Below, one piece after another: positions 1-64,000 of a stretch of 64,000 nt of DNA. Positions within the stretch are counted from its first letter, which is position 1. Every line of letters begins with the position of its first letter. A program made the position numbers and the translations under genes. The notes under the pieces were generated by a model. The model was not told where the DNA came from, made no database searches, and saw only the letters and a program-made list of their open reading frames with translations. The stretch comes from Spongiibacter sp. IMCC21906. Its GTDB lineage: Bacteria > Pseudomonadota > Gammaproteobacteria > Pseudomonadales > Spongiibacteraceae. Where the stretch lies: NCBI RefSeq assembly GCF_001010805.1, contig NZ_CP011477.1, positions 1,441,001 through 1,505,000 of the forward strand. The letters are read 5' to 3'.

Positions 1-2
1 AA

Positions 3-1007
3 CAAGCTCGTCTTGCTGACTGTTTCCACTTATTGGGTACGATGTTGTTTGGTGCCGGGATCTGGCTGGTTTCCCAGATTTACCATATCAGTGGCCATTA
101 CCCCGATGCCTTTATGCTCTGGGCAGGCGGTGCTGTCATTATGGCGTGGGTTTTACCCTCGGCGGCGCAGGGTATGTTGGCTGCCGTATTAATTGTGCTG
201 TGGAGTGGTTTGGAGATTTTTGAATTCCAGACATTTCACCAGTTGGGAACATGGGGCTTGGTGCTGACAATACTGCCCTTGGCGTGGCTGCAGCGCTCAC
301 TGCCGTTATTTGGTCTCAGTCTACTGCTGTTGCCGTTAAGCTATTGCTTCACGGTGAGCGCGCTAAACGACGTTCTGGTGTTGTTATCGCTGTGGTGGAT
401 CGCCGGGGCATACTTGGCACTTTCTCGCTTGTCTTCCGCTTCGCCCTTTCCGGAAAGCAGTAAGCCGCTGCGAAAAATCGCTTTACTTATATTGCTGCCG
501 CTCTTGTTTCTGAGCAGTTTTATGGATATTGCCGATACCAGTTTGGTGGCCGTATTTTCAAATGCTTATCAGACCGCGTATTACACGCTTCCCTTATTAG
601 CGTTTATTGCAAGCTGGAGCGTGGTCATACTTCGGGAACAAAGTCGGCCCCAGCATCTTCGTGATTGGTTTGAATCCGCGATGGTTATTCTTAGTGGCAT
701 ACTGGTGCTTGGCTTGAGCCTGGGGCTGAATATCGCTGTCCTTGCCTGTGTGATGGCCAACTTTTTTGTGCTGGGGTTTGCGCTGTTATTTATTTGGCGG
801 GGGACCGAATCGGTGCACTGGCGGCTCACCACCTTGGGGTGCTTATTGTTGGCAGCACTAGTTTTTGCCCGGTTTAACGATTTGTTTGAAAGCCTGTTGG
901 CAAGGGCGGTGGTGTTTTTGCTATTAGGCGCGGTGATGTTTGTGGTGGGGCTGCGTTACTCCCGTCAAAGCGAGCGGCAAAAAATCATGAGGTCACGGCA
1001 TGCGTAG
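3..1007 (+). CDS. DUF2157-family membrane protein, 5' partial
   Basis: The reading frame is open to the left edge of the window, so the true start lies outside it. About 335 residues are visible, almost all in hydrophobic segments (roughly ten). The opening GAGIWLVSQIYHISG stretch, followed by PDAF..W, resembles the DUF2157 family of polytopic inner-membrane proteins, whose function is unknown. It overlaps the next gene by 8 bases (the next ATG lies in its last codons), so the two are translationally coupled. DUF2157 and GDYXXLXY proteins often occur together, which supports both calls. No biochemical role can be assigned. Confidence 0.75.
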   Translation, partial: QARLADCFHLLGTMLFGAGIWLVSQIYHISGHYPDAFMLWAGGAVIMAWVLPSAAQGMLAAVLIVLWSGLEIFEFQTFHQLGTWGLVLTILPLAWLQRSLPLFGLSLLLLPLSYCFTVSALNDVLVLLSLWWIAGAYLALSRLSSASPFPESSKPLRKIALLILLPLLFLSSFMDIADTSLVAVFSNAYQTAYYTLPLLAFIASWSVVILREQSRPQHLRDWFESAMVILSGILVLGLSLGLNIAVLACVMANFFVLGFALLFIWRGTESVHWRLTTLGCLLLAALVFARFNDLFESLLARAVVFLLLGAVMFVVGLRYSRQSERQKIMRSRHA

Positions 1008-2007
1008 CGCATTGATTATTGCCGCAGTGGTGGCGCAGCTATTGGTGCTGGTGATAATGGCTGGCCAGCGAGAGTGGATTTTGCAAAAGGGTGAGCGGGT
1101 GTATATCCGAACGGCACCCGTCGATCCACGGGACCCTATGCGGGGCGACTATGTTCGCCTGAGCTACGCACTTAACTCTCAAAGTCTTTCTGCGTTTAAA
1201 GGGGGTTCTACTGAGAAGCTCCAGCGCGGCAGCCGGGTTTATGCGGTGTTGCGCAAGCATTATGACGACCTCTATGAATTGGATTACCTAAGCCAGCAAC
1301 GCCCCACAAAAATGCCGTTTATCACAGGCCGGGTGCGCTACGTTTATGACGACGTGCTACAAGGTTATGTCGATATTGATTACGGTATTGAACAGTTATT
1401 TGTGCAGCAGGGCAAAGGTCTCGATATTGAAAAACGTCGGGGCCAGCGCGACAGCTTGCAGGTGCCAATGGAGGTCGAGCTTGCCATAGGTGATGCAGGC
1501 CAGGCACAGATTACCAATTATCGCTGGAGCCCATTGGGTATTCAATTACGGCGATTGGACAGAGACAATACTGGCGCTGCAACAAATGACGGCCCCCGCA
1601 GCCCAGTGCTGGAATTTAGCCTGCAGAATGTTTCTGATGAGGTACTGAGTATTGTCGATGGCGACAGTCACTGTGCGCTGCAGCTGCAAATGCTGTCCGG
1701 CCGGGGCGGTTTTGCAAAACCCCGCTACCAGTTATGTGGCCCCACCGAGCTAGATAAGGAGCAGACCATTACCTTGGCACCGGGGCAGTCCCACACCGTG
1801 GTCGTCGATTTAAATCAGCCCCGTTGGTATATGCAGTCTAGCCGCGACGGCGATCGTTGGGGCAGTATTGCTGAACTGGCAGCAACACAGCGGTTCCGTT
1901 TATTGTATAAACCACATAGTGTCTCAGAACTTAAGACCGGGCTACAGAACGTATGGCCAGGCAGTATTGTCAGCTCAGCCTTTAATGCAAGAGGACAAAT
2001 TGATTAG
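1000..2007 (+). CDS. GDYXXLXY domain membrane-anchored protein
   Basis: This 335-residue protein has one N-terminal hydrophobic anchor (about residues 4-21) and a long periplasmic-type remainder. The family signature GDYVRLSY is at about residues 48-55, after DPRDPMR. The GDYXXLXY family is named for this motif and is usually encoded next to a DUF2157 membrane protein, as here. The start codon lies inside the preceding gene with an 8-base overlap, so I infer a two-gene operon acting together in the envelope. The function is unknown. No gene follows for 170 bases, and the downstream DNA is rearranged (REP-like element and katG remnant). Confidence 0.8.
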   Translation: MRSALIIAAVVAQLLVLVIMAGQREWILQKGERVYIRTAPVDPRDPMRGDYVRLSYALNSQSLSAFKGGSTEKLQRGSRVYAVLRKHYDDLYELDYLSQQRPTKMPFITGRVRYVYDDVLQGYVDIDYGIEQLFVQQGKGLDIEKRRGQRDSLQVPMEVELAIGDAGQAQITNYRWSPLGIQLRRLDRDNTGAATNDGPRSPVLEFSLQNVSDEVLSIVDGDSHCALQLQMLSGRGGFAKPRYQLCGPTELDKEQTITLAPGQSHTVVVDLNQPRWYMQSSRDGDRWGSIAELAATQRFRLLYKPHSVSELKTGLQNVWPGSIVSSAFNARGQID

Positions 2008-2099
2008 TTAGTGGAATCTTTTACACCTATAACTAATCAAAAAACGTGGTTGTCCCTTCAAACCAAAAAGGGGTAAACACAAGTATATTTTTTTCAGGG

Positions 2100-2361
<262 letters not shown>

Positions 2362-2385
2362 CGGTCTGGCTGCAACGCACTCGCT

Positions 2386-2409
2386 AAGGCCCCGTGCGGG
2401 GCCTTTTTT
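2386..2409 (+). terminator. Rho-independent terminator of the katG remnant
   Basis: A GC-rich hairpin AAGGCCCC-GTGC-GGGGCCTT is followed by a run of T. It is placed for the katG remnant and could also act on the convergent integrase transcript, since A residues flank the other side. Confidence 0.8.
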
Positions 2410-2437
2410 GTTCTCTCTCGGGCAGCATGCGATGCTG

Positions 2438-3427
2438 CTATTTCGTCTTGGCCCCGGTAACCAACAGCGCGCTCAAGGGGCTGCGTACACCGTGGGCGCC
2501 CTGTTTCAACACATGGGTGTAAATTTCGGTTGTCTTTACATCACTGTGCCCCAACTGCTGCTGCACCGTGCGAATGTCGGCGCCGGACTGTAGCAGGTGA
2601 GTGGCAAAGGAATGGCGCAAAGTATGGCTACCGACCTGCTTCTCAATACCGGCGGCACTGGCCGCCTGGCGAAGTACCTTGTTGATTCCGGTTTCATCAA
2701 TGTGATGACGGCGTAAATTGCTTGTTCCAGGTTCGATACTCAAGCGCGTAGCCGGGAATAGGTATTGCCAGGGGAGTTGCTTATTAGCCTTGGGATTTTT
2801 GCGGGCCAGCGCATCTGGCATCCATACGCCAGAAAATTCGGGATGCGCCAAATCCTCCTGCAACAACAACGCAACGCGCTGCTTTTGGGTTAGCAAGGCC
2901 GGAACCAGCTCAGGTGCAAGTGTAGTCAAGCGGTGCTTGTTACCCTTGCCATTCCAGACCTGCAATTGCAACAGGTTTGGCTCTACATCTTTAACCCGCA
3001 GCCGCACAAGCTCGATGCGGCGCAGCCCCGATCCGTAAAGCAACGCGACCATTAACTTATGGACACCTGTCAGCGCGCCTAAAAGCCGCATCACCTCGTC
3101 ATGGGTCAACACGGTTGGCAGCTTCGCCTGACGGGAGGCTCGGCGGAACTGTGATACATCGCCGATGGGTTGCTGCAAAAATTTATCGTAAAGAAACACC
3201 AGCGCATTTAAAGCAATTGCCTGGGTAGCCGCAGACACATTGCGTTCGGTCGCCAGGAAAGTGAGAAACTCCTCCACCGCTGAAGGCGCAAGCGCTGTCG
3301 GGTGTTTCTTGTCGTGAAAGACTATGAAATACTTGATCCAGTACAGATACGAGTCCACGGTTCGGCGACTGTAACGACGAACCAGCATATATTTTTGAAT
3401 GGAATCGAGAAAAGGTGAAGACGACAT
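2438..3427 (-). CDS. intI: Integron integrase IntI (tyrosine recombinase)
   Basis: This 329-residue tyrosine recombinase catalyses attI x attC and attC x attC exchange. N-terminal SAM-like core-binding domain about residues 5-90; catalytic domain about 105-315. The active-site set is complete: R136 (GLRR), K in the beta-hairpin near residue 161-164, H268 and R271 (HTLRH), H294 (LGHSD) and nucleophile Y303 (EIYTH). The extra segment at about 196-222 (HPEFSGVWMPDAL...) is the patch that separates IntI from XerC/D and lets it bind folded single-stranded attC. The start is supported by GGGAGGAG nine bases upstream. It is divergent from a cassette array that starts 220 bases away, the standard integron arrangement. 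No LexA box was evident upstream. Confidence 0.95.
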   Translation of the reverse strand: MSSSPFLDSIQKYMLVRRYSRRTVDSYLYWIKYFIVFHDKKHPTALAPSAVEEFLTFLATERNVSAATQAIALNALVFLYDKFLQQPIGDVSQFRRASRQAKLPTVLTHDEVMRLLGALTGVHKLMVALLYGSGLRRIELVRLRVKDVEPNLLQLQVWNGKGNKHRLTTLAPELVPALLTQKQRVALLLQEDLAHPEFSGVWMPDALARKNPKANKQLPWQYLFPATRLSIEPGTSNLRRHHIDETGINKVLRQAASAAGIEKQVGSHTLRHSFATHLLQSGADIRTVQQQLGHSDVKTTEIYTHVLKQGAHGVRSPLSALLVTGAKTK

Positions 3428-3489
3428 GGATGAATACTCCTCCCTGAGTGCTACTTATCAATGGCCATTCCTTGGCCGACAGTCTCATT

Positions 3490-3650
3490 ATCGTGAACGT
3501 TTCACGATTTCGCCAGTCATGTGGTTGGCTGGCGAAATTTCATGTTGATTTTCAGCAGGTTACAAGACCACAAAATAAAGCGTGAAAATTATGATGACTT
3601 CACGCTAATAATTATTATGAGGCCGTTGGCCTCATTAACATGCTGTTAAC
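3490..3650 (+). other. attI: attI recombination site region with serial inverted repeats
   Basis: This is the segment between intI and the first cassette. The core GTTAAC at 3645-3650 marks the likely crossover point, so cassette 1 begins at 3646. Four inverted repeats lie one after another: 3490-3508 (ATCGTGAA/TTCACGAT), 3508-3537 (TTTCGCCAG/CTGGCGAAA), 3579-3606 (AGCGTGAA/TTCACGCT) and 3617-3635 (ATGAGGCC/GGCCTCAT). An array promoter (Pc) probably lies here, but I cannot place it with confidence. Confidence 0.65.
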
Positions 3651-3654
3651 TGTC

Positions 3655-3987
3655 ATGAGGAAAAGAGCATATTTTCGGTTGTATAAAATATCCCACTTTA
3701 TTGGCTTCTTTTGCTTGGCAGTGGCTCTGGCCGACCATTTTTTTATACCATTTCTGGGTATGCAATTGCAGGTTGTGTTGTTATATGTCGTTGCTATATT
3801 TGTTGGCTTAACTGGGGTTTTTGGTTTTCTATCCGGCCAACCGTTTACATTTGCGCTTGCTCCAGAATTACGCTACCCGAAGGAGGGTACCGAAAAGGAT
3901 GATGAATCACGGGCTTTTGGCTTGGCCTTTACAATAGTCTATTTGCTAGCTTTCGGTATATTTATATTAATCAAGTTCAACAGTTAA
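3655..3987 (+). CDS. Cassette 1: small membrane protein of unknown function
   Basis: The protein has about 110 residues from ATG 3655 (an in-frame ATG at 3640 lies on the attI side of the crossover and would not travel with the cassette). Three hydrophobic stretches (about residues 10-30, 34-56 and 91-110) suggest an inner-membrane protein, with a polar loop PELRYPKEGTEKDDES before the last segment. The stop codon falls within the start of the attC site, as usual for cassettes. I do not recognise the family. Being first in the array, it should be the best expressed if a Pc promoter is active in attI. Confidence 0.65.
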   Translation: MRKRAYFRLYKISHFIGFFCLAVALADHFFIPFLGMQLQVVLLYVVAIFVGLTGVFGFLSGQPFTFALAPELRYPKEGTEKDDESRAFGLAFTIVYLLAFGIFILIKFNS

Positions 3988-4065
3988 CAAGGCAGTGTTG
4001 TCGCCTTCGGCTGGGACTGTCATTCCGCTGGCGCTCCATGCCAGCCCCAAACTGCGGCGTTAGAG
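3982..4065 (+). repeat. attC: attC site 1
   Basis: It runs from the R'' box region (AGTTAAC) to the R' core GTTAGAG at 4059-4065, with internal complementarity. It defines the end of cassette 1. Confidence 0.8.
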
Positions 4066-4071
4066 GTTTTG

Positions 4072-4584
4072 ATGGATTTCGACTTCGAGTCAATGGATCG
4101 GATAGAGAAGGATTTCTCTGGTCTATTCGTCACTCTCTCCATGACGCAGCGAAAAATCAGAGAGCTGCTCATAGAGCACTCTGATGGGAAGGTGTTAAAA
4201 GGCGATGAGCTGGTAGGATGGCTCGGCGAAATTTATACGAAGATTGCCGTAGGTGGCTACCTCGTAGATGACAGCTTTGAACATGATGTTGAAACAGCTA
4301 CCGGAATGGCTATATCAGTCAAAGCTCGGCGCGGCACGAATAGCGGCTGGACTAGGACTAGTGCAATCCCAAAAATTGAAGGGGAGGATATCCCTACACA
4401 TTTAATGTTTGTACATCTAAATGAAGATTATGTTGTTTCAGATATGTGGCTATATCCGTGGAATGATTTGATCTCGCAGGAGCGTTTTCGGAAGCACATA
4501 GTTCGCGGCAATTTTCGTTCTTACTATATGTCGGTAAATCCAACTCGGGACCAAAGGTACAGGGTCTATGCCAGCAACCTCTAA
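4072..4584 (+). CDS. Cassette 2: predicted PD-(D/E)XK nuclease-fold protein
   Basis: The protein has about 170 residues from ATG 4072, just after the attC core (a TTG one codon upstream is less likely). Residues about 45-95 carry WLGEIYTKIA, then a D-rich strand and ISVKARRG. This E...D...VKxR spacing is that of the PD-(D/E)XK phosphodiesterase fold as seen in DUF6998-like proteins. Later hydrophobic strands (THLMFVHL, VSDMWLYPW) also fit a small alpha/beta nuclease core. Known relatives include restriction-type and repair nucleases, so a defence role is possible. The family call is from motif reading only and could be wrong. Confidence 0.6.
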   Translation: MDFDFESMDRIEKDFSGLFVTLSMTQRKIRELLIEHSDGKVLKGDELVGWLGEIYTKIAVGGYLVDDSFEHDVETATGMAISVKARRGTNSGWTRTSAIPKIEGEDIPTHLMFVHLNEDYVVSDMWLYPWNDLISQERFRKHIVRGNFRSYYMSVNPTRDQRYRVYASNL

Positions 4585-4668
4585 CAAGTGGCGGCAATAT
4601 GCTCCCTGCGGTCGCCGGACACCCAAAACGCTGCGCTTATTTGGGCGCCGTTGCGCCGGGCGTTAAAT
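4579..4668 (+). repeat. attC: attC site 2
   Basis: It runs from the R'' region CTCTAAC to the R' core GTTAAAT at 4662-4668. The central part has strong self-complementarity (GGCGGC / GCGCCG stretches). Confidence 0.8.
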
Positions 4669-4975
4669 GTACAAGCAGATGACCGACATTGACCTAAAGT
4701 CCGCAACAATAATGGTTTCTGTATGCTTCCTGGTTGGTGGGGGTATCCAGTATTTCACGGGCTTTTACTGGCTAACAGCAGCGTTGCTGGTAATGGTCGT
4801 TGTTTTGGTCAATGGCCTCATCATATTCAATGAAGATCTTGATGAGAAAGGGTTCGATCATCAAGAGGGGATAACTGATACTCCTGAAGCTAGAGCAGGG
4901 CAAAGTAGAGCAAACAAAGTTCAAGTGGCAATAATTGTTTTGCTTATTATAGGTGCGGCATGGTCATACATTTAA
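4667..4975 (+). CDS. Cassette 3: small membrane protein
   Basis: This 102-residue protein has two adjacent hydrophobic segments (about residues 13-31 and 34-54), a polar acidic linker with QEGITDTPEARAG, and a third C-terminal membrane segment (about 83-101). The ATG overlaps the last two bases of the preceding attC core, so translation begins immediately at the cassette boundary. No family recognised. Its stop lies inside the next attC. Confidence 0.6.
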   Translation: MYKQMTDIDLKSATIMVSVCFLVGGGIQYFTGFYWLTAALLVMVVVLVNGLIIFNEDLDEKGFDHQEGITDTPEARAGQSRANKVQVAIIVLLIIGAAWSYI

Positions 4976-5044
4976 CAAGTCAATCAACTTCGCGCCTTCG
5001 GCGCCGGACGCAGCATAGCTGCGCCGGTTATTGAGGCGTTAGAT
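4970..5044 (+). repeat. attC: attC site 3
   Basis: It has perfect box matches at both ends: R'' ATTTAAC 4970-4976 and R' GTTAGAT 5038-5044. The GCGCC/GGCGC centre forms the folded stem. Confidence 0.85.
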
Positions 5045-5072
5045 GAGTCGCGCCATCAAATATCGAGGAATA

Positions 5073-6731
5073 ATGAAAATAGAAGCCGAAATTGAAAACC
5101 TTAAAAAGATACTCGTCGATGATGAGAAATTTTATCAAATTCCAGACTATCAAAGACCTTATTCTTGGGATAAAGATAATCTATCTGACTTGATAGATGA
5201 TTTAGTCTCGGCCTACCTTGAGAATAAACAAGAAACGTATTTTTGCGGTTCTTTAGTTTTAGTCAATAATGAATCGGATTCTAGATTTGACATTATTGAT
5301 GGCCAGCAAAGAACAACTACATTCACGATAATCTCATGTGTATTTAGAGATGTGTACTTGTCAGAACTAGGTCCTAAAGCAAAAGACTTCATAAGCTCTT
5401 CAATTCAAGATAAATATGAAGACACCAAAAGGAAGTTGAAATTTTTGACAAATGAACAGTATCAAATTGACTTTGAAGAGACTGTTTTAAAGGGTATTGA
5501 TTTTAAATCGACAAAACATATAGAAAAAGATTTTCCTAATAATAAGTATCTTCAAAATGCGCATTACGTCAAAGGTTTTCTGGAAGAAAAATTTACCGAA
5601 CATAAAATTAAACCAGATGACTTCGTCATCTGGTTCTTTGAGAGCGTGGTCTTAACGGTTATAACCTGCCCGTCTCAAGATAGTGCAATTCAAATATTTA
5701 ATGTTCTAAATGACAGAGGGATGCCTCTTAGTTCTATTGATATATTAAAGTCAACTTTGATGCAAAAATTAGACGGAAAAGAAGATCGTAATGCTTTTAA
5801 GGCAAAGTGGGAGTCTATTAATTCAAATCTAAAGTTTTCTGATTTTGATTTAGATAGCATGCTGAACACATACTTGTATTATAAGTTATCAGCTAACCCT
5901 AAAAATAGACTGGATAAAGAGCTTATAAGTATTTTTTCCAAAGAAGGAAAAAGTGCTCTAGAAATAATTAAAGAAATAGGTGATTTCTCCCAAGCCTATG
6001 TAAAAACTTTGAATGAAGAAAATAAGTATCTTTATTGCCTGAAATATTTAAAGCACAGAATATACTGGGTCAGCATTATGTCTACGGCCTTGTTTACAAA
6101 TTACCCTAATATTGAAGAGCTAAAAAAACTTTTAGTCGCCTACTACTATCAAAATTGGATTGCAGGGGCTACGGTAGCTAGGATTAAGCAAGCTAGCTTT
6201 AATATATTGAAGCTAATAAAGTCTAATGCTCCAGTATCTGCTATATCAACAGAAATGCAGGATGGTTTAAAGAAATACTCAACAACTAAAACATTCAAAG
6301 AGGAATTAGAGGGGAGTTGGGTATACGGTCGAAAATGGGATAGAGCTGTTTTATTGTTAGTCGAATATTTTTCTAGTGACGACAGCAAGCAGAGCTATAT
6401 TCCTATCGGAAGCAAATTGCATTTAGAGCATATTTTGCCTCAAAACCCAGATGACGTGGCTGGCTGGAAAAGCACCTTTAGCGCCGAAGAACGTGAGAAG
6501 TGGACTAACTCCCTAGCCAACTTAACATTGCTTTCTATGAGAAAAAATATCCAAGCACAGAATTATTCCTACGATAAAAAAATGGAAACTTATCAAGATA
6601 AGGATAATGTGGTTACACCATTCTTAATAACACAATATGTTATTAAGTGCGGAAAATGGAATATTGAAGAGCTAGAAAAAAGAGACAAGTACTTACGCAC
6701 CAGAATCATGGAAAAACTGGATGTATTCTGA
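5073..6731 (+). CDS. Cassette 4: GmrSD-like DUF262/DUF1524 protein
   Basis: The protein has about 552 residues from ATG 5073, chosen for the GAGGAA just upstream; an in-frame ATG at 5043 lies inside the attC core. The N-terminal DUF262 domain (ParB/sulfiredoxin-like, NTP-binding) carries IPDYQRPYSWDKDNLSDL and FDIIDGQQRTTT within the first 100 residues. The C-terminal DUF1524 HNH-type nuclease domain carries HLEHILPQ and the late N (NLTLLS...N). This architecture is that of GmrSD/BrxU-type enzymes that restrict modified phage DNA. That activity is known for the family; for this gene it is inferred. It is the largest cassette gene and is markedly AT-rich compared with the genomic flanks, which suggests recent transfer. 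Confidence 0.85.
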   Translation: MKIEAEIENLKKILVDDEKFYQIPDYQRPYSWDKDNLSDLIDDLVSAYLENKQETYFCGSLVLVNNESDSRFDIIDGQQRTTTFTIISCVFRDVYLSELGPKAKDFISSSIQDKYEDTKRKLKFLTNEQYQIDFEETVLKGIDFKSTKHIEKDFPNNKYLQNAHYVKGFLEEKFTEHKIKPDDFVIWFFESVVLTVITCPSQDSAIQIFNVLNDRGMPLSSIDILKSTLMQKLDGKEDRNAFKAKWESINSNLKFSDFDLDSMLNTYLYYKLSANPKNRLDKELISIFSKEGKSALEIIKEIGDFSQAYVKTLNEENKYLYCLKYLKHRIYWVSIMSTALFTNYPNIEELKKLLVAYYYQNWIAGATVARIKQASFNILKLIKSNAPVSAISTEMQDGLKKYSTTKTFKEELEGSWVYGRKWDRAVLLLVEYFSSDDSKQSYIPIGSKLHLEHILPQNPDDVAGWKSTFSAEEREKWTNSLANLTLLSMRKNIQAQNYSYDKKMETYQDKDNVVTPFLITQYVIKCGKWNIEELEKRDKYLRTRIMEKLDVF

Positions 6732-6737
6732 AAAATC

Positions 6738-6841
6738 ATCTAACAAATCAAAGCACGCGGACGTGGTAAAGCTGTCACCTTTTGTGCAAAAAAAGCACAA
6801 AAATCGCCAACTTCACCAAGCCGGTGTTTGAGGCGTTATAT
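6738..6841 (+). repeat. attC: attC site 4
   Basis: R'' ATCTAAC 6738-6744 and R' GTTATAT 6835-6841. It contains an internal hairpin TTTGTGC...GCACAAA. The open frame of the next gene extends into this site, but the gene starts after it. Confidence 0.8.
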
Positions 6842-6853
6842 TTCAAGGAAGAT

Positions 6854-7504
6854 ATGTCGTACGGAATAATATTAGCAAAAATCCTTCCTCAGAAATTCTT
6901 AAATGATTTTCTTGATGGAAATTTGCATTTAAATAGTGACAACTATTTTGCTAAAGCTGAATCAGATGGTTTTCTTCGTTCAGACCCTGATGAAGGGGCT
7001 GATGAAGCTATTCAATTTAGAGAAATAGCAATAAAAGATGGCGATGGAAAACGGGTTCCAATTGGAGGGGCTAAAAGCCCTTTAATCCATAGATATGGTA
7101 ATAAACAGTCTCGTAATATCCTATGCCTTTTTATGTTTACAGATAAAGATAATTTTGAGTTCGATATTCGAAATTTGAACTTTGGTGAAGTTGCAGTTGT
7201 TATAACAGATTTGAAAGAATTTATTAAACGTATAAAGACTGCATCAATTAACAAAGGCAAAGAACTATTTCATGGTCCTGTGGAATACATTGATAAAAGC
7301 AATCATCATGGAAGAATGGGTCCATTTAGGAAATTTTTAGATTATGAATATCAAAGTGAATTTAGGTTTGTTCTAACTGAAGATGGTCATAAAGCAGAGC
7401 AAGCTATAAAGTTATCTATTGGTGACATCAGAGATATAGCTTTAGTTTGCTCTAGTGATAAATTATCAGAATTACCGAGCAAGGTTAATAAAAATGAAAT
7501 ATAA
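6854..7504 (+). CDS. Cassette 5: hypothetical protein, possibly DUF2971-like
   Basis: The protein has about 216 residues from ATG 6854, selected because AAGGAAG sits just upstream and because the longer frame (from 6782) would translate attC DNA. The layout is reminiscent of DUF2971 proteins: an N-terminal LNDFLDGNLHLNSDNYF, an acidic DPDEGADE segment, and a C-terminal YEYQSEFRFVL. In DUF2971 a similar pattern is followed by an E-x-E-x-R-type motif. The resemblance is weak and I give no function. The gene is AT-rich like cassette 4. Its stop lies inside the next attC. Confidence 0.6.
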   Translation: MSYGIILAKILPQKFLNDFLDGNLHLNSDNYFAKAESDGFLRSDPDEGADEAIQFREIAIKDGDGKRVPIGGAKSPLIHRYGNKQSRNILCLFMFTDKDNFEFDIRNLNFGEVAVVITDLKEFIKRIKTASINKGKELFHGPVEYIDKSNHHGRMGPFRKFLDYEYQSEFRFVLTEDGHKAEQAIKLSIGDIRDIALVCSSDKLSELPSKVNKNEI

Positions 7505-7567
7505 CAAGTTAAATCATCGGAAAACCACTCGCTACGCTCGCGTTTTCCGCTGTTTAAAGCGTTAGGC
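7499..7567 (+). repeat. attC: attC site 5
   Basis: R'' ATATAAC and R' GTTAGGC 7561-7567, with the stem GGAAAAC...GTTTTCC in the centre. Confidence 0.85.
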
Positions 7568-7591
7568 TTCCAAGATAAGCAGAGAGGCATT

Positions 7592-8239
7592 ATGGAAAAC
7601 CTAGAATGGATCATTGCAGCAGCGACGCTATTAGGGCCTGTACTGGCGGTTCAAGCCCAAAAAGCGATCGAGCGTGCTCGTGAAAGCCGTAATCGCAAGT
7701 CTTGGGTATTCCATAATCTGATGGCAACCCGTGCGGCGCGAGTTTCAGCCGACCATGTTCAAGCCCTAAATATGATTGACCTGGTTTTCTACGGCACTCG
7801 TTTATTAGGCATTCATCGGCGTAAAAAATCAGAGCAAGGGGTTCTCGATGCATGGCGAGAGTACCATGATCACCTCGGAGATCGAGCTGATGATAAGTCG
7901 ATGGAGTTATGGCACACGAAGGGAGATGAGCTTTTTGTAAATCTGCTTTACGCCATGGCGGAGGATGTCGGATACAAATTTGACCGAGTACAGCTAAAGA
8001 AAGGGGCCTACTCACCTATCGCACACGGCCAGTTTGAAGAAGAGCAAGCATTGGTCAGAAGGGGAGCAATAAAAGTTCTTTCAGGTGAGACGCCTCTCAA
8101 AATGGATATCTCTGCTTTTCCAATCAATCAAGAAGCATTGCAGGCCCAAGTGGAGCTTCAGCGTAACCTGAATGATGCACTTTCTGGGGATCGTGCTCTG
8201 AGGGTAGAAGTCACCGGCGGGAAGAGCGATCAAGCCTAA
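7592..8239 (+). CDS. Cassette 6: DUF6680-type membrane-anchored protein
   Basis: This 215-residue protein has an N-terminal hydrophobic segment (about residues 5-20) followed by a long helical, charged cytoplasmic part. The block FHNLMATRAARVSADHVQAL (about residues 40-59), followed by NMIDLVFYG, and a later AWREYHDHLGD match what I know of DUF6680 proteins, often found in mobile and defence contexts. The ATG is 24 bases after the attC core, preceded by AGAGAGG. The biochemical role is unknown. Confidence 0.7.
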   Translation: MENLEWIIAAATLLGPVLAVQAQKAIERARESRNRKSWVFHNLMATRAARVSADHVQALNMIDLVFYGTRLLGIHRRKKSEQGVLDAWREYHDHLGDRADDKSMELWHTKGDELFVNLLYAMAEDVGYKFDRVQLKKGAYSPIAHGQFEEEQALVRRGAIKVLSGETPLKMDISAFPINQEALQAQVELQRNLNDALSGDRALRVEVTGGKSDQA

Positions 8240-8305
8240 CCATGTGGTCAACGGGACGCCAACTACGCTGCGCTTCGTTGTCGCCCATTACCACTGGCGT
8301 TAGAA
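8234..8305 (+). repeat. attC: attC site 6
   Basis: R'' GCCTAAC 8234-8240 overlaps the stop of cassette 6. R' GTTAGAA at 8299-8305. The central stem is GGGACGCCAAC / GTTGTCGCCC. Confidence 0.85.
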
Positions 8306-8318
8306 GGCATTAGATATT

Positions 8319-8528
8319 ATGCAGTCGTCACCGTATTTACTAAAGAATAAGCCCTTGCTAATTGTGTTTGGGCTGTGGATGCTCGTCGGCACATTGATCG
8401 TTTACGGCGGCATGAAATGGTTGACACCACTTATGTATATCATCTTCCCAGTGCTTGCGTACCTTTTCTGGAAAGGCTGGCGAGCAGCAGCAAAACATAT
8501 TTCTGAGGGGTTTAATCGTGATCATTAG
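8319..8528 (+). CDS. Cassette 7: two-helix small membrane protein
   Basis: This 69-residue protein has two hydrophobic helices (about residues 12-31 and 35-50) joined by a short turn, and a basic C-terminus (KGWRAAAKHI). It starts 14 bases after the attC core. There is no recognisable family. The size and topology resemble many orphan cassette products; a toxin-like or immunity-like role cannot be excluded but is not shown. Confidence 0.5.
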   Translation: MQSSPYLLKNKPLLIVFGLWMLVGTLIVYGGMKWLTPLMYIIFPVLAYLFWKGWRAAAKHISEGFNRDH

Positions 8529-8546
8529 AAAGACTGGCGATGTGCC

Positions 8547-8684
8547 TTCTAACAAGTACGCGCAGTTGCCGCTGAAAAGCGCGGCGGGACAGCCAAAACT
8601 CCGCGCCTTTTTGTGCATTCGCTCCGCTCAGTGTCGCACAAAAACGCGCTCCATCTTGCCTGCCCCTGGCGTAGGGCGTTAGGC
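8547..8684 (+). repeat. attC: attC site 7 (long type)
   Basis: TTCTAAC at 8547-8553 and R' GTTAGGC 8678-8684. At about 138 bases it is the longest attC here. It shares CCGCTGAAAAGCGCGGCG and GGGACAGCCAAAAC with attC site 11, so the two belong to one subfamily. Confidence 0.8.
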
Positions 8685-8715
8685 CTCCAAGAACATTACC
8701 GGGTAACATGAAGAG

Positions 8716-8934
8716 ATGAAGTACTTGCAGTATTTTGTGATCGATCACTCAACTGGTGACGGCGTGAAGAGGCTCGAGTGGATTCTTTCTCTCGCGAGGA
8801 TGGAAGACGTTGCGGTACATGTGGAAACCCATGAAACGTATACAACAATCCATGTTGAAACAGCGTCGGACGTTCGCGCTATAGCGCTAAAACTTGCGTT
8901 GGCACCATTTTCAGAATTTGAGGGGCGAATCTGA
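8716..8934 (+). CDS. Cassette 8, first gene: small orphan protein
   Basis: This 72-residue soluble protein alternates short strands and helices (QYFVIDHST, VAVHVETHE, TTIHVETASDVRAIALKLAL), like a small ferredoxin-like or ACT-type alpha/beta fold. I do not recognise a family. It starts 32 bases after the attC core and is followed 16 bases later by a second gene in the same cassette, so the two share a cassette and probably a transcript. Confidence 0.5.
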   Translation: MKYLQYFVIDHSTGDGVKRLEWILSLARMEDVAVHVETHETYTTIHVETASDVRAIALKLALAPFSEFEGRI

Positions 8935-8950
8935 TGGGCTCAGGGGGTGA

Positions 8951-9289
8951 ATGATGAATAATTCTCCGCGCCAAATTGCTTGTTTTGGGCTAGGCCTTCT
9001 GGTCTACGCGTGTGAAGCACACGCCAGAGGAAGGGGATGCAGCCCAGATGGCTGCAGCCCCTTTATAAGCGTCTTAAGCACTGCGGCTGTTCTATATTGG
9101 TTATATTTTATTTCTAGGGGACGCAAAATCCCGTGGTTAGGTCTTGTGCCTCATGCGGTTATTATAGCAGCAACCGTTTACGCATCGGCGTCGACTCGGG
9201 GTGCGGGAGCAGCGTTTGCTGCGCTTATCATCATGCTTACAATTATTCATGGTGGATATAAGATCGTTGGTGCTCGGAAAATTGAATAG
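8951..9289 (+). CDS. Cassette 8, second gene: membrane protein with Cys-rich loop
   Basis: This 112-residue protein (or 111 from the second Met) starts with a signal-like hydrophobic stretch (about residues 8-24). A loop GRGCSPDGCSP has two Cys separated by four residues, and two to three membrane segments follow. It is preceded by GGGGGTGA. The loop would face the periplasm or outside if the first segment is a signal peptide. No family recognised. It is the second gene of a two-gene cassette, which is less common than single-gene cassettes. Confidence 0.55.
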   Translation: MMNNSPRQIACFGLGLLVYACEAHARGRGCSPDGCSPFISVLSTAAVLYWLYFISRGRKIPWLGLVPHAVIIAATVYASASTRGAGAAFAALIIMLTIIHGGYKIVGARKIE

Positions 9290-9299
9290 AGTCAGCGAT

Positions 9300-9393
9300 G
9301 CCTAACAAGCGCATGTTGTCGCAGCGCAGAAAAACCAGCGCTGCTGGGACGGCTTACGCTTTGCTCCAGCCGCCCCAAATGCGGACGTTAGCA
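9300..9393 (+). repeat. attC: attC site 8
   Basis: R'' GCCTAAC 9300-9306 and R' GTTAGCA 9387-9393. The central stem is GGGACGGC...GCCGCCCC-like. An open frame runs through it into the next gene, but its ATG at 9298 is part of the attC. Confidence 0.8.
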
Positions 9394-9408
9394 TTCAAGG
9401 AGATTTTC

Positions 9409-10017
9409 GTGCAGCTTGACGAGCGAATGAAGGTTACGCGAGATCTGATATGGCAGGTAAATACCTATCAGGATATTCTAGAGTATCTGTCTTATGACCT
9501 TCACGATTCGGCAAGTCCCATAAGCCAAAATGAAGGTTTATTCTTTGTTTGGCATTCTTTAATGGGGCTACAAATATTAGCCTTAAGTAAACTGATTAAG
9601 GACGATGGCGCTTTTTCCTTAAAGAAACTCATCAATATGGGTGGCGCAAAAGTTAAGGGCTTTGATAAATCGGGCCTTCTGGAAGATTTTGACTATATTC
9701 ATAGCGAGTACCAGCGACACAAACTAGATTCCGTAAGAGATCAATTTATAGCGCATTTGGATATGTCTGATGATGAAATTAAGACTGACATCCACATGCT
9801 ATGTGTCGCTAAGAATCAAGTGACTTCGCTTTATGATCGAATATCCCTGGCCACTGGTGGTGAAGAGTATCAGCACGACGAGAGATGCGTTAAAGGTATT
9901 CGAGGCCTCTTCGATGAAATTGATGAATATGAGAAGATAAAGGCAATCATTGTGGCTGCACAAATTAAAGGTTTAAAACAGGTAAATGTTTCAGATTTTC
10001 TCGCAATTAAATGCTAA
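9409..10017 (+). CDS. Cassette 9: HEPN/AbiU2-like protein
   Basis: The protein has about 202 residues from GTG 9409, chosen because AAGGAG lies five bases upstream and the longer frame would start inside attC. It is all-helical. Around residues 54-62 it reads LMGLQILALSKL, and around 122-128 RDQFIAH, which fits the R-x4-6-H catalytic motif of HEPN-superfamily RNases. The arrangement is like that of AbiU2 abortive-infection proteins (helical core, then RDxxxAHxD). HEPN proteins are known to be RNA-cleaving toxins or defence effectors; here that is inferred. No partner gene is in the cassette. Confidence 0.65.
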   Translation: MQLDERMKVTRDLIWQVNTYQDILEYLSYDLHDSASPISQNEGLFFVWHSLMGLQILALSKLIKDDGAFSLKKLINMGGAKVKGFDKSGLLEDFDYIHSEYQRHKLDSVRDQFIAHLDMSDDEIKTDIHMLCVAKNQVTSLYDRISLATGGEEYQHDERCVKGIRGLFDEIDEYEKIKAIIVAAQIKGLKQVNVSDFLAIKC

Positions 10018-10089
10018 CAAGGTAAGGCAGCGCGACGTAAAAACCTACGCTTCGCTCCAGTTTTTCCGCGCCTGCTTACGGCGTTAGCG
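10012..10089 (+). repeat. attC: attC site 9
   Basis: TGCTAAC 10012-10018 and R' GTTAGCG 10083-10089, with internal GGCAGCGCG / CGCGCCTGC pairing. Confidence 0.8.
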
Positions 10090-10096
10090 AAAATCG

Positions 10097-10366
10097 TTAC
10101 CGGCGGTTTTCTTGAACTTCTTTGGCGAGCCAAGCCTTGATGAGAGATTGATACGGCATGTCCCTTTTATTGGCCTCAACCTTGATGCTATCCAGCAAGC
10201 CTTCAGGGAGCCGTAATGAGATGGTCTTCGTTGAGGGCTTCAGGTTCGGAAGAATCGCTCGCTCAGCTTTGCTCAAATCCAAGTATTCGCTTGAATCATG
10301 GTTTTCCCAAAACTCGCGCTCTTCCTGCTCTGATTTAAAATCGGGTATTTTCTTAAGCTTGGTCAT
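10097..10366 (-). CDS. brnA: Cassette 10: BrnA-family antitoxin
   Basis: This 89-residue protein has an acidic N-terminal half (SEQEEREFWENHDSSEYLDL) and a C-terminal ribbon-helix-helix part TKTISLRLPEGLLDSIKVEA, as in BrnA antitoxins. BrnA binds and neutralises the RNase BrnT and represses the operon. It starts 14 bases inside the end of the toxin gene. The order toxin-antitoxin with overlap is the usual brnTA arrangement. The pair is transcribed against the direction of the array, so it needs its own promoter. Confidence 0.85.
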   Translation of the reverse strand: MTKLKKIPDFKSEQEEREFWENHDSSEYLDLSKAERAILPNLKPSTKTISLRLPEGLLDSIKVEANKRDMPYQSLIKAWLAKEVQENRR

Positions 10367-10652
10367 AAATCATTCTCTCCTTCCGGTGCATGTCCCGGGC
10401 GGAAATTACACGTATCAGTGTATCGCCTCCCCTGAGGGTAAAGGTAATGTGCAGCTTTCTGCCATCATTGGTTTTGCCGTAGGCGTGGTATCTTGTTTCT
10501 TTCCGGCTATGCTTATCGTCAAGCAACAGCAGAAGCGGATCGTTAAAAAACACCTGCTCGGCCTCGGCCTGGCTAACATCATGTTTTTCCGCGCTTTTTC
10601 TGGAGTTTCCATCATCCCAGTCAAAGCCGGTTACCTTGTTTAAGTTGAGCAT
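10353..10652 (-). CDS. brnT: Cassette 10: BrnT-family toxin (RNase)
   Basis: This 99-residue protein has the BrnT pattern: FDWDDGNSRKSAEKHDVS near the N-terminus, AEQVFFNDP, then the beta-strands RYHAYGKTNDGRKLHITFT, and the C-terminal IRVISARDMHRKERMIY. BrnT is a RelE-like ribonuclease whose overproduction stops growth. All family landmarks appear intact, so the toxin is probably active. Toxin-antitoxin cassettes with their own promoters are known to stabilise large integron arrays. A palindrome just upstream of its ATG is a likely operator. Confidence 0.88.
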   Translation of the reverse strand: MLNLNKVTGFDWDDGNSRKSAEKHDVSQAEAEQVFFNDPLLLLLDDKHSRKETRYHAYGKTNDGRKLHITFTLRGGDTLIRVISARDMHRKERMIYDQA

Positions 10653-10655
10653 GGA

Positions 10656-10676
10656 TGTATATTTCCATAATATACA
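10656..10676 (-). promoter_or_regulatory. Candidate BrnTA operator
   Basis: An inverted repeat TGTATATT-tccat-AATATACA lies 4 bases upstream of the brnT start. Its position and AT-rich sequence suit autoregulation by the ribbon-helix-helix protein BrnA, and the same bases could include the -10 element. The binding role is inferred. Confidence 0.5.
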
Positions 10677-10689
10677 AATTCAGTCAAGG

Positions 10690-10773
10690 CGCTAACAAGG
10701 CCAAGCACCGCGACGGCTTTTTCGTTCCGCCTGCGGCTCCACTACAAAGCCGCACGTGTTGGCGGCGTTAAAT
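10690..10773 (+). repeat. attC: attC site 10
   Basis: CGCTAAC 10690-10696 and R' GTTAAAT 10767-10773. The outer parts TAACAAGGCCAAGC and GTGTTGGCGGCGTTA are nearly the same as in attC site 12. Confidence 0.85.
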
Positions 10774-10811
10774 GGCTTTCAGGGTTCACAGCATTTGTGA
10801 AGGTAAAAAAC

Positions 10812-11012
10812 ATGGAAGCATGTTGCGATTCAATGAAATACTTCAGTACTTTAAATTGCTCGGAGCATACGAGCATTTATGAGTGCCCTGATGTTCTGAT
10901 ATATATAAGCAACGAAAGCTATGGGCTTATCATCCATGATGGAGGCAGAAGCCAAATTCAAATTAAATATTGCCCTTGGTGTGGCTCAAAATTAGGTAAG
11001 CTTAGTGATTGA
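10812..11012 (+). CDS. Cassette 11: small zinc-ribbon-like protein
   Basis: The protein has about 66 residues from ATG 10812, which is preceded by GAAGGT at a normal distance; a GTG at 10797 is an alternative start. It has a pair of Cys near the N-terminus (ACC), a Cys in the middle (LNCSEH, YECPD) and a C-terminal CPWCGSKLG typical of zinc ribbons. The family is probably DUF6980-like, of unknown function. It is a single-gene cassette bounded by attC sites 10 and 11. Confidence 0.6.
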   Translation: MEACCDSMKYFSTLNCSEHTSIYECPDVLIYISNESYGLIIHDGGRSQIQIKYCPWCGSKLGKLSD

Positions 11013-11024
11013 AATGCGACAGCC

Positions 11025-11118
11025 ACTTAACAAGCACGAGCAGTTAGCCGCTGAAAAGCGCGGCGGGACAGCCAAAACGCTGCGCTTTTTTGCCTGCCCC
11101 TGCCGCAGGGCGTTATAG
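11025..11118 (+). repeat. attC: attC site 11
   Basis: R'' ACTTAAC 11025-11031 and R' GTTATAG 11112-11118. The inner part is closely similar to attC site 7. Confidence 0.85.
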
Positions 11119-11133
11119 GGCCTCTAGAGTGCT

Positions 11134-11337
11134 ATGAGCAAACTTGCTGGAATGACTCTCAATGAACGCCTGTTCCACGTCGGAATCATAGATGAGTTTG
11201 ATGCCGCCATCTTGTCTCGGGATCAAGAAACAGCGATTGCTCTATTACAGCGTGTAGAACTACACAAGCAAGAGGCAGTGGAAACAGTGGCGACAATTTT
11301 TAAGAATCCTGGCAAGTATGGCTACACCGAGCGGTAG
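11134..11337 (+). CDS. Cassette 12: small helical orphan protein
   Basis: This 67-residue, mainly helical protein (NERLFHVGIIDEFDAAIL, TAIALLQRVEL, EAVETVATIF) ends in PGKYGYTER. Similar short proteins are, as far as I recall, frequent in integron arrays, but no function is known to me. The ATG follows the attC core by 16 bases. Confidence 0.55.
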   Translation: MSKLAGMTLNERLFHVGIIDEFDAAILSRDQETAIALLQRVELHKQEAVETVATIFKNPGKYGYTER

Positions 11338-11355
11338 GCTAATTACAAGGCAGCC

Positions 11356-11394
11356 CAATAACAAGGCCAAGCGCGTGTGTTGGCAGCGTTATGA
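11356..11394 (+). repeat. attC: attC site 12, almost loop-less
   Basis: CAATAAC 11356-11362 and GTTATGA 11388-11394 are only 39 bases apart in total. It consists of the outer arms seen in attC site 10 with nearly all of the central part missing. It marks the end of the recognisable array. Confidence 0.7.
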
Positions 11395-11402
11395 GCAATT
11401 AG

Positions 11403-11528
11403 CCCCTAGCAGAAGTCAACAGGATTGAAGCGTGTCTTAGGATCATCGGTGAGGACCTTGTTCCAAATGACCTCACGAATCGACTTGGCGGTTTCCAATA
11501 TTTTGTCAGTCGAAAAGGGAAGTCATAA
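11403..11528 (+). pseudogene. Decayed DUF4279-like fragment at the array end
   Basis: In frame from 11403 the translation reads RIEACLRIIGEDLVPNDLTN (11421-11480) and then LGGFQYFVSRKGKS before a stop at 11526. The pattern RIxGEDLxPxxLTxxLG...KG is that of the N-terminus of DUF4279 proteins, which are common cassette cargo. No start codon exists: a TAG precedes the frame at 11400. After the stop the same frame continues SEKEGWGRSNIGFVS for a while, so the gene appears truncated and interrupted. The rest up to 11653 holds no recognisable gene. Confidence 0.4.
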
Positions 11529-11653
11529 TCGGAAAAGGAGGGGTGGGGGCGTAGCAACATTGGATTTGTTTCAGCGGGATGAGACTAAGCTCCCCGCTGT
11601 TGTTACATCTTTTGGGTAGGAGATAGCCCCCAGTTTTTAAGGGGGGTTGTGGA

Positions 11654-12832
11654 TCAGGCCATTTGTACCGTCAGGAGTTGCAGGCGTTTGCGCTGCATTT
11701 TCATGGCGTATTCCAGCTCTTTCAGGCGACTGCGGATGGTGGCGTGCTCCCAGGCTTCCTGTAGGGCTTCTTTGTGTTCAGCCAAATTTTGCTGCAGGGC
11801 GTCTTTTTGCGCGGCGAGTTTTTCGCGTTTGGCGCTCATCCACTGGCCGCTGACTTCGTTCCAGTCGTTCAACAATTGTTTAAATTGCTGGTATTCCGCT
11901 TCTAGAAATTCTTGCAGGTGAGAGGCTTCTGCGCCTTTGGCATTTAGAGATTGCTCTGCACGTTTGAATTGCATGGCGACCACGGCCCGTTGAATTTTGA
12001 AATCGGGGATTTTCTTTAAATCCCATGTAAGGCCGATCCAAGAGGCAGATTTAATCAGCCATTTGGTGGGATCGTATTGAAACCAACGCACGCCGTTGCG
12101 GTAGTCGTTTTGAAAAATATGGTGGTAATTGTGATAACCCTCGCCATAGGTGAGAAACGCCAGGAGGTCGTTGTCTCGGGCAGAGTTTTCGTCGGTATAG
12201 GGACGACGGCCCCAGTAGTGAGCCAGCGAGTTAATAAAGAAGGTGGTGTGATGGCTGACGACCAGACGCAGCACACCTGCCAGCAAAAAGTGCTCAAGGT
12301 AATGGCCGGTGGCCAAACCTAATAACAACGGGGGCAGTATGTTCATGCCCAGCACCAAGGCCAGGTAGTGACGGTGTTGCCACATCACGATTTTGTCACG
12401 CTTGAGATCATTGGCATTGGAGAAGTCTTCAAGGCTGGCGGGATAGTCCCTGAGCATCCAGCCCATATGCGAAAACCACAGACCGCGTTTGGCTGAGTAG
12501 GGGTCATCGTCAATATGGTCAACATGACGGTGATGACGGCGGTGTCCCGAAGCCCAGATAAGGATGCTGTTTTGGGTTGCCGCAGCGCCAAACAGGGCGA
12601 AGAACAGCTTTAAGCTCCAATGGGCTTTATAGGTGTTGTGGGCCCAAAGACGGTGGTAGCCAGCGGTAATGGACATGCCATTGGCCCCCAGTACCAACAC
12701 AAAGGCGATCCAGCCCGTGGCGGTAAAGCCATGGACGATTCCGTACCAAGGCACGCCGATTAAGGCAATTAGCAGGGTGCTGGAGAACAGAATGCTCTGC
12801 ATCATCAGCAATGGGGGTTTCTTTTCGGACAT
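11654..12832 (-). CDS. Acyl-CoA/fatty-acid delta-9-type desaturase with coiled-coil tail
   Basis: The protein has about 392 residues from ATG 12832 (GAGAGG upstream; a second ATG at 12862 has no ribosome site). It is an integral membrane di-iron desaturase with the three histidine boxes: HRLWAH at about 60-65, HRRHH at 97-101 and HNYHH at 234-238, and four membrane helices. It introduces a double bond into acyl chains, probably acyl-CoA, using O2 and an electron donor. After about residue 290 there is a long charged helical extension (EFLEAEYQQF, AKREKLAAQK, AEHKEALQEAWEH) that looks like a coiled coil; it is longer than in standard desaturases. A palindrome 130 bases upstream may be an operator. 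Confidence 0.88.
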   Translation of the reverse strand: MSEKKPPLLMMQSILFSSTLLIALIGVPWYGIVHGFTATGWIAFVLVLGANGMSITAGYHRLWAHNTYKAHWSLKLFFALFGAAATQNSILIWASGHRRHHRHVDHIDDDPYSAKRGLWFSHMGWMLRDYPASLEDFSNANDLKRDKIVMWQHRHYLALVLGMNILPPLLLGLATGHYLEHFLLAGVLRLVVSHHTTFFINSLAHYWGRRPYTDENSARDNDLLAFLTYGEGYHNYHHIFQNDYRNGVRWFQYDPTKWLIKSASWIGLTWDLKKIPDFKIQRAVVAMQFKRAEQSLNAKGAEASHLQEFLEAEYQQFKQLLNDWNEVSGQWMSAKREKLAAQKDALQQNLAEHKEALQEAWEHATIRSRLKELEYAMKMQRKRLQLLTVQMA

Positions 12833-13178
12833 TGATTCAGGTGCCTCTCGGTGCAACAACATGTGGTTTGGTACGTGTGGTTCTACTGTCAGTTTGCTTC
12901 TGTGGAGCTATAGGGGGATTCTATCGAATGCCGCCTTACTAGGACAGTGACCATTGGGTGACAGTTCTGTCACGTTTGCCAAAATTCCCCTAAGAGTAAC
13001 GGCTTAGCTGGCGTCAGGACTATAGGGATTTATTCGGGGGTCTATCGGTGAATCTATTGGTGAGTGGATGCGAATTGCTCATAGCTAGAAATTATCAATA
13101 GATACGAAAAATAGCCAATACTTGATGATGTTGAGAAATCGACTATCGTTTGGTTTATAGCTTATTGAGGAAGAGCAC
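12833..13178. other. Intergenic region between divergent genes, with a candidate operator
   Basis: This 346-base non-coding stretch separates the desaturase and the panE-like gene. It holds the palindrome at 12959-12974 and an AT-rich right half with no clear element. The GTG of the panE-like gene is preceded by GAGGAAGAG. Confidence 0.5.
12959..12974. promoter_or_regulatory. Palindromic operator candidate upstream of the desaturase
   Basis: GTGACAG-TT-CTGTCAC is a perfect inverted repeat of 7 bases per arm. It is placed for control of the desaturase (TetR-type repressors control such genes in pseudomonads), but the binding protein is unknown. Confidence 0.4.
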
Positions 13179-14186
13179 GTGACATTACGAGTTGCCATTG
13201 TGGGGGCGGGCAGCATTGGTTGCTACTTGGGCGGCGTATTGCTGATGGCCGGGGGCTGTGTTCGTTTTCATGGCCGCCCACGTTTGGCGGCGGAGCTAGA
13301 GCAATTTGGTTTGCGCATTAGCGATTATCGGGGGTTGAATTATCATGTGCCGCCGGTTGCGCTGGATTACCGCTGCGGGCTGGATGCGTTGGATGAAGTC
13401 ACCACGGTTTTTGTCACCGTAAAATGCAGTGATACCGAGGCAGTGGGGCAGGCATTGGCGCAGCAGCTCAAGCCTGATGCGGTGGTGGTGAGCTTGCAAA
13501 ACGGCGTAGGCAATGGCGATATTTTGCGAGCTTGTCTGCCAAACCATACCGTGTTGGCGGGAATGGTGTCGTTTAATGTGCTGCAGCAGGGCCAGGGTCG
13601 CTTTCATGCTGGCACACAAGGCAATATCACCATTGAAGATGCGCCCCTGAGTCGAGAGCTGGCACCGCTGTTTAGGGTGTCGGGTACCCAGTATCAAACG
13701 TCAGATAATATGTCCGGAGTGCTGTGGTCCAAACTGTTGCTTAATCTCAATAACCCCATTAATGCCTTGGCGAATATCCCCTTAAAAGAACAGCTGAAGC
13801 AGCGCAGTTACCGCCGTAGCTTGGCGATTCTGCAAGAGGAGGCGTTGCGGGCCTTGGCGTTATCGGATATTGATTTACCCCGCCTGAATGCCTTGCCGCC
13901 CCGCTGGATACCACGGGTGTTACGCCTGCCCAGTGTTTTGTTTCGTCTTATTGCGCAACGAATGTTGGCGATAGACCCCCTGGCGAGGTCGTCTATGTGG
14001 GAAGACTTGCAACGAGGTCGTAGCACCGAGATCGATGCCTTAAGCGGTGAGGTGTTGCGTCTGGCCCAGCGGGTGGGCACCGCTGCACCCGCCAATCGCA
14101 AAATAGTGGCATTGATTAAAGAGGCTGAGTCCAGCAAGGGGCTGCAATACGGTGGCGCTGAGCTTTTAGGCTTGTTGCGGAGTTAA
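13179..14186 (+). CDS. panE: 2-dehydropantoate 2-reductase family protein
   Basis: The protein has 335 residues from a GTG preceded by GAGGAAGAG. The N-terminal Rossmann motif VAIVGAGSIGCYLGG (residues 5-19) binds NADPH. The middle has VTVKCSDTEA, VSLQNGVGN and later the lysine-containing SKLLLNLNNPINAL, typical of ketopantoate reductases of the PanE/ApbA family. The known reaction is reduction of 2-dehydropantoate to pantoate in CoA synthesis. Paralogs act on other 2-keto acids, so the exact substrate is open. It stands alone, divergent from the desaturase gene. Confidence 0.82.
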   Translation: MTLRVAIVGAGSIGCYLGGVLLMAGGCVRFHGRPRLAAELEQFGLRISDYRGLNYHVPPVALDYRCGLDALDEVTTVFVTVKCSDTEAVGQALAQQLKPDAVVVSLQNGVGNGDILRACLPNHTVLAGMVSFNVLQQGQGRFHAGTQGNITIEDAPLSRELAPLFRVSGTQYQTSDNMSGVLWSKLLLNLNNPINALANIPLKEQLKQRSYRRSLAILQEEALRALALSDIDLPRLNALPPRWIPRVLRLPSVLFRLIAQRMLAIDPLARSSMWEDLQRGRSTEIDALSGEVLRLAQRVGTAAPANRKIVALIKEAESSKGLQYGGAELLGLLRS

Positions 14187-14205
14187 GATCTTAGCGCCGT
14201 AAGCT

Positions 14206-14637
14206 TCAATCAAATAAACCTTTGGCTTGCTCGATTCGCCAGCCCTGTTCGGTTTTGATGTAGGTGATTTTGGCGTCTTGTACAACTTCGTCGCCTTTTT
14301 CAAATTCGCCGTACTGCAGCTGCATTGCCATTAAGCTTAAACCTGCGCCAAAGGCCTGTAGAGGCTGGTCTTTGCTGGTGGTCTTTAATTCTTCTGTCCA
14401 CTCATCCAGGCCTTTTTTAAAGGTCAGTGTGTAGCGCAGGTCTGCGATATAAACCCGGTCACTTTTTTGGTAGCCATTCAGTTTTTCAAAATCGGATAGG
14501 CTGAAGAGTTCTTCCATGCCGTCTTTTTGAAGGCTCGCCCAAAATTGCGTTTTCATTTCGCCGGTGCTGGGTTTCCCTGAGCAGGCGGTGAGCGTCAGGA
14601 CGAGGCAGCTGACGAGGGTGGCTAAAACAAGGCGCAT
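14206..14637 (-). CDS. Small lipoprotein of unknown function
   Basis: The protein has about 143 residues from ATG 14637, preceded by AAGAGA; the open frame extends upstream but lacks a signal there. The signal peptide ends in a lipobox LTAC (Cys at about residue 19), so it is a lipoprotein. The mature part (MKTQFWASLQKDGMEELFSL ..., ending ITYIKTEQGWRIEQ) resembles small periplasmic NTF2-like or DUF4878-like proteins. It follows the sucrose-phosphorylase-family gene on the same strand after 79 bases. Function unknown. Confidence 0.75.
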   Translation of the reverse strand: MRLVLATLVSCLVLTLTACSGKPSTGEMKTQFWASLQKDGMEELFSLSDFEKLNGYQKSDRVYIADLRYTLTFKKGLDEWTEELKTTSKDQPLQAFGAGLSLMAMQLQYGEFEKGDEVVQDAKITYIKTEQGWRIEQAKGLFD

Positions 14638-14716
14638 TGTTGATCTCTTGGTTTGCATCGTAGTGGAGACGAGATAATAACAAAATGCGCCTGTTAGGGT
14701 TATTTCCTGCGTTGCT

Positions 14717-16159
14717 TTAGCATTGAAAATGCTTTTCAGAAAAATCGTCCGGATCAAGGTATTCGACGTTGGCGGTTTTAAAGTTGAGATCCACAAACAG
14801 ACGGCAATAGTGCTCGCCGTGACGCCAAGCCATGCTGACACTGGATTTATTGGAGTAATTTAATTCAAAGTGACCGTCAAAGGCGGGGTGCTGGGTGCGA
14901 AAGCGCATCAGCGTTAGCAGCCGTTGTACCACGGGTTGCTGGATGGCTTCGTCAACTTCATCCAGGCTGTAGTAGTGGCGGTTAATGTCTCTAAGCTCGC
15001 CGGTTTCTTCCATCAAGTCATTGTCGTTGCAGCCCGCCAATAGGCCGACGTAGTACACCTGCGGAATGCCAGGGCAAAAAAACTGTATGGCTCTGGCGGC
15101 GATGTAAGCATCGTCGTTTTGCATCAGGGCGTCATAGAAGGTGCAGGTTAGCTGATAGATGGCGCCAACACTGTGAATATTGGCCGCAGAGCGCCGTAGA
15201 ATAGGGTCGGCACTGCGGGCAGAGATATTGTCGATCAGGGCGCGAATTTTATCGTCGGGTAACACGCCTTCAACATCGGGAATGCAAATGCCGTCGTGGG
15301 TGTCCAGCACCGTCACCATATTGCGGGGACACATGCGCAGCCAGTTTTTAAGGTAGACGCTGTTGTTGTCCAGCAGCGAGTACAGCAGCAGCGGTGGCAG
15401 GGCGAAACCATAGGGATGCATATTGCGGCGGCTAATGGCGTATTGATAACTGCTGTGGTCGTGCACTTCGGGTAAGCATTCGGCACCGTGGAGATGGGCC
15501 ACCCCATTTATCCAGTCCAGGTTGCGGTACACGTCTGGCTCAACCAGAAAGCAGCTGGTGCCGATGATTTTAGTGGTGTAGCCAAAGGCGTCCAGGCGAA
15601 ACAGCTTTACCCCTCGCTGGCTGAGAAAACCAATATAGTTTTCCATTAATTGATGGGTGAGGGGGGACTCCCAGTTCAAATCAACCTGATGCTCCGTAAA
15701 GGTGCACCACACTCGACCCTTTTGACCATTGGCAAATTCCACTTCTCGGAAGGGTTCTTTTTCTTTACGAATATGGATCTTGGCCAAGTCGTCGGGGGTG
15801 ATCTCGCCATATTTGTCGACATGAACAAATAGCTCGGCATACTCAGAAGCATAGCCATTTTGGATGAAATCTTTGAACTCAAGGGATTCGTCAGAAATAT
15901 GGTTAACCGTCAGGTCACAACAGAGGTCGTATTTGCTGGAAATGCGCTCTATGTCGTCCCAATCGCCAAATGCGGGGTCGACTTCTTTATGGCTAAGTGG
16001 CGAGAACCCACCGTCGGCATTAGAGGGAAAAAACGGCAGGATATGCACGCCGCCGATAGCATCGCTAAGGTGTTTTTCAATGACGGTATTGAGGTCTTCC
16101 AGATTGTTTCCCAGTCTGTTCGGGTAGCAGATTAACTGCACCGCATTTCGTAATCCCAT
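14717..16159 (-). CDS. Sucrose phosphorylase family glycoside phosphorylase (GH13)
   Basis: This 480-residue cytoplasmic GH13 enzyme has the nucleophile D190 in FRLDAFGY, the acid/base E231 in CLPEVHDH and the stabiliser Asp in LDTHDG (about 286-289). These positions line up with those I know for sucrose phosphorylase. It should cleave an alpha-glucoside with phosphate to give glucose 1-phosphate. Relatives act on sucrose, sucrose 6'-phosphate, glucosylglycerol or glucosylglycerate, and the specificity cannot be read here. No sugar transporter or regulator lies next to it, so turnover of an internal compatible solute such as glucosylglycerol or glucosylglycerate is plausible. The start is supported by GGGGAG upstream. 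Confidence 0.85.
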   Translation of the reverse strand: MGLRNAVQLICYPNRLGNNLEDLNTVIEKHLSDAIGGVHILPFFPSNADGGFSPLSHKEVDPAFGDWDDIERISSKYDLCCDLTVNHISDESLEFKDFIQNGYASEYAELFVHVDKYGEITPDDLAKIHIRKEKEPFREVEFANGQKGRVWCTFTEHQVDLNWESPLTHQLMENYIGFLSQRGVKLFRLDAFGYTTKIIGTSCFLVEPDVYRNLDWINGVAHLHGAECLPEVHDHSSYQYAISRRNMHPYGFALPPLLLYSLLDNNSVYLKNWLRMCPRNMVTVLDTHDGICIPDVEGVLPDDKIRALIDNISARSADPILRRSAANIHSVGAIYQLTCTFYDALMQNDDAYIAARAIQFFCPGIPQVYYVGLLAGCNDNDLMEETGELRDINRHYYSLDEVDEAIQQPVVQRLLTLMRFRTQHPAFDGHFELNYSNKSSVSMAWRHGEHYCRLFVDLNFKTANVEYLDPDDFSEKHFQC

Positions 16160-16406
16160 TCGCTTTTCTCCCCGGCAGCGTCATTTAAAAATAGGTAGAT
16201 GACTAAAGCCATGCAAATACCGTGCAGGGCTGGATGCTTTAAATTTTCGCTGAATAGCTGCGATCATCAGGAATTGCTCTGCAGTGCCAAGAGAATTAGC
16301 GCTGATTGCGCCATACTGACGTATACGGTTTTGCGCTGGCGGCTACGTGCTCAAATGAGTGCTAAGCTAAAAAGGCGTTATTGATAAATAGTTTTATGGG
16401 GGAATT

Positions 16407-17474
16407 ATGAAGCGGCTTTGGCAATCTCTATTTTTGGTGATCTGTCTTTTTCCAATGCTGGCCTCAGCGCAGGACGAAGAGAGTGGGGTACTTAAAGTCG
16501 GGGTGAAAGCAGTTGCACCCTTTGTTGTGAAGAGCGCAACTGGCTGGAGCGGCTTGAGTGTTGAACTGTGGGAAAGCATTGCCCTGCAACAGGGCTGGCA
16601 AACTGAGTGGGTAGAGCTGGATAGCGCCCAATCTCAAATTGACGCCCTGGCCGCTGGCGAGGTCGACGTGGCGGTGGGGGCCTTGTCGATGACCTCTGAA
16701 CGAGAAGCGGTGATGGATTTTAGTCATCCTTTTTTCACCACCGGTCTTGGCATTGCCACCTCAGTGGAAAGCAGCGGCTGGTGGGCTCTCTTGGCGCAAC
16801 TGGTATCACCGGCGTTTTTGAGTGCGGTGGGGATATTGGCGGTGTTGCTTTTTGCAGTAGGCGGTTTGCTTTGGTTGGTGGAGCATAAGCGCAATCCCGA
16901 GCAGTTTGGCGGAAGCTTGTCGCAAGGAATAGGCAATGGTTTTTGGTGGTCTGCGGTCACCATGACTACTGTTGGCTATGGCGATAAAGCCCCTGTTACC
17001 AAGGCAGGACGTTTGTTGGCCACCATTTGGATGTTTGTGTCGGTTATTACTATTTCCAGCTTTACCGCCGCGATTGCGTCATCAGTCACGGTGAACTCCA
17101 TGACTACAGCAGTGACGGGGTTGCAGGATTTAAATCGGGTTAAGACATTAGTGGTTGCGGGGTCTACGGCTCAGCAGGCGTTAACCTTGCGGGGCATTAA
17201 ATCGATAGAGGTGACGACAGCGGAAGAAGGTTTGGAGGCCTTGCGTAATGGCACTGCAGATGCACTGGTGTATGACGAAGCCGTGCTGCGGTATTTATTG
17301 AAAGATGGCGATGCGCAGCTGGAAGTGATTGAGTTTGCCGGAAGCCAGCAAGAATATGCACTGGGTCTGCGAGAAGACTTCCCTCAGCGTGAGGCGCTGA
17401 ATCAAAGTTTGTTAGCGGAGACCCAGGCTGCCAGTTGGCAGATGACTTTGCAGCGATACTTAGGACAGCAATAA
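16407..17474 (+). CDS. GluR0-like ligand-gated potassium channel
   Basis: The protein has 355 residues with signal peptide 1-21 and a split periplasmic-binding domain: lobe S1 about 28-118, S2 about 240-352. It surrounds a pore of M1 (about 138-158), a re-entrant loop and M2 (about 203-224). The loop holds TMTTVGYGD (T188-D193), the potassium selectivity filter. M2 carries SSFTAAIAS, comparable to the SYTANLAAF gate of eukaryotic glutamate receptors. S1 has SMTSERE, including the Arg that binds the alpha-carboxylate of amino-acid ligands. This is the architecture of prokaryotic glutamate receptor GluR0. The ligand is unknown. It is monocistronic, preceded by GGGGGAATT. Confidence 0.88.
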   Translation: MKRLWQSLFLVICLFPMLASAQDEESGVLKVGVKAVAPFVVKSATGWSGLSVELWESIALQQGWQTEWVELDSAQSQIDALAAGEVDVAVGALSMTSEREAVMDFSHPFFTTGLGIATSVESSGWWALLAQLVSPAFLSAVGILAVLLFAVGGLLWLVEHKRNPEQFGGSLSQGIGNGFWWSAVTMTTVGYGDKAPVTKAGRLLATIWMFVSVITISSFTAAIASSVTVNSMTTAVTGLQDLNRVKTLVVAGSTAQQALTLRGIKSIEVTTAEEGLEALRNGTADALVYDEAVLRYLLKDGDAQLEVIEFAGSQQEYALGLREDFPQREALNQSLLAETQAASWQMTLQRYLGQQ

Positions 17475-17519
17475 GCAGGCTTTTAACGTGATGTGGTCAG
17501 CGCCGGTGGATACTGTCCG

Positions 17520-18167
17520 TTAAACGATACTGTCCGTTAAACATTGGATGAGTAGCTCGGCGCAGCGTTGCCCAGCCAAAGTGTGTTTGCCAAACCAGCG
17601 CTGTGGTTTACCGCTGCCACCAATGACCGCAATGCTGTCTGTGCCTGTTCCTGTTGCCAGTTCCCCTGATACTGGGCTGCGAATATTGGCTTTGTGTAAG
17701 ACATGGGCTTTTGCTTCTGTGAGCAGGGTGATGATCTCGGTCATGCTGGCAACGGAAAGCTGCATATTGCTAATACAGACAATGTTAATTGTGCCTGGTG
17801 GCAGTGTGACAGGATTCTGCCAATCTGCAGGGTCGCCGGCGCAACGGGCGTTACTTAAACCGCTGGTCAGGTAAATAGCGAGTCGTTCGCCTTCAATGGT
17901 CGTCTCCGCCCAGCGCAATGAATCCATCGACGCTGCCGTCATCATGCCTACAGTTGTAGCTGTCCAGCCTTGACTGTCAGCGTATTGTTGCAGTGTTTGC
18001 TCGGGTGGTTGCTGGCTATCTGCGCCGCTTACCTTAAGATTTAATAGTCGGTTTGCCTCGCATACGCCACCATTTAATGCGGCGGAGCTGAGGCACCGGC
18101 GAGTGCCCTGCCAATGCAGAGCGAAGTGCTGATCCGCCGGTGTCCAGTGCCAGTCTTGGTCATTCAT
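17520..18167 (-). CDS. cbiZ: Adenosylcobinamide amidohydrolase CbiZ
   Basis: This 215-residue protein matches CbiZ: CLSSAALNGGV near the N-terminus, VGMMTAASMDSLRWAE in the middle, LTSGLSNARCAGDPADW, then a C-terminal NIRSPVSGELATGTGTDS. CbiZ hydrolyses adenosylcobinamide or pseudo-cobalamin side chains to adenosylcobyric acid for salvage of cobamides. It follows cobB by 15 bases and both lie behind a cobalamin riboswitch, which supports the call. No other cob genes are in the window. Confidence 0.9.
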   Translation of the reverse strand: MNDQDWHWTPADQHFALHWQGTRRCLSSAALNGGVCEANRLLNLKVSGADSQQPPEQTLQQYADSQGWTATTVGMMTAASMDSLRWAETTIEGERLAIYLTSGLSNARCAGDPADWQNPVTLPPGTINIVCISNMQLSVASMTEIITLLTEAKAHVLHKANIRSPVSGELATGTGTDSIAVIGGSGKPQRWFGKHTLAGQRCAELLIQCLTDSIV

Positions 18168-18182
18168 TGATATTCATCGGCA

Positions 18183-19460
18183 TCAGTTGTTATTGCAGCC
18201 ATTAAACCAAGCACAAATGGTGTCCGGGTCGGATGAGAAATACCAGTGAACAAAGGATGCCACGGTGTTGCGGTAACGGAAAATGCCTTCACCCACCCGG
18301 CCATCGGCAAACTCGCTGCGTTCTTCCTGCTGGTCATTTTCCAGCTTGGCGTAATGGAAGGTGTGGCCCCGTAACGACGTGCCGGGAAGATGCTGATAAC
18401 CCAGTGCGGCTAAGCGCGGTTGAACGACGGCTTGTTCATTGAACACCCCGAGCATCTCAAATTCTTGTTCGTCGTGTTGCAGAGATTGTTGCAGGTAGAG
18501 CATGCCACCACATTCGGCAACACAGATTTTGCCATCGTGAATGTGAGCGGCGACTGATTCACGCATACTTGTGTTATCGCTCAAGATTTTTGCATGTAAC
18601 TCGGGGTAGCCGCCGGGTAGATACAGCGCGTCGCAGTCTGGAATTTGGCTATCATTTAAAATTGAAAAGAAGCTAACTTCCGCGCCCTGCCGTTGCAGAA
18701 AATCGATGTTGGCGTGGTATAAAAAATTTAAGGCTGGGTCTCTGGCAATGGCAATGCGCTTACCTTTTAGACGTTGTTCGAGGTCTGGTTTTACTGACTC
18801 CAGTAACAGGTCTAATGTTTTCCACGGCAGTTTTTCCAGTGCCGGTGCGAGCTTTTCTGCCATCGCTGCAGCGGCGGGGCCGCCCGTGTCTTTGCCGCCA
18901 TCAATACCTAGGTGACGTTCGTGTACTGCCAGTGCCGGATCGCGATGAATGGCGGTGATCCAGCGAGTAGGGGGACGAATGCTTTCTTCAAGCATACTCG
19001 CATGGCGAGGGCTGCCCACTTTATTGGCCAGCACTGCGACAACATCTACGTCTTCGTCGTATAGGCTTAGGCCGTAAATAAGCGCACCAAAGGTTTGTGC
19101 TTGGGCAGAGGCGTCGGCGACCATTAATACCGGCAGTGCAAAGTCTTTGGCCAATTTGGCTACCGAGTGTTCACCGTCGAATAAGCCCATTACGCCTTCA
19201 ATGAGGATATGGTCGACTTCTCTCGCTCCTCGGGCTAGCTCGCGTTGAATTTCTTCCCGGCTTTGCATCCAGTAGTCCAGCTGTCGCACTTGTAGACCTG
19301 TGGCATGCTCCAAAAAAGCAGGGTCTAAGTAATCGGGCCCCATCTTAAATATACGAACCGTTTTGCCCGAGTCTAATAAGGCCTTTGCCAAGCCGGCAGT
19401 TACCAAGGTTTTACCGTGGCCGCTGCCGGGTGCCGCGACGATTAATGCACTGCCGGTCAT
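18183..19460 (-). CDS. cobB: Cobyrinate / hydrogenobyrinate a,c-diamide synthase
   Basis: The protein has 425 residues. The N-terminal dethiobiotin-synthetase-like ATPase part begins SALIVAAPGSGHGKTLVTAG with FKMGPDYLDP and LIEGVMGLFDG. The C-terminal type-1 glutamine amidotransferase (CobB/CobQ type) has YLPGGYPEL and the nucleophile Cys in VAECGGMLYL, with a late His in ASFVHWYF. It amidates the a and c carboxylates of the corrin ring with glutamine and ATP. CobB (aerobic) and CbiA (anaerobic) cannot be separated by eye. It is the first gene of the riboswitch-controlled cobB-cbiZ operon. Confidence 0.92.
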   Translation of the reverse strand: MTGSALIVAAPGSGHGKTLVTAGLAKALLDSGKTVRIFKMGPDYLDPAFLEHATGLQVRQLDYWMQSREEIQRELARGAREVDHILIEGVMGLFDGEHSVAKLAKDFALPVLMVADASAQAQTFGALIYGLSLYDEDVDVVAVLANKVGSPRHASMLEESIRPPTRWITAIHRDPALAVHERHLGIDGGKDTGGPAAAAMAEKLAPALEKLPWKTLDLLLESVKPDLEQRLKGKRIAIARDPALNFLYHANIDFLQRQGAEVSFFSILNDSQIPDCDALYLPGGYPELHAKILSDNTSMRESVAAHIHDGKICVAECGGMLYLQQSLQHDEQEFEMLGVFNEQAVVQPRLAALGYQHLPGTSLRGHTFHYAKLENDQQEERSEFADGRVGEGIFRYRNTVASFVHWYFSSDPDTICAWFNGCNNN

Positions 19461-19689
19461 GAGCTGTCCTCGTTGTTAATAAAAATGTGCTGACAGCTAT
19501 GCTGCCTGCATTAAAAATGTGTGTTTGCTTGCGGTGACGTTACATTGACGCATACATATTGTGTTGCGACGTTGATAGTGAGCAGGTTGGAGGCGCAGGA
19601 ACAAACGCAGCCAAAATCTGCTGAAAAGCTCACAAAAAAGCGAAAAGGAAGGGCGGGATAGATTGCGGTATGCACTCTGCCCGGCCTGT

Positions 19690-19875
19690 TGCCCACCGCA
19701 ACGCCATCGGCTGTAGCAGGCAGGTATTCGGACTTGTGAAGCGGTGTGTTAAACACTGGTTCACTTACCGTTGCGGGGGCAGTACCGGCCTTGCTGAGTG
19801 CGCACCGGTTTCCCGTTTAATTTGCCACCGTGGGTGGACAAAACCTGTTACGGCCCGGACTGTAAACGAAATCTT
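19690..19875 (-). promoter_or_regulatory. Cobalamin riboswitch
   Basis: On the minus strand, in order, are GGGAAACCGGTGCG, CTGCCCCCGCAA and the B12-box-like AGTCCGAATACCTGCCTGC. These are the landmark motifs of the AdoCbl riboswitch. It lies in the 438-base leader (19461-19898) upstream of cobB and should switch off cobB-cbiZ when cobalamin is plentiful. The remaining 230 bases up to cobB show no other feature. Confidence 0.92.
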
Positions 19876-19898
19876 AAGGCTTTGGCAAGAAGGACGAT

Positions 19899-20219
19899 TT
19901 ATAGTGGTAGCCGACCGGTGAGTAAATCTTTTGCCATTACCCAGTCGCCTATAAAGCTGTAAAGCGGATGACTAAAGGTGGCAGGGCGGTTTTTTTCAAA
20001 AAAGAAATGTCCTACCCAGGCAAAGCCGTAGCCAATAAGCGGTAGTAGCATTAGCAGTAACCAAGCGCCGCTGAATATGGCTGTTAAGAGTACGACTATT
20101 ACCAAACAACTGCCGATAAGATGCAGTCGTCGACAAACAAGGTTTTGATGTTCAGCTAAATAATAGGGATAAAACTCGGCAAAGCTGTTAAAGGTCATTT
20201 GATTATTATCGTTATTCAT
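19899..20219 (-). CDS. DUF962/Mpo1-like membrane protein
   Basis: The protein has about 106 residues from ATG 20219, chosen for GGAGG seven bases upstream. It starts FNSFAEFYPYYLAEHQN with RRLHLIG, two membrane helices, then GYGFAWVGHFFFEKNRPATF and HPLYSFIGDW. This pattern defines the DUF962/Mpo1 family; yeast Mpo1 is an iron-dependent dioxygenase in fatty-acid alpha-oxidation. The conserved His residues (LAEHQN, LHL, GHFF, FSHP) are present. The bacterial role is not established. Its end lies 24 bases from the riboswitch start. Confidence 0.82.
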   Translation of the reverse strand: MNNDNNQMTFNSFAEFYPYYLAEHQNLVCRRLHLIGSCLVIVVLLTAIFSGAWLLLMLLPLIGYGFAWVGHFFFEKNRPATFSHPLYSFIGDWVMAKDLLTGRLPL

Positions 20220-20348
20220 ACTGCCTCCATTAACGAGCAGATATAACACATGACGACTATATATACCCGGGGCTGGCTAGCTTGCAAGATGTTGGCTTGT
20301 GGTTTTACAGGCTAATTGAGTGACGTGACTGAATTAGTGCTTATGAAC

Positions 20349-20375
20349 AGCAAAGGCGCCCTTAAGCGCCTTTGC
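20349..20375 (-). terminator. Stem-loop downstream of the DUF481 gene
   Basis: AGCAAAGGCGC-CCTTAA-GCGCCTTTGCT is an inverted repeat 20 bases after the DUF481 gene. It has no long T run, so it is only a probable terminator. Confidence 0.5.
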
Positions 20376-20395
20376 TACATCACTGTGCTCAAAGC

Positions 20396-21118
20396 TTAGA
20401 AACTATAAACCAGGGTAACGGCTGTTTGACGATCCAGATGTACTGTTTCTTGGGGAACGGTTTCGTTGTATTCCAATATATAACTGATACTGAGACCAAA
20501 GCCGCCAACGATTTTTGTTTTTAGTGAGGTGGTTGATTTACTTACGGTGTTTTGGTCACCGCTTTCTACCGTGAGTAGCTGACTCAGGCTAGCGGTTTCA
20601 GACAAGGAATATACGAGTTCGGTGGATAAGCGCAGAATAGCTTCGCTAATTTGCCCGTCGCCTTCGTCACTCGGTGCTTCAAATTCGCTCACTCGTACAC
20701 CGGGACCGACTTCTGCGTCCCATGTGAATTGGGTGGTTTTGAAAATTCTGCGGCCATAACCGGCTGACACGGTGGCCTGATAGCGATAACCACTAAACAG
20801 GTCTTTGTCTACGCCGCCGTAAAGAAAGGTGTAGTTAAACTGGCTGAAGTCATAGGCAAGACGGTTAGATAAAAAATAGGCTTCGGCGGAGCGGGTGCCA
20901 TCGCTTTCGTTGTTTTGACCGTTTGCTGTTATGTCGTAGGTCCAACTACCGCGTTGGCGTTTGGCGTTGATTCTACCTAGCACGCTTTTTTCATCGGTGT
21001 TGCCCTCGGTCTGGTTGTAGCCAAACTGTACGTCACCTTTCCATAGTTTTGGCGGCTCCTGGGCCAGTGCATTCGCGGATGCAAACACTGCGATTGCCGC
21101 TGCCATATGCTTCTTCAT
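20396..21118 (-). CDS. DUF481 (YdiY-type) outer-membrane protein
   Basis: This 240-residue protein has signal peptide MKKHMAAAIAVFASANALAQ (cleavage about residue 20). The mature chain is made of alternating amphipathic strands and ends in VTLVYSF with a terminal Phe, the signature of an outer-membrane beta-barrel. DVQFGYNQTEGNTDEKS and SNRLAYDFSQFNYTFLYGGV fit the DUF481 family. Function unknown; E. coli YdiY is acid-inducible. It stands alone. Confidence 0.8.
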   Translation of the reverse strand: MKKHMAAAIAVFASANALAQEPPKLWKGDVQFGYNQTEGNTDEKSVLGRINAKRQRGSWTYDITANGQNNESDGTRSAEAYFLSNRLAYDFSQFNYTFLYGGVDKDLFSGYRYQATVSAGYGRRIFKTTQFTWDAEVGPGVRVSEFEAPSDEGDGQISEAILRLSTELVYSLSETASLSQLLTVESGDQNTVSKSTTSLKTKIVGGFGLSISYILEYNETVPQETVHLDRQTAVTLVYSF

Positions 21119-21178
21119 GTTTTCCCCTTTAAGTCTTGGGTGAATGTAATGCGTATAAATTGGATTTGCGGCAGATGC

Positions 21179-21997
21179 TTAGCCGTCGGATTTGTGAAAA
21201 TGTACGTCCATTTGCGGGAAGGGGATTTCTATACCTTCGGCATCAAAGCTGTTTTTGATGTCTTCCACAAGCTGCCAGCGCGTGGGCCAGTAGTCACCGG
21301 TGGCAACCCAGGGGCGACAAATTAAGTCAATGGAGGACTGGGCCATTTCATTCACTTTAATGGTGGGGGCTGGGTCTTTCATGATGCGTGTGTCGGCATC
21401 GACCAAGCGTTGGAGTATGTCTTTTGCTTTTTGCATATCGGCGCTGTAAGAAATGCTGACGACGAGATCGATACGGCGGCGGGGCATGACGCTGTAATTG
21501 GTAATTGCGCCAGACATCATTTTTGCATTGGGGATCATAATGCGTTTGTAATCGCCGGTGAGTAAGGTGGTAGAGAATAAGCTAATGCTTTCTACGGTAC
21601 CGGAACAACCGCCGCCCTCTATCCAGTCGCCAACTCGGCAGGGACGAAATGCGATAAGCAGTACCCCAGCGGCAAAATTGGATAACGACCCCTGCAGTGC
21701 TAAACCAATGGCTAAACCGGCTGCGCCTAACGCGGCAATAACGGAAGCGGTTTGCACTCCTACATGAGCTAGTGCCGGAATAATCGTTACTGCCAGCAGC
21801 AAGGTAAAGGTGAGCTTGCTCATGAAGTTAGTGAGGGTTGGGTCAAAGCCGCGATTATTCAGGGTCTTGCGAAGCAAGCCGGAGAAAACCTTGGCGAGCC
21901 AATAGCCGATAAGGACGATGGCCAGTGCACCCGCAATTCGTATTCCTATCGCGCTGGCCTCAGGGCCGTATTGCTCAATAAATCCCTGCAAGTCCAT
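21179..21997 (-). CDS. mscS: Small-conductance mechanosensitive channel (MscS family)
   Basis: The protein has 272 residues, close to E. coli MscS. Three membrane helices: about 17-37, 57-80 and the pore-lining TM3 at about 85-115 with GAAGLAIGLALQGSLSNFA. They are followed by the beta domain with VGDWIEGGGCSGTVESI and the cytoplasmic alpha/beta domain ending IPFPQMDVHFH. It releases solutes on hypo-osmotic shock. It is monocistronic. Confidence 0.93.
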   Translation of the reverse strand: MDLQGFIEQYGPEASAIGIRIAGALAIVLIGYWLAKVFSGLLRKTLNNRGFDPTLTNFMSKLTFTLLLAVTIIPALAHVGVQTASVIAALGAAGLAIGLALQGSLSNFAAGVLLIAFRPCRVGDWIEGGGCSGTVESISLFSTTLLTGDYKRIMIPNAKMMSGAITNYSVMPRRRIDLVVSISYSADMQKAKDILQRLVDADTRIMKDPAPTIKVNEMAQSSIDLICRPWVATGDYWPTRWQLVEDIKNSFDAEGIEIPFPQMDVHFHKSDG

Positions 21998-22423
21998 TTA
22001 GTACTTCCTCGTTAATTTGATGAGGCTGCAATTATAAACAGCCCCCGTGGGGGCTTTACAGTAATCAGCTGATAAAACTGAAATAACTGGGCGATTGATT
22101 TCAATCAGGGCAAATCTGCAGGCGCTAATATGCATTTTTTGCGGTGTGTGACAGCGTTAGGTAACGCAGCTCACATTTCTAATAAGCCCTGAAACTGGTG
22201 TTGAACCGTTAATTGAGAGTTGGGTCAGTAACTCAGGCGCAAGCCGATTAGAAACGCTGATTTTCAGAGAGTATTTTAATAAAAACTTTACAAATGATAA
22301 TCATTATCATTAAATGCATGTTGAGGATCATCTCCGGTCGAGTGAAATAGCACATTGGCTCATCGCCTGTATTTGTTATTTCGTTCATTTTTGTCACCGT
22401 GAATACCGTGAAAGGAACGCAAA
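21998..22423. other. Intergenic region with Fur box and a GC hairpin
   Basis: This 426-base non-coding stretch between mscS and the next gene contains AGCCCCC-GT-GGGGGCT at 22039-22054 (a hairpin without a T run) and the Fur box at 22294-22313. I see nothing else in it. Confidence 0.5.
22294..22313 (+). promoter_or_regulatory. Fur box
   Basis: ATGATAATCATTATCATTAA is almost identical to the Fur consensus GATAATGATAATCATTATC. It lies 111 bases before the start of the next gene, so that gene should be iron-repressed. Confidence 0.75.
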
Positions 22424-22900
22424 ATGTCATTTCAATTTCTATGTGCGGCCCATCGTCAGCAACTAAGCAGCAACGCCTCAGCGGCAGAACTTCGCTGGGA
22501 GGAATGGATGGAAACGGGGCGCCGTGCTTTTGCTGACCGGGACTGGCGACATGCGGTACGTTTTTTGGGGTGTAGCTTTGAATTAAGTGAGTTGTTATTG
22601 GCTTGTGACTCGCAACCTAATTTGGATGCCTTGGATAGATTTATGGTGTCGGGGCATTTTTTAGCCGAGTGCTTTGCCAATACCGGCAATAGAGACTTAC
22701 AGCAGCATTGCTTGCTGGCGGTCCACCACCGCTTGTTAAAAGTGTTGCGCACCCCTGAAGGACGCAGCCTGCCATTGAAGCGTAATATTGAGTTTTCGCT
22801 GCAAATGCTGTCTCGCTATTACGAGGCAGAGGGAAATCGCGACGCCTTTGATCATTGCCAGCGAGAAAGCCAGCGCTTGTTAAACCGTTGCTATCATTAG
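22424..22900 (+). CDS. Fur-box-linked helical protein, unknown
   Basis: This 158-residue soluble protein of TPR-like helix pairs has ELRWEEWMETGRRAFADRDW, AVRFLGCSFELSELLLA and SGHFLAECFANTGNRDLQQH, rich in Cys, His and Trp. No family recognised. Its ATG is preceded by AAAGGAACG. The upstream Fur box predicts induction under iron starvation. The stop codon TAG is formed by the first bases of a MITE-like repeat, so the element may have set or changed the C-terminus. Confidence 0.65.
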   Translation: MSFQFLCAAHRQQLSSNASAAELRWEEWMETGRRAFADRDWRHAVRFLGCSFELSELLLACDSQPNLDALDRFMVSGHFLAECFANTGNRDLQQHCLLAVHHRLLKVLRTPEGRSLPLKRNIEFSLQMLSRYYEAEGNRDAFDHCQRESQRLLNRCYH

Positions 22901-23105
22901 GGCCTGTTAACGCTAATTTGATTGTCACTGCTGGGGGCAAAAATGGCCCCAGCCCCGTTTTCTACAAAGAAAGGGGTTGTGGCTAAAAATGCGCCACTCT
23001 TCGTTGCTCGTCTCTCATTGGGAACCACCAAACCACGCTCCTCGCGTCTCGATTGGCACATTTTCAGTCACAACAGTGGTAATCCAATTAGTGTTAACAG
23101 ACCCT
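22899..23105. mobile_element. MITE-like element, copy 1
   Basis: The inverted termini are AGGGCCTGTTAACGCTAATT at the left and ATTAGTGTTAACAGACCCT at the right, about 207 bases apart. The same ends occur in the 88-base copy at 35734-35821. No gene is inside. The left end overlaps the stop codon of the preceding gene. Confidence 0.65.
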
Positions 23106-23173
23106 GGTAAGGCTATTGGCCATTTACCAATCAGTGCTAAGCTGTAGATTAAGTCACTGAGGGAGAGCAGGTA

Positions 23174-23440
23174 ATGGACCCTAAGCAATTACATGAGCAG
23201 CTGCAGCGTTTGCAGACAGAAGTCGATACCTTGTCGGCCAATGATGAGAATCGCGCCAAGCTTCACGCTTTGATTGACGATATCGATAGAGAGCTGGGTA
23301 CCAGCCCTCAGTTTGTGTTGGAAGACACCAGCTTGCAGGATCGAGTCGATGAGCTGGTTTCCAGCTTTGAAGCGGAACATCCCACCACCGCGGGCATCTT
23401 AAAAGACATTATGGTTAAACTTGCCAGCATTGGTGTGTGA
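23174..23440 (+). CDS. DUF4404 family protein
   Basis: This 88-residue, entirely helical, acidic protein starts MDPKQLHEQLQRLQTEVDTL and has LEDRVDEL-like DTSLQDRVDELVSSFEAEHP and TAGILKDIMVKLASIGV, as in DUF4404. Function unknown. The ATG is preceded by GGGAGAG. It is a single gene just to the right of the MITE. Confidence 0.8.
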   Translation: MDPKQLHEQLQRLQTEVDTLSANDENRAKLHALIDDIDRELGTSPQFVLEDTSLQDRVDELVSSFEAEHPTTAGILKDIMVKLASIGV

Positions 23441-23593
23441 CATAAACGTTTGCGTTTTCCCCTCCGGGTCAGGTCGATAAGCATTTGGTCTGGCGCCGGG
23501 ATAGCTCGCTACAAGCGGGCTAAGCTTGTGGGGCGTGGAACTTATGGGATAATTGGCTGCCTGTGTAGGCACCTCAGTTAGCCGATTACCTCT

Positions 23594-23998
23594 ATGATCA
23601 CCTCAATAACTGCCCATAAGCGTTACTTTTCCTTTGTGTTTTTGTCGTTTAGCCTCATGTTGGCTGGCTGTGCCAGCACGGATTCGCTCAATGGTTCGTC
23701 CTCGGTGTTTGAGGTCGGTAAGGCCTCGTTCTATCACCAAAAATATCACGGCCGAACCACCGCCAGTGGTGAGCGGTTTGATCAATCTGCGATGACCGCT
23801 TCTCACCGCACCTTAGCGTTTGGTACCCGGGTTCGGGTTACCCATCAGCAAACCGGCCGCAGCGTGATTGTGACCATTAATGACCGTGGTCCTTTTATAC
23901 GAGGCCGAGTAATAGACCTGTCCACCGCTGCATTTCAGAAAATTGCCGAGCTGCGTAGCGGGGTGGTGCCGGTGCGTTTAGAGATTGTCGGGGAGTGA
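23594..23998 (+). CDS. rlpA: RlpA-like septal-ring lipoprotein
   Basis: This 134-residue protein has a lipoprotein signal with lipobox LAGC (Cys26), followed by a double-psi beta-barrel of the RlpA type: GKASFYHQKYHGRTTASGER, MTASHRTLAFGTRVRV, VTINDRGPFIRGRVIDLST. RlpA cleaves peptidoglycan strands lacking stem peptides at the division site; the catalytic Glu and Asp (ASGERF, NDRGP) are present. It lacks the C-terminal SPOR domain of E. coli RlpA, so septal targeting is unclear. Confidence 0.88.
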   Translation: MITSITAHKRYFSFVFLSFSLMLAGCASTDSLNGSSSVFEVGKASFYHQKYHGRTTASGERFDQSAMTASHRTLAFGTRVRVTHQQTGRSVIVTINDRGPFIRGRVIDLSTAAFQKIAELRSGVVPVRLEIVGE

Positions 23999-24164
23999 GT
24001 GGCTGCTCGATAGCGTATTTGCTAAATAAGACGCCTTGCGTGGGGATAGTGCAGGATGGTTCTGTTGCTATGCGGCCGTTATCTTAAAGGGTGATCTAGC
24101 CTCATTTTATTGCTAGAGTTGCGCCGCGTTGCGATTTGATGTCAGCAGAGGCCAGAAATACACG

Positions 24165-24641
24165 ATGCAATTACCGGGATTTTTAGTGACCAAAATGCGC
24201 AGTTATGCGGATCAGGTCTGTCGCGGTGTCCCCGCTAAAATTATTGGTACAGATTACCTTACCCGCTGGTATGTGATTCCTCGCAACCGCCTTTTCAATG
24301 TGTATTTGCATCATGTGGTGGGCAATGATCCCGATGAGAATCTGCATGATCATCCCTGGCTTTTTAATATCTCGGTGGTGTTGCGAGGTGAGATATTTGA
24401 AGAGATGACGGCGCGTTCTCGCATACTGCGTTCCGGCAGTTTCACTTCTCGGCTGGGGCGTTCGCCGCATCGTTTGTTGCTGCGTAGCGATGACAGTCTG
24501 ACGCTTTTCATTACCGGCCCCAAGGTACGGCGTTGGGGCTTTTATACTGACAAAGGTTGGGTTGACAGCAAGGATTATCTACACCCCGAAGGCGATGGTC
24601 GTGGGGTGAGAGAGGATTTTAAAACCTCGACAAATTCCTGA
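24165..24641 (+). CDS. Cupin-like hypothetical protein
   Basis: The protein has about 158 residues from ATG 24165; an in-frame TTG at 24129 would add twelve residues. The centre reads NVYLHHVVGNDPDENLHDHPW with LFNISVVLRGEIFEEM, then SPHRLLL and ITGPKVRRWGFYT. The His-rich HDHPW strand and the hydrophobic strands look like a cupin-type beta-barrel, and similar proteins occur in phages and plasmids. No enzyme function is assigned. Confidence 0.65.
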   Translation: MQLPGFLVTKMRSYADQVCRGVPAKIIGTDYLTRWYVIPRNRLFNVYLHHVVGNDPDENLHDHPWLFNISVVLRGEIFEEMTARSRILRSGSFTSRLGRSPHRLLLRSDDSLTLFITGPKVRRWGFYTDKGWVDSKDYLHPEGDGRGVREDFKTSTNS

Positions 24642-24959
24642 AGTTTTTGTTTTGACATCGCATTACTGACTTTTTATTGTCGCTGCCCGTTTTGCTATAG
24701 CCTCTTTGTTCTAGCCTCTTGGTATATCCCATTTGCTATAGCCTTAGCGGCATAGCTTCACTGCAATCCCGCTATACCAATATCCCCGTTATAAACGTAT
24801 ATATTGCGCTGCCATAAACCGGCCTTAATCTTACCGCCAAGCTTGCTATGCACCGCTATTTTGGGCAGCGTAGTGGGGGCAAGTCAGGTCGATTTTGATC
24901 AGTGATATCACTGCCGTATTCCAAGTCTTTTTGGTGATAGAGCGGGAATGGAGTATACG
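24642..24959. other. Intergenic region without a recognised element
   Basis: This 318-base, T-rich non-coding stretch has near-repeats of GCTATAGCC (24689-24760). No gene, terminator or operator is convincing. Confidence 0.4.
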
Positions 24960-26042
24960 ATGAAGCGGATTTTATGGTTTATGACGGCGCTGTTGTTAGC
25001 GAGCAATTGCAGTTATGCAGCGCAGCCGGCGTTATTACAAGTTGCCTCAGGTCTGGAGCATCCCTGGGGTATGGCTTTTTTGGATGATGGTCGTATCGTG
25101 GTCTCTGAGCGGCCGGGACGTTTGCGGATTATTGATAATGGCCGCGTCGGCGCACCGCTAAAAGGCCTGCCTGATATTGCGGCAGGCGGGCAGGGCGGCT
25201 TGTTGGATGTGGCGGTAAACGATGATTGGCTCTATTTTAGTTATTCGGAACCGGGCAACACGGCTAAAGAGAATTCCACCGCTGTCGCCCGAGCTAAATT
25301 AGAGGGCGATACCTTAACTGAGGTGGACGTCATTTTTCGCCAATCGCCCAAATTTCCTTCCCGTGGTCACTTTGGCTCCCGCTTAGCCTTCGCCCCTGAT
25401 GGCAGCCTGTTTATCACCTTGGGTGATCGCCAGCGGGCCAGTGACGATGCCCAAACCTTAAACAACCATCATGGCAAAGTGGTGCGAATCTGGCCTGATG
25501 GTCGCATTCCCGAGGATAACCCTTTTGTGGACAAGGACGGGGCGCTAGCAGAAATCTGGTCGCTGGGGCATCGCAATGTGCAAGGGGCTGCGATTCATCC
25601 CGATACCGGCGAGCTTTGGACCCATGAGCACGGCCCTCAAGGCGGTGATGAGGTGAATATTACCCGAGCAGCTAACAACTATGGCTGGCCGGTGATTACC
25701 TATGGTGAGCAATACGGTGGCGGCAAAATTGGTGTTGGTACCCAAAAAGAGGGTATGCAGCAGCCAGTGCATTATTGGGTGCCTTCTATCGCCCCATCGG
25801 GAGTGCGCTTTTATACCGGCGATGCCTACCCGCAATGGCAGGGCGACCTGTTTGTAGGGTCGTTAAAATTTATGTTTTTGGCGCGTTTAACCCTAGATGG
25901 CAACAAGGTAGTAAAAGAAGAGCGCTTATACGAAGGTGAGCTGGGGCAGCGACTGCGAGATGTGGTACAGGGCCCAGATGGCTTGTTGTATTTATTGACC
26001 GACCACCGCCGCGGAAAATTATATCAACTGCAGCCACGCTAG
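24960..26042 (+). CDS. Asd/YliI-type soluble aldose sugar dehydrogenase (PQQ family)
   Basis: The protein has about 360 residues from ATG 24960 (GGAG six bases before; an ATG 12 bases upstream is less likely). The signal peptide ends SYAAQ. It is a six-bladed beta-propeller of the glucose/sorbosone dehydrogenase family: HPWGMAFLDDGRIVVSERPG, RGHFGSRLAFAPDG, GHRNVQGAAIHP, HEHGPQGGDEVN, LYLLTDHRRGKLYQL. Members oxidise aldoses in the periplasm with PQQ. Cofactor and substrate are inferred from family. A terminator follows. Confidence 0.88.
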   Translation: MKRILWFMTALLLASNCSYAAQPALLQVASGLEHPWGMAFLDDGRIVVSERPGRLRIIDNGRVGAPLKGLPDIAAGGQGGLLDVAVNDDWLYFSYSEPGNTAKENSTAVARAKLEGDTLTEVDVIFRQSPKFPSRGHFGSRLAFAPDGSLFITLGDRQRASDDAQTLNNHHGKVVRIWPDGRIPEDNPFVDKDGALAEIWSLGHRNVQGAAIHPDTGELWTHEHGPQGGDEVNITRAANNYGWPVITYGEQYGGGKIGVGTQKEGMQQPVHYWVPSIAPSGVRFYTGDAYPQWQGDLFVGSLKFMFLARLTLDGNKVVKEERLYEGELGQRLRDVVQGPDGLLYLLTDHRRGKLYQLQPR

Positions 26043-26570
26043 GGTTTTAATAGACTGCGCTGGGTCATCGAAGGTGGCCGACTCGGGCTCGGCAGTATCG
26101 CCAATCAGTATCGCCAATAGTGACGGCAGCCAAAGGCTCGCTGCCGTTTTGATAGCAAGTCTCACATTAAGAACGGCTGATTTTCTCCTTAAAATTGAAT
26201 TAATTGATCGCGTTGTTATCGAATAAAAACAGTGGGATTTGTTTAAGGAGTTTCTACTCGACGCTGTGATACCTCAGGCTATTCAGCGAATTTGTCAGCT
26301 AAAAGAACTTGTGCTGCCTGTGGACAAGCTCTTGCGCCGAAATGTGGGTTGCCTGCCAAAGGTCTGCAATAAAGCAGACAAATTCGATGAGCGTCCCCAG
26401 AGGGCGAGTTTCTATCTTCTTTTGGTATGAACGCCGGTTTCAAGGCAAGCCGCCTTTATTCTAGCGTCTTGGTCATTGCCAATGGAAAGTAGCGACCATG
26501 TTGAGGCATTGCGTGTGGAGTAGAGGCTTCTTAAACCCCGATATTGGGTAGTAGGGGAGGCTCTAGGAGC
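26043..26570. other. Intergenic region between the dehydrogenase and opgG
   Basis: This 528-base stretch starts with the terminator at 26123-26151. A 64-codon open frame at 26239-26430 has no ribosome site or family match, so I do not call a gene. The right end carries GGGGAGG for opgG. Confidence 0.4.
26123..26151 (+). terminator. Terminator of the Asd/YliI-type gene
   Basis: ACGGCAGC-CAAAGGCTC-GCTGCCGT is followed by TTTT, 80 bases after the stop codon. Confidence 0.75.
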
Positions 26571-28160
26571 ATGGATATTTCAGTGCAGTTACGTTCAAAA
26601 AAAGGAGCGTCTCGGCGAAAAAGTCTTTTTGCGCTGTTACTGGCGATTCCGCTTGTTTCATGGGCTCAAAATCAGACACCTTCAGAAACCAATGCGACGG
26701 TATTGTTCGACAGCGTCACGGCTCAGGCCAAGGCGCTTGCACAACAAGAGTATAAGGCGCCGGTGGCGGTGCCACCCGGGTTGGCGGAACTGAGTTTTGA
26801 TCAATATCGAGCCATTCGCTTCAAGAAGGAAAAAGCCCTATGGCGAGGCCAAGCACTGTTTGAGATTCAGCCGCTGCATCCGGGGTTTTTATATCGTGAA
26901 CCGGTGAATGTTCACCTGATAGACCGGGGGGGCAGCCGCAAAGAATTACAGTTTAATCCCGAATTGTTTACCTACGAAGCAGAGGGAATGCCTGAGCCGG
27001 CGGCGTTGGCCGCTGAGTTGGGGTTTGCGGGATTTCGAGTGCATTACCCCTTAAATACGCCATCGTATAAAGACGAGTTTTTGGTTTTTCAGGGGGCGTC
27101 TTATTTTCGTCTCATTGGTCCAAATCAGGTATACGGTTTATCTGCCAGAGGGCTGGCGGTGAATACCGCCGATAGTGCAGGTGAAGAGTTTCCGGCGTTT
27201 CGGGAGTTTTGGCTAATTCAGCCGGATAAAAACGAAACGAAGTTAACCGTTATCGCCTTGCTCGATAGCCCCTCGGTGAGTGGTGTATACCGCTTTGATG
27301 TGTATCCCGGCAGCCCGGCGCACATGGATGTTCAGCTTAAATTGTTCGCCCGACAAGACATTACTAAATTGGGCGTCGCACCGCTGACCAGCATGTTTCA
27401 CCACGGCGAAAATGGCAGCCGTTTTGTCGATGATTTTAGGCCAGAGGTTCACGACTCTGATGGCCTGCTGATGGCGACTGCCAATAATGAGTGGATTTGG
27501 CGGCCCCTGAGTAACCCTAAGGCGCTGCGGATAGTGTCTTTTCAAGATGAAAACCCCGTGGGTTTTGGCTTGATGCAACGGGATCGGGACTTTGAACATT
27601 ATCAGGATGTGGGCCTTGAGTACCATCGTCGTCCTGGTTATTGGGTTCAGCCCACCAAGCCTTTGGGCAAGGGCCGGGTGGAGCTGGTGGAAATTCCGAC
27701 GGATTCCGAAACCAATGACAATATTGTGGCTTACTGGGTGCCAGCCAAGGCTATGAAGGCTGGTGAAGAACGCGAGTTTTCCTATCAATTGTTTAGCTTG
27801 AATTCCGCTCCGGCTAAACACGATCTGGCCAAAGTTATAGGCAGTCGTGTGGGTCGAGCGCATTACCATGAAGGCGATTCATTTAGTCTTTCTGCTAAGC
27901 GTCAGTTTGTGGTGGATTTTAGTGGTTTAGCGTTGGCGAATTTATCGGCGGATATGCCGGTCTCGGCCACGTTGCAAACTTCCAGTGGGGAATATCGGGA
28001 ACTCACGGTCACAAAGCTGCCCAATGGCAAGGATTGGCGGGTCGCTTTCAAATTGTATCCCGATGCGGAGATTCCCGCCGATATGCGATTGTTTCTTTCA
28101 TGGCGTGGTCAACGTCTTAGCGAGGTATGGAATTATGTCTGGTACCCCGAAAGCAAGTAA
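26571..28160 (+). CDS. opgG: Periplasmic glucan biosynthesis protein OpgG
   Basis: The protein has about 529 residues from ATG 26571 (GGGGAGG ten bases upstream). The signal peptide reads RRKSLFALLLAIPLVSWA, with the arginine pair SRRKSLF reminiscent of a Tat signal, a feature of the paralog OpgD. The body fits MdoG: DQYRAIRFKKEKALWRGQAL, FRVHYPLN, FLVFQGASYFRLIG, GLSARGLAVNTA, SMFHHGENG, NPKALR..SFQDENPVGFGL. OpgG acts on the osmoregulated periplasmic glucan backbone. It overlaps opgH by 26 bases, the standard opgGH operon. Confidence 0.92.
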   Translation: MDISVQLRSKKGASRRKSLFALLLAIPLVSWAQNQTPSETNATVLFDSVTAQAKALAQQEYKAPVAVPPGLAELSFDQYRAIRFKKEKALWRGQALFEIQPLHPGFLYREPVNVHLIDRGGSRKELQFNPELFTYEAEGMPEPAALAAELGFAGFRVHYPLNTPSYKDEFLVFQGASYFRLIGPNQVYGLSARGLAVNTADSAGEEFPAFREFWLIQPDKNETKLTVIALLDSPSVSGVYRFDVYPGSPAHMDVQLKLFARQDITKLGVAPLTSMFHHGENGSRFVDDFRPEVHDSDGLLMATANNEWIWRPLSNPKALRIVSFQDENPVGFGLMQRDRDFEHYQDVGLEYHRRPGYWVQPTKPLGKGRVELVEIPTDSETNDNIVAYWVPAKAMKAGEEREFSYQLFSLNSAPAKHDLAKVIGSRVGRAHYHEGDSFSLSAKRQFVVDFSGLALANLSADMPVSATLQTSSGEYRELTVTKLPNGKDWRVAFKLYPDAEIPADMRLFLSWRGQRLSEVWNYVWYPESK

Positions 28161-30135
28161 TACCCCGCCGCGACCGCCAGAGCTTGGCGGTCGGTTTCCG
28201 GCAAGTGCGCTGCGCTTGTCGGTGTTTGCGTTATTAAGTTCTGGCACCACGGTGGTGGGTGTCTGGATGATGTTTGATATTCTCCGGGCGAATGGCAGCT
28301 CGGCCCTTGAGATGAGTTTGTTGCTATTGTTCAGCATTACCTTTGCTTGGATTGTGACTTCTTTTTGGAGCGGCTTGGCAGGATTTTTTTTAACGCTATT
28401 CAATCTTGACCCATTGAGCTTGCGTCGCCTTAAACCACGCTCAAGCGAACTGCCTGACGGGGTGGGTCGAACCGCCGTCGTTATGCCGGTTTACAATGAG
28501 GATACCCAGCGGGTGATGGCGGGCTTTGAGGCCAATTTACGCTCATTGGCTGCCGAAGGCGCTTTGGAGCACTACGATTTCTGGCTGCTGAGTGACAGCC
28601 GTGAGCCCGATATTATTAAGGCAGAAAACCGGGCTTGGCGGCACTTGCTGACACGTTTGGACAGCACTTTAGCGAGGCATGTTTTTTATCGACGCCGGGA
28701 AAAAAATGAAGGCCGTAAAGTTGGCAATCTCAAGGAATTTTGTCAGCGTTGGGGAAGCCGGTACGAGGCGATGATTGTGCTAGACGCCGACAGTGTGATG
28801 AGCGGTAAATGCATGCTTCAACTCACCCGGGCGCTGGCAGATCAGCCTCAAGCGGGGTTGATCCAGACAGTACCGATTCCTGTGCGTCAAGAAACCTATT
28901 TTGGCCGGTTTTTGCAGTTTGCCTCGGTGTTATACAGCCCGATGCTGGCCGCCGGTCAGGCGTTTTGGCAGACCGAAGGCGCCAACTACTGGGGCCACAA
29001 TGCGATTGTTCGGGTGCAGGCTTTTATGGACCACTGTGGCCTTCCGGCTAAACCCGGTGGTGCGCCCTTTGGTGGCGAAATACTCAGCCACGATTTTGTT
29101 GAGGCCGCGCTACTCAGACGAGCAGGCTGGCAGGTTATTTTGCTCAGTGAGTTGGGGGGCAGTTTTGAAGAAGTCCCCAGCAATTTGCTCGATTATGCCA
29201 CCCGTGATCGACGCTGGGCTCAGGGCAATATTCAGCATTTGGGTTTGCTCGGTACAGCGGGTCTTAAAGGCGTGAGCAAAATGCATTTTATCTTTGGTGC
29301 GGTTGCTTATATTTCCTCCTTGATTTGGTTGGTCATGCTGGGCTTGAGCACGGTTGATGCCATTATGCGCTCAGTGAGTAGCGATCAGTTTTTTCTCAGT
29401 GGCCATCAGCTCTTTCCGAATTGGCCTATTGCCAAAACCGGGCTGATATTTTCCTTAATCAGTTTGACCCTGTTAATGCTTTTGTTGCCCAAGCTATTGG
29501 GATTAATTGTGGCTTTGTTTCGTCGCCGCCGGGCTTTTGGTGGTGCGCCAAGTCTATTGCTGGGCAGTCTGCTCGAGGCCGTATTTGCGATTATTGTGGC
29601 ACCGTTAATGATGGTGTTTCACGCGTATTTTGTGGTTTGTGTATTTCTGGGCAGAGAAGTGAAATGGGACGCCCAGGCCAGAGAAGGCCGGATGGTGAGC
29701 TGGTCCGAGGCCTGGCGTCGAACCAGCATTGCTTGTATTGCCGCGGTGATTTGGGGTGGAGTAACGTATTATTACACCCCGGTGTTTTTTTGGTGGTTGT
29801 CGCCAGTGTTATTCGGTTTGGTGTTAGCGGCGCCCATTGTTCGCTACAGCAGTAGTCTGTCGCTGGGGCGAGGGCTACGCCGGGTTGGGGTGTTTTTAAT
29901 CCCCAGCGAGACCGCATTGCCCCCGGTGCTGAAGCTCATTGCCGAGATTGAAGTGGAGTTGGCTGAAAGCAAGCAAGATACTGGAACAAGCGGTGATGCC
30001 GAATTGCCACTATTACCTGCTGACCAGTGGCGAGATATGCCAATGCAACGCTTCGACTCTTGTGAGGGCGTTATCCGCAAGCGACCTCTTCGGCGTCTGC
30101 AGCAAAAATTAGCCACGGGCTTTCGCAGTCTGTAA
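28135..30135 (+). CDS. opgH: Glucan glucosyltransferase OpgH
   Basis: The protein has about 666 residues from ATG 28135 (GAGG nine bases upstream); the open frame extends 50 codons further upstream into opgG but without a start signal. It is an inner-membrane GT2 glycosyltransferase that makes the beta-1,2-glucan chain from UDP-glucose. Visible landmarks are the first membrane helices at about 25-95, VVMPVYNEDTQRVMAG, VLDADSVMSG (DxD), SHDFVEAALLRRAGW and the RRWAQGNIQH (QxxRW-like) motif, then several C-terminal membrane helices. Confidence 0.94.
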   Translation: MSGTPKASNTPPRPPELGGRFPASALRLSVFALLSSGTTVVGVWMMFDILRANGSSALEMSLLLLFSITFAWIVTSFWSGLAGFFLTLFNLDPLSLRRLKPRSSELPDGVGRTAVVMPVYNEDTQRVMAGFEANLRSLAAEGALEHYDFWLLSDSREPDIIKAENRAWRHLLTRLDSTLARHVFYRRREKNEGRKVGNLKEFCQRWGSRYEAMIVLDADSVMSGKCMLQLTRALADQPQAGLIQTVPIPVRQETYFGRFLQFASVLYSPMLAAGQAFWQTEGANYWGHNAIVRVQAFMDHCGLPAKPGGAPFGGEILSHDFVEAALLRRAGWQVILLSELGGSFEEVPSNLLDYATRDRRWAQGNIQHLGLLGTAGLKGVSKMHFIFGAVAYISSLIWLVMLGLSTVDAIMRSVSSDQFFLSGHQLFPNWPIAKTGLIFSLISLTLLMLLLPKLLGLIVALFRRRRAFGGAPSLLLGSLLEAVFAIIVAPLMMVFHAYFVVCVFLGREVKWDAQAREGRMVSWSEAWRRTSIACIAAVIWGGVTYYYTPVFFWWLSPVLFGLVLAAPIVRYSSSLSLGRGLRRVGVFLIPSETALPPVLKLIAEIEVELAESKQDTGTSGDAELPLLPADQWRDMPMQRFDSCEGVIRKRPLRRLQQKLATGFRSL

Positions 30136-30166
30136 GTGGTGACAAGTCATAGAGTCGAGGGAAGTT

Positions 30167-30673
30167 ATGAGCCGGATTCTAGCGCTGCGTGGTGATATTA
30201 CAGACCTAAAGGTCGATGCCATCGTCAATGCCGCTAACGAAAGTTTACTGGGTGGCGGTGGTGTTGATGGTGCCATTCATCGGGCTGCGGGTGCTGAGCT
30301 GCTGGAGTATTGTCGGCAGCTAAATGGCTGCGCCACTGGCGATGCCAAGCTTTCTCCCGGTTTTAAGCTGCCTGCCAAAGCGATCATTCATACGGTAGGC
30401 CCCATCTGGCGGGGCGGAGAGCATGGCGAGGCCGAATTATTGGCAAGCTGTTATCGCCGTTGTATTGATATTGCCAATAGTGAAGGGTTTCGCCGGGTGG
30501 CTTTTCCAGCAATTAGCTGTGGTGTGTACGGTTACCCCAAACCTGCGGCGGCAGAACAGTCTGTTGATTGTTTGCGGCAGGCTTTACGCGACAGCTGTGT
30601 GCAGGAGGTGTTATTGATCGCGTTTGACGATGAGATGTTAGGGCTATGGCAGCAAGCCTTGGCCACGTACTAG
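30167..30673 (+). CDS. Macro-domain O-acetyl-ADP-ribose deacetylase
   Basis: The protein has 168 residues, one macro domain. [20 protein letters not shown] (residues 17-36) forms the ADP-ribose site with the catalytic Asn and Asp of the MacroD/YmdB type. [10 protein letters not shown] and [12 protein letters not shown] complete the site. It removes acetyl or ADP-ribosyl groups from O-acetyl-ADP-ribose or proteins. The ATG is preceded by GAGGGAAG. It stands alone behind opgGH. Confidence 0.9.
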
Positions 30674-30745
30674 CTAAGGCAAGTATTAGCTAGTCAAGCA
30701 AGCCCCAAGCCGAATAAGCCCCCACCTAAGCCTCTCAAAAAACTG

Positions 30746-31216
30746 TTACTGCTTGGCTTGGGCGGTGGCGATGGCGGTATTCAAACTGCTGGTGGTTTGA
30801 GGACCGGTTAAAATCTCAACAAGCTTGCCCTTGGGGCTAATTAAGAAAGTGCTGGGTAATACCCGGGGTCTGTCTACACCTAGCAGTGGGGCCGGGTCTT
30901 GCAGCATCGATTGAAACTCAATACCCATTTCCGTGATCGCGGAGTTTAATGGCTCATCGACCAAACCGTCGTAATTGATGCCATACACCACCACATCGTC
31001 GCGAGCTTTGTCGAACTCATTCAGGTCTGGAATTTCTTCACGACAGGGACCGCACCATGTTGCCCAATAGTTTAATAGTAACCACTTACCTTGTTTAAAT
31101 TCAGCCGCGTCACCGCCGTGGACGTCAAAGTCGCTTTTGCCACAGCCGCCCAGCACGGCAGCGCTCAGTAGTACCCAGAAAAAAATGCGATATTTGCTAA
31201 AAATCTTGTTGTTCAT
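30746..31216 (-). CDS. TlpA-like thioredoxin-fold lipoprotein
   Basis: This 156-residue protein has a lipobox LGGC (Cys25), so it is probably anchored to a membrane on the periplasmic side. The redox motif WCGPC is at 54-58 (ATWCGPCREEIP) and the cis-Pro region is VLPSTFLI. It is a thiol-disulfide oxidoreductase of the TlpA/ResA group. The substrate is unknown. It is divergent from the arsC-like gene. Confidence 0.88.
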   Translation of the reverse strand: MNNKIFSKYRIFFWVLLSAAVLGGCGKSDFDVHGGDAAEFKQGKWLLLNYWATWCGPCREEIPDLNEFDKARDDVVVYGINYDGLVDEPLNSAITEMGIEFQSMLQDPAPLLGVDRPRVLPSTFLISPKGKLVEILTGPQTTSSLNTAIATAQAKQ

Positions 31217-31331
31217 TTCAGGTCCTGTGACTAAGACAGGCTGTGTATAATGCCTGCTGCTTGTATTTTGTTTTAGCTAAAGCGGTTAGCGTGCCCTTGC
31301 CGAATTTAGCCAATATTAACGTCGGAGTTTT

Positions 31332-32284
<953 letters not shown>

Positions 32285-32291
32285 GGAATAA

Positions 32292-32702
32292 ATGAGTACA
32301 TTGGAAACCAAGGCTGTGCGTATTGCACCGCTGATGAAATTTAGTTATTTCGCGCTGATGTTAGCGTTGTCGCTCAGTACTTGGGTGTGGGTTCAGGAAG
32401 GTCGTGTGCCCAGTATTACTATCTGGCTTATCCGTGTGGTGCCGCTGTTAATTTTTGTCAAAGGTATTATGAATGAAGATCTACGCAGCATTGCATGGTT
32501 GTGCTTTGTGGTGCTGTTGTATTTTGTGATGGCGGTTACTGAATCGATGTCACCGTTTGTACTTTGGATTAACTATGTTGAATTGGCTCTAACGGTAATT
32601 TTCTTTTGCAGTGCTACCATTTTTATTCGTTGGCGAGGACGAGCGAATACCCAGCGTCGAGAAGAGCTGGCCGCAGCTGCCGCTGAGGAGAACCCACAAT
32701 GA
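32292..32702 (+). CDS. DUF2069 membrane protein
   Basis: This 136-residue protein has four hydrophobic helices and a basic C-terminal tail (RWRGRANTQRREE). SYFALMLALSLSTWVWV and VKGIMNEDLRSIAWLCFVV match DUF2069, which commonly follows wrbA in gammaproteobacteria. Function unknown. Its stop overlaps the sppA start (ATGA). Confidence 0.85.
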   Translation: MSTLETKAVRIAPLMKFSYFALMLALSLSTWVWVQEGRVPSITIWLIRVVPLLIFVKGIMNEDLRSIAWLCFVVLLYFVMAVTESMSPFVLWINYVELALTVIFFCSATIFIRWRGRANTQRREELAAAAAEENPQ

Positions 32703-34513
32703 GCAATACAAAGAAACGAGGTTTCTTTTCTCGTGTTGGCGGTTTTATTGAGGGCCTGCGCCGTTGGACACTCAATCTGTTATTTCTGTTTATTATTGGC
32801 GCCATCATTTTTACGTTTATTGAAGTGCGGCCCAGTGTGCCCGAGGGCGGCGTGCTGGTTTTGGCCCCAGAAGGCAGTGTTGTCGATGAGCTGAGTGCGG
32901 TGGATCTTATCACCGAGTTTACTGGTCCGGCAGTGCCCGCAGAGACACGCCTGCAAGACCTGATTAAATCGGTAGATCTAGCGGCGCAAGACAGCCGAAT
33001 TAAAGTCCTGTTGCTGCAATTGGATGATTTAAGCCATATCGGCATGAGTAAAACCATGGAGTTAAGCTCGGCTATTGCGCGGTTTCGCGACAGCGGCAAG
33101 CTGGTGATGGCTATTGCCAATGACTATGACCAAGACAGCTATTTACTGGCAGCCCAAGCGGATAAAGTCTACGTACACAATATGGGCGGCGTGCGGCTAG
33201 AAGGCTTTGCGGTAGTGCGTAATTACTTTAGTGACGCCATAGAAAAACTGAAAATTAACTTTCATGTTTTTAAAGTTGGTAATTTTAAATCCGCACTTGA
33301 ACCCTTTATGCGCAACGATATGTCGCCAGCCGCAAAAGAGGCGAATCAGGCTTGGCTGGATCAACTGTGGGATGTGTACCGCGATATTGTTGTTGAGCGT
33401 CGTCAACTGAACCCGAAAGAGCTGGAGTTCTACGTTAATCACATTGATGAAGTTCTTGGTCAACACCAAGGCGATGCAGCCGAAGCCGCATTAAGCTACC
33501 GTTTTGTGGATGCTGTCGTCAGCCGTCCCGAGCTGCGCAGGATGATGTTGGAGCAGGTTGGCGAAGATGAGGACGGCCACTTTAAACAGATTTACTACCG
33601 TGACTATCTGGCTATGACCGAAGACTTGCCACCACTACCGGGTGAGCCTGTTGTCGGGGTGATTTACGCCAGCGGCAATATCGTTGATGGCGAACAACCA
33701 CCGGGTATGATTGGCGGCGATAGTTTGGCGAGACTGTTAAACCAGGCGCGTAGAGACGAAGATGTTAAATCCGTGGTGCTACGGATAGATAGCGGGGGTG
33801 GTTCGGCCTTTGCCTCGGAAATTATTCGCGCCGAACTTGCCGAGCTAAAAGCGGCGGGTAAACCTGTAGTGGTGTCTATGGGGAGTATGGCTGCGTCGGG
33901 GGGCTACTGGATTGCTGCCGGTGCTGATGAAATCTGGGCAACGCCAGCAACCCTAACCGGTTCAATTGGTATCTTTGGTGCTTTCCCTACCTTTGAACGG
34001 TTGATGGAGCAGCTTGGGGTCTCTACTGACGGGGTTGGCACAACCACCATTGCTGGAAAAATGCGTGTAGACCGACCATTGGATCCGGTTTTAGCGAAGG
34101 CTATTCAAAGTAGCATCAACTATGGATACCAGCGTTTTATTCGTGTTGTGGCAGAGGGGCGTGAGAAGCTGCCCGAGCAAGTAGAGTCTGTTGCCGAAGG
34201 GCGAGTCTGGAGCGGTATCGACGCTCTGCAAATTGGCTTGGTGGACAAGCTTGGCGGCTTGAATGACGCCGTACATTCAGCATCTGACTTGGCGGGGCTC
34301 GACACCTTAAAGTACCGGGAGTTAAGTTTACCCAAGTCACCAAAAGAAGAGTTTTTAAGCATGCTTAGCGGAGTAAGGCTGGCACATGTGGTCAAGCTAC
34401 CTGAGCCAGTATCGTCATTGCTTAATAGCATGCTGCCTGCGTGGCAGTCTTTTGCAGAGCTGGAAGATCCCAAAGGCTTGTACGCCTATTGCCTACCCTG
34501 TGTGGCACCTTGA
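32699..34513 (+). CDS. sppA: Signal peptide peptidase SppA, 67K type
   Basis: The protein has 604 residues, the length of the two-domain E. coli-type SppA. The N-terminal membrane anchor is at about 22-42. The catalytic Lys is in the N-terminal repeat (VGNFKSALEPF) and the Ser in the C-terminal repeat (SMAASGGYW), with SIDSGGGS-like RIDSGGGSAFAS before it. It degrades cleaved signal peptides in the inner membrane. It is the last gene of the arsC-wrbA-DUF2069-sppA operon. Confidence 0.94.
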   Translation: MSNTKKRGFFSRVGGFIEGLRRWTLNLLFLFIIGAIIFTFIEVRPSVPEGGVLVLAPEGSVVDELSAVDLITEFTGPAVPAETRLQDLIKSVDLAAQDSRIKVLLLQLDDLSHIGMSKTMELSSAIARFRDSGKLVMAIANDYDQDSYLLAAQADKVYVHNMGGVRLEGFAVVRNYFSDAIEKLKINFHVFKVGNFKSALEPFMRNDMSPAAKEANQAWLDQLWDVYRDIVVERRQLNPKELEFYVNHIDEVLGQHQGDAAEAALSYRFVDAVVSRPELRRMMLEQVGEDEDGHFKQIYYRDYLAMTEDLPPLPGEPVVGVIYASGNIVDGEQPPGMIGGDSLARLLNQARRDEDVKSVVLRIDSGGGSAFASEIIRAELAELKAAGKPVVVSMGSMAASGGYWIAAGADEIWATPATLTGSIGIFGAFPTFERLMEQLGVSTDGVGTTTIAGKMRVDRPLDPVLAKAIQSSINYGYQRFIRVVAEGREKLPEQVESVAEGRVWSGIDALQIGLVDKLGGLNDAVHSASDLAGLDTLKYRELSLPKSPKEEFLSMLSGVRLAHVVKLPEPVSSLLNSMLPAWQSFAELEDPKGLYAYCLPCVAP

Positions 34514-34560
34514 AGCATAAGTCGATTTATAGCACAGGCGTTGCATTTGCGACGCCTAAC

Positions 34561-34880
34561 TTAAGGCACCTCTGATTAATTCGGTGATATCTCAAGCTTA
34601 GCCAAAAGCGGCTCAACAAGGCGCCGACATGAAGGAATGCTGGTTGCCTTTCAAGTGGCGGCAACGCAGTTGAGCCGCTTTTGGCTAAGCCCCGAAGGGC
34701 GGGCCTCTGGCGCACACTGGACTGCGTTGCCATGCTCATTAAGGACAACCAGCCTTAATCTCGGCAACTGCTCCTGCGTTGCGCTAACTCCTGCATCCAT
34801 GCAGTCGTTCGCATCGCGCCTTGCCAGTGCGCGCCAGAGACGCCGTTGAAACATTACCGAATTAATAAGAGGTGCCTTAA
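34561..34880. mobile_element. 320-bp element with nested inverted repeats
   Basis: The termini TTAAGGCACCTCTGATTAAT (left) and ATTAATAAGAGGTGCCTTAA (right) are inverted copies with about one mismatch in 20, and the match extends some 10 bases further. Inside are two more inverted pairs: GCTTAGCCAAAAGCGGCTCA at 34597-34616 with its complement at 34672-34691, and TCTGGCGCACACTGG near 34706 with CCAGTGCGCGCCAGA near 34826. The short open frames inside are not credible genes. It fills most of the 452-base gap after sppA. Confidence 0.65.
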
Positions 34881-34965
34881 TAATAACGCCATGCTCGATA
34901 GTGCCAGGCAAGGTATTGGTATTGTCGTGAGTTTTGCTCTAACACTATCGTTATATTGTGTTCGT

Positions 34966-35625
34966 TTAGCCCAGTTGTAACCAGGCTTTAAGGCTGTTTC
35001 CAATATCGACAATTTCTTCTACGCAGACTTCGTGCTGCATAGGGTAGCTGCGATACTTAGGGTTGAAGCCCATGCTCTGCAAAATTTGATTGGCCGTGTG
35101 CCCCATGGTTTCTGGCACCATGGGATCTTGGCTGCCATGAAAAATATGAATCGCTAAGGTCTTGCTTGCTTCAGAGAGTGTCACTTCTTTGGCGGTGGCA
35201 AAATACGTAGACAGGGTCAGCAAACCCGCTAAAGGTTTAGGGTAAGAAAGTGCCGTGTGGTAAGCCACGGCACCACCCTGACTGAAGCCGGCTAAGACGA
35301 TGCGTTCGCTAGCAATTCCTGCATCGAGTTCGCGCTGAATTAATTCCCGTACTGCGGCAGAAGAAGATTCTATTTGCACTAGATCAATTTCGCGCTCTAT
35401 CGACATGGCAAATATGTCGTACCAGGCGGGCATCACCATGCCGCCATTAATTGTAACGGGTATTTCTGGGGCGTGGGGAAACACAAAGCGAACGCCATGA
35501 TTTTCGGGCAAACCAAGATGGGGAATTACCGGAACAAAATCGTGACCACTGGCACCCAAGCCATGTAGCCAAATCACTGCAGCATCTGCCGCGCCTTTCG
35601 GTTCTACTACTTCACAATTAAGCAA
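34966..35625 (-). CDS. Carboxylesterase / phospholipase (alpha/beta hydrolase)
   Basis: This 219-residue cytosolic esterase is of the EstB/YpfH type: WLHGLGASGHDF oxyanion region, nucleophile Ser in LAGFSQGGAVAYH, Asp in HGSQDPMVP and His in YPMQHEVC. It hydrolyses short acyl esters; the natural substrate is unknown. It is single and faces the 320-bp element. Confidence 0.9.
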   Translation of the reverse strand: MLNCEVVEPKGAADAAVIWLHGLGASGHDFVPVIPHLGLPENHGVRFVFPHAPEIPVTINGGMVMPAWYDIFAMSIEREIDLVQIESSSAAVRELIQRELDAGIASERIVLAGFSQGGAVAYHTALSYPKPLAGLLTLSTYFATAKEVTLSEASKTLAIHIFHGSQDPMVPETMGHTANQILQSMGFNPKYRSYPMQHEVCVEEIVDIGNSLKAWLQLG

Positions 35626-35733
35626 GGTCTAGCTCCTGAGCGGTTATAAATTGCAACAGCATAATATCATGACTCGCTAGCTTCATTTCTGTTGAAAACC
35701 GAGTACCCGCACACGGTCATTCCAGAGTTGCCA

Positions 35734-35821
35734 TAAGGGCCTGTTTACACTAATTGGATTATTACTGCTGGCGGTCATTTTGGCCTCAACAGTGACAATC
35801 CAATTAGTGTGCAGGCCCTTA
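35734..35821. mobile_element. MITE-like element, copy 2 (88 bp)
   Basis: This near-perfect palindrome starts TAAGGGCCTGTTTACACTAA and ends TTAGTGTGCAGGCCCTTA, with GGATTATTACTG / CAGTGACAATCC next inside. The same ends as copy 1 at 22899 show that both belong to one family. It lies in the 412-base gap 35626-36037, which otherwise has only the start signals of the next gene. Confidence 0.7.
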
Positions 35822-36037
35822 GGTAATATAGCTTTACAAGCCATAGTTGAATTTGTACAAGCAACGAGTGAAGAGATCAGGGTATGGTGTTCATTTAATA
35901 GACTTCCAGCATTAGCTGAAATTGGTCCATTGTAGCTTTCACAATATTTGCTAATCTTTACTGCAGCCTATCAAAAGCTCTCAGGTGCTGTCGTAGTACT
36001 GTGCCAGCGCTATTTACTAACAATAAGGAAGGTCTTT

Positions 36038-36982
36038 ATGAACCGAAGATTTACCACCGATATCTCAACCCTAGACCCTATTCACGATAACCGCCATAAA
36101 CTGGGTGACGGCCCTTATGCGAGGGAATCCTTAGCGTATGTGTTCCAGCTGCCGGAAGAGGAGATTGGCGGCATTATCTACACTTGGGTTAACGGTGCCG
36201 GTTTAGCTGGCTGCGCAGTGACTTTGTTTGGTCCGGGCATTGGTCCCGAGCCCTTGGTAGATAAGCTGGATGGTATTCCTGTTGCTGACGATATGGATTT
36301 CTTCGACTGGCGAGTTGAGCGGTTGCATTTGCGCATCGGTAGTTTATTAGAAACGGCACATATTCTGTATAAGTCTGACGATTTTGAAATTGATTACACC
36401 TTTACTGCGAGTCAGCCTGCGTATGCTTACAGCTCACATAAAGGCGGCTGCCCACAGTGGATAGCTCACGACCGATTTGAGCAACAGGGCACCCAATCTG
36501 GGCATATTATTTTTAAAGGCCGGGAGATACCGCTACGTGGCTATACCCAGCGGGATCATTCTTGGGGGACACGTGATTGGGGGGTGAACCAGCACTGGAA
36601 GTGGATACATGCGCAGGCGGGCCCTGAGTTAAGCGTGCATTTCTGGAAACTGGAGTCCATGGGCCAAACCCTCACCCGGGGTTATGTCGATAAAGACGGG
36701 CATATTGCGATGGTGGTGGATGTCGATATTGAATTTGAGATGAATGAGGATATGACTACCCGCGTGGTGAACGCCGATATTATCGATACGGCGGGTCGTG
36801 TTACCCGGTTTCAAGGCATCCCTTACGCGACTTTTTATCTCGGCCCCGACCCGATGATAACCCTGTTTGAATCACCTATTACCGCCTATATTGATGGCCA
36901 AGCTGGTGGCGGTTGCTGCGAAGTGATGTGGACTAACAGCCTGCTTGACTATGTTAAATCGAAAAATGAGGTGGCGTCATGA
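36038..36982 (+). CDS. AttH/CrtC-like protein (DUF7064-type)
   Basis: The protein has about 314 residues from ATG 36038 (AAGGAAGG five bases before). LDPIHDNRHKLGDGPYARES starts the conserved region, followed by YTWVNGAGLAG, LFGPG and, in the middle, RGYTQRDHSWGTRDWG, a motif like the G-x-x-Y-x-DHxWG of the AttH/CrtC double-lipocalin fold. Such proteins bind or hydrate lipophilic molecules. A paralog begins at 63619. It overlaps the following phosphotransferase by 4 bases, so the three genes 36038-38621 form one coupled operon. The substrate is unknown. Confidence 0.7.
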   Translation: MNRRFTTDISTLDPIHDNRHKLGDGPYARESLAYVFQLPEEEIGGIIYTWVNGAGLAGCAVTLFGPGIGPEPLVDKLDGIPVADDMDFFDWRVERLHLRIGSLLETAHILYKSDDFEIDYTFTASQPAYAYSSHKGGCPQWIAHDRFEQQGTQSGHIIFKGREIPLRGYTQRDHSWGTRDWGVNQHWKWIHAQAGPELSVHFWKLESMGQTLTRGYVDKDGHIAMVVDVDIEFEMNEDMTTRVVNADIIDTAGRVTRFQGIPYATFYLGPDPMITLFESPITAYIDGQAGGGCCEVMWTNSLLDYVKSKNEVAS

Positions 36983-38136
36983 GTGCAGAAACAGTCGTCA
37001 CTGAGTTTGTGCCCGGCACCGATATCGAGCCCAGTATTGCAGAAATGCTCAAGCTTTCTGTTCAACAGCGAGATAAACCCGCCTACCAGTCGGTTAGTGA
37101 GAAGGACCTGGTTCCTAAAGTTGTCGCTTTTCTTGAAGCTCAAGGTCTAACCGCGGTATCGGTTAATGGCTTGAAGCGAATGGGCGGGGGTGCTTCAAAA
37201 GAGCAGTTTGTTTTTGATTTGGAGAGTGATGGCCAAGCGAGTTTGCGTTGCGTGCTTCGTTTAGACCCTCTAGAGAGTGCGGTGGTGTCGGATCGTCGCA
37301 AAGAGGTTTCGGTTATGAATCGCATGAAAGAGGTTATGCCGGTGCCGCCTGTTTTGTGGGTCGACTACTCGGGTGAATACCTGGGGCGTCCGGCATTGAT
37401 TAACGGTTTTATTGGCGGTGTGACGAAACCAGCAACTGACTCGGGCAATGTGTCAGGTCTGGGTACATTGATCCCTGAGGCTTATCGAGAGCCCCTGTCA
37501 GTGCAGTTTTTAGACTACCTCGCGGCAATGCATGCGGTGGATCCGAGCTTTGATACAGAGGTGTTTCAGGTTCCCGATGCCGATGAATACCAAGCTGCCC
37601 GCTGGCAAGTCAATTGGTGGTCTAGCGTATGGCGGGATGATGCTATTGAGGGCTCGCCATTAATGGGGCTTGCTGAGCGCTGGTTGCGAGACAATCTACC
37701 CAAGAGCCGTGATTTGGTGGTGGTTCATGCGGATTATCGCACGGGCAATTATTTATTTGACGATGCCAGCAAGCAGTTTACAGCTGTACTGGACTGGGAG
37801 CTGGCCCATATCGGTGATTACCACGAAGATCTGGGCTGGATTATCTGTCACAAAGGCGTGACCGCTGACGGCCAAGTAATGGCATCGGGCCTGATGACAC
37901 CCGATGAACTTTGTCAGCGTTATACCGAGCTTACTGGTCGGGTAGTGGATCAAGATACGCTGTTTTTCTATCGTCTACTCAGTGTCTATAAGTGTGTCGC
38001 TATTTGTCTTGCGACTTCGGCGCAAACGGCGGGGCGGCAGCACAGTCATCAAGATATTTTATTAAGTTGGCTCACTGCGGGTGGCCATGCTTTTTCTGCT
38101 GAATTGCTCAGTTTGCTGAAGGAGGTTGGCGCATGA
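36979..38136 (+). CDS. Phosphotransferase (APH/ACAD10-like kinase)
   Basis: This 385-residue protein has an aminoglycoside-phosphotransferase-type fold. The nucleotide part has GGGASKEQFVFDL (residues about 69-82). The catalytic loop is VVHADYRTGNYLF (HxDxxxxN), and LDWELAHIGDYHEDLGW carries the metal-binding Asp. Relatives near fatty-acid genes phosphorylate hydroxy-acyl groups (ACAD10/11-like 4-hydroxyacyl-CoA route); that role is inferred from the neighbourhood. It is coupled at both ends by 4-base overlaps. Confidence 0.88.
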   Translation: MSAETVVTEFVPGTDIEPSIAEMLKLSVQQRDKPAYQSVSEKDLVPKVVAFLEAQGLTAVSVNGLKRMGGGASKEQFVFDLESDGQASLRCVLRLDPLESAVVSDRRKEVSVMNRMKEVMPVPPVLWVDYSGEYLGRPALINGFIGGVTKPATDSGNVSGLGTLIPEAYREPLSVQFLDYLAAMHAVDPSFDTEVFQVPDADEYQAARWQVNWWSSVWRDDAIEGSPLMGLAERWLRDNLPKSRDLVVVHADYRTGNYLFDDASKQFTAVLDWELAHIGDYHEDLGWIICHKGVTADGQVMASGLMTPDELCQRYTELTGRVVDQDTLFFYRLLSVYKCVAICLATSAQTAGRQHSHQDILLSWLTAGGHAFSAELLSLLKEVGA

Positions 38137-38621
38137 ATCCCTCAAATCAATTACGCATTTCGACTATGATTCGGGCGTTACAAGAAAGCATTTTGCCGGC
38201 TATTCGTGACGATGCGCCTTTGGCCAAAGAGCAGGCGGGGTTAATGATGGGGCACCTGGCTGCAATGGCCCAGCAAGATGGCCGAGAGCGGGATGTCCAG
38301 GCTAGAGAGATTGTATTGCTTAGTGATTTAGGCAATGCATTGATGACAGCAAGCGCGACAGAAAACCGTTTAACAGCACAGAGAGAGGCGCTTCAGCAGG
38401 CGCTTAATACAGGCGATAAAGTGGCATTATCGTTTGCCATTGAGCGGCTTATGGCTGTCACCGATTGCTCAAAAGAGTTTAAGCAAGCCTCAGCTAGTTT
38501 AGTGCTAGCATTTTCTGAAGCCCACACTAACTTGGGGCGGTCTTGGTTTTTGCCGATGGGCTTTGATCCTGCTGATTGTGACTTGGCTACTGTGGAGCAG
38601 CAGTTAAGCAGCGGCAATTGA
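38133..38621 (+). CDS. Helical protein coupled to the phosphotransferase
   Basis: This 162-residue, nearly all-helical protein has QLRISTMIRALQESILPAIR, LAKEQAGLMMGHLAAMAQQD, and a C-terminal NLGRSWFLPMGFDPADCDLA. No family recognised. Its start overlaps the stop of the kinase gene (ATGA), so it is probably a partner or regulator in the same pathway. A bidirectional terminator follows. Confidence 0.75.
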   Translation: MNPSNQLRISTMIRALQESILPAIRDDAPLAKEQAGLMMGHLAAMAQQDGRERDVQAREIVLLSDLGNALMTASATENRLTAQREALQQALNTGDKVALSFAIERLMAVTDCSKEFKQASASLVLAFSEAHTNLGRSWFLPMGFDPADCDLATVEQQLSSGN

Positions 38622-38663
38622 TGGTGACAGTTAAGATTTAACGTTAGAGTCAATGTTAGCCAT

Positions 38664-38695
38664 AAAAAAGCCCGGCGGATAATGCCGGGCTTTTG
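38664..38695. terminator. Bidirectional terminator
   Basis: AAAAAAGCCCGGC-GGATAAT-GCCGGGCTTTT lies between the convergent helical-protein and thiolase genes and suits both. Confidence 0.88.
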
Positions 38696-38718
38696 GGTTT
38701 TGCAGGAAGCGTGTTGAA

Positions 38719-39951
38719 TTATGCTTCGGTGTTCTCGATCAATAATGCAGAACCTTGACCACCACCAACACAAGCGGAGGCGATACCGTAGCGAACGCCA
38801 CGACGCTTCATTTCCTTGGCCAGTGTTGTGGTGCAGCGAACCCCTGTTGCTGCCAGTGGGTGGCCGTAGGCCGTTGCACCGCCGTTGACATTCAGCTTTT
38901 CTAAATCAATGCCCATATCTTTGGCAACGGCTAAACACTGTGCAGAGAAAGCCTCATTGATTTCAAATAAGCCGATATCGCTTAGGCTTAGGCCTGTGGC
39001 CTCCAAAATATCATTGATCGCTGGAACTGGACCAATCCCCATAATGTGTGGATCTACTGCAGCAGCAGCCGAGGCTCTGATTTGCGCCAATGGCTTAATG
39101 CCTTTTTTATCTGCGTAGGCTTTGCTGGCGACGATAGCGGCTGCAGCTCCGTCTACGATGCCGGAGCTGTTACCCCCAGTTTGAACGCCATCTTTAGCAA
39201 AAGAGGGACGCAGTTTTGCCAGTGTTTCCAGCGTAGTGGGGCGTACATGCTCATCGGTGTTAAAGCTATCGACACCACGAGGCAGACGGAAGTTGCGAGT
39301 TTTTAAATTTTCGCATTCAAAGGTTTGTGAGGTCAGCTCAAGAATTTCATCGCTGAGTACGCCGGACTCTTTTGCCGCCAGCGCACGCTGGAAGCTTTCA
39401 TAGGCAAAGGCATCGACTTCTTCACGGCTAAGCTTGTACTTTTTAGCCAGGTTTTCTGCCGTGCAGCCCATGGGAATATCAGCGGCGGCGTCATATAAGA
39501 GTTCCATAAGGTAGTCGCGGAAATCGACCTGACCTAGTTTAAAGCCGCCGCGCGCTGTGAAATTACACATAGGCATACGCGACATGGACTCTGCGCCGAC
39601 ACACATCATCACTTCGGCTTTGTTTAACTGGCGGTAATCGGCAGCAGAAGCAATCAGCTCAAAGCCAGAACCACAAAGGCGTTGCAGCATGAGTGCGGGC
39701 ATCGTTTGAGGAAGACCAGAATAAAGACCGATATGGCGGGGCAGGTAGCCGGCGTCAAAATCGGAAGGCGCCAAGTTGGCAGCAAACAGGCATTGAAAAT
39801 CGTCAGCTTGGTAATCACCCGTGGCCAGCAAGCCTTTCACGGCCGCGATGCCTAGATCAGTGGCGGAAAGTTGAGAAAGGCTGCCATTGAGGGAGCCAAA
39901 GCCGGTACGACGCCCATCAATTAACCATGCGTCATCATATGTTGTTGCCAT
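38719..39951 (-). CDS. Acetyl-CoA C-acyltransferase (thiolase)
   Basis: The protein has 410 residues. The active-site Cys is in LQRLCGSGFE (about residue 89), with FEINEAFSAQ, the His in GGATAYGHPLAATG, and the second Cys in ASACVGGGQG. It splits 3-oxoacyl-CoA with CoA into acetyl-CoA and a shortened acyl-CoA. It is the last of the minus-strand catabolic cluster (SDR, crotonase, acyl-CoA synthetase, thiolase), separated from the synthetase by a terminator. Confidence 0.93.
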   Translation of the reverse strand: MATTYDDAWLIDGRRTGFGSLNGSLSQLSATDLGIAAVKGLLATGDYQADDFQCLFAANLAPSDFDAGYLPRHIGLYSGLPQTMPALMLQRLCGSGFELIASAADYRQLNKAEVMMCVGAESMSRMPMCNFTARGGFKLGQVDFRDYLMELLYDAAADIPMGCTAENLAKKYKLSREEVDAFAYESFQRALAAKESGVLSDEILELTSQTFECENLKTRNFRLPRGVDSFNTDEHVRPTTLETLAKLRPSFAKDGVQTGGNSSGIVDGAAAAIVASKAYADKKGIKPLAQIRASAAAAVDPHIMGIGPVPAINDILEATGLSLSDIGLFEINEAFSAQCLAVAKDMGIDLEKLNVNGGATAYGHPLAATGVRCTTTLAKEMKRRGVRYGIASACVGGGQGSALLIENTEA

Positions 39952-40011
39952 TTTACTCTCCTGTCTGAAAATACAGCGATCTTGCGAGGTCAGTATTGTA
40001 GTGCAGAAACC

Positions 40012-40046
40012 GCGAAAAAAAAGCCAGCACTAAATAAGCGCTGGCT
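40012..40046 (-). terminator. Terminator of the acyl-CoA synthetase gene
   Basis: On the minus strand AGCCAGC-GCTTATTTAGT-GCTGGCT is followed by a run of eight T, 25 bases after the stop. Confidence 0.8.
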
Positions 40047-40070
40047 CAAAAATACACAAACAAGTCTAGC

Positions 40071-41642
40071 TTAGCCTATGCCGCGCTCAACGCCCACCCA
40101 GTAAGGGGCACGCAAGTCCTTTTTAGAGACTTTGCCGGCGCCGGTACGCGGGAAATCGTCAACAAACTCAACAGACTTGGGACACTTGTAGGGTGCCAGT
40201 TTTTGTTTGCTGAAATTGATGAGTTCTTCTGCTGCGGGTGTGCAGCCGGCTTTGGGGACCACAAAGGCTTTCACTTCTTCACCCCATTTTTCACTGGGTA
40301 CGCCGATGATGGCGACGGCGGCCACTTCCGGGTGTAGTGACAGGCAATTTTCAACCTCTGAGGAGTAGATGTTTTCGCCGCCAGAGACAATCATGTCTTT
40401 TGCGCGATCGACCAGGTAATAGTATCCGTTGTCATCAAAGTAACCCACATCGCCTGAGCGGTACCAACCGTTTTCATAGACTTCAGCCCATGCATCAGGT
40501 TTTTTCCAGTAGCCTTTGGTGATAGATGGCAGCTTGATCAACATTTCGCCGGGTTCATTAGCGCCTAAAATGTTGCCTTCAGCATCTACGATTCTGATTT
40601 CCATCAGGGGTAAGGGCTTGCCGCAAGAGGTCAAGCGCTTCTCATTGTTTAAATCGTGATCGTCTGGACGAAGCAGAGTGATGGCGCCACCAGATTCTGT
40701 TGAGCCGTAGAACTGCATAAATTTGCAGGGAATTCGTTCCATGGCTTGTTTGAGTAGGCCCATGGAAATCGGTGAACCCGCATACATGATTTCACGAATA
40801 CAGCTGAAATCGGTGTTGTCAGTGTTGGGGTTTTCAAGAAGCATTTGAATCATCACTGGAGCCAAGCCAGCCAGGGTTGGCTTGTAGTCATTGATGAGTG
40901 TGAGTACTTCTGAGGGGTCAAAACGTGGCGCAACAATGATGCTGGCGCCGTTGTACATGGCTTGCATTGACAGACCCAGGCCCAGGAGGTGGAAGCTCGG
41001 TACACAGAACAGGTAGCGGTCTTCCGGGCCCCAAGTATAAGCTGGCTCCAGGTGTTCGCAAAGGCGTTGATTCATAATGCCGCCGTGGGTCATCTGCACA
41101 CCCTTGGGAACACCGGTGGTGCCAGAGGTATAGATTTGCCAGGCGGTGCTGTCGAGTGGACAAAAGACGTTAGGGTCAGTGCTCTCGGCGTTGGCGTACC
41201 ATTGCCACAGGGGATTGTCGTCACCTTTGCCTAATTCTATATCAACAGTGGGAATATCCCGGCCCAGTTCTTGGCAAGCGCCTTCCCACACGGATTTAAA
41301 GGTGTCTTCCACCAGTGCGATGGCGGGGTCGGCATCTGCCACAATGGTGGCAATTTCTGCTGCAACCATACGCCAGTTCATCGGTACAAAGACCGCATTG
41401 ATTTTGGCACAGGCGTATATGGTCAGAAAATAATCATCGGCATTGCCCGCGTAGTAGAGTACGCGATCGCCAACGCCTACTCCGGACGCAGACAAGGCAT
41501 TAGCCATTTTGCTGGACATGTCGTCCATCTGTTGCCAGCTGAGCGCGCGGCCAGCAAATTGAGTGGCAGTTTTGTCGCTGTAGTTTTTTGCGTTAAAGCG
41601 GACAATGTCTGCGACATTGCGAATTTCTGGATAAGCCCACAT
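40071..41642 (-). CDS. Acyl-CoA synthetase (AMP-forming)
   Basis: The protein has 523 residues of the adenylate-forming family. The P-loop-like motif YTSGTTGVPKGVQMTHG is at about 170-186, then FYGSTESGG, WYRSGDVGYFDDNGYYYLVD and the C-terminal catalytic Lys in RTGAGKVSKKDL. It activates a carboxylic acid with ATP and CoA. Medium or long aliphatic, alicyclic and steroid-side-chain acids are all possible. The SD is GAGGAG upstream. Confidence 0.92.
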   Translation of the reverse strand: MWAYPEIRNVADIVRFNAKNYSDKTATQFAGRALSWQQMDDMSSKMANALSASGVGVGDRVLYYAGNADDYFLTIYACAKINAVFVPMNWRMVAAEIATIVADADPAIALVEDTFKSVWEGACQELGRDIPTVDIELGKGDDNPLWQWYANAESTDPNVFCPLDSTAWQIYTSGTTGVPKGVQMTHGGIMNQRLCEHLEPAYTWGPEDRYLFCVPSFHLLGLGLSMQAMYNGASIIVAPRFDPSEVLTLINDYKPTLAGLAPVMIQMLLENPNTDNTDFSCIREIMYAGSPISMGLLKQAMERIPCKFMQFYGSTESGGAITLLRPDDHDLNNEKRLTSCGKPLPLMEIRIVDAEGNILGANEPGEMLIKLPSITKGYWKKPDAWAEVYENGWYRSGDVGYFDDNGYYYLVDRAKDMIVSGGENIYSSEVENCLSLHPEVAAVAIIGVPSEKWGEEVKAFVVPKAGCTPAAEELINFSKQKLAPYKCPKSVEFVDDFPRTGAGKVSKKDLRAPYWVGVERGIG

Positions 41643-41678
41643 AGCTAAAAGCTCCTCGTACTTCTCTTTTTGTTTTAA

Positions 41679-42473
41679 TTACTTGTATTTAAACTCTGGT
41701 TTTTTCTTATTGGCAACGGCCAGAACCGCTTCCCAAGTGTCTTCGGTGCGCGCACATTCGGCGAGTGAGCGAGACTCTAGCTCCATATGCGTTTCAAGCG
41801 TGTTGGAATAGCTTTCCAGAATCAAGTGTTTCATTTTACCAAAAGTAAAAGTTGGGCCGCTGGCAATTTGTTTGGCCAGAGCCAGTGCTTTGTCAGCTAA
41901 TTCTTCGGAGGGGTGGATCTCACTGACTAAGCCATTTTCCAGGGCTTGTTCGGCAGTCCAGGTTTCATTTTTGACAAAGAACGAAAAGGCCTTTCTGGTG
42001 CCAACCCGGCGAGGCAAAAAGTAAGATGAGCCGCAGTCGCAAGAGAAGCCAATGCCGGTAAAGGCACCATAAAATTTCGCCTTAGGGCCTACCAGTAAGA
42101 AATCGCAGGCTGCGGCAATCGCCACTGCGCCACCGGCCATCAGGGCATCCGCTTGCACAATTAACGGTGCGTCCATTCTGGCGAAGCGAGATACGCCCAT
42201 GTGCATAACCGAGGTGGCGTCTTTAACAAAACGAGCCACGCCTTCACGTTCGCCAGTTGCCAAGGTTTTTAAATCACCACCAACGCTGAAAAATGGGCCT
42301 TCCGCATCGATCAATACGGCGCGCACTTCTTTATTGCTGTCGTCGCACTCAATGGCAATCCGATTAAACTCTTCACAGAAGGTCATATCAAAAGGATTGC
42401 CTCTAGCACCCTGTTTCAGGGTGATAAACGCAATATTGTCTTCAATTTTGAAGTCGAAAGCGGTCAGCTCCAT
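41679..42473 (-). CDS. Crotonase-fold protein, PaaG/isomerase-like
   Basis: This 264-residue crotonase has an oxyanion hole FFSVGGDLKTL. Both hydratase Glu residues are missing: the first site reads AGGAVAIAAACDF and the second GIGFSCDCGSSYFLPRRVG. An Asp stands where PaaG (ring epoxide isomerase) and several enoyl-CoA isomerases have their catalytic Asp (PDxGG). I therefore expect an isomerase rather than a hydratase. It precedes the synthetase gene by 36 bases in the same cluster. Confidence 0.82.
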   Translation of the reverse strand: MELTAFDFKIEDNIAFITLKQGARGNPFDMTFCEEFNRIAIECDDSNKEVRAVLIDAEGPFFSVGGDLKTLATGEREGVARFVKDATSVMHMGVSRFARMDAPLIVQADALMAGGAVAIAAACDFLLVGPKAKFYGAFTGIGFSCDCGSSYFLPRRVGTRKAFSFFVKNETWTAEQALENGLVSEIHPSEELADKALALAKQIASGPTFTFGKMKHLILESYSNTLETHMELESRSLAECARTEDTWEAVLAVANKKKPEFKYK

Positions 42474-42514
42474 TGTTATTGTTCCTCAGTAGTCATTGGT
42501 GGCGATAATGCGAT

Positions 42515-43396
42515 TTAGCCTACGCTGCGGCTTGATTTTTCTTTCTCTGCAGAAGCTTTCAATGATTCGCGGATAGATGTCCAATCATCGTCCGTCAAAT
42601 CGCTTAAGCTTGCAAAGGTGCTTGGCGCGGCAAGATGGTGGCCACCGTCAATAGCAATGGTTTGACCGGTTAGGTAATCACAGCCATCGGCCTGCAGGAA
42701 TGTCATTAGATTAGCCAGCTCGGGCATTTCACCGTAGCGTTTCATTGGGACACTGTCAGAATCCGTGGCACCTGTAGATTTGCCGGTGGGGTTCAGTTTT
42801 TCCCATGCGCCTTCGGTGGGGAATGGGCCGGGAGCCAAGGCGTTTAGGCGAATACCGTACTGTCCCCACTCAACGGCTAAAGACTTGGTCATTGAATCAA
42901 TAGCGGTTTTAGACATGGCTGAAGGAACAACATAGGCCGAGCCTGTGAATACCCAAGTTACCAGGTTGCTGACGATGCTGCCTTTCAATCCCGCTTTAAT
43001 CCAGCGCTTACCAACGGCCAGGGTGGTCATGAACGCGCCGTCCATTACTGTGGAGCGAATAGCTTCGTAACCGCGTGGCGACAGGTCTTTGGTGGGGGCA
43101 ATAAAATTTGCTGCGGCATTGTTGACCAGGCCGGTCAACGGGCCTTCTTCAAAGATGGAGTCGATCATCTGGTCGATCGATTCTGCAGAGCGGATATCGC
43201 AGGTACGGTAGTGGATCTTGCCGGGGTTAGCCGAGTCCAGTTCTTTGCAAGTTTCTTGTAATACGCTTTCACGGCGTCCGCAGATATAGACCTCAGCGCC
43301 ATTGGCTAAAAAACCACGACTGATCTCCTTGCCAAGTCCGGTGCCGCCACCAGTAACGAGGATGCGCTTACCTTGAAGAGTGCTGGGAGTGAACAT
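42515..43396 (-). CDS. DECR-like SDR (enoyl/dienoyl-CoA reductase)
   Basis: This 293-residue protein has the SDR cofactor motif TGGGTGLGKEISRGF (residues 15-29) and NNAAANF. The usual catalytic Tyr is replaced: the motif reads PSAMSKTAIDSMTKSLAVEW instead of YxxxK. With LAPGPFPTEGAWEKL this is typical of the 2,4-dienoyl-CoA reductase / peroxisomal enoyl-CoA reductase branch. It would remove unproductive double bonds with NADPH. It is the first gene of the minus-strand cluster. Confidence 0.87.
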   Translation of the reverse strand: MFTPSTLQGKRILVTGGGTGLGKEISRGFLANGAEVYICGRRESVLQETCKELDSANPGKIHYRTCDIRSAESIDQMIDSIFEEGPLTGLVNNAAANFIAPTKDLSPRGYEAIRSTVMDGAFMTTLAVGKRWIKAGLKGSIVSNLVTWVFTGSAYVVPSAMSKTAIDSMTKSLAVEWGQYGIRLNALAPGPFPTEGAWEKLNPTGKSTGATDSDSVPMKRYGEMPELANLMTFLQADGCDYLTGQTIAIDGGHHLAAPSTFASLSDLTDDDWTSIRESLKASAEKEKSSRSVG

Positions 43397-43715
43397 GGGT
43401 AACCCCTTATATTAATGTGGCCAGTTTGCTTAATATCTGGCTGTCGCTAAATTAGCCAATAATAGTACGCGTGCGAAGTGAATTAGTAAACATCAATTAC
43501 TAATTGCCAGGCGGTGTGAAATAGACGCTCGGTTTTTTTGGGGAGAGTCTTTGATAGAACCGCTATAGTGACTATTGTAGACTGTATTGCGCCCCCTGTA
43601 TTGGTGGAAAGGGGGAAGTCGGTTGTGAAGGCTTGACTTTGAATGTTCGCATGCTTAATTTATATTTTGATAACTAAAATTCGAATCACCTTCAGGGTGG
43701 CGTTCAGGAGTTCCA
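43397..43715. other. Divergent promoter region
   Basis: This 319-base AT-rich region lies between the DECR-like SDR (minus) and the ferredoxin reductase (plus). It holds the shared motif at 43642-43660 and a weaker relative near 43425-43440 on the opposite strand (ATTAAGCAAACTGG). Promoter elements proper were not pinned down. Confidence 0.5.
43642..43660. promoter_or_regulatory. Shared operator-like motif, site 1
   Basis: AATGTTCGCATGCTTAATT; its complement AATTAAGCATGCGAACATT matches the other sites at 46253, 60518, 60574 and 63576. Confidence 0.5.
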
Positions 43716-44783
43716 GTGTCCCTATTTTCTTTTTTAAAACCCTCAAGTAAAACCGTCACGATTGAGCCCGCAGGCGTCAGTTTTGAAGTAAAGCCCGGTC
43801 AGTCTATCTTGGAGGCTGGCTTGGCAGCTGGCTATGCCATGCCTCATAGCTGCACCGTTGGCACCTGTGGTACTTGTAAGTGTAACTTATCGGAAGGTCG
43901 CGTTAGAGAGCTGACTAATTTCGCCTATGTCCTTGAGGCAGATGAGTTGCAAAGCGACGTGATTCTCACTTGTCAGGCCGCGCTCAAGTCAGACGTTACC
44001 CTAAATATCCCGAGCTTTGAGCTGAAAAACCTCACGCCGCCAGAAGATTTTGACGGGCAGATTGTTGCCACTGAGGATCTGACCCACGATACCAAGCGTG
44101 TCACCATTAAGCTTGACCGTCCCATGCATTTTGATGCGGGCCAATATGTTCAAGTTCATCACGATGATATTTACGGTGCGCGTTCTTACTCTTTTGCGCT
44201 GCCGCCTGCTGAAGAAGGCTGCAGAGAGATTGATTTATTTATCCGCCAGGTTCCCGGTGGTGAATTCACCGCCATGTTGTTTGACGGTAAGCTGGATCAA
44301 GCAAAGGTGGGGATTCACGGCCCCGCTGGTAACTTCTGGTTGCGGGATGGTCGTGGCCCCATTATTTGTGTTGGGGGAGGGAGCGGTCTAGCGCCTATAG
44401 TGAGTTTGCTGGAACATGCTGCGAAAGAGGATCATGGTCGGCCTTGCGTCATGTTTTTTGGTGCTCGTACGCAAGATGATTTGTACTGTCTTGATCGTAT
44501 CGCAAAAATTGGCGAAGCGTGGGACGGTGCGTTTCAGTTTGTTCCTGTGTTATCTCACGAGCCAGAAGACAGTGATTGGAAGGGGATGCGAGGATTTGTT
44601 AATACGGCTATCGAGCCTGCGGCGGGTCAATATTTAAGCTCGGATACTCAGGTTTATCTATGTGGGCCTCCGCCAATGATTGATGCGGTGACAGAAACAG
44701 TTATGGCGCTGGATATTGAAGAGAAAAATATTCACGCCGATAAGTTTTTGGATGCTAGTCACGGGCTTTCTCGCCAAGACTGA
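43716..44783 (+). CDS. Ferredoxin-NAD(P)H reductase (2Fe-2S + FAD/NAD)
   Basis: The protein has 355 residues in three modules. The N-terminal plant-type 2Fe-2S ferredoxin has Cys46, 51, 54 and 86 (SCTVGTCGTCKC). The FAD-binding domain has RSYSFALPP and GGEFTAML. The NAD domain has CVGGGSGLAPIVSLLE and LCGPPPMIDAV. It is the electron-transfer component of a ring-hydroxylating or other monooxygenase/dioxygenase. No oxygenase is adjacent, so the partner is elsewhere. It starts the plus-strand catabolic genes. Confidence 0.92.
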   Translation: MSLFSFLKPSSKTVTIEPAGVSFEVKPGQSILEAGLAAGYAMPHSCTVGTCGTCKCNLSEGRVRELTNFAYVLEADELQSDVILTCQAALKSDVTLNIPSFELKNLTPPEDFDGQIVATEDLTHDTKRVTIKLDRPMHFDAGQYVQVHHDDIYGARSYSFALPPAEEGCREIDLFIRQVPGGEFTAMLFDGKLDQAKVGIHGPAGNFWLRDGRGPIICVGGGSGLAPIVSLLEHAAKEDHGRPCVMFFGARTQDDLYCLDRIAKIGEAWDGAFQFVPVLSHEPEDSDWKGMRGFVNTAIEPAAGQYLSSDTQVYLCGPPPMIDAVTETVMALDIEEKNIHADKFLDASHGLSRQD

Positions 44784-44897
44784 TGGGCAAGCTGCATTGC
44801 CTGGATGCTTAAAGATAGGGCTGATGTTGTCCCATTCTGCGGAGTGGGGCTGCTAATCAAAACAGCAAGTTTATAAACGATAAAACAGGAAAATATC

Positions 44898-46004
44898 ATG
44901 CAAGTTACTGCTGCGGTAAGCCGCGAAGCTGGCGCTGATTTCAGTGTGGAAAAACTCGAACTTGAAGACCCTAGAGATAATGAAGTTCTGGTTCGTATTG
45001 TTGGTGTGGGTGTTTGTCACACAGATATCGCTGCAAGAGATCAAGCCTTGCCGACGGGGTTGCCTGCAGTGCTGGGGCATGAAGGTGCTGGCGTTGTTGA
45101 AAAGGTGGGAGCGGCGGTGACGTCTGTTAAGGCTGGTGACCATGTTGTGTTGTCATACACCTTTTGTGAGCAGTGTGCGCCCTGCGAGCATGATCATCAT
45201 AATTACTGCCAGCAATTTGTTCCGCTGAATATGGTTGGCGTGCGGGCCGATGGTACCAAGGCTTATAAAAGCGCCGATGGTGAGGCTGTGAGCAGTCACT
45301 TTTTCGGTCAATCCTCATTTTCTTCTTATGCCTTGGCTAGCGAAAATAACGTTGTAAAAGTACGGAATGATGCACCTCTGGAGCTTTTGGGGCCGCTGGG
45401 TTGTGGCATTCAGACTGGCGCCGGCACGTTTATGCGCTCCATGGCTTGCGAAGCAGGTTCTGCGGTCGCCGTTACTGGTGGCGGTGCAGTTGGTTTGGCG
45501 GCCGTACTGGGTGCGGTGGCTCAAGGTTGCAGTACGATTATTGTGGTTGAGCCCCATGCTAACCGTCGCGAATTGGCGTTGGAAGTGGGCGCTACTCATG
45601 TTATCGACCCCTTTGCAGGTGACGTGACTGAGCAGATTCGCGCCATTGTGCCCAATGGTTTGAATTATGCCTTAGATACTACCGCCAAAAATGTGGTGAT
45701 TAGCGCGTTGGTTTCTTCTATGGCCGCTGGTGGCGTGATTGGCGCGGTAGGTGTTCCTGCCTCTGAAGATGATGCGGTTATTAAGTTGGATGTCATGACG
45801 CTGTTAACGGTTGGTGTTCAGTTTAAAGGGATTTGTGAAGGCGATGCCGACCCTGCGGAGTTTATTCCAGTGATGGTTGACCTCTTTATGGAAGGGCGCT
45901 TCCCCTTCGATAAGCTGTGTAATTTCTATGAGTTTGATCAAATTAATGCCGCTGTTGCAGATCAGCATAGTGGCAAAAGCATTAAGGCTATCTTAAAACT
46001 GTGA
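44898..46004 (+). CDS. Zinc-dependent alcohol dehydrogenase (AdhC/aryl-alcohol type)
   Basis: The protein has 368 residues. The catalytic zinc ligands are Cys40 and His61-Glu62 (VGVCHTDIAARD, LGHEGAGVVEKVG). The structural zinc Cys are 90, 93, 96 and 104. The NAD site is VTGGGAVGLAAVLGAV. It oxidises primary alcohols, possibly aryl, terpenoid or long-chain, to aldehydes with NAD. It lies 114 bases after the ferredoxin reductase, and a probable terminator follows. Confidence 0.92.
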   Translation: MQVTAAVSREAGADFSVEKLELEDPRDNEVLVRIVGVGVCHTDIAARDQALPTGLPAVLGHEGAGVVEKVGAAVTSVKAGDHVVLSYTFCEQCAPCEHDHHNYCQQFVPLNMVGVRADGTKAYKSADGEAVSSHFFGQSSFSSYALASENNVVKVRNDAPLELLGPLGCGIQTGAGTFMRSMACEAGSAVAVTGGGAVGLAAVLGAVAQGCSTIIVVEPHANRRELALEVGATHVIDPFAGDVTEQIRAIVPNGLNYALDTTAKNVVISALVSSMAAGGVIGAVGVPASEDDAVIKLDVMTLLTVGVQFKGICEGDADPAEFIPVMVDLFMEGRFPFDKLCNFYEFDQINAAVADQHSGKSIKAILKL

Positions 46005-46447
46005 GCCTCCAGAAGCTCTTCGCTAGCGTAATATCTTTAACGCTGGCGGAGGGTTTTCTAGCTGTGGTGATGGTGAACTAAAAAAATGCCAGTAAAAACG
46101 AAATAATTAAAATGCGTTTTTTAATTGTATAAATATAAAAAATCTATAAATATCAGATAGATGCATATTTAGTTTTGGTCAGCGGGTAAAACTTTCCACT
46201 AAGTAACATGAAAAGTGTGACGCGAGCTGAATAAATGGAACTTTCTTTAATAGTTAACAAGCAAACATATTGCGCGTTTTGTGCATCTGTGGCAGCATTG
46301 CGCCTGTATAAAATTAAGTCGGTGTTGGTATCGTAGTATCAAAAAACCAACAACCTCTACTTAGAATGAGAGGAAAATCGACAATATAAAATTTAATTGA
46401 AAGTTTAATTAAAAAGTGCAACAACAAGAGTAAGGGTGGAACCAATA
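46005..46447. other. Leader region of the TonB receptor
   Basis: This 443-base, strongly AT-rich region contains a probable terminator at 46016-46056 (CGCTAGCG / CGCTGGCG and GGAGGGTTTT), then the shared motif at 46253-46272, and AAGGGTGGA before the receptor start. No small gene is evident. Confidence 0.5.
46253..46272. promoter_or_regulatory. Shared operator-like motif, site 2
   Basis: GTTAACAAGCAAACATATTG resembles the sites at 43642, 60518, 60574 and 63576 in the core AAGCAWGCRAACATT. Confidence 0.4.
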
Positions 46448-48892
46448 ATGAAGAAACATGTGCTCGCTTTGGCGATTGCATCCGTTCCCCTGTGGTCGCT
46501 AAGTGTGGCGGCTCAGGATGATGGAGGCGAAGTAAAGAAAAAAAGGTCTAATCGATTGCTCGAAGAAGTCACGGTTACGGCCCAGAAGCGTGAGGAGAAT
46601 TCCCAGGATGTTCCCATTACGATTCAGGCTTTCTCCGCTGAAAAGCTCGATGCTTTCAACGTTGAAAGTACCGCTGACCTGCAAAAAATCACCCCGGGGC
46701 TGACCTTCACCAAAACCCTTGGCTATACGCTTATTTACTTGCGCGGTGTGGGCAGTGAGGCATTTCTTCCCAATGCCGATCCCAGTGTCGCCACCTATAT
46801 CGACGGCATTAATATCCCCGCCCTTCAGGGCAAGCAAGATGCTTTGGGGCCGGTAAAGCGGGTGGAAGTGCTTAAGGGTCCGCAAGGCACCCTGTTTGGT
46901 CGCAACGCCACCGCTGGCGCCATCAGTATCATCACTGAAGATCCACCGGTTGATGAAATCGTGGGTAATATCAAATATAACCGGGGCAACTACGATAGCC
47001 ATGAATACCAGGCTTATTTAGGTGCGCCGGTCCCGGGTGTTGAGGGCTTGGGTTTCACCCTTGCTGCTTTTAAAGACACCCATGAAAACTACGGTACCAA
47101 TTTCAGTAATGGCGAGCCCCGGCCCTGGCGGGAAACATTTTCCGAAGGCGCCCGGGTCAAGATCAAGTGGGATTTCCTCGATGATTTCACCCTGACCTTC
47201 ATGGGTTCCTATATCAACCAGTTCAATGCCAACATGGTGCAGGAAAACACCCGGCCCTCACTGATTCTTGGTGCTGGCGCCGAACCCGATGTGGCGGATC
47301 GCGATAGCAGCACCAACTTCGAGAGCGGCGTCGGCTCGATTAACACCCTATACGGTCTCACATTCGAGTGGCGTCCGGGTCCGGTGGATATCAAGATGAT
47401 CTACTCCGACCAGTTGGCCGACGCTGACTGGGGGCAATTTGACTATGATTCCACCGACGAGGATCGCTCCGGCTTCTTTGTCTACGATCAGTATAACGAT
47501 CAGGAGACCTTCGAGATCCAGGTGCAATCCAATGCCGATACACCGCTCTCCGACAAATTTGAATGGACCGCGGGTTACTATCGTTTGAAATCAATCGGCG
47601 GCTTCGGGCGCCTGTTCTTCTTTTTGAACAACGGTTTTGCTGCCGGCTTGGTGCCTACCGGTTTGCTCGATACCATTCTTGATCCCCTATTGGGCTTGAA
47701 CCTGGGCAACACCCTGGCGGATTTGCCCCGGGTCACACTGGAGTCCGGCGGCTTGCTGAGCACTGAATCCGACTCGGTGTACTTCCAGGGCACCTGGAGC
47801 TTCAATGAGGCATGGAATCTCACCTTGGGTGGCCGTTACCAGGAGGAGACCCGCACCATCAGCAACACTCGTCTGTTCTTAGTCGATAACCTGACACCTG
47901 GCTTTGATGAGTCTTACTACGAGGGCAATGACTATTCCCGTAATACGCTGATTTCGAATTTTGGTGGTCCACCGCTGGAAGAAACCACGTTCTCACCCAA
48001 AGTCTCTCTGCAGTGGTTCCCGGATGAAACCACGCAAATCTACGCCTCTTGGCAGCGCGGCTATAAAAGCCCTACCTACAATATCGTTAACTTCTTCGGC
48101 GACCCCTCGGCGGTGGACGGCGAAGAGGCCACGGCGGTTGAATTGGGTATCAAGTCGGAGTGGCTGGACGGCACCCTGCAGCTTAACGGCGCGCTGTTCG
48201 CCTCCCGCACCAAGAATATCCTGACGGGTTTGGTGTCCCTCACCTCTGGCGCCATCGTTAACTACGGCAATGCCGGCGGAGCTGAAGCCAAAGGTGTAGA
48301 AATGGACATGCAATGGCAGCCCATGCCGATGATGAACCCCGGGCTGGCCATTACTGGTGGCGCCACCTACGTAGAGACTGAGTATACTGACTACACAAAC
48401 GGCGAAGGTTTTGACGACACCACCGGCCTGTATTTTGGCAACGGTAACCTGGAAGGTATCGCCTTGGATTTATTGGGTTTGGAGCTACCCATTTCCTCAA
48501 CCGACCTGGTGAATGGCCCCAGGGACTTCACCGGTAATGAGGTACCCCGTTCGCCCAAGTTGACCTCAACGATATCCGCTAACCAATATCTTGATGCTGG
48601 CGACTTGGGCGCTTTTGAAATTGGTGTGGATTACTCCTACAAGAGCGAGTACTTCACCACGTCGCAAAATTCGCCCTTCTACGTTCAGGATCAGTACGAG
48701 CTGTGGTCTGCTCGGGCAAGCTGGTTTTATGATGACTGGGGTATTCAGTTGACCGCCTTTGTGGATAACGCCAAGGACGAGGAATACTTCAGTTCCCTCC
48801 TGCAGCAGGACTTTGGCCGCACGGTTACCCTGGCGCCGCCTCGCTTGTACGGCATGAAGATCAAATGGGACTTTGATGTGTTCTTAAACTAA
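46448..48892 (+). CDS. TonB-dependent outer-membrane receptor
   Basis: The protein has about 814 residues from ATG 46448 (GGTGGA upstream). Signal peptide to SVAAQ; TonB box LEEVTVTAQKREE; plug domain with DLQKITPGLTF, PSVATYIDGI and RVEVLKGPQGTLFGRNATAGAIS. The barrel ends in PRLYGMKIKWDFDVFLN. This is the large Sphingomonas/Caulobacter-like group that takes up lipophilic or carbohydrate compounds rather than siderophores alone. Its DNA looks more GC-rich than that around it. The setting suggests uptake of the substrate of the neighbouring acyl-CoA pathway. Confidence 0.93.
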   Translation: MKKHVLALAIASVPLWSLSVAAQDDGGEVKKKRSNRLLEEVTVTAQKREENSQDVPITIQAFSAEKLDAFNVESTADLQKITPGLTFTKTLGYTLIYLRGVGSEAFLPNADPSVATYIDGINIPALQGKQDALGPVKRVEVLKGPQGTLFGRNATAGAISIITEDPPVDEIVGNIKYNRGNYDSHEYQAYLGAPVPGVEGLGFTLAAFKDTHENYGTNFSNGEPRPWRETFSEGARVKIKWDFLDDFTLTFMGSYINQFNANMVQENTRPSLILGAGAEPDVADRDSSTNFESGVGSINTLYGLTFEWRPGPVDIKMIYSDQLADADWGQFDYDSTDEDRSGFFVYDQYNDQETFEIQVQSNADTPLSDKFEWTAGYYRLKSIGGFGRLFFFLNNGFAAGLVPTGLLDTILDPLLGLNLGNTLADLPRVTLESGGLLSTESDSVYFQGTWSFNEAWNLTLGGRYQEETRTISNTRLFLVDNLTPGFDESYYEGNDYSRNTLISNFGGPPLEETTFSPKVSLQWFPDETTQIYASWQRGYKSPTYNIVNFFGDPSAVDGEEATAVELGIKSEWLDGTLQLNGALFASRTKNILTGLVSLTSGAIVNYGNAGGAEAKGVEMDMQWQPMPMMNPGLAITGGATYVETEYTDYTNGEGFDDTTGLYFGNGNLEGIALDLLGLELPISSTDLVNGPRDFTGNEVPRSPKLTSTISANQYLDAGDLGAFEIGVDYSYKSEYFTTSQNSPFYVQDQYELWSARASWFYDDWGIQLTAFVDNAKDEEYFSSLLQQDFGRTVTLAPPRLYGMKIKWDFDVFLN

Positions 48893-49325
48893 GGCTGTAA
48901 AGGCGTTGTAAGCAGGCGTCTACAGATCCTTTATGAAGCGGCGGCTCAGTGAGAACTGAGCCGCCGTTTTTCGTTTTGGCAGCGGGACAATGCGCTTATC
49001 TTTGCAGCTAATCTCATTGTGAGTGCGCTTTTGATGGGGGCTCTTGCTAAATCCGTGTTAAGGGGTTTTTGTAAATTATTATATTTATCATATAGATAGC
49101 TTGGTTGTTTGGCTTTCTGCAGCTTGCGTGCTTGGCGATAAAAGGTAGCTAGCGAACTTTACATTTGCAAACTGTTGGTTATACTTACTGTTGTCATAAT
49201 TCTTGAAAGCAGAGAGTGAAATAGTCAAATATTGTCTCTCTGAGATCAGTTTCCGTTGCCAGAGTTGGGTATCTATTCGCCTCTCGGTACTATCCAAGAA
49301 ATGAATTAAAGAAGTGAATCAAACC
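48893..49325. other. Intergenic region after the TonB receptor
   Basis: This 433-base stretch has the terminator at 48941-48972 and then AT-rich DNA with no gene or clear operator. The copy of the shared motif seen upstream of other genes was not found here. Confidence 0.4.
48941..48972 (+). terminator. Terminator of the TonB receptor gene
   Basis: GCGGCTCAGT-GAGA-ACTGAGCCGC is followed by CGTTTTT. Confidence 0.88.
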
Positions 49326-51032
49326 ATGAAAAATATCACGATAAAAACCGAAGCCGACGGCTTTATCGTTGCGGTATTAGATATGCCGGGCAGGCCCTTT
49401 AATGTCTTTTCAGAAGACATGATGGCGGATTTAGAAACGCTGATTGAGCAAGTGTTGACGGATTGTAATGCTGGAAATGCGCCAAAGGGACTTGTTCTTA
49501 CTTCGGGTAAATCCAGTTTTGTGGCGGGCGCCGATTTAGGCATGATCCAAGATTTTGGTGCTATGCGTTTTACGGCCAACTGGCAGCAAATGCGTGATCG
49601 CTACAGTAACCTGGGCAAGCTGTTTCGTCGCTTAGAGACTTTGCCAGTACCTGTTGTCGCCGCGGTTAATGGTTTGGCGTTGGGCGGTGGCTTTGAGTTG
49701 GCAATGGCGTGCCATGGCCGAGTTTGTGTTGATGCGCCCCATGCTCAGCTAGGCTTACCAGAAGTTGTACTTGGCTTGCTGCCGGGTGCCGGCGGTACGC
49801 AACGCTTACCGCGTTATATCGGTTTGGCGCCAGGTTTAGAAATGTTATTGGGCGGCGCGTCTTTGTCACCAAGTGCCGCGCTTGAGCGGGGCGTAGTGGA
49901 CAAACTGGCCTCCCAGGAAGACTTGATTTCCAGTGCAATTTCTCTGGCGGGAGAAATCTCTGCCGGCGCGCGTTGGGATAAAGAAGGGTTTGAACTTGAT
50001 TCAGACGATTTGGCAAAAATTGGCGACGGTTTTAATGACTGGGCATTAGCGCTTTGTGGCATAGATAAAAACACGGCTGATCTTTATCCGGCTATTCCTG
50101 CTATTTTGAAATGTGTCGGCGATGGCTTTGCTAAAGATATTGATGCCGGTAGTGATGTTGAGTGGGATGTATTCGTCGATTTGATGAGCGACCCTGTTGC
50201 ATCAAATATGGTAACAACCTGCTTTTTAGCCAAAACAGCGGCGACTAAGTTGTCTTTAGCTCAGTTGCCTAAGGTTGAGCCGGTTGCTTCTTATGCCGCC
50301 TTAGATGGCGTGGAGCTTAATCCAAAAGTCTTTAGAAAAGTCACTCAGCTTGCCTCCGGCGAAGCTGAGCTTAATGTGGGGCCAGTAGGTGACGAGGCGG
50401 CAGATGTTTTCTTAGCTGCGCAAAGCGCTTCAACTCCAGCTTCTGGGGCAACACCGGAATTCAGATTTGTCGGTGATTTTACGAAGAGCGAAGTGCTAGA
50501 GCTTTATGTTGGCACTGATCTTGAAAAAGCGGCAAAAGCCATGAGTTTGGCACAGACATCAGGCAAGTCTGTGGTACTTAGCCGCTCCGCCGAAAGCGTC
50601 AATAAAGTGTTATTAGCAACATGCGGGGCTATTGCGGCCAATAGTGATGCACAGGCTTTGACCAGAGCCGTTGCCGCAGTAGGTTTAAGCAAGCAAATGG
50701 CAGAGGCATTATCGGTAGATTATGCGCCGACCCTAGAAGTGCAAGCCGCTGACAAGCAATTTGGCTTAGATATTTTGGCTGAGCTGAGTTTGGCCGTTGC
50801 GACTTTTGCCGCTGCCGCCTTAACCGGTGACGAAGATAAAGACGCAACGTTGTTAGCTGGAATTGATCTTTTGAGTGTCTACGGTACTGGCTTTCCGAAG
50901 TGGTCTGGTGGGCCGCTCTCTTGCCTGACTATGTTTCAGCGCGGTGAGTTAAGTTCTTCAAAAATGAATATTGCTGACCTTGAGTGGACTTTCAAAAGTC
51001 CGTGGGGATATAAGGCAAGCAAGGCGAGCTAA
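49326..51032 (+). CDS. FadB/FadJ-like protein with degenerate dehydrogenase half
   Basis: The protein has about 568 residues from ATG 49326 (AAAGAAG upstream; GTG at 49314 is an alternative). The N-terminal crotonase domain is intact: FVAGADLGMI oxyanion loop, GGGFELAMACHGR with the first Glu and LGLPEVVLGLLPGAGGTQRL with the second. After the linker (DVFVDLMSDPVASNMV) a normal FadB/FadJ has a Rossmann domain of about 180 residues. Here only about 90 residues remain, with no GxGxxG and no catalytic His. A short piece SGKSVVLSRSAESVNKVLLA and the C-terminal GTGFPKWSGGPLS are still recognisable. The length is well below the usual 700. I expect hydratase but no dehydrogenase activity. Confidence 0.85.
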   Translation: MKNITIKTEADGFIVAVLDMPGRPFNVFSEDMMADLETLIEQVLTDCNAGNAPKGLVLTSGKSSFVAGADLGMIQDFGAMRFTANWQQMRDRYSNLGKLFRRLETLPVPVVAAVNGLALGGGFELAMACHGRVCVDAPHAQLGLPEVVLGLLPGAGGTQRLPRYIGLAPGLEMLLGGASLSPSAALERGVVDKLASQEDLISSAISLAGEISAGARWDKEGFELDSDDLAKIGDGFNDWALALCGIDKNTADLYPAIPAILKCVGDGFAKDIDAGSDVEWDVFVDLMSDPVASNMVTTCFLAKTAATKLSLAQLPKVEPVASYAALDGVELNPKVFRKVTQLASGEAELNVGPVGDEAADVFLAAQSASTPASGATPEFRFVGDFTKSEVLELYVGTDLEKAAKAMSLAQTSGKSVVLSRSAESVNKVLLATCGAIAANSDAQALTRAVAAVGLSKQMAEALSVDYAPTLEVQAADKQFGLDILAELSLAVATFAAAALTGDEDKDATLLAGIDLLSVYGTGFPKWSGGPLSCLTMFQRGELSSSKMNIADLEWTFKSPWGYKASKAS

Positions 51033-51123
51033 GCTTCGGCTATAAATGTCAGCCTGTTCTTTAAAAAATTTAGCAGTAGCAAAGCTGTTCTAAAGTTTAG
51101 AAACCAATTTAAGGTGATCGATA

Positions 51124-52278
51124 ATGATTGAAAGAAACTTATTTAGCGCAGACCACGAGATGTTCCGCACCATGGTGCGGAAGTTTATTGAGAAAGAAAT
51201 TGCTCCTTATCACGAGCAGTGGGAAAAAGACGGTATTGTGCCTAAAGAGCTTTGGTTGAAAGCCGGTGAGGCGGGCATTCTTTGCTGTACTATTCCTGAA
51301 GAGTACGGCGGCGTTGGTGCAGATTATCTCTATGATGTTATCGTGTTTGAAGAGCTGTTCCGTTCAGGTTTCTCTGGCCCAGGCTTTTTGATTCACACCG
51401 ATTTGGTTGCCACCTATATCAATTCCTTCGGCACCGAAGAGCAAAAGAAACGCATTCTGCCTAAAATGGTAGCGGGTGAGTGGATTGGCTCTTTGGGTAT
51501 GACAGAGCCTCACGCTGGTAGTGACTTAAAAGCGATTCGCACGAAAGCTGTTCGTGATGGCGATGATTTTGTCATTAACGGACAAAAGGTGTTTATCTCT
51601 AATGGTCAGATGTGCGATATCTTGGTTTGTGCAACTAAAACTGACTCCGAAGCCGGTGCTAATGGCGTAACGCTGTTTATCGTCGAAGGCGACATGGATG
51701 GCTTTGTTCGAGGTCAGAACCTCGATAAGCTGGGTATGAAAGCCCAGGATACTTCTGAGCTGTTTTTTGAGAACGTACGCGTACCTGCCACCAATATGCT
51801 GGGTGAGGAAGGTAAGGGCTTTAAAATCATGATGCAGAAGCTGGCTCAGGAGCGTTTGGCCCAAACGATTCGTAGCGCGACTGTAACGGAAACCGTTATC
51901 GAGTGGACCCTTGAGTACACTGCGCAGCGCGAAGCTTTTGGTCAAACTATAGCTGACTTCCAAAACACGCAGTTTAAGTTGGCTGAGCTGAAAGCTGAAG
52001 CGGTTGTTGGCCGTGTCTTTACCGATAAATGTATTGAGCTGTTTATGGAAGGTAAGCTGGATTCAGTGACAGCGGCAATTGCAAAAATGCAGTTGAGTAA
52101 CCTGCATTGTAAAGCGGTAGATGAGTGTCTGCAGTTATTCGGTGGTTGGGGTTATATGTGGGAATACCCAATCTGTCGTGCCTACGCGGATGCGCGGATT
52201 GTGAAGATTGCCGGTGGCTCTATCGAAGTGATGAAAACGATCATTGCCAAAGATATGCTGAAAAAGCTGAGAGGCTAA
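51124..52278 (+). CDS. Acyl-CoA dehydrogenase
   Basis: The protein has 384 residues. It begins with a helical N-domain, has GSLGMTEPHAGSDLKAIRT for FAD binding, then a C-domain with LQLFGGWGYMWEYPICRAYA in which Glu (MWEYP) is the catalytic base of the short-chain/general family, and ends with KIAGGSIEVMKTIIAKDML. It oxidises acyl-CoA to 2-enoyl-CoA, passing electrons to ETF. It follows the hydratase-type gene by 90 bases. A terminator is downstream. Confidence 0.93.
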   Translation: MIERNLFSADHEMFRTMVRKFIEKEIAPYHEQWEKDGIVPKELWLKAGEAGILCCTIPEEYGGVGADYLYDVIVFEELFRSGFSGPGFLIHTDLVATYINSFGTEEQKKRILPKMVAGEWIGSLGMTEPHAGSDLKAIRTKAVRDGDDFVINGQKVFISNGQMCDILVCATKTDSEAGANGVTLFIVEGDMDGFVRGQNLDKLGMKAQDTSELFFENVRVPATNMLGEEGKGFKIMMQKLAQERLAQTIRSATVTETVIEWTLEYTAQREAFGQTIADFQNTQFKLAELKAEAVVGRVFTDKCIELFMEGKLDSVTAAIAKMQLSNLHCKAVDECLQLFGGWGYMWEYPICRAYADARIVKIAGGSIEVMKTIIAKDMLKKLRG

Positions 52279-52327
52279 GCCCTGGAACTCAGCTCAGGGC
52301 CGACCTGAGCTGATAAGTGGAAGTAAG

Positions 52328-52362
52328 AAAAACCTGCTGCAATTTTTGTAGCAGGTTTTTTT
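52328..52362 (+). terminator. Terminator of the acyl-CoA dehydrogenase gene
   Basis: AAAAACCTGCT-GCAATTTTTGT-AGCAGG is followed by eight T. Confidence 0.9.
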
Positions 52363-52459
52363 TATGCCTGATGGATCGATCGTGTTGGCGCGCCGAACTT
52401 GATTAAATGAGTGGCTGTGGCCAGTTTGTAATCGAAGGGAAGGGCTGGAATAAAAGGGA

Positions 52460-52502
52460 AAGTAAGCCGAACAAAAGTCTTTTGTTTTTATTCGGCTTAC
52501 TT
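52460..52502. repeat. Long hairpin at the plsB 3' end
   Basis: AAGTAAGCCGAA and TTCGGCTTACTT are inverted 12-base arms. Inside them is a second small palindrome ACAAAAG-T-CTTTTGT. It lies 28 bases beyond the plsB stop. It may act as terminator or mRNA 3' stabiliser on the minus strand, but the T tract is poor. Confidence 0.55.
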
Positions 52503-52529
52503 GGTTTTACATTAGGCGATATCAGATCT

Positions 52530-54887
52530 TTAAGTATAAGCCATTACAGATTCGAGTTTGTTGCGTTCAGAAATACGCTTGGCTTCACTCAGTGATGCGA
52601 GGTATCGGATATTGGCGGTGATTTGTCGAAGCTCGTCAAGCCACTGCTGACGGCGTATCAAAATATCTTCGGAAACCTCCAAGAGATTATTGTTTTCAGC
52701 AATCTTTATTGCGTTCTCAAAGTAGTTTGCCGATACCGATTCTTCACAATGAATACGTTGTTGTAGAACCCGTTGCTTGCCAAGGGTTAAGGCTCGATCA
52801 ATAAGCGCACGTTTATCGGCAATGGCGAGGGTGTTTTCCATTCGCAATGCCCGTGCTAGAAGCAAGTAAGCTTCAATAAATGGTCGCAGGGTTCCGTGTC
52901 CGATCACGGGGCGTATTTTGGTGAGTATTGATCTCGCGCTAGCCTGGCCTTTGCGGACTTTATCCTGCCAGTTGGGGTAGCGCTGCTCCATTTCGTTTTC
53001 CAGGCTTTTTAGGAATTCTTCAGAACCCTCGAAGAAAAATTCGTACTTTAAAATATCCCGAATTCGCAGTGCTTCGTTTCTGAACTCCTCCAGGGCCGCA
53101 TCACCTTCGGAGCCAACCGCCATAAGCGCCAGCTCGGCAATGGCGCTGGTGGTGAGGAAATGCAAAATACCATTACGATAGTAAGCGGCCATTCGACCGC
53201 TACCGTGGGGGATCATGTAGACGGACTCAATGCCATCGTTGAAAATTTTAATGACCCCGGTATCACCCAGCTGGGTAAGGTTCCGCCGCACCGAGGCTTC
53301 ATCGATATTTTGGGCTTCGGTGCTGAGCACAAAGTTTAAGTCTTTAGCAAGTTGCCACAAACTACAAATGCCCTCAGATAATTCTTTGTAGTTAATAGCT
53401 CGGTGGCCATTTTCCAGCATGACATAGCAAATTAAGCCATTGAGGGTAATCGGTGTTGCCCTATTGACGTCTACGGCAAGGTCAAAGGCCATTTTTTGAA
53501 TGGCACGACTATCCACCACCGGGTTGGTTTTGTCGATATGTCTGCTGAGCGGAACCCCTTCGCCAAAGCGCACATGAATTTTGCCATGAGGGTGTTTTAA
53601 GCCGCTTAAATATTCCATAAACCACGATGCCGATTCCGGGCGCTTTGTGCCCCCAGCTTGTAAAGCATCGTAGTCAGCAATTTCGGGTACCTGGTCGTAG
53701 CAGATGGAAATGGGCATCATGACCAAGTCTTGAGCATCATCTCTGGCGTAGGCGCTGGCGACGTAGTTAATGAGGCCGTAGCGAGGTGGCATCAGCTTGC
53801 CGGTTCGAGAACGTGTGCCTTCGAGGGCCCACATAACAGGAAAGCGTTTTTCGCCTAAATAATCGATGTAGTTTTTGAATACGGCTTTGTAGACATCATC
53901 GTTGCCAAAGCTTCGGCGAATAAAAATGGCGCCAGAATTTCTCAGCAATGTTCCCAAGCCCGGCAGGCTCATATTGATACCGCCAAATACATGGGCGGGG
54001 GGGAGGTTATATTGGTGGAACAACCAAATTAATAGGAAGCCATCGATATGAGATTTATGGGTAAACAAAAAAGCGACAGGCTTTTCTTTAAGCAACTGTT
54101 GGATGCGTTCAATGTCGCCTTCGGCAAAATCAATATCAGCATCGAAGCCCCGGGTATACATAAACCGGCCCAGCGCTGCGGCCATATCATTGCCGACGGG
54201 AGTTGGCGTTGCGGCCATTTCCTTTAAGCACGCTTTAGCGTAGCGGCTTAGTCTATCAACACTGCGGCCCGTCTTGTCACTGATGTCGCGGAGGGCATCT
54301 TGCATGGCTGGCCGGTTCAGCACTTCTCGATCAAGCATTCTAGGAATGCGGTATCTGGCGCCACTGATATCGCGCTCTGCTTTCTCTAGGGCGAGCAAGG
54401 CCGAACGCTCAATAAAGGACTCTAGGTTTTTGTACTCGTAGCCTCGTTGGCGGTATTTGTCATAGTCGGCATTTAGCTGGCCTAGCGTGGCGCCCCGGCC
54501 TTGCACAACGCGATTTTCAAGCTTACCTAATACCCCGGACACCATTTGGTGAAAGCTGTTGGGGTGGGTGGTGTTGCCTGACAGCATGTCCAGTAGGGTG
54601 ATGTCGCTGCCTTTTTCCTTGGCTTTTGGGATCCAGTTCAGGCGTAGAGGGATGAAAAAACTGTCGGGGTTTTTCTCTACTATCGATTTTAAATCGCCTT
54701 TATATAGACGGCGCTTTTTGTTTTTACGGAAACAGCGAAAAACCACATCGTAGCTGCTGTCCCCTGGGGGATTATTTTCAATATATTCCCGAAGCAGTGT
54801 TGCTTCCCGTTGGCTGGTGCAGTCGGCAATAAAAACAAAATGGCCGCTGTTGGTTTCTGGCCAAGGGTTCCCTGCAGTCGATGTCAT
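52530..54887 (-). CDS. plsB: Glycerol-3-phosphate 1-O-acyltransferase
   Basis: This 785-residue enzyme has nearly the length of E. coli PlsB. The acyltransferase motifs are HKSHID (277-282), GAIFIRR at about 319-325 and EGTRSRTG (356-363), followed by the long C-terminal helical part. It catalyses the first acylation of phospholipid and triacylglycerol synthesis at the membrane. The SD is AGGAAA upstream. It is the last gene of the five-gene lipid operon; the hydrolase gene ends 22 bases before it. Confidence 0.95.
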   Translation of the reverse strand: MTSTAGNPWPETNSGHFVFIADCTSQREATLLREYIENNPPGDSSYDVVFRCFRKNKKRRLYKGDLKSIVEKNPDSFFIPLRLNWIPKAKEKGSDITLLDMLSGNTTHPNSFHQMVSGVLGKLENRVVQGRGATLGQLNADYDKYRQRGYEYKNLESFIERSALLALEKAERDISGARYRIPRMLDREVLNRPAMQDALRDISDKTGRSVDRLSRYAKACLKEMAATPTPVGNDMAAALGRFMYTRGFDADIDFAEGDIERIQQLLKEKPVAFLFTHKSHIDGFLLIWLFHQYNLPPAHVFGGINMSLPGLGTLLRNSGAIFIRRSFGNDDVYKAVFKNYIDYLGEKRFPVMWALEGTRSRTGKLMPPRYGLINYVASAYARDDAQDLVMMPISICYDQVPEIADYDALQAGGTKRPESASWFMEYLSGLKHPHGKIHVRFGEGVPLSRHIDKTNPVVDSRAIQKMAFDLAVDVNRATPITLNGLICYVMLENGHRAINYKELSEGICSLWQLAKDLNFVLSTEAQNIDEASVRRNLTQLGDTGVIKIFNDGIESVYMIPHGSGRMAAYYRNGILHFLTTSAIAELALMAVGSEGDAALEEFRNEALRIRDILKYEFFFEGSEEFLKSLENEMEQRYPNWQDKVRKGQASARSILTKIRPVIGHGTLRPFIEAYLLLARALRMENTLAIADKRALIDRALTLGKQRVLQQRIHCEESVSANYFENAIKIAENNNLLEVSEDILIRRQQWLDELRQITANIRYLASLSEAKRISERNKLESVMAYT

Positions 54888-54909
54888 TAGTATTTCCTAC
54901 AAAACTGGA

Positions 54910-55755
54910 TTAATTATTGGTTTGGCAGTGGTTGTCCAACCAGTTTGTTACTGTGTCATAAATATCACGTTTGCTGTCTTCGTTAAATATTTCATGAAAT
55001 AGTTCTGGGTAAATGATGATGTCTTTATCTTCGGAGCTAATGCCAGCAAACATGGCTTGGGAGCCTTTTACGCTGGCTAGACCATCCTCTTCGCCGTGTA
55101 GCATTAGCATCGGCAAGGTGATCTCTGCGGCGCGTTGTAATGCCCGCTCTCCCGCACCGACAATTTCAATCAACAGCCGGGCACGAATTTTACCTGAGTA
55201 AACTAAGGGGTCGTTTAAATACTCTTCTACCACGGCCGGGTTGCGACAAATAAGATTCGCATCCAGTTGGAACACAGGTAGTTTGGGAAAAAATTTGGCG
55301 ATCAATTTCAGAATAAAAGTTTGCACGGGTCCCACGGCTTCATCGGTTGCGAGTGCGGGGCCGGATAAGATCGCGCCAGCGACTAGCGATGGGTGGTCTA
55401 TGAGTAAGTTGCTAGTAATGACGCCGCCCATACTATGGCCAATAATATAACTAGGCAGCTCATCGTTTTGGCTTTGAATGCGTTTAATAAAATCGTTGAC
55501 GGTCTCGGTGAAAATACTGAAGTCATCAATATAGGCACGCAGCCCATCGGATTTACCATGTCCGGGGTGATCTAGCGCATGTGCGCGGTAGCCACGCTCG
55601 ACCAAAAAATGGGCGATTTCGCTGTATCGGCCGCTGTGTTCACCCAGGCCGTGAATAATGAAAACATCTGCTTTTGCGGGGCCATCTGGAAGCCAGCTTT
55701 GTTGAAAAATCTTGTCGCCTTGCGCGTTATGAAATTCTGATGATTCGTGAATCAT
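54910..55755 (-). CDS. Alpha/beta hydrolase, monoacylglycerol-lipase-like
   Basis: This 281-residue enzyme has HGLGEHSGRYSEIAHFL, DHPGHGKSDG, the nucleophile Ser in IGHSMGGVI (about 109), and the acid-His pair in HGEEDGLAS and ELFHEIFNE. The HGxxEHxxRY start is the mark of the monoacylglycerol lipase / lysophospholipase family. It hydrolyses monoacylglycerol or similar lipids. The start has GGAG six bases before. Its place between patatin and plsB supports a role in lipid turnover. Confidence 0.9.
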   Translation of the reverse strand: MIHESSEFHNAQGDKIFQQSWLPDGPAKADVFIIHGLGEHSGRYSEIAHFLVERGYRAHALDHPGHGKSDGLRAYIDDFSIFTETVNDFIKRIQSQNDELPSYIIGHSMGGVITSNLLIDHPSLVAGAILSGPALATDEAVGPVQTFILKLIAKFFPKLPVFQLDANLICRNPAVVEEYLNDPLVYSGKIRARLLIEIVGAGERALQRAAEITLPMLMLHGEEDGLASVKGSQAMFAGISSEDKDIIIYPELFHEIFNEDSKRDIYDTVTNWLDNHCQTNN

Positions 55756-55763
55756 AGCGTCTC

Positions 55764-57272
55764 CTATCCCTGCTTTATGGGCGAGCGGTAACCGGGCTTG
55801 TGGTTGTTGTGCAAAACCTGATGGTCGAGATCATCAAGAATACCGTCTAGTACCCGACTGATTTGAGTTTGAATCCGAATTCGCTCTATGTGGGGCCATG
55901 TTGATCGTTCGCCAGCAATAATCAAATCCATTATCTGATTGGTGTCGCGGTGAGTCAGTAGATTAATAGGGTTGTGCAAGCGTTTTGGGGGCAGGATGTT
56001 GATATCCCCCGTATAGGTTTGTGAGAGAACGCGCCCCAGCATATTGGTGAGTTTATTGACTGCAGAGTGACTGGTTGCAGAGTGCCCTAGCAGTTTGTTT
56101 CCTGCGAGTAGCCATTCTCTCGCACTGCTTTTAAATGCGCCACCGACAATGCCAAAGCCCCCTGGTGTTGTGTTGCGGGCGATAAAGGGCAGTGCCGCAG
56201 GGTTTGTCTGGCTAACAATAAAGTGATTTGCACCATAGAGGCGGGTGATGCGCTTGATGGGCATATCGTCACTGATAGAACCGTCGATCCATTTTCGATC
56301 CTTTAAATAGGGTCGAATATTGCCGTACTCGTCTTTGGCTTGCAGTGTGACCGGTGGGAAAAAGCCTGGGAAGGCGCAGGAAGCCATAATGGCTTCACGC
56401 ATCAAGACATTGGGTGAGGCGATTGAATTGAGCAAGCGAGACGACTGGTGCTTTTCTGCTGGAGCCACCGACACGTTAATCTGGTAACCAGTTAAGGCCT
56501 CGGCTTCTTCAAAGGTCATTTCTGGGATAAGGCGGGAATACAAATTTCTCACCGAACTTGTTGAAACAGGTTTGCTGCCCAGTACGCCAAGTCGTCCTAA
56601 AATACCTTTACCTTGTTCAACTTCAAAGCGGATGTAATCCGGTTGAAAAATGTTTTCCAGCTCTTTGTGCGAGTGGGTTCCTACTAAGGTTCCGACCAGG
56701 GCACCGCCACTTGAACCACAAATAATTTTAGGCAGTAAATCTTGTTCCCATAGGGCCTTTACAACCCCAAGATGAAAATATAGCAGGTTGCCTGAGCCGC
56801 TGAGCATTAATGCAGAACGGCCAAAACAATGACTGGCGCGGTGAAAAAAATTGTATTTTTCTTCTAGGCTAATGTTATTAACGCTATCACTGGCTAAATA
56901 TTTTAGGGATTCTGTGATTTCGGTAGTGTATTCCTCAATCAGTGATTTGGTCCCAAAAGTGGCTTTTTTATAGAGGGCATCTTTACCCATGCCCCCCATA
57001 TTGCCGTGAATACCCTCATTAAGCGCGAACAATAATCCGCGTTGATCGCCGCTGGCGCGTTTTTCACCAAGGCGAGTCAGTCTACTGCGAATGGATTTGT
57101 AATCATAAAGACTGCTGCGATCAAGCTGCTTCCAGTAATCTGCGCCCAATGCCCGGTCTTTGTTAATGGCTGCTGCTTGCCACTGTTCGTAGTTTTCGGC
57201 TTGCTCAAGTTCATCTTCGGGGGTATTCAGAAGTTTACTCATGTTTTCAAAATTCATGGAAGAAAAGGGCAC
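55764..57272 (-). CDS. Patatin-like phospholipase / TAG lipase with DUF3336
   Basis: The protein has 502 residues from a GTG preceded by AAAGGAG, which lies within the end of the WS/DGAT gene. The DUF3336 N-terminal domain is at about 1-140. The patatin domain has Ser188 in ICGSSGGALVGT and Asp330 in KWIDGSISDDMP as the catalytic dyad, and an oxyanion region SGSGNLLYFHLG. This architecture is that of Sdp1/Tgl-type triacylglycerol lipases of plants and yeast. It probably mobilises stored neutral lipid made by the neighbouring WS/DGAT. Confidence 0.91.
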   Translation of the reverse strand: MPFSSMNFENMSKLLNTPEDELEQAENYEQWQAAAINKDRALGADYWKQLDRSSLYDYKSIRSRLTRLGEKRASGDQRGLLFALNEGIHGNMGGMGKDALYKKATFGTKSLIEEYTTEITESLKYLASDSVNNISLEEKYNFFHRASHCFGRSALMLSGSGNLLYFHLGVVKALWEQDLLPKIICGSSGGALVGTLVGTHSHKELENIFQPDYIRFEVEQGKGILGRLGVLGSKPVSTSSVRNLYSRLIPEMTFEEAEALTGYQINVSVAPAEKHQSSRLLNSIASPNVLMREAIMASCAFPGFFPPVTLQAKDEYGNIRPYLKDRKWIDGSISDDMPIKRITRLYGANHFIVSQTNPAALPFIARNTTPGGFGIVGGAFKSSAREWLLAGNKLLGHSATSHSAVNKLTNMLGRVLSQTYTGDINILPPKRLHNPINLLTHRDTNQIMDLIIAGERSTWPHIERIRIQTQISRVLDGILDDLDHQVLHNNHKPGYRSPIKQG

Positions 57273-57278
57273 GTCAAC

Positions 57279-58781
57279 TTACTCCTTTACACTGCTGTCG
57301 ACAGCGCGTACAGCACTGGCTTTTTTCGCTGCGGGTTTTTTGGGAGTATTTTTTTTGACCGCGCCTTGTTTTGAACTTGTGCCAGGGATTTTGCCAAGCA
57401 AGCTGTCAAACTCTTGCTGTAGACATTCGGTAAAAAAGTCGATGTCGGGCAATATAGTGGCAGTGCTTGTGACGCTTAAGCTCATATAACCATCGTAACT
57501 CATGGCAACAATAAATAGGCCCATGCCGTCGCTTAAAGGCACCATGCCATATTGCTGCTGGCATTTAGCGCCGTGCATAAATAACGGAAAGTTGGGGCCG
57601 GGAACATTAGATATGGCTAGGTTGCACATTTTGCTGGTCATGCTGGAACCGAGAATTAACCGGGTCATGACGGCCATGCCCGCGGCGGGCATATGCTGGG
57701 TGAGGTCGGTGACAATTCTTGCCGTGCGACCAGAGCGGCCAGACTTAGCGTCGTAGGTGGCATAGCAAATTTTTTGCAAACGCTCGATAGGATCATTTAT
57801 CTGGCTGGCTATTTTAATAGCCATTGCCGAGATGTTGTTGCCCTCAATGTCACTGGCATCTTTGCTTCGGGCGTTGATGGGCACCCACGCAGCTAATGGT
57901 GTGTTAGGTAGTTCACCATGCTTGTCGAGATAGTGGTGGAGTGCGCCGCTGCAGATGGCAAGAATAACGTCGTTTAAGGTTGCACCATTGGCGAGGCCGC
58001 GTATGGACTTTAAGTCGGCTAAGGGAAAACGAACGCCTGAAAATGTTTTTTGTGCGCCGACACTTTGGTTAAAACGGGTTGAGGGAACCGGGCTTTTTGA
58101 GGTTTTGTCGTTACTCAGTTTGGCTTCTCGGCTCTCTGCTGCAGCCTTCGCTTGTAGCAATAATTTGCTCAGTGTTTTAACGGGGGAGAGCGCGATATTT
58201 TTTGCTGCATTGCCAAGAAGGGTGCGGCGCCCAGGTGCTTCATATTGCAGTGCTTCGGCTGGGTTTTGAGTCGCCTTTTTAACAGTTTTGCTGCTGTTGT
58301 GCAGGGCTTGAAAAAAACGCATGGCGGCGGTGCCATCGATCGCCGCATGATGAATTTTGATGACCAGCGCAAAACATGTACCGGGGCTATCGGGGAGGTC
58401 TTTTAGTCCTGTTACAACATGAATTTCCCAGGGTGGTCGGCGCAGATCTAAAGCCGTGGAGTGAATGTCGGCATAGATTTTGGTTAGGCTGTGCCAGTCA
58501 CCGGGTGAAGGCGCAGTGACACTAAAAATATGATTTTTGAGTTGGAAGTAAGGATCAATAACCCAATAAGGGTAGTCCAGATTACCGGGCAGCTGCTTGA
58601 TATGATGGGTGAAAATAGTACTTAAATGCAGCTGAGAATCCAGTTGCTGACTGATAACCTCAACGGGGTCAAAGTTGGTGTTACCAGGCTGCTCGTATAT
58701 GCAAAGCATGGTTGCATTAGAGAGATTGTTTTCTGTCTCCATGTATAGAAACTGTGCATCTTGCGGTTTTAATTGTTTCAT
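57279..58781 (-). CDS. Wax ester synthase / diacylglycerol acyltransferase
   Basis: This 500-residue WS/DGAT has the active-site motif HHAAIDG at 144-150 (HHxxxDG), PPWEIHVVTGL before it, and GNNISAM and SNVPGP later. It transfers acyl groups from acyl-CoA to fatty alcohols or diacylglycerol to form wax esters or triacylglycerol. The last 30 residues are rich in Lys, Ala and Pro (VKKNTPKKPAAKKASAV), an extension unusual for the family. Its stop lies 6 bases before the patatin start. Confidence 0.93.
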   Translation of the reverse strand: MKQLKPQDAQFLYMETENNLSNATMLCIYEQPGNTNFDPVEVISQQLDSQLHLSTIFTHHIKQLPGNLDYPYWVIDPYFQLKNHIFSVTAPSPGDWHSLTKIYADIHSTALDLRRPPWEIHVVTGLKDLPDSPGTCFALVIKIHHAAIDGTAAMRFFQALHNSSKTVKKATQNPAEALQYEAPGRRTLLGNAAKNIALSPVKTLSKLLLQAKAAAESREAKLSNDKTSKSPVPSTRFNQSVGAQKTFSGVRFPLADLKSIRGLANGATLNDVILAICSGALHHYLDKHGELPNTPLAAWVPINARSKDASDIEGNNISAMAIKIASQINDPIERLQKICYATYDAKSGRSGRTARIVTDLTQHMPAAGMAVMTRLILGSSMTSKMCNLAISNVPGPNFPLFMHGAKCQQQYGMVPLSDGMGLFIVAMSYDGYMSLSVTSTATILPDIDFFTECLQQEFDSLLGKIPGTSSKQGAVKKNTPKKPAAKKASAVRAVDSSVKE

Positions 58782-58841
58782 CAGCTGAATCTCCCCTTTG
58801 CTGGATGCGGTTATCGCCGCGATTGTTGACGCTATAACAAC

Positions 58842-60308
58842 TTACAGTGCCGTGGTTTCCAGCAAATTGCTTTGCCCTTTGTTTATCGTGTCGATAAAAC
58901 GTTGTCTAACATCTTGAATATGGGTGTCAAGATCGGCGCGTTGCCAATTGGCCGTGCTCACTGGCGGCAGTATTTCTACCCGCACGGTAGCGGGGTGAAA
59001 CAGCAGGTCACCTTTGGCCTGCACGTCTGCGCTATTGTGAAATACCACGGGTAGAATTTCGACACCGGCATCTAAGGCCAGGTGAAAAGCGCCTTTCTTA
59101 AAGGGGCCGGGCAATACCGATGTGCTACGTGTGCCTTCTGGGGCAATCGCCACGCTGCGGCCTTCTTTTTTGATAGCGTCTATTAATGGCTTCATGCTCT
59201 CGATGGCACTTTTGCCGTCACTGCGATCAATAGGGATGATACCGACGTAGCTGTAAGCGTTAGAAAGAGGGTTGCGTTTGCCAAAAGCATCTTTGCCAAT
59301 GGCGGCAAAATGCTCGCCCAAGAGCTTCATGACAATCAAGCCATCGGCCTGACTTTGGTGATTAAAAATCACCACTCGCGGCTTGTAGTCGTGGAGATAT
59401 TGAGCGCCCTTCAATTCGATTTTAATGCCAGTTATGGCGCAAATGGTGTTGGTGAAACTGGCCACCATAAAGCGCCGACCCTCGGTCTCATCTTTGGCGA
59501 GGCGGGCAACAGTTTTGGCTGCGACATAGCTACTAAATAATGAGCTGTATAAACCCAGGCTGCGGAGGACTTCGGACCAGCCTGAGCGTCGACTTGAAAA
59601 TGTAAATGTTGCCCAGCCCGCTTCCGCTGCGGCGTTTTGCAGGCCGTGGTTGGGGTTGACCGGGACCGGATTGCCGACGCTTTCTAATAACGGCAGGTCA
59701 TCGTCGCTGTCGCTGTAAAAAAAGGCTTTTTTCAGACTGGCACCGGTTTGTTCTGCGAGTCGCTCCACCGCCAGACGTTTACCATAACCCCAGCAGACGG
59801 GCATAGCGACTTCGCCGTTAAAGACGCCTTCTTCGGCGATGTAGGTGGAGCTAAGAATGGTGTCTACGCCCAGCTCTTTGGCAGAGGCGGTGAGAATTTG
59901 TCGGGGAGAAGATGAGGCAATAACCACATGATGGCCGCGTTGTTGATGGGCGGCAATTAATTTGCGCATTTCCGGATAAATTCGTCGGAACAGGTGCTTA
60001 CGGTAAATATCGTCGCAGAGGGACTCAAAGTGTGCTTCTGGCTCGCCTTTTAATAAGCCCGCTCCAAGCTCCATTAAACTGTGGTCATCAATCAAACCTG
60101 AGCGGTGGGCGGCTAGTTGTAAGATGATGTTCCACAAGGTTTTTTTGTCGATGTCGCCGCGAGAAAACTGTTCTTTTAACGTGAACAAGGGGGAGTAACC
60201 GGAGATGATTGTGCCGTCAAAATCAAAAACGGCGAGTGTTTTTGGCCCTTTGGGGGTTTTTGCAATTGATTGGAGTAAGTCGTCGATATTAGACATTCCG
60301 GCGTCCAT
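58842..60308 (-). CDS. plsC: HAD phosphatase-PlsC fusion (lysophosphatidate acyltransferase)
   Basis: This 488-residue fusion has two domains. The N-terminal HAD-IB phosphatase has VFDFDGT (Asp29 and 31), ASSSPRQIL and SDSDDDLPLL. The C-terminal PlsC-type acyltransferase has NHQSQADG (HxxxxD, about residue 318) and APEGTRSTS. Similar fusions act in phospholipid and TAG synthesis; the phosphatase may hydrolyse lysophosphatidate or phosphatidate. It is the first gene of the operon. A second Met at residue 5 is an alternative start. Confidence 0.92.
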   Translation of the reverse strand: MDAGMSNIDDLLQSIAKTPKGPKTLAVFDFDGTIISGYSPLFTLKEQFSRGDIDKKTLWNIILQLAAHRSGLIDDHSLMELGAGLLKGEPEAHFESLCDDIYRKHLFRRIYPEMRKLIAAHQQRGHHVVIASSSPRQILTASAKELGVDTILSSTYIAEEGVFNGEVAMPVCWGYGKRLAVERLAEQTGASLKKAFFYSDSDDDLPLLESVGNPVPVNPNHGLQNAAAEAGWATFTFSSRRSGWSEVLRSLGLYSSLFSSYVAAKTVARLAKDETEGRRFMVASFTNTICAITGIKIELKGAQYLHDYKPRVVIFNHQSQADGLIVMKLLGEHFAAIGKDAFGKRNPLSNAYSYVGIIPIDRSDGKSAIESMKPLIDAIKKEGRSVAIAPEGTRSTSVLPGPFKKGAFHLALDAGVEILPVVFHNSADVQAKGDLLFHPATVRVEILPPVSTANWQRADLDTHIQDVRQRFIDTINKGQSNLLETTAL

Positions 60309-60517
60309 GGTTGAAGGATTTTCGCAAAAGCGCTTTTAATGCGTGTTTATAACGTCTGGGGCCTATCTTCTCCCGGTATTGCGGGTGGCATAGTGGCATA
60401 AGGCCGTCGCTGTATTAATAACATAATCACATGATTTTTAATAACTTTACTGCGGCCCACGCGGTGGCCTTATTAAGGCATGGTCAAAAAGGCCATGATA
60501 ATTGTTCCGTGCCTGAT

Positions 60518-60533
60518 ATTAAGCAAGCAAACC
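60518..60533. promoter_or_regulatory. Shared operator-like motif, site 3
   Basis: ATTAAGCAAGCAAACC lies just upstream of the -35 hexamer of the badH promoter, inverted relative to site 4. Confidence 0.5.
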
Positions 60534-60546
60534 AAAAGGAAGCATA

Positions 60547-60576
60547 TTGTATGTATGGTTAGCCTGCGGCTATAAT
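60547..60576 (+). promoter_or_regulatory. Sigma70-type promoter for badHI
   Basis: TTGTAT at 60547-60552 and a perfect TATAAT at 60571-60576 are separated by 18 bases, 123 bases before the badH start. Confidence 0.6.
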
Positions 60577-60591
60577 GTTCGCTTGCTAATT
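60574..60591. promoter_or_regulatory. Shared operator-like motif, site 4
   Basis: AATGTTCGCTTGCTAATT overlaps the -10 hexamer, so a bound protein would block the promoter. Confidence 0.5.
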
Positions 60592-60699
60592 CATATTGGC
60601 GCTAACGAATCTTGGGTGATTGTACGCTTCAAGTGGGAAGGATAGGCGCCGGTATGCTTAATCGCTGTCTTGGAATGATATAGCAGAGAGAGGTGTATC

Positions 60700-61470
60700 T
60701 TGAAAGGTTTGACCGGAAAAGTAGCCATCGTAACAGGTGGTGCCAGCGGCATTGGCGAGGCCATTGTCCTTCGCTTGGCAGAAGAGGGCTGCAAAGTAGC
60801 GCTTTTTGATATTAACCTTGAAGCCGCCCAAGGCGTTGCTAAAAAGGCTGAAGACGCAGGGTTTGCAGGCTCAGTTTCTCCTTATGTTACTGACATTACT
60901 AGCCTGGATGCTGTAGAAGCCTCTGTTGATAAGACAGAATCAGAGCTTGGTCCTATCTGGATGTTGGTAAACAATGCAGGTTGGGATAAGCCAGCGCCTT
61001 TCTTGAGCACAGGTCCTGATCTTTGGCAGAAAATTGTAAGCCTGAACTTGATGGGCCCTATTAACCTGCACGCTGCTGTTTGCAAGCGTATGGCAGAGCG
61101 CAAAGAAGGCCGTGTTATCAACGTTGCTTCTGATGCTGGTCGTGTTGGTACAAGCAACGAAGCCGTTTACTCAGCATGTAAAGGCGGCACTATCGCATTT
61201 ACCAAATCTATGGCTCGTGAGCTGGCGCGTAACAACGTGCTGGTTAATGCTGTTTGTCCCGGACCTACCGACACTCCTGCAATGGCAGCGGTAGTGGGTA
61301 CTGGCCCAGAAGCTGAAAAATGGAAAGAATCTATGGCTCGCGGTATTCCGCTGCGTCGTATGGCCCAAGCTTCTGATTACCCCGGTTTGATTGCTTTCTT
61401 GGGTACAGAAGATGCTTCTTACATGACTGGCCAGGCGATTTCTATCTCCGGCGGTCTGACTATGAGCTAA
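60700..61470 (+). CDS. badH: BadH-like SDR (2-hydroxycyclohexanecarboxyl-CoA dehydrogenase)
   Basis: The protein has 256 residues from TTG with AGAGAGG before it. The SDR motifs are TGGASGIG (12-19), NNAG (91-94), Ser144, Tyr157 and Lys161 (YSACK). QASDYPGLIAFLGTEDASYM is like BadH. Known BadH oxidises 2-hydroxycyclohexanecarboxyl-CoA to the 2-oxo compound in alicyclic acid degradation. It is followed 37 bases later by a BadI-like gene, which supports the call. Related SDRs act in steroid ring degradation, so the exact substrate is open. Confidence 0.85.
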   Translation: MKGLTGKVAIVTGGASGIGEAIVLRLAEEGCKVALFDINLEAAQGVAKKAEDAGFAGSVSPYVTDITSLDAVEASVDKTESELGPIWMLVNNAGWDKPAPFLSTGPDLWQKIVSLNLMGPINLHAAVCKRMAERKEGRVINVASDAGRVGTSNEAVYSACKGGTIAFTKSMARELARNNVLVNAVCPGPTDTPAMAAVVGTGPEAEKWKESMARGIPLRRMAQASDYPGLIAFLGTEDASYMTGQAISISGGLTMS

Positions 61471-61507
61471 GTGCTCTGACACTTATTGAAACGATAAGGA
61501 TTTGATT

Positions 61508-62302
61508 ATGTTTGCTTCAACTCCATACGAAGATATCACTTACGAAAATCGCAATGGTGCCGCTTGGATTACCATTGATCGCCCAAAGGTTTACAACGCT
61601 TTTCGTGGCCAGACTATTGAAGAGCTTATCCACGCTTTTCTGACAGCAGCCAGCGACAAAGAAGTGGGTGTTGTTGTGTTAACCGGTGCTGGTGAGAAAG
61701 CATTTTGTACTGGTGGTGATCAGTCGAACCACGATGGCGATTACGATGGTCGTGGTGTTGTTGGTTTGCCTATTGATGAACTGCAGTCTGCTATTCGTGA
61801 TATTCCCAAGCCTGTTATTGCAGCAGTCAATGGTTATGCAATCGGCGGTGGCCACGTACTGGCAACGCTGTGCGATATGACGATTGCTGCTGATACCGCT
61901 CAAATGGGACAAGTAGGCCCTAAAGTTGGCTCTGTTGATGCAGGCTGGGGTACGGCTTACCTGTCACGCATTGTCGGTGAGAAGAAAGCTCGTGAAATCT
62001 GGTATATGTGTAAGCGTTACACTGCCCAGGAAATGTGCGATATGGGTCTGGTCAACAAGGTAGTACCTGCTGCTGAGCTAGAGGCAGAGGTCACTAGCTG
62101 GTGCGAGACAATGATGCAGCACAGCCCAACGGCAATGGCACTGGCCAAGCGTTCTTTCAATGCGGATAGCGAGTCTATTCGTGGTGTAAGCATGCTGTCG
62201 TTGAATGCGGTGAAAATGTACTACGACACTGATGAGTCTCAAGAAGGTGTTAATGCGTTCAACGAGAAGCGCAAGCCTGACTTCCGCAAATTTGTAAAAT
62301 AA
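61508..62302 (+). CDS. badI: BadI-like crotonase (2-ketocyclohexanecarboxyl-CoA hydrolase)
   Basis: The protein has about 264 residues from ATG 61508 (AAGGA upstream). It is a crotonase-fold protein of the MenB/BadI type: RPKVYNAFRGQTIEEL, FCTGGDQSNHDGDYDGRGVV, GYAIGGGHVLATLCDMTIAA, MGQVGPKVGSVDAGWGTAYL. Ring-opening hydrolysis of 2-oxocyclohexanecarboxyl-CoA gives pimelyl-CoA. The motif VGSVDAGWG is shared with MenB and ring-cleaving hydrolases of steroid degradation (EchA20-like), so those are alternatives. Confidence 0.87.
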   Translation: MFASTPYEDITYENRNGAAWITIDRPKVYNAFRGQTIEELIHAFLTAASDKEVGVVVLTGAGEKAFCTGGDQSNHDGDYDGRGVVGLPIDELQSAIRDIPKPVIAAVNGYAIGGGHVLATLCDMTIAADTAQMGQVGPKVGSVDAGWGTAYLSRIVGEKKAREIWYMCKRYTAQEMCDMGLVNKVVPAAELEAEVTSWCETMMQHSPTAMALAKRSFNADSESIRGVSMLSLNAVKMYYDTDESQEGVNAFNEKRKPDFRKFVK

Positions 62303-62310
62303 TTTGCCTC

Positions 62311-62334
62311 CGCCCCGAGAGTCTTCTCGGGGCG
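62311..62334 (+). terminator. Terminator of badHI
   Basis: CGCCCCGAGA-GTCT-TCTCGGGGCG is followed by AATCTTT, 8 bases after badI. The T tract is modest. Confidence 0.7.
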
Positions 62335-62470
62335 AATCTTTCCCACTGTTCTTATCTCCTTTTTATTTCAGTATTCCGCATTGCTACTTTGTTTTTAAAT
62401 AATCCTGGTTTTTAAAATAATCCCGCGCGCTGTTTCTTTTCTTGCGCTAGCTTGTGGTGATACATTGTTG

Positions 62471-63475
62471 CTATGTTTGGCTCGAAAAAGCGTTGCGCCA
62501 AGCTCTGGGTGAATAGCCGGTCCAGCTTTTAAAACTTCGACTAAACACTGCAATATCCGCAAATCCTAAATGTAGTGCCAAATCTGTAATGGGCATCTTA
62601 CCGTTGATGAGACTTTCTTCAGCGATGGCTTGGCGGGTTTCTTTGAGCAGGGTTTGGTAGCTGGTTTGTTCGGCCTTTAATTTGATTTGCAGCATTCTGG
62701 GGTGCATATCCAGGTTGGCGGCAATCGCCTCAATACGACACTCTCCCGCTGCAAGCAGTTGAGACATAATCGCCCTTACTTGGCTGGGTAAGCCGTTGGG
62801 GTGCAAGGCTTGGAGGTCCCTGAGACGTTCGTGGAAGTGATACTGAATAGCGGCTTCATCAATAACCGGTTTTTTTTCTAGCGTGGTGGCTGGGACGAGT
62901 AAGCCATCGAAGCTGCTGTTGAAATGGGTCGCATTATAAAAGCTGCAGTTGTGAGTGTGGTCCAGTGTTGGCAGGGGTTGTTGCAGGTGCAATGACAGGG
63001 AAAAGCGATCAACCCCCATTAGCCTGGAGGCAATATTGGCTAAATGCGCCACAGACAGTTGCAGCAGCTGGGCAGTGCCAAGAGGGCTTTTAAAATCAAA
63101 GCTTAATTGGACGAGGGTATTTTTACCCAAAGTAGATTGGGTAATGTGTACCCCTCGGGCGACTAGATAAATATGACGACTCAGCTCGGCTAGAGCTCGA
63201 CTGACGGTCGCTTCGTGGGAGACCGTTGTGGGCAGGTCTCCAAGCACACCAGGTGAATTATGGCTGCCCAGTATTAAACCAAATAATGGCGTTGTACATT
63301 GGAGGGCCGCTTTTTCCAATAGTAGAGCCATTTTGATATACGAAATATAGGTGTTTGGGCTACGAAACTGAGCGTCACTAAGGCCCGCATCCTGGATCAG
63401 TCGAATTGGATTTGCGCCTAATTGGGCTACCAAGGGCTTAAATCCAGTGAGGGCACCGCTTCTGACTAGGTTCAT
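62471..63475 (-). CDS. AraC-family transcriptional regulator
   Basis: This 334-residue protein has an N-terminal ligand-binding domain of the arabinose-binding-like group used by OruR/ArgR-type regulators (LGDLPTTVSHEATVSRALAE, VHITQ). The C-terminal double helix-turn-helix spans about 235-332 (ESLINGKMPITDLALHLGFA, then VFSRSFKSWTGYSPRAWR). It is divergent from the second AttH/CrtC-like gene, and site 5 of the shared motif lies in between. I infer that it controls that gene and maybe other catabolic genes nearby. Confidence 0.9.
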   Translation of the reverse strand: MNLVRSGALTGFKPLVAQLGANPIRLIQDAGLSDAQFRSPNTYISYIKMALLLEKAALQCTTPLFGLILGSHNSPGVLGDLPTTVSHEATVSRALAELSRHIYLVARGVHITQSTLGKNTLVQLSFDFKSPLGTAQLLQLSVAHLANIASRLMGVDRFSLSLHLQQPLPTLDHTHNCSFYNATHFNSSFDGLLVPATTLEKKPVIDEAAIQYHFHERLRDLQALHPNGLPSQVRAIMSQLLAAGECRIEAIAANLDMHPRMLQIKLKAEQTSYQTLLKETRQAIAEESLINGKMPITDLALHLGFADIAVFSRSFKSWTGYSPRAWRNAFSSQT

Positions 63476-63575
63476 GTGTGGGGCATTTATTTTGTTGAGT
63501 TTCGTATAATATCAAATTTATTTCGCAAATAATCAAGTTATGTCACGGCATGGCGTTTAGTATTTGTCTTGAAAA

Positions 63576-63594
63576 CATTGTCCGTATGCTAACG
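63576..63594. promoter_or_regulatory. Shared operator-like motif, site 5
   Basis: CATTGTCCGTATGCTAACG is the weakest member of the set. It lies between the AraC-type gene and the 63619 gene. Confidence 0.35.
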
Positions 63595-63618
63595 AGCTAA
63601 CAATAATAGGAAGATAAA

Positions 63619-64000
63619 ATGTCTGATGATATTAAGTTAAGTAGACCTGATTTGGCGCTGGATCCTATTCATGATGATCGCCATGATTTGGCCGACAACC
63701 CTTTTTCCAGAGAGTCGATTCCCTACACGATTGTGTTGCCAGAAGAAGGTATCGCCGCCTTTACCTATACCTGGGTGAACAAGGCGGGGGAGGCCGGTGC
63801 TGCCTTAGCCATTTTTGGCCCTGGTGCTGGGGATGAACCGATCCAGCAGCGCCTGCCAGACCGCAAAGTGCCGGATGATATGAACTTTGCCAACTGGCAA
63901 ATCGAAAATTTTTCCATGCGGCAGGATTTAAAATTTAAACATGCCGATGTGCGTTGGGAGACTGAGTTGGCAACGATTGAATTCAGCTTTGATGCGCTGC
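63619..64000 (+). CDS. AttH/CrtC-like protein, second copy, 3' partial
   Basis: The ATG is preceded by TAGGAAG. The 127 visible residues parallel the protein at 36038: LDPIHDDRHDLADNPFSRES, VLPEEGIAAFTYTWVNKAGE, FGPGAGDEP, DDMNFANWQIENF. Order and spacing are the same, so the two are paralogs. The gene runs off the right edge, so the DHSWG-type motif cannot be seen. Its position next to the AraC regulator suggests regulated expression. Confidence 0.8.
   Translation, partial: MSDDIKLSRPDLALDPIHDDRHDLADNPFSRESIPYTIVLPEEGIAAFTYTWVNKAGEAGAALAIFGPGAGDEPIQQRLPDRKVPDDMNFANWQIENFSMRQDLKFKHADVRWETELATIEFSFDAL

Follow-up and report, generated by a model that had tools for sequence, protein, structure and literature searches.

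A predicted GluR0-type potassium channel in Zhongshania and the mechanosensitive-channel genes beside some of its relatives

The channel gene and its domain layout

The window (the whole stretch of DNA analysed here, 64,000 nucleotides from a genome of 3.48 Mb) carries an intact open reading frame at 16407–17474 that is predicted to encode a GluR0-type K+ channel. Its features are as follows.

16407–17474, plus strand: predicted GluR0-type K+ channel gene, 355 aa, ATG start, intact reading frame
16398–16403, plus strand: G-rich run resembling a ribosome-binding site 5' of the ATG, read off the sequence
16407–16472, plus strand: hydrophobic N-terminus, probable signal peptide, residues 1–22 (hydropathy)
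16488–16778, plus strand: S1 half of the ligand-binding domain, residues 28–124 (Pfam, AlphaFold, structural alignment)
16701–16703, plus strand: codon of R99, invariant in 58/58 sequences and aligned to an Arg of NpGluR0 and GluR0
16809–16883, plus strand: M1 helix, residues 135–159 (hydropathy, AlphaFold)
16917–16985, plus strand: pore helix and TVGYGD selectivity filter, residues 171–193 (sequence, Pfam, alignment, AlphaFold)
16968–16985, plus strand: TVGYGD filter itself, residues 188–193 (sequence)
17001–17096, plus strand: M2 helix, residues 199–230 (alignment, AlphaFold)
17058–17093, plus strand: gate-like motif SFTAAIASSVTV in M2, residues 218–229 (comparison with the animal iGluR motif)
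17100–17471, plus strand: S2 half of the ligand-binding domain, residues 232–355 (Pfam, AlphaFold, structural alignment)
17274–17276, plus strand: codon of D290, invariant in 58/58 sequences and aligned to an Asp of NpGluR0 and GluR0

The protein has two basic residues at its N-terminal start and a hydropathy of 1.59 over residues 4–22, and two further hydrophobic stretches (140–158 and 203–221) flank the P-loop. Among the Pfam families, SBP_bac_3 (1e-17) spans residues 29–352, with the pore between its two parts; Lig_chan (8.1e-17), Ion_trans_2 (1.4e-13), Lig_chan-Glu_bd (9.6e-8) and Ion_trans (1.5e-7) also match, all five lying above their curated cut-offs, and four more families match below theirs. 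The hydropathy and Pfam pattern therefore give the order signal-like N-terminus, S1, M1, P, M2, S2. The motif SFTAAIASSVTV can be overlaid on SYTANLAAFLTV of the animal ionotropic glutamate receptors (iGluRs), and M2 fits the animal iGluR motif, SYTANLAAF-LTV. An earlier note on this DNA had described a complete S1-M1-P-M2-S2 protein with a TVGYGD filter and a SYTANLAAF-like M2, and the split SBP_bac_3 match, the hydropathy and the filter at residues 188–193, which has the canonical K+ sequence, bear this out. We confirm that the match of this reading frame to the GluR0-type layout is far beyond chance.

The loop charges say little about topology: the M1-P loop is neutral, with two basic and two acidic residues, while the P-M2 loop has three basic and no acidic residues, a thin cue. 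Between the window channel and the copy in genome G014, pS is 0.75 (saturated) and pN is 0.136, and the sequence comparison indicates that the gene is under purifying selection within the genus.

Predicted structure and ligand site

AlphaFold modelling with 58 sequences returned a mean pLDDT of 90.6 and a pTM of 0.78, with the ligand-binding domain predicted as a split clam-shell. In VIA-align, the top structural rows are the ligand core of GluR0 (1ii5; Z 28.7, rmsd 1.9, 218 residues, 28% identity) and that of NpGluR0 (2pyy; Z 28.7, rmsd 1.6, 211 residues, 31% identity); an engineered glutamine-binding protein comes next at Z 28.3, which is a tie by the rule of the tool. From Z 28.3 down to 25.4 come animal receptor cores and proteins that bind glutamine or other amino acids, and the structural neighbours include binding proteins for Gln, Arg, His and opines as well as AvGluR1 cores with serine and phenylalanine. 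Many transport binding proteins have this fold, so it does not identify the ligand. The top rows in Foldseek come from chains of animal receptors, mostly of the AMPA type, with ligand-binding domain and pore both aligned (TMq 0.50–0.63), and the closest solved sequences are NpGluR0 (2pyy, E 2.7e-25) and GluR0 (1iit, E 4.9e-18). The earlier note had named a prediction lacking the split binding domain as grounds against its reading; the predicted domain is split, and its clam-shell is closest to GluR0.

All 58 aligned sequences are invariant at R99, D290, T220, Y317 and T185–D193 (TMTTVGYGD), the invariance of the filter being somewhat inflated because one of the six patterns used to retrieve the sequences lay in the pore helix. 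The position of S94 is Thr or Ser in 56/58, that of S253 Ser or Thr in 57/58 and that of T254 Thr or Ser in 53/58. We take R99 to be the equivalent of the Arg that binds the alpha-carboxylate and D290 that of the Asp that binds the alpha-amino group; together with S94, S253 and T254 they match the positions that make the alpha-carboxylate, alpha-amino and side-chain contacts in iGluR cores. The most likely ligand is an alpha-amino acid. The comparison of S1/S2 binding residues with GluR0 that the earlier note had proposed gives agreement at R99 and D290, which align to Arg and Asp, and a difference at W47, which faces a Phe in GluR0 and a Leu in NpGluR0 and is kept in 51/58 of the aligned sequences. 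Because of this difference, the ligand may be one other than glutamate.

Gene neighbourhood and distribution

On one side of the channel gene lies a divergent alpha-amylase-family gene (14717–16159), which we take to be sucrose-phosphorylase-like; on the other side lie a convergent CbiZ gene (17520–18167) and then a CobB/CobQ-like gene (18183–19460). The window channel gene is solitary: it shares no operon with an osmotic gene and has no adjoining MscS-family gene.

Several candidate linkages in the window were considered and rejected. For the GH13 gene (14717–16159), relatives of at least 80% identity are present in 15 of 18 genomes of the genus (its own included), far beyond the channel carriers, and in the carriers G002, G004, G009 and G011 these relatives lie elsewhere. 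For the CbiZ and cobB-like genes, the arrangement is kept only in G014 among the six places compared, and cobB-like matches occur in genomes that have no channel; in G012 and G013, panE and the cobB-like gene follow in order without the channel. An MscS gene is present in the window at 21179–21997, but it is no evidence of linkage, because G012 and G013 have an MscS-type match near the cobB-like gene and no channel there.

Eleven of 57 related genomes match the channel at E <= 1e-10, four of them (G023, G034, G036 and G055) over the pore only. The channel proper is found in 6 of 18 Zhongshania genomes (the own genome, G000, with G002, G004, G009, G011 and G014) and, outside the genus, in G042, which belongs to another family. 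At E <= 1e-60 the family profile matches 12/369 genomes of the class and 27/398 of the phylum. In a collection scan, 252 of 323 candidate stretches proved to code for relatives, and the 80 of these that were kept come from many phyla; among plasmid-borne relatives, several carry the annotation of a transporter substrate-binding protein.

In a tree of 117 channels, the window channel groups with the other four intact Zhongshania channels at a starred support of 100. This clade is joined by L019, L020 and L084 at a support of 94, under the starred level, and five of the resulting eight rows are MscS-adjacent. Long branches are seen for L091, L208 and L214; L098 (a broken gene) and L029 (a presumed near-copy of L026) were left out of the tree.

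MscS-family neighbours across the channel family

An MscS-family gene is the immediate neighbour of the channel gene in 7 of 81 loci, downstream on the same strand in L095, L096, L084, L081 and L020 and upstream and divergent in L073 and L097. Several MscS subtypes are represented. The L020 gene is cut by a contig end and has no Pfam match; it matches the L095 protein at 1.6e-108, and a 73%-identical C-terminal piece lies on another contig of the same genome (G093). The L097 neighbour is YbiO-like, with 494 bits against NF008542 (PRK11465), below the cut-off of 596.

The background was set from 149 PF00924 matches in 56 Gammaproteobacteria genomes (about 148 Mb), assuming 0.9 genes per kb. About 0.17 adjacent cases would be expected in this first sample against the seven found (Poisson 8e-10; 3e-8 for six loci with L095 and L096 taken as one, and 1e-6 for five with the genus taken as one), values that are rough because the loci are not independent. 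The 81 loci are those of 85 sources in which the channel gene was called; at the four that the ORF caller missed (L030, L047, L068 and L075), a six-frame scan found no MscS match. The sister channels L017 and L026 have PF00924 matches of 25.4 and 24.9 bits (cut-off 20.2; E <= 1e-3) in the gene just downstream, and these two were kept separate from the seven, since no match below 29 bits enters the background count; the L026 neighbour has no Pfam domain at E <= 1e-5. These are small genes of 210–229 aa (L017:5914-6600 and L026:6098-6727), perhaps a short MscS-like partner.

A second sample comprised 35 loci, 9 from the class and 26 from the phylum, after removal of duplicates and of the own genome (L164, L165 and L199 duplicate L020, L019 and L081). 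Flanks are short at several of them, and L168 is without its upstream side. One of the 35 is MscS-adjacent, namely L167, where the neighbour (PF00924, 58.2 bits) lies 250 bp upstream in the same orientation, against 0.08 expected, which on its own is not significant (P 0.07). The two samples together hold eight strong cases against 0.25 expected, and the Poisson value is 2.9e-7 for six with the genus counted once. Tree and survey therefore place the MscS link most strongly in the window clade and in a few other lineages, and it is absent from most of the family.

Across the class, no co-occurrence of channel and MscK-like gene beyond chance was found: the channel is present in 12/369 genomes and an MscK-like gene in 31/369 (E <= 1e-60, at most two candidates scored per genome), with both in one, G093, where only their adjacency stands out. 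A general conserved operon was also rejected, since no Pfam family occurs in more than two of the 65 upstream or 66 downstream neighbours at E <= 1e-5, with the exceptions of DUF6901 (6) and 4HBT (4), which are taken to reflect Alcanivorax-type clusters; the window, L094–L099, L023 (identical to L022) and L029 were left out of these tallies. In a Desulfuromonadales MAG (L092:1-8999), three MscS-profile matches, one of them weak, lie within 5 kb of the channel, none immediately adjacent.

A channel and MscK/MscM-like cassette in Zhongshania

Two genomes of the genus carry the channel and an MscK/MscM-like gene side by side.

L095:4488-8510, minus strand: two-gene cassette of channel and MscK/MscM-like gene, G011
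L096:7897-11891, plus strand: two-gene cassette of channel and MscK/MscM-like gene, G009 (Zhongshania aquimaris)

The gap from the channel to the MscK-like gene is 3 bp in G011, and the two genes overlap by 4 bp in G009. The partner gene encodes 987 or 980 aa in G011/G009 and has the MscS domains PF00924 and PF21082. The G009 partner scores best with the MscK and MscM models, both below threshold (168.7 and 129.5 bits); because its 168.7 bits fall below the cut-off of 991 for the MscK equivalog NF008438, with only the C-terminal ~220 aa matching, we term it MscK/MscM-like and not MscK. A full-length partner of this kind is present in 2 of 18 genomes of the genus, G009 and G011, with the channel adjacent both times, and the other genus matches listed cover its C-terminal third only.

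The cassette is flanked by a MarR-family gene and a 737-aa gene without a Pfam match, and nine channel-less genomes of the genus were compared at this site. Four are comparable (G016, G017, G003 and G006): the MarR and 737-aa genes lie ~260–300 bp apart there, with neither channel nor MscK-like gene between them. The other five (G005, G008, G015, G010 and G001) likewise have neither gene, but say less because the MarR gene was not found at the place. In G002 (Z. antarctica; L258/L098) the locus is nearly identical to that of G011, with the MscK-like gene gone and a short frame-shifting deletion in the channel gene. From G009 and G011, G002 and the nine channel-less genomes, we conclude that in this genus the two genes share one fate at the site, whether retention or loss. 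The pairing of a GluR0-type channel with an MscK-like gene in two sister genomes is new here, and among the open-licence papers searched we found none on a link between GluR and MscS genes.

Two loci deserve separate mention. That of G002 has the appearance of a recent decay of both the channel and the MscK-like genes. In G004 (L097, 4620–12470, orientation as fetched), the channel lies between the divergent YbiO-like MscS gene and a HlyD-type membrane-fusion gene that starts 45 bp 3' of the channel; an AcrB-type pump gene comes next.

The own genome, G000, holds no MscK-like match at E <= 1e-60 (the best match covers query residues 754–974 only) and seven MscS-family matches. The window locus has lost, or never had, an MscK-like partner gene.

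Proposed mechanism and alternative readings

The window gene is most likely an ordinary, functional GluR0-type K+ channel, as predicted from its layout and modelled fold. In our main reading, to which we give a probability of about 0.82, it would be a homotetrameric inner-membrane channel with an inverted KcsA-like pore, opened when R99 and D290 of a periplasmic clam-shell bind an alpha-amino acid. This clam-shell would arise in the periplasm by joint folding of S1 and S2; on ligand binding, its closure would pull on M1 and M2 and open the pore with its TVGYGD filter, and K+ would flow down its gradient. The tetramer, the inverted topology, the K+ selectivity and the gating by amino acids are features that we infer by analogy with characterised relatives, and the opening amino acid would probably act from outside the inner membrane.

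It is less firm what such a channel would do for the cell. We propose more tentatively that it would let the cell correct its K+ and volume quickly when amino acids, glutamate foremost, are released by the cell itself or by its neighbours under osmotic change; the MscS-family genes that recur beside its closest relatives and the phenotype published for GluR0 speak for this. The closest kin of the window channel suggest an osmotic setting, and the operon with a mechanosensitive channel in the sister species hints at a job in cell-volume control. A more specific proposal, which we regard as rather unlikely, is an osmotic module in the window clade. Under pressure, the MscK/MscM-like channel would release solutes into the periplasm, amino acids such as glutamate included; the GluR-type channel would read the released amino acid, and its K+-selective conductance would adjust K+ and the membrane potential. 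The window gene would then be a derived, partnerless member that works without a dedicated partner, perhaps with another of the seven MscS-family matches of its genome.

Whether the neighbours carry functional meaning at all can be doubted. That the MscS link is coincidence, or the common descent of a few chance arrangements, would agree with the single adjacent case among the 35 later loci (L167; 0.08 expected, P 0.07), with a window locus that has no adjacent MscS gene and whose gene at 21179–21997 is no evidence, and with the class-wide co-occurrence of channel and MscK-like gene, which is no greater than chance (one genome). We nevertheless hold this explanation to be the less likely one, though a real possibility, as 7 of 81 loci stand against about 0.17 expected (Poisson 8e-10, or 1e-6 with the genus once), L017 and L026 have a weaker MscS-type gene just downstream, and several MscS subtypes are involved. 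Within the genus, moreover, only two of the 18 genomes have the MscK-like gene at full length, each time beside the channel, and the pair is absent together at the four comparable sites.

A different question is what the channel senses. It could conduct K+ and yet have a binding domain tuned to a compound other than glutamate (another amino acid, or an opine-like or amino-acid-derived compound), acting as a nutrient sensor and not as an osmotic valve; we put this at only a little under even odds. W47, present in 51/58 of the family and absent from GluR0 and NpGluR0, argues for it, as do the structural neighbours that bind Gln, Arg, His and opines and the AvGluR1 cores with serine or phenylalanine, but R99, D290, S94, S253 and T254 form a general alpha-amino-acid set that would allow glutamate as well. 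Very improbable, by comparison, is a non-conducting sensor or transporter-associated binding protein that has retained a pore-like segment. ABC binding-protein profiles do match S1, and the annotation of several plasmid-borne relatives is that of a transporter substrate-binding protein; against this, TMTTVGYGD and T220 of M2 are invariant in 58/58 sequences, a count biased by the pore-helix retrieval pattern, and there is no ABC permease among the adjoining window genes searched.

Comparison with known systems

On its sequence and model, we assign the window protein to the GluR0-type channels as a new member of Group 1 of the prokaryotic iGluRs. It fits this group by the flanking S1 and S2, the K+ filter, the core fold and the contact residues; as to a signal peptide, it has a hydrophobic N-terminus. 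The presence of TVGYGD sets it apart from Group 2, which has a non-K+ filter. As described by Ger et al. 2010 (PMC2950845), Group 1 is defined by S1 and S2 flanking two helices and a pore loop with a K+ filter. Their study lists 12 sequences, whereas here 27/398 genomes of the phylum match and further loci lie in many phyla. The remark of the earlier note that few such channels are characterised is fair, yet the family was catalogued in 2010 (PMC2950845) and GluR0 has now received a physiological study (PMC13099474).

GluR0 of Synechocystis sp. PCC 6803 (slr1257) shares with the window protein the S1-M1-P-M2-S2 layout, the K+ filter and the ligand-core fold, and both are without an N-terminal domain and without M4. 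It differs in having only 28% core identity, a Phe in place of W47 and a host distant from the gammaproteobacterial one. Zhang et al. 2026 (PMC13099474) place GluR0 in the plasma membrane and show that it mediates K+ uptake in E. coli LB2003 and affects cell volume in KCl upshock; their PhoA fusions, some of whose values were not significant, give an inverted topology. In the discussion they propose that glutamate effluxed under osmotic stress activates GluR0. The view of the GluR0-type pore as an inverted K+ channel is supported by PMC6385376. A cassette of channel and mechanosensitive channel that is present or absent as a pair in close species lends independent genomic support to the glutamate-release idea of PMC13099474, and the cassette-bearing species are strains in which that idea could be tested by deletion.

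NpGluR0 of Nostoc punctiforme (2pyy) has the GSTA motif in S2 in common with the window protein and differs from it in sequence (31% identity over 211 residues). The animal and plant iGluRs have the same arrangement of ligand-binding domain and pore, and a motif, SYTANLAAF, that is similar to that of M2; unlike them, the window protein has no M4, no N-terminal domain and a filter of the K+ type. The window channel can thus be seen as a bacterial cousin of the glutamate receptors of the brain, of a type already known, to which the MscK-like pairing is added here.
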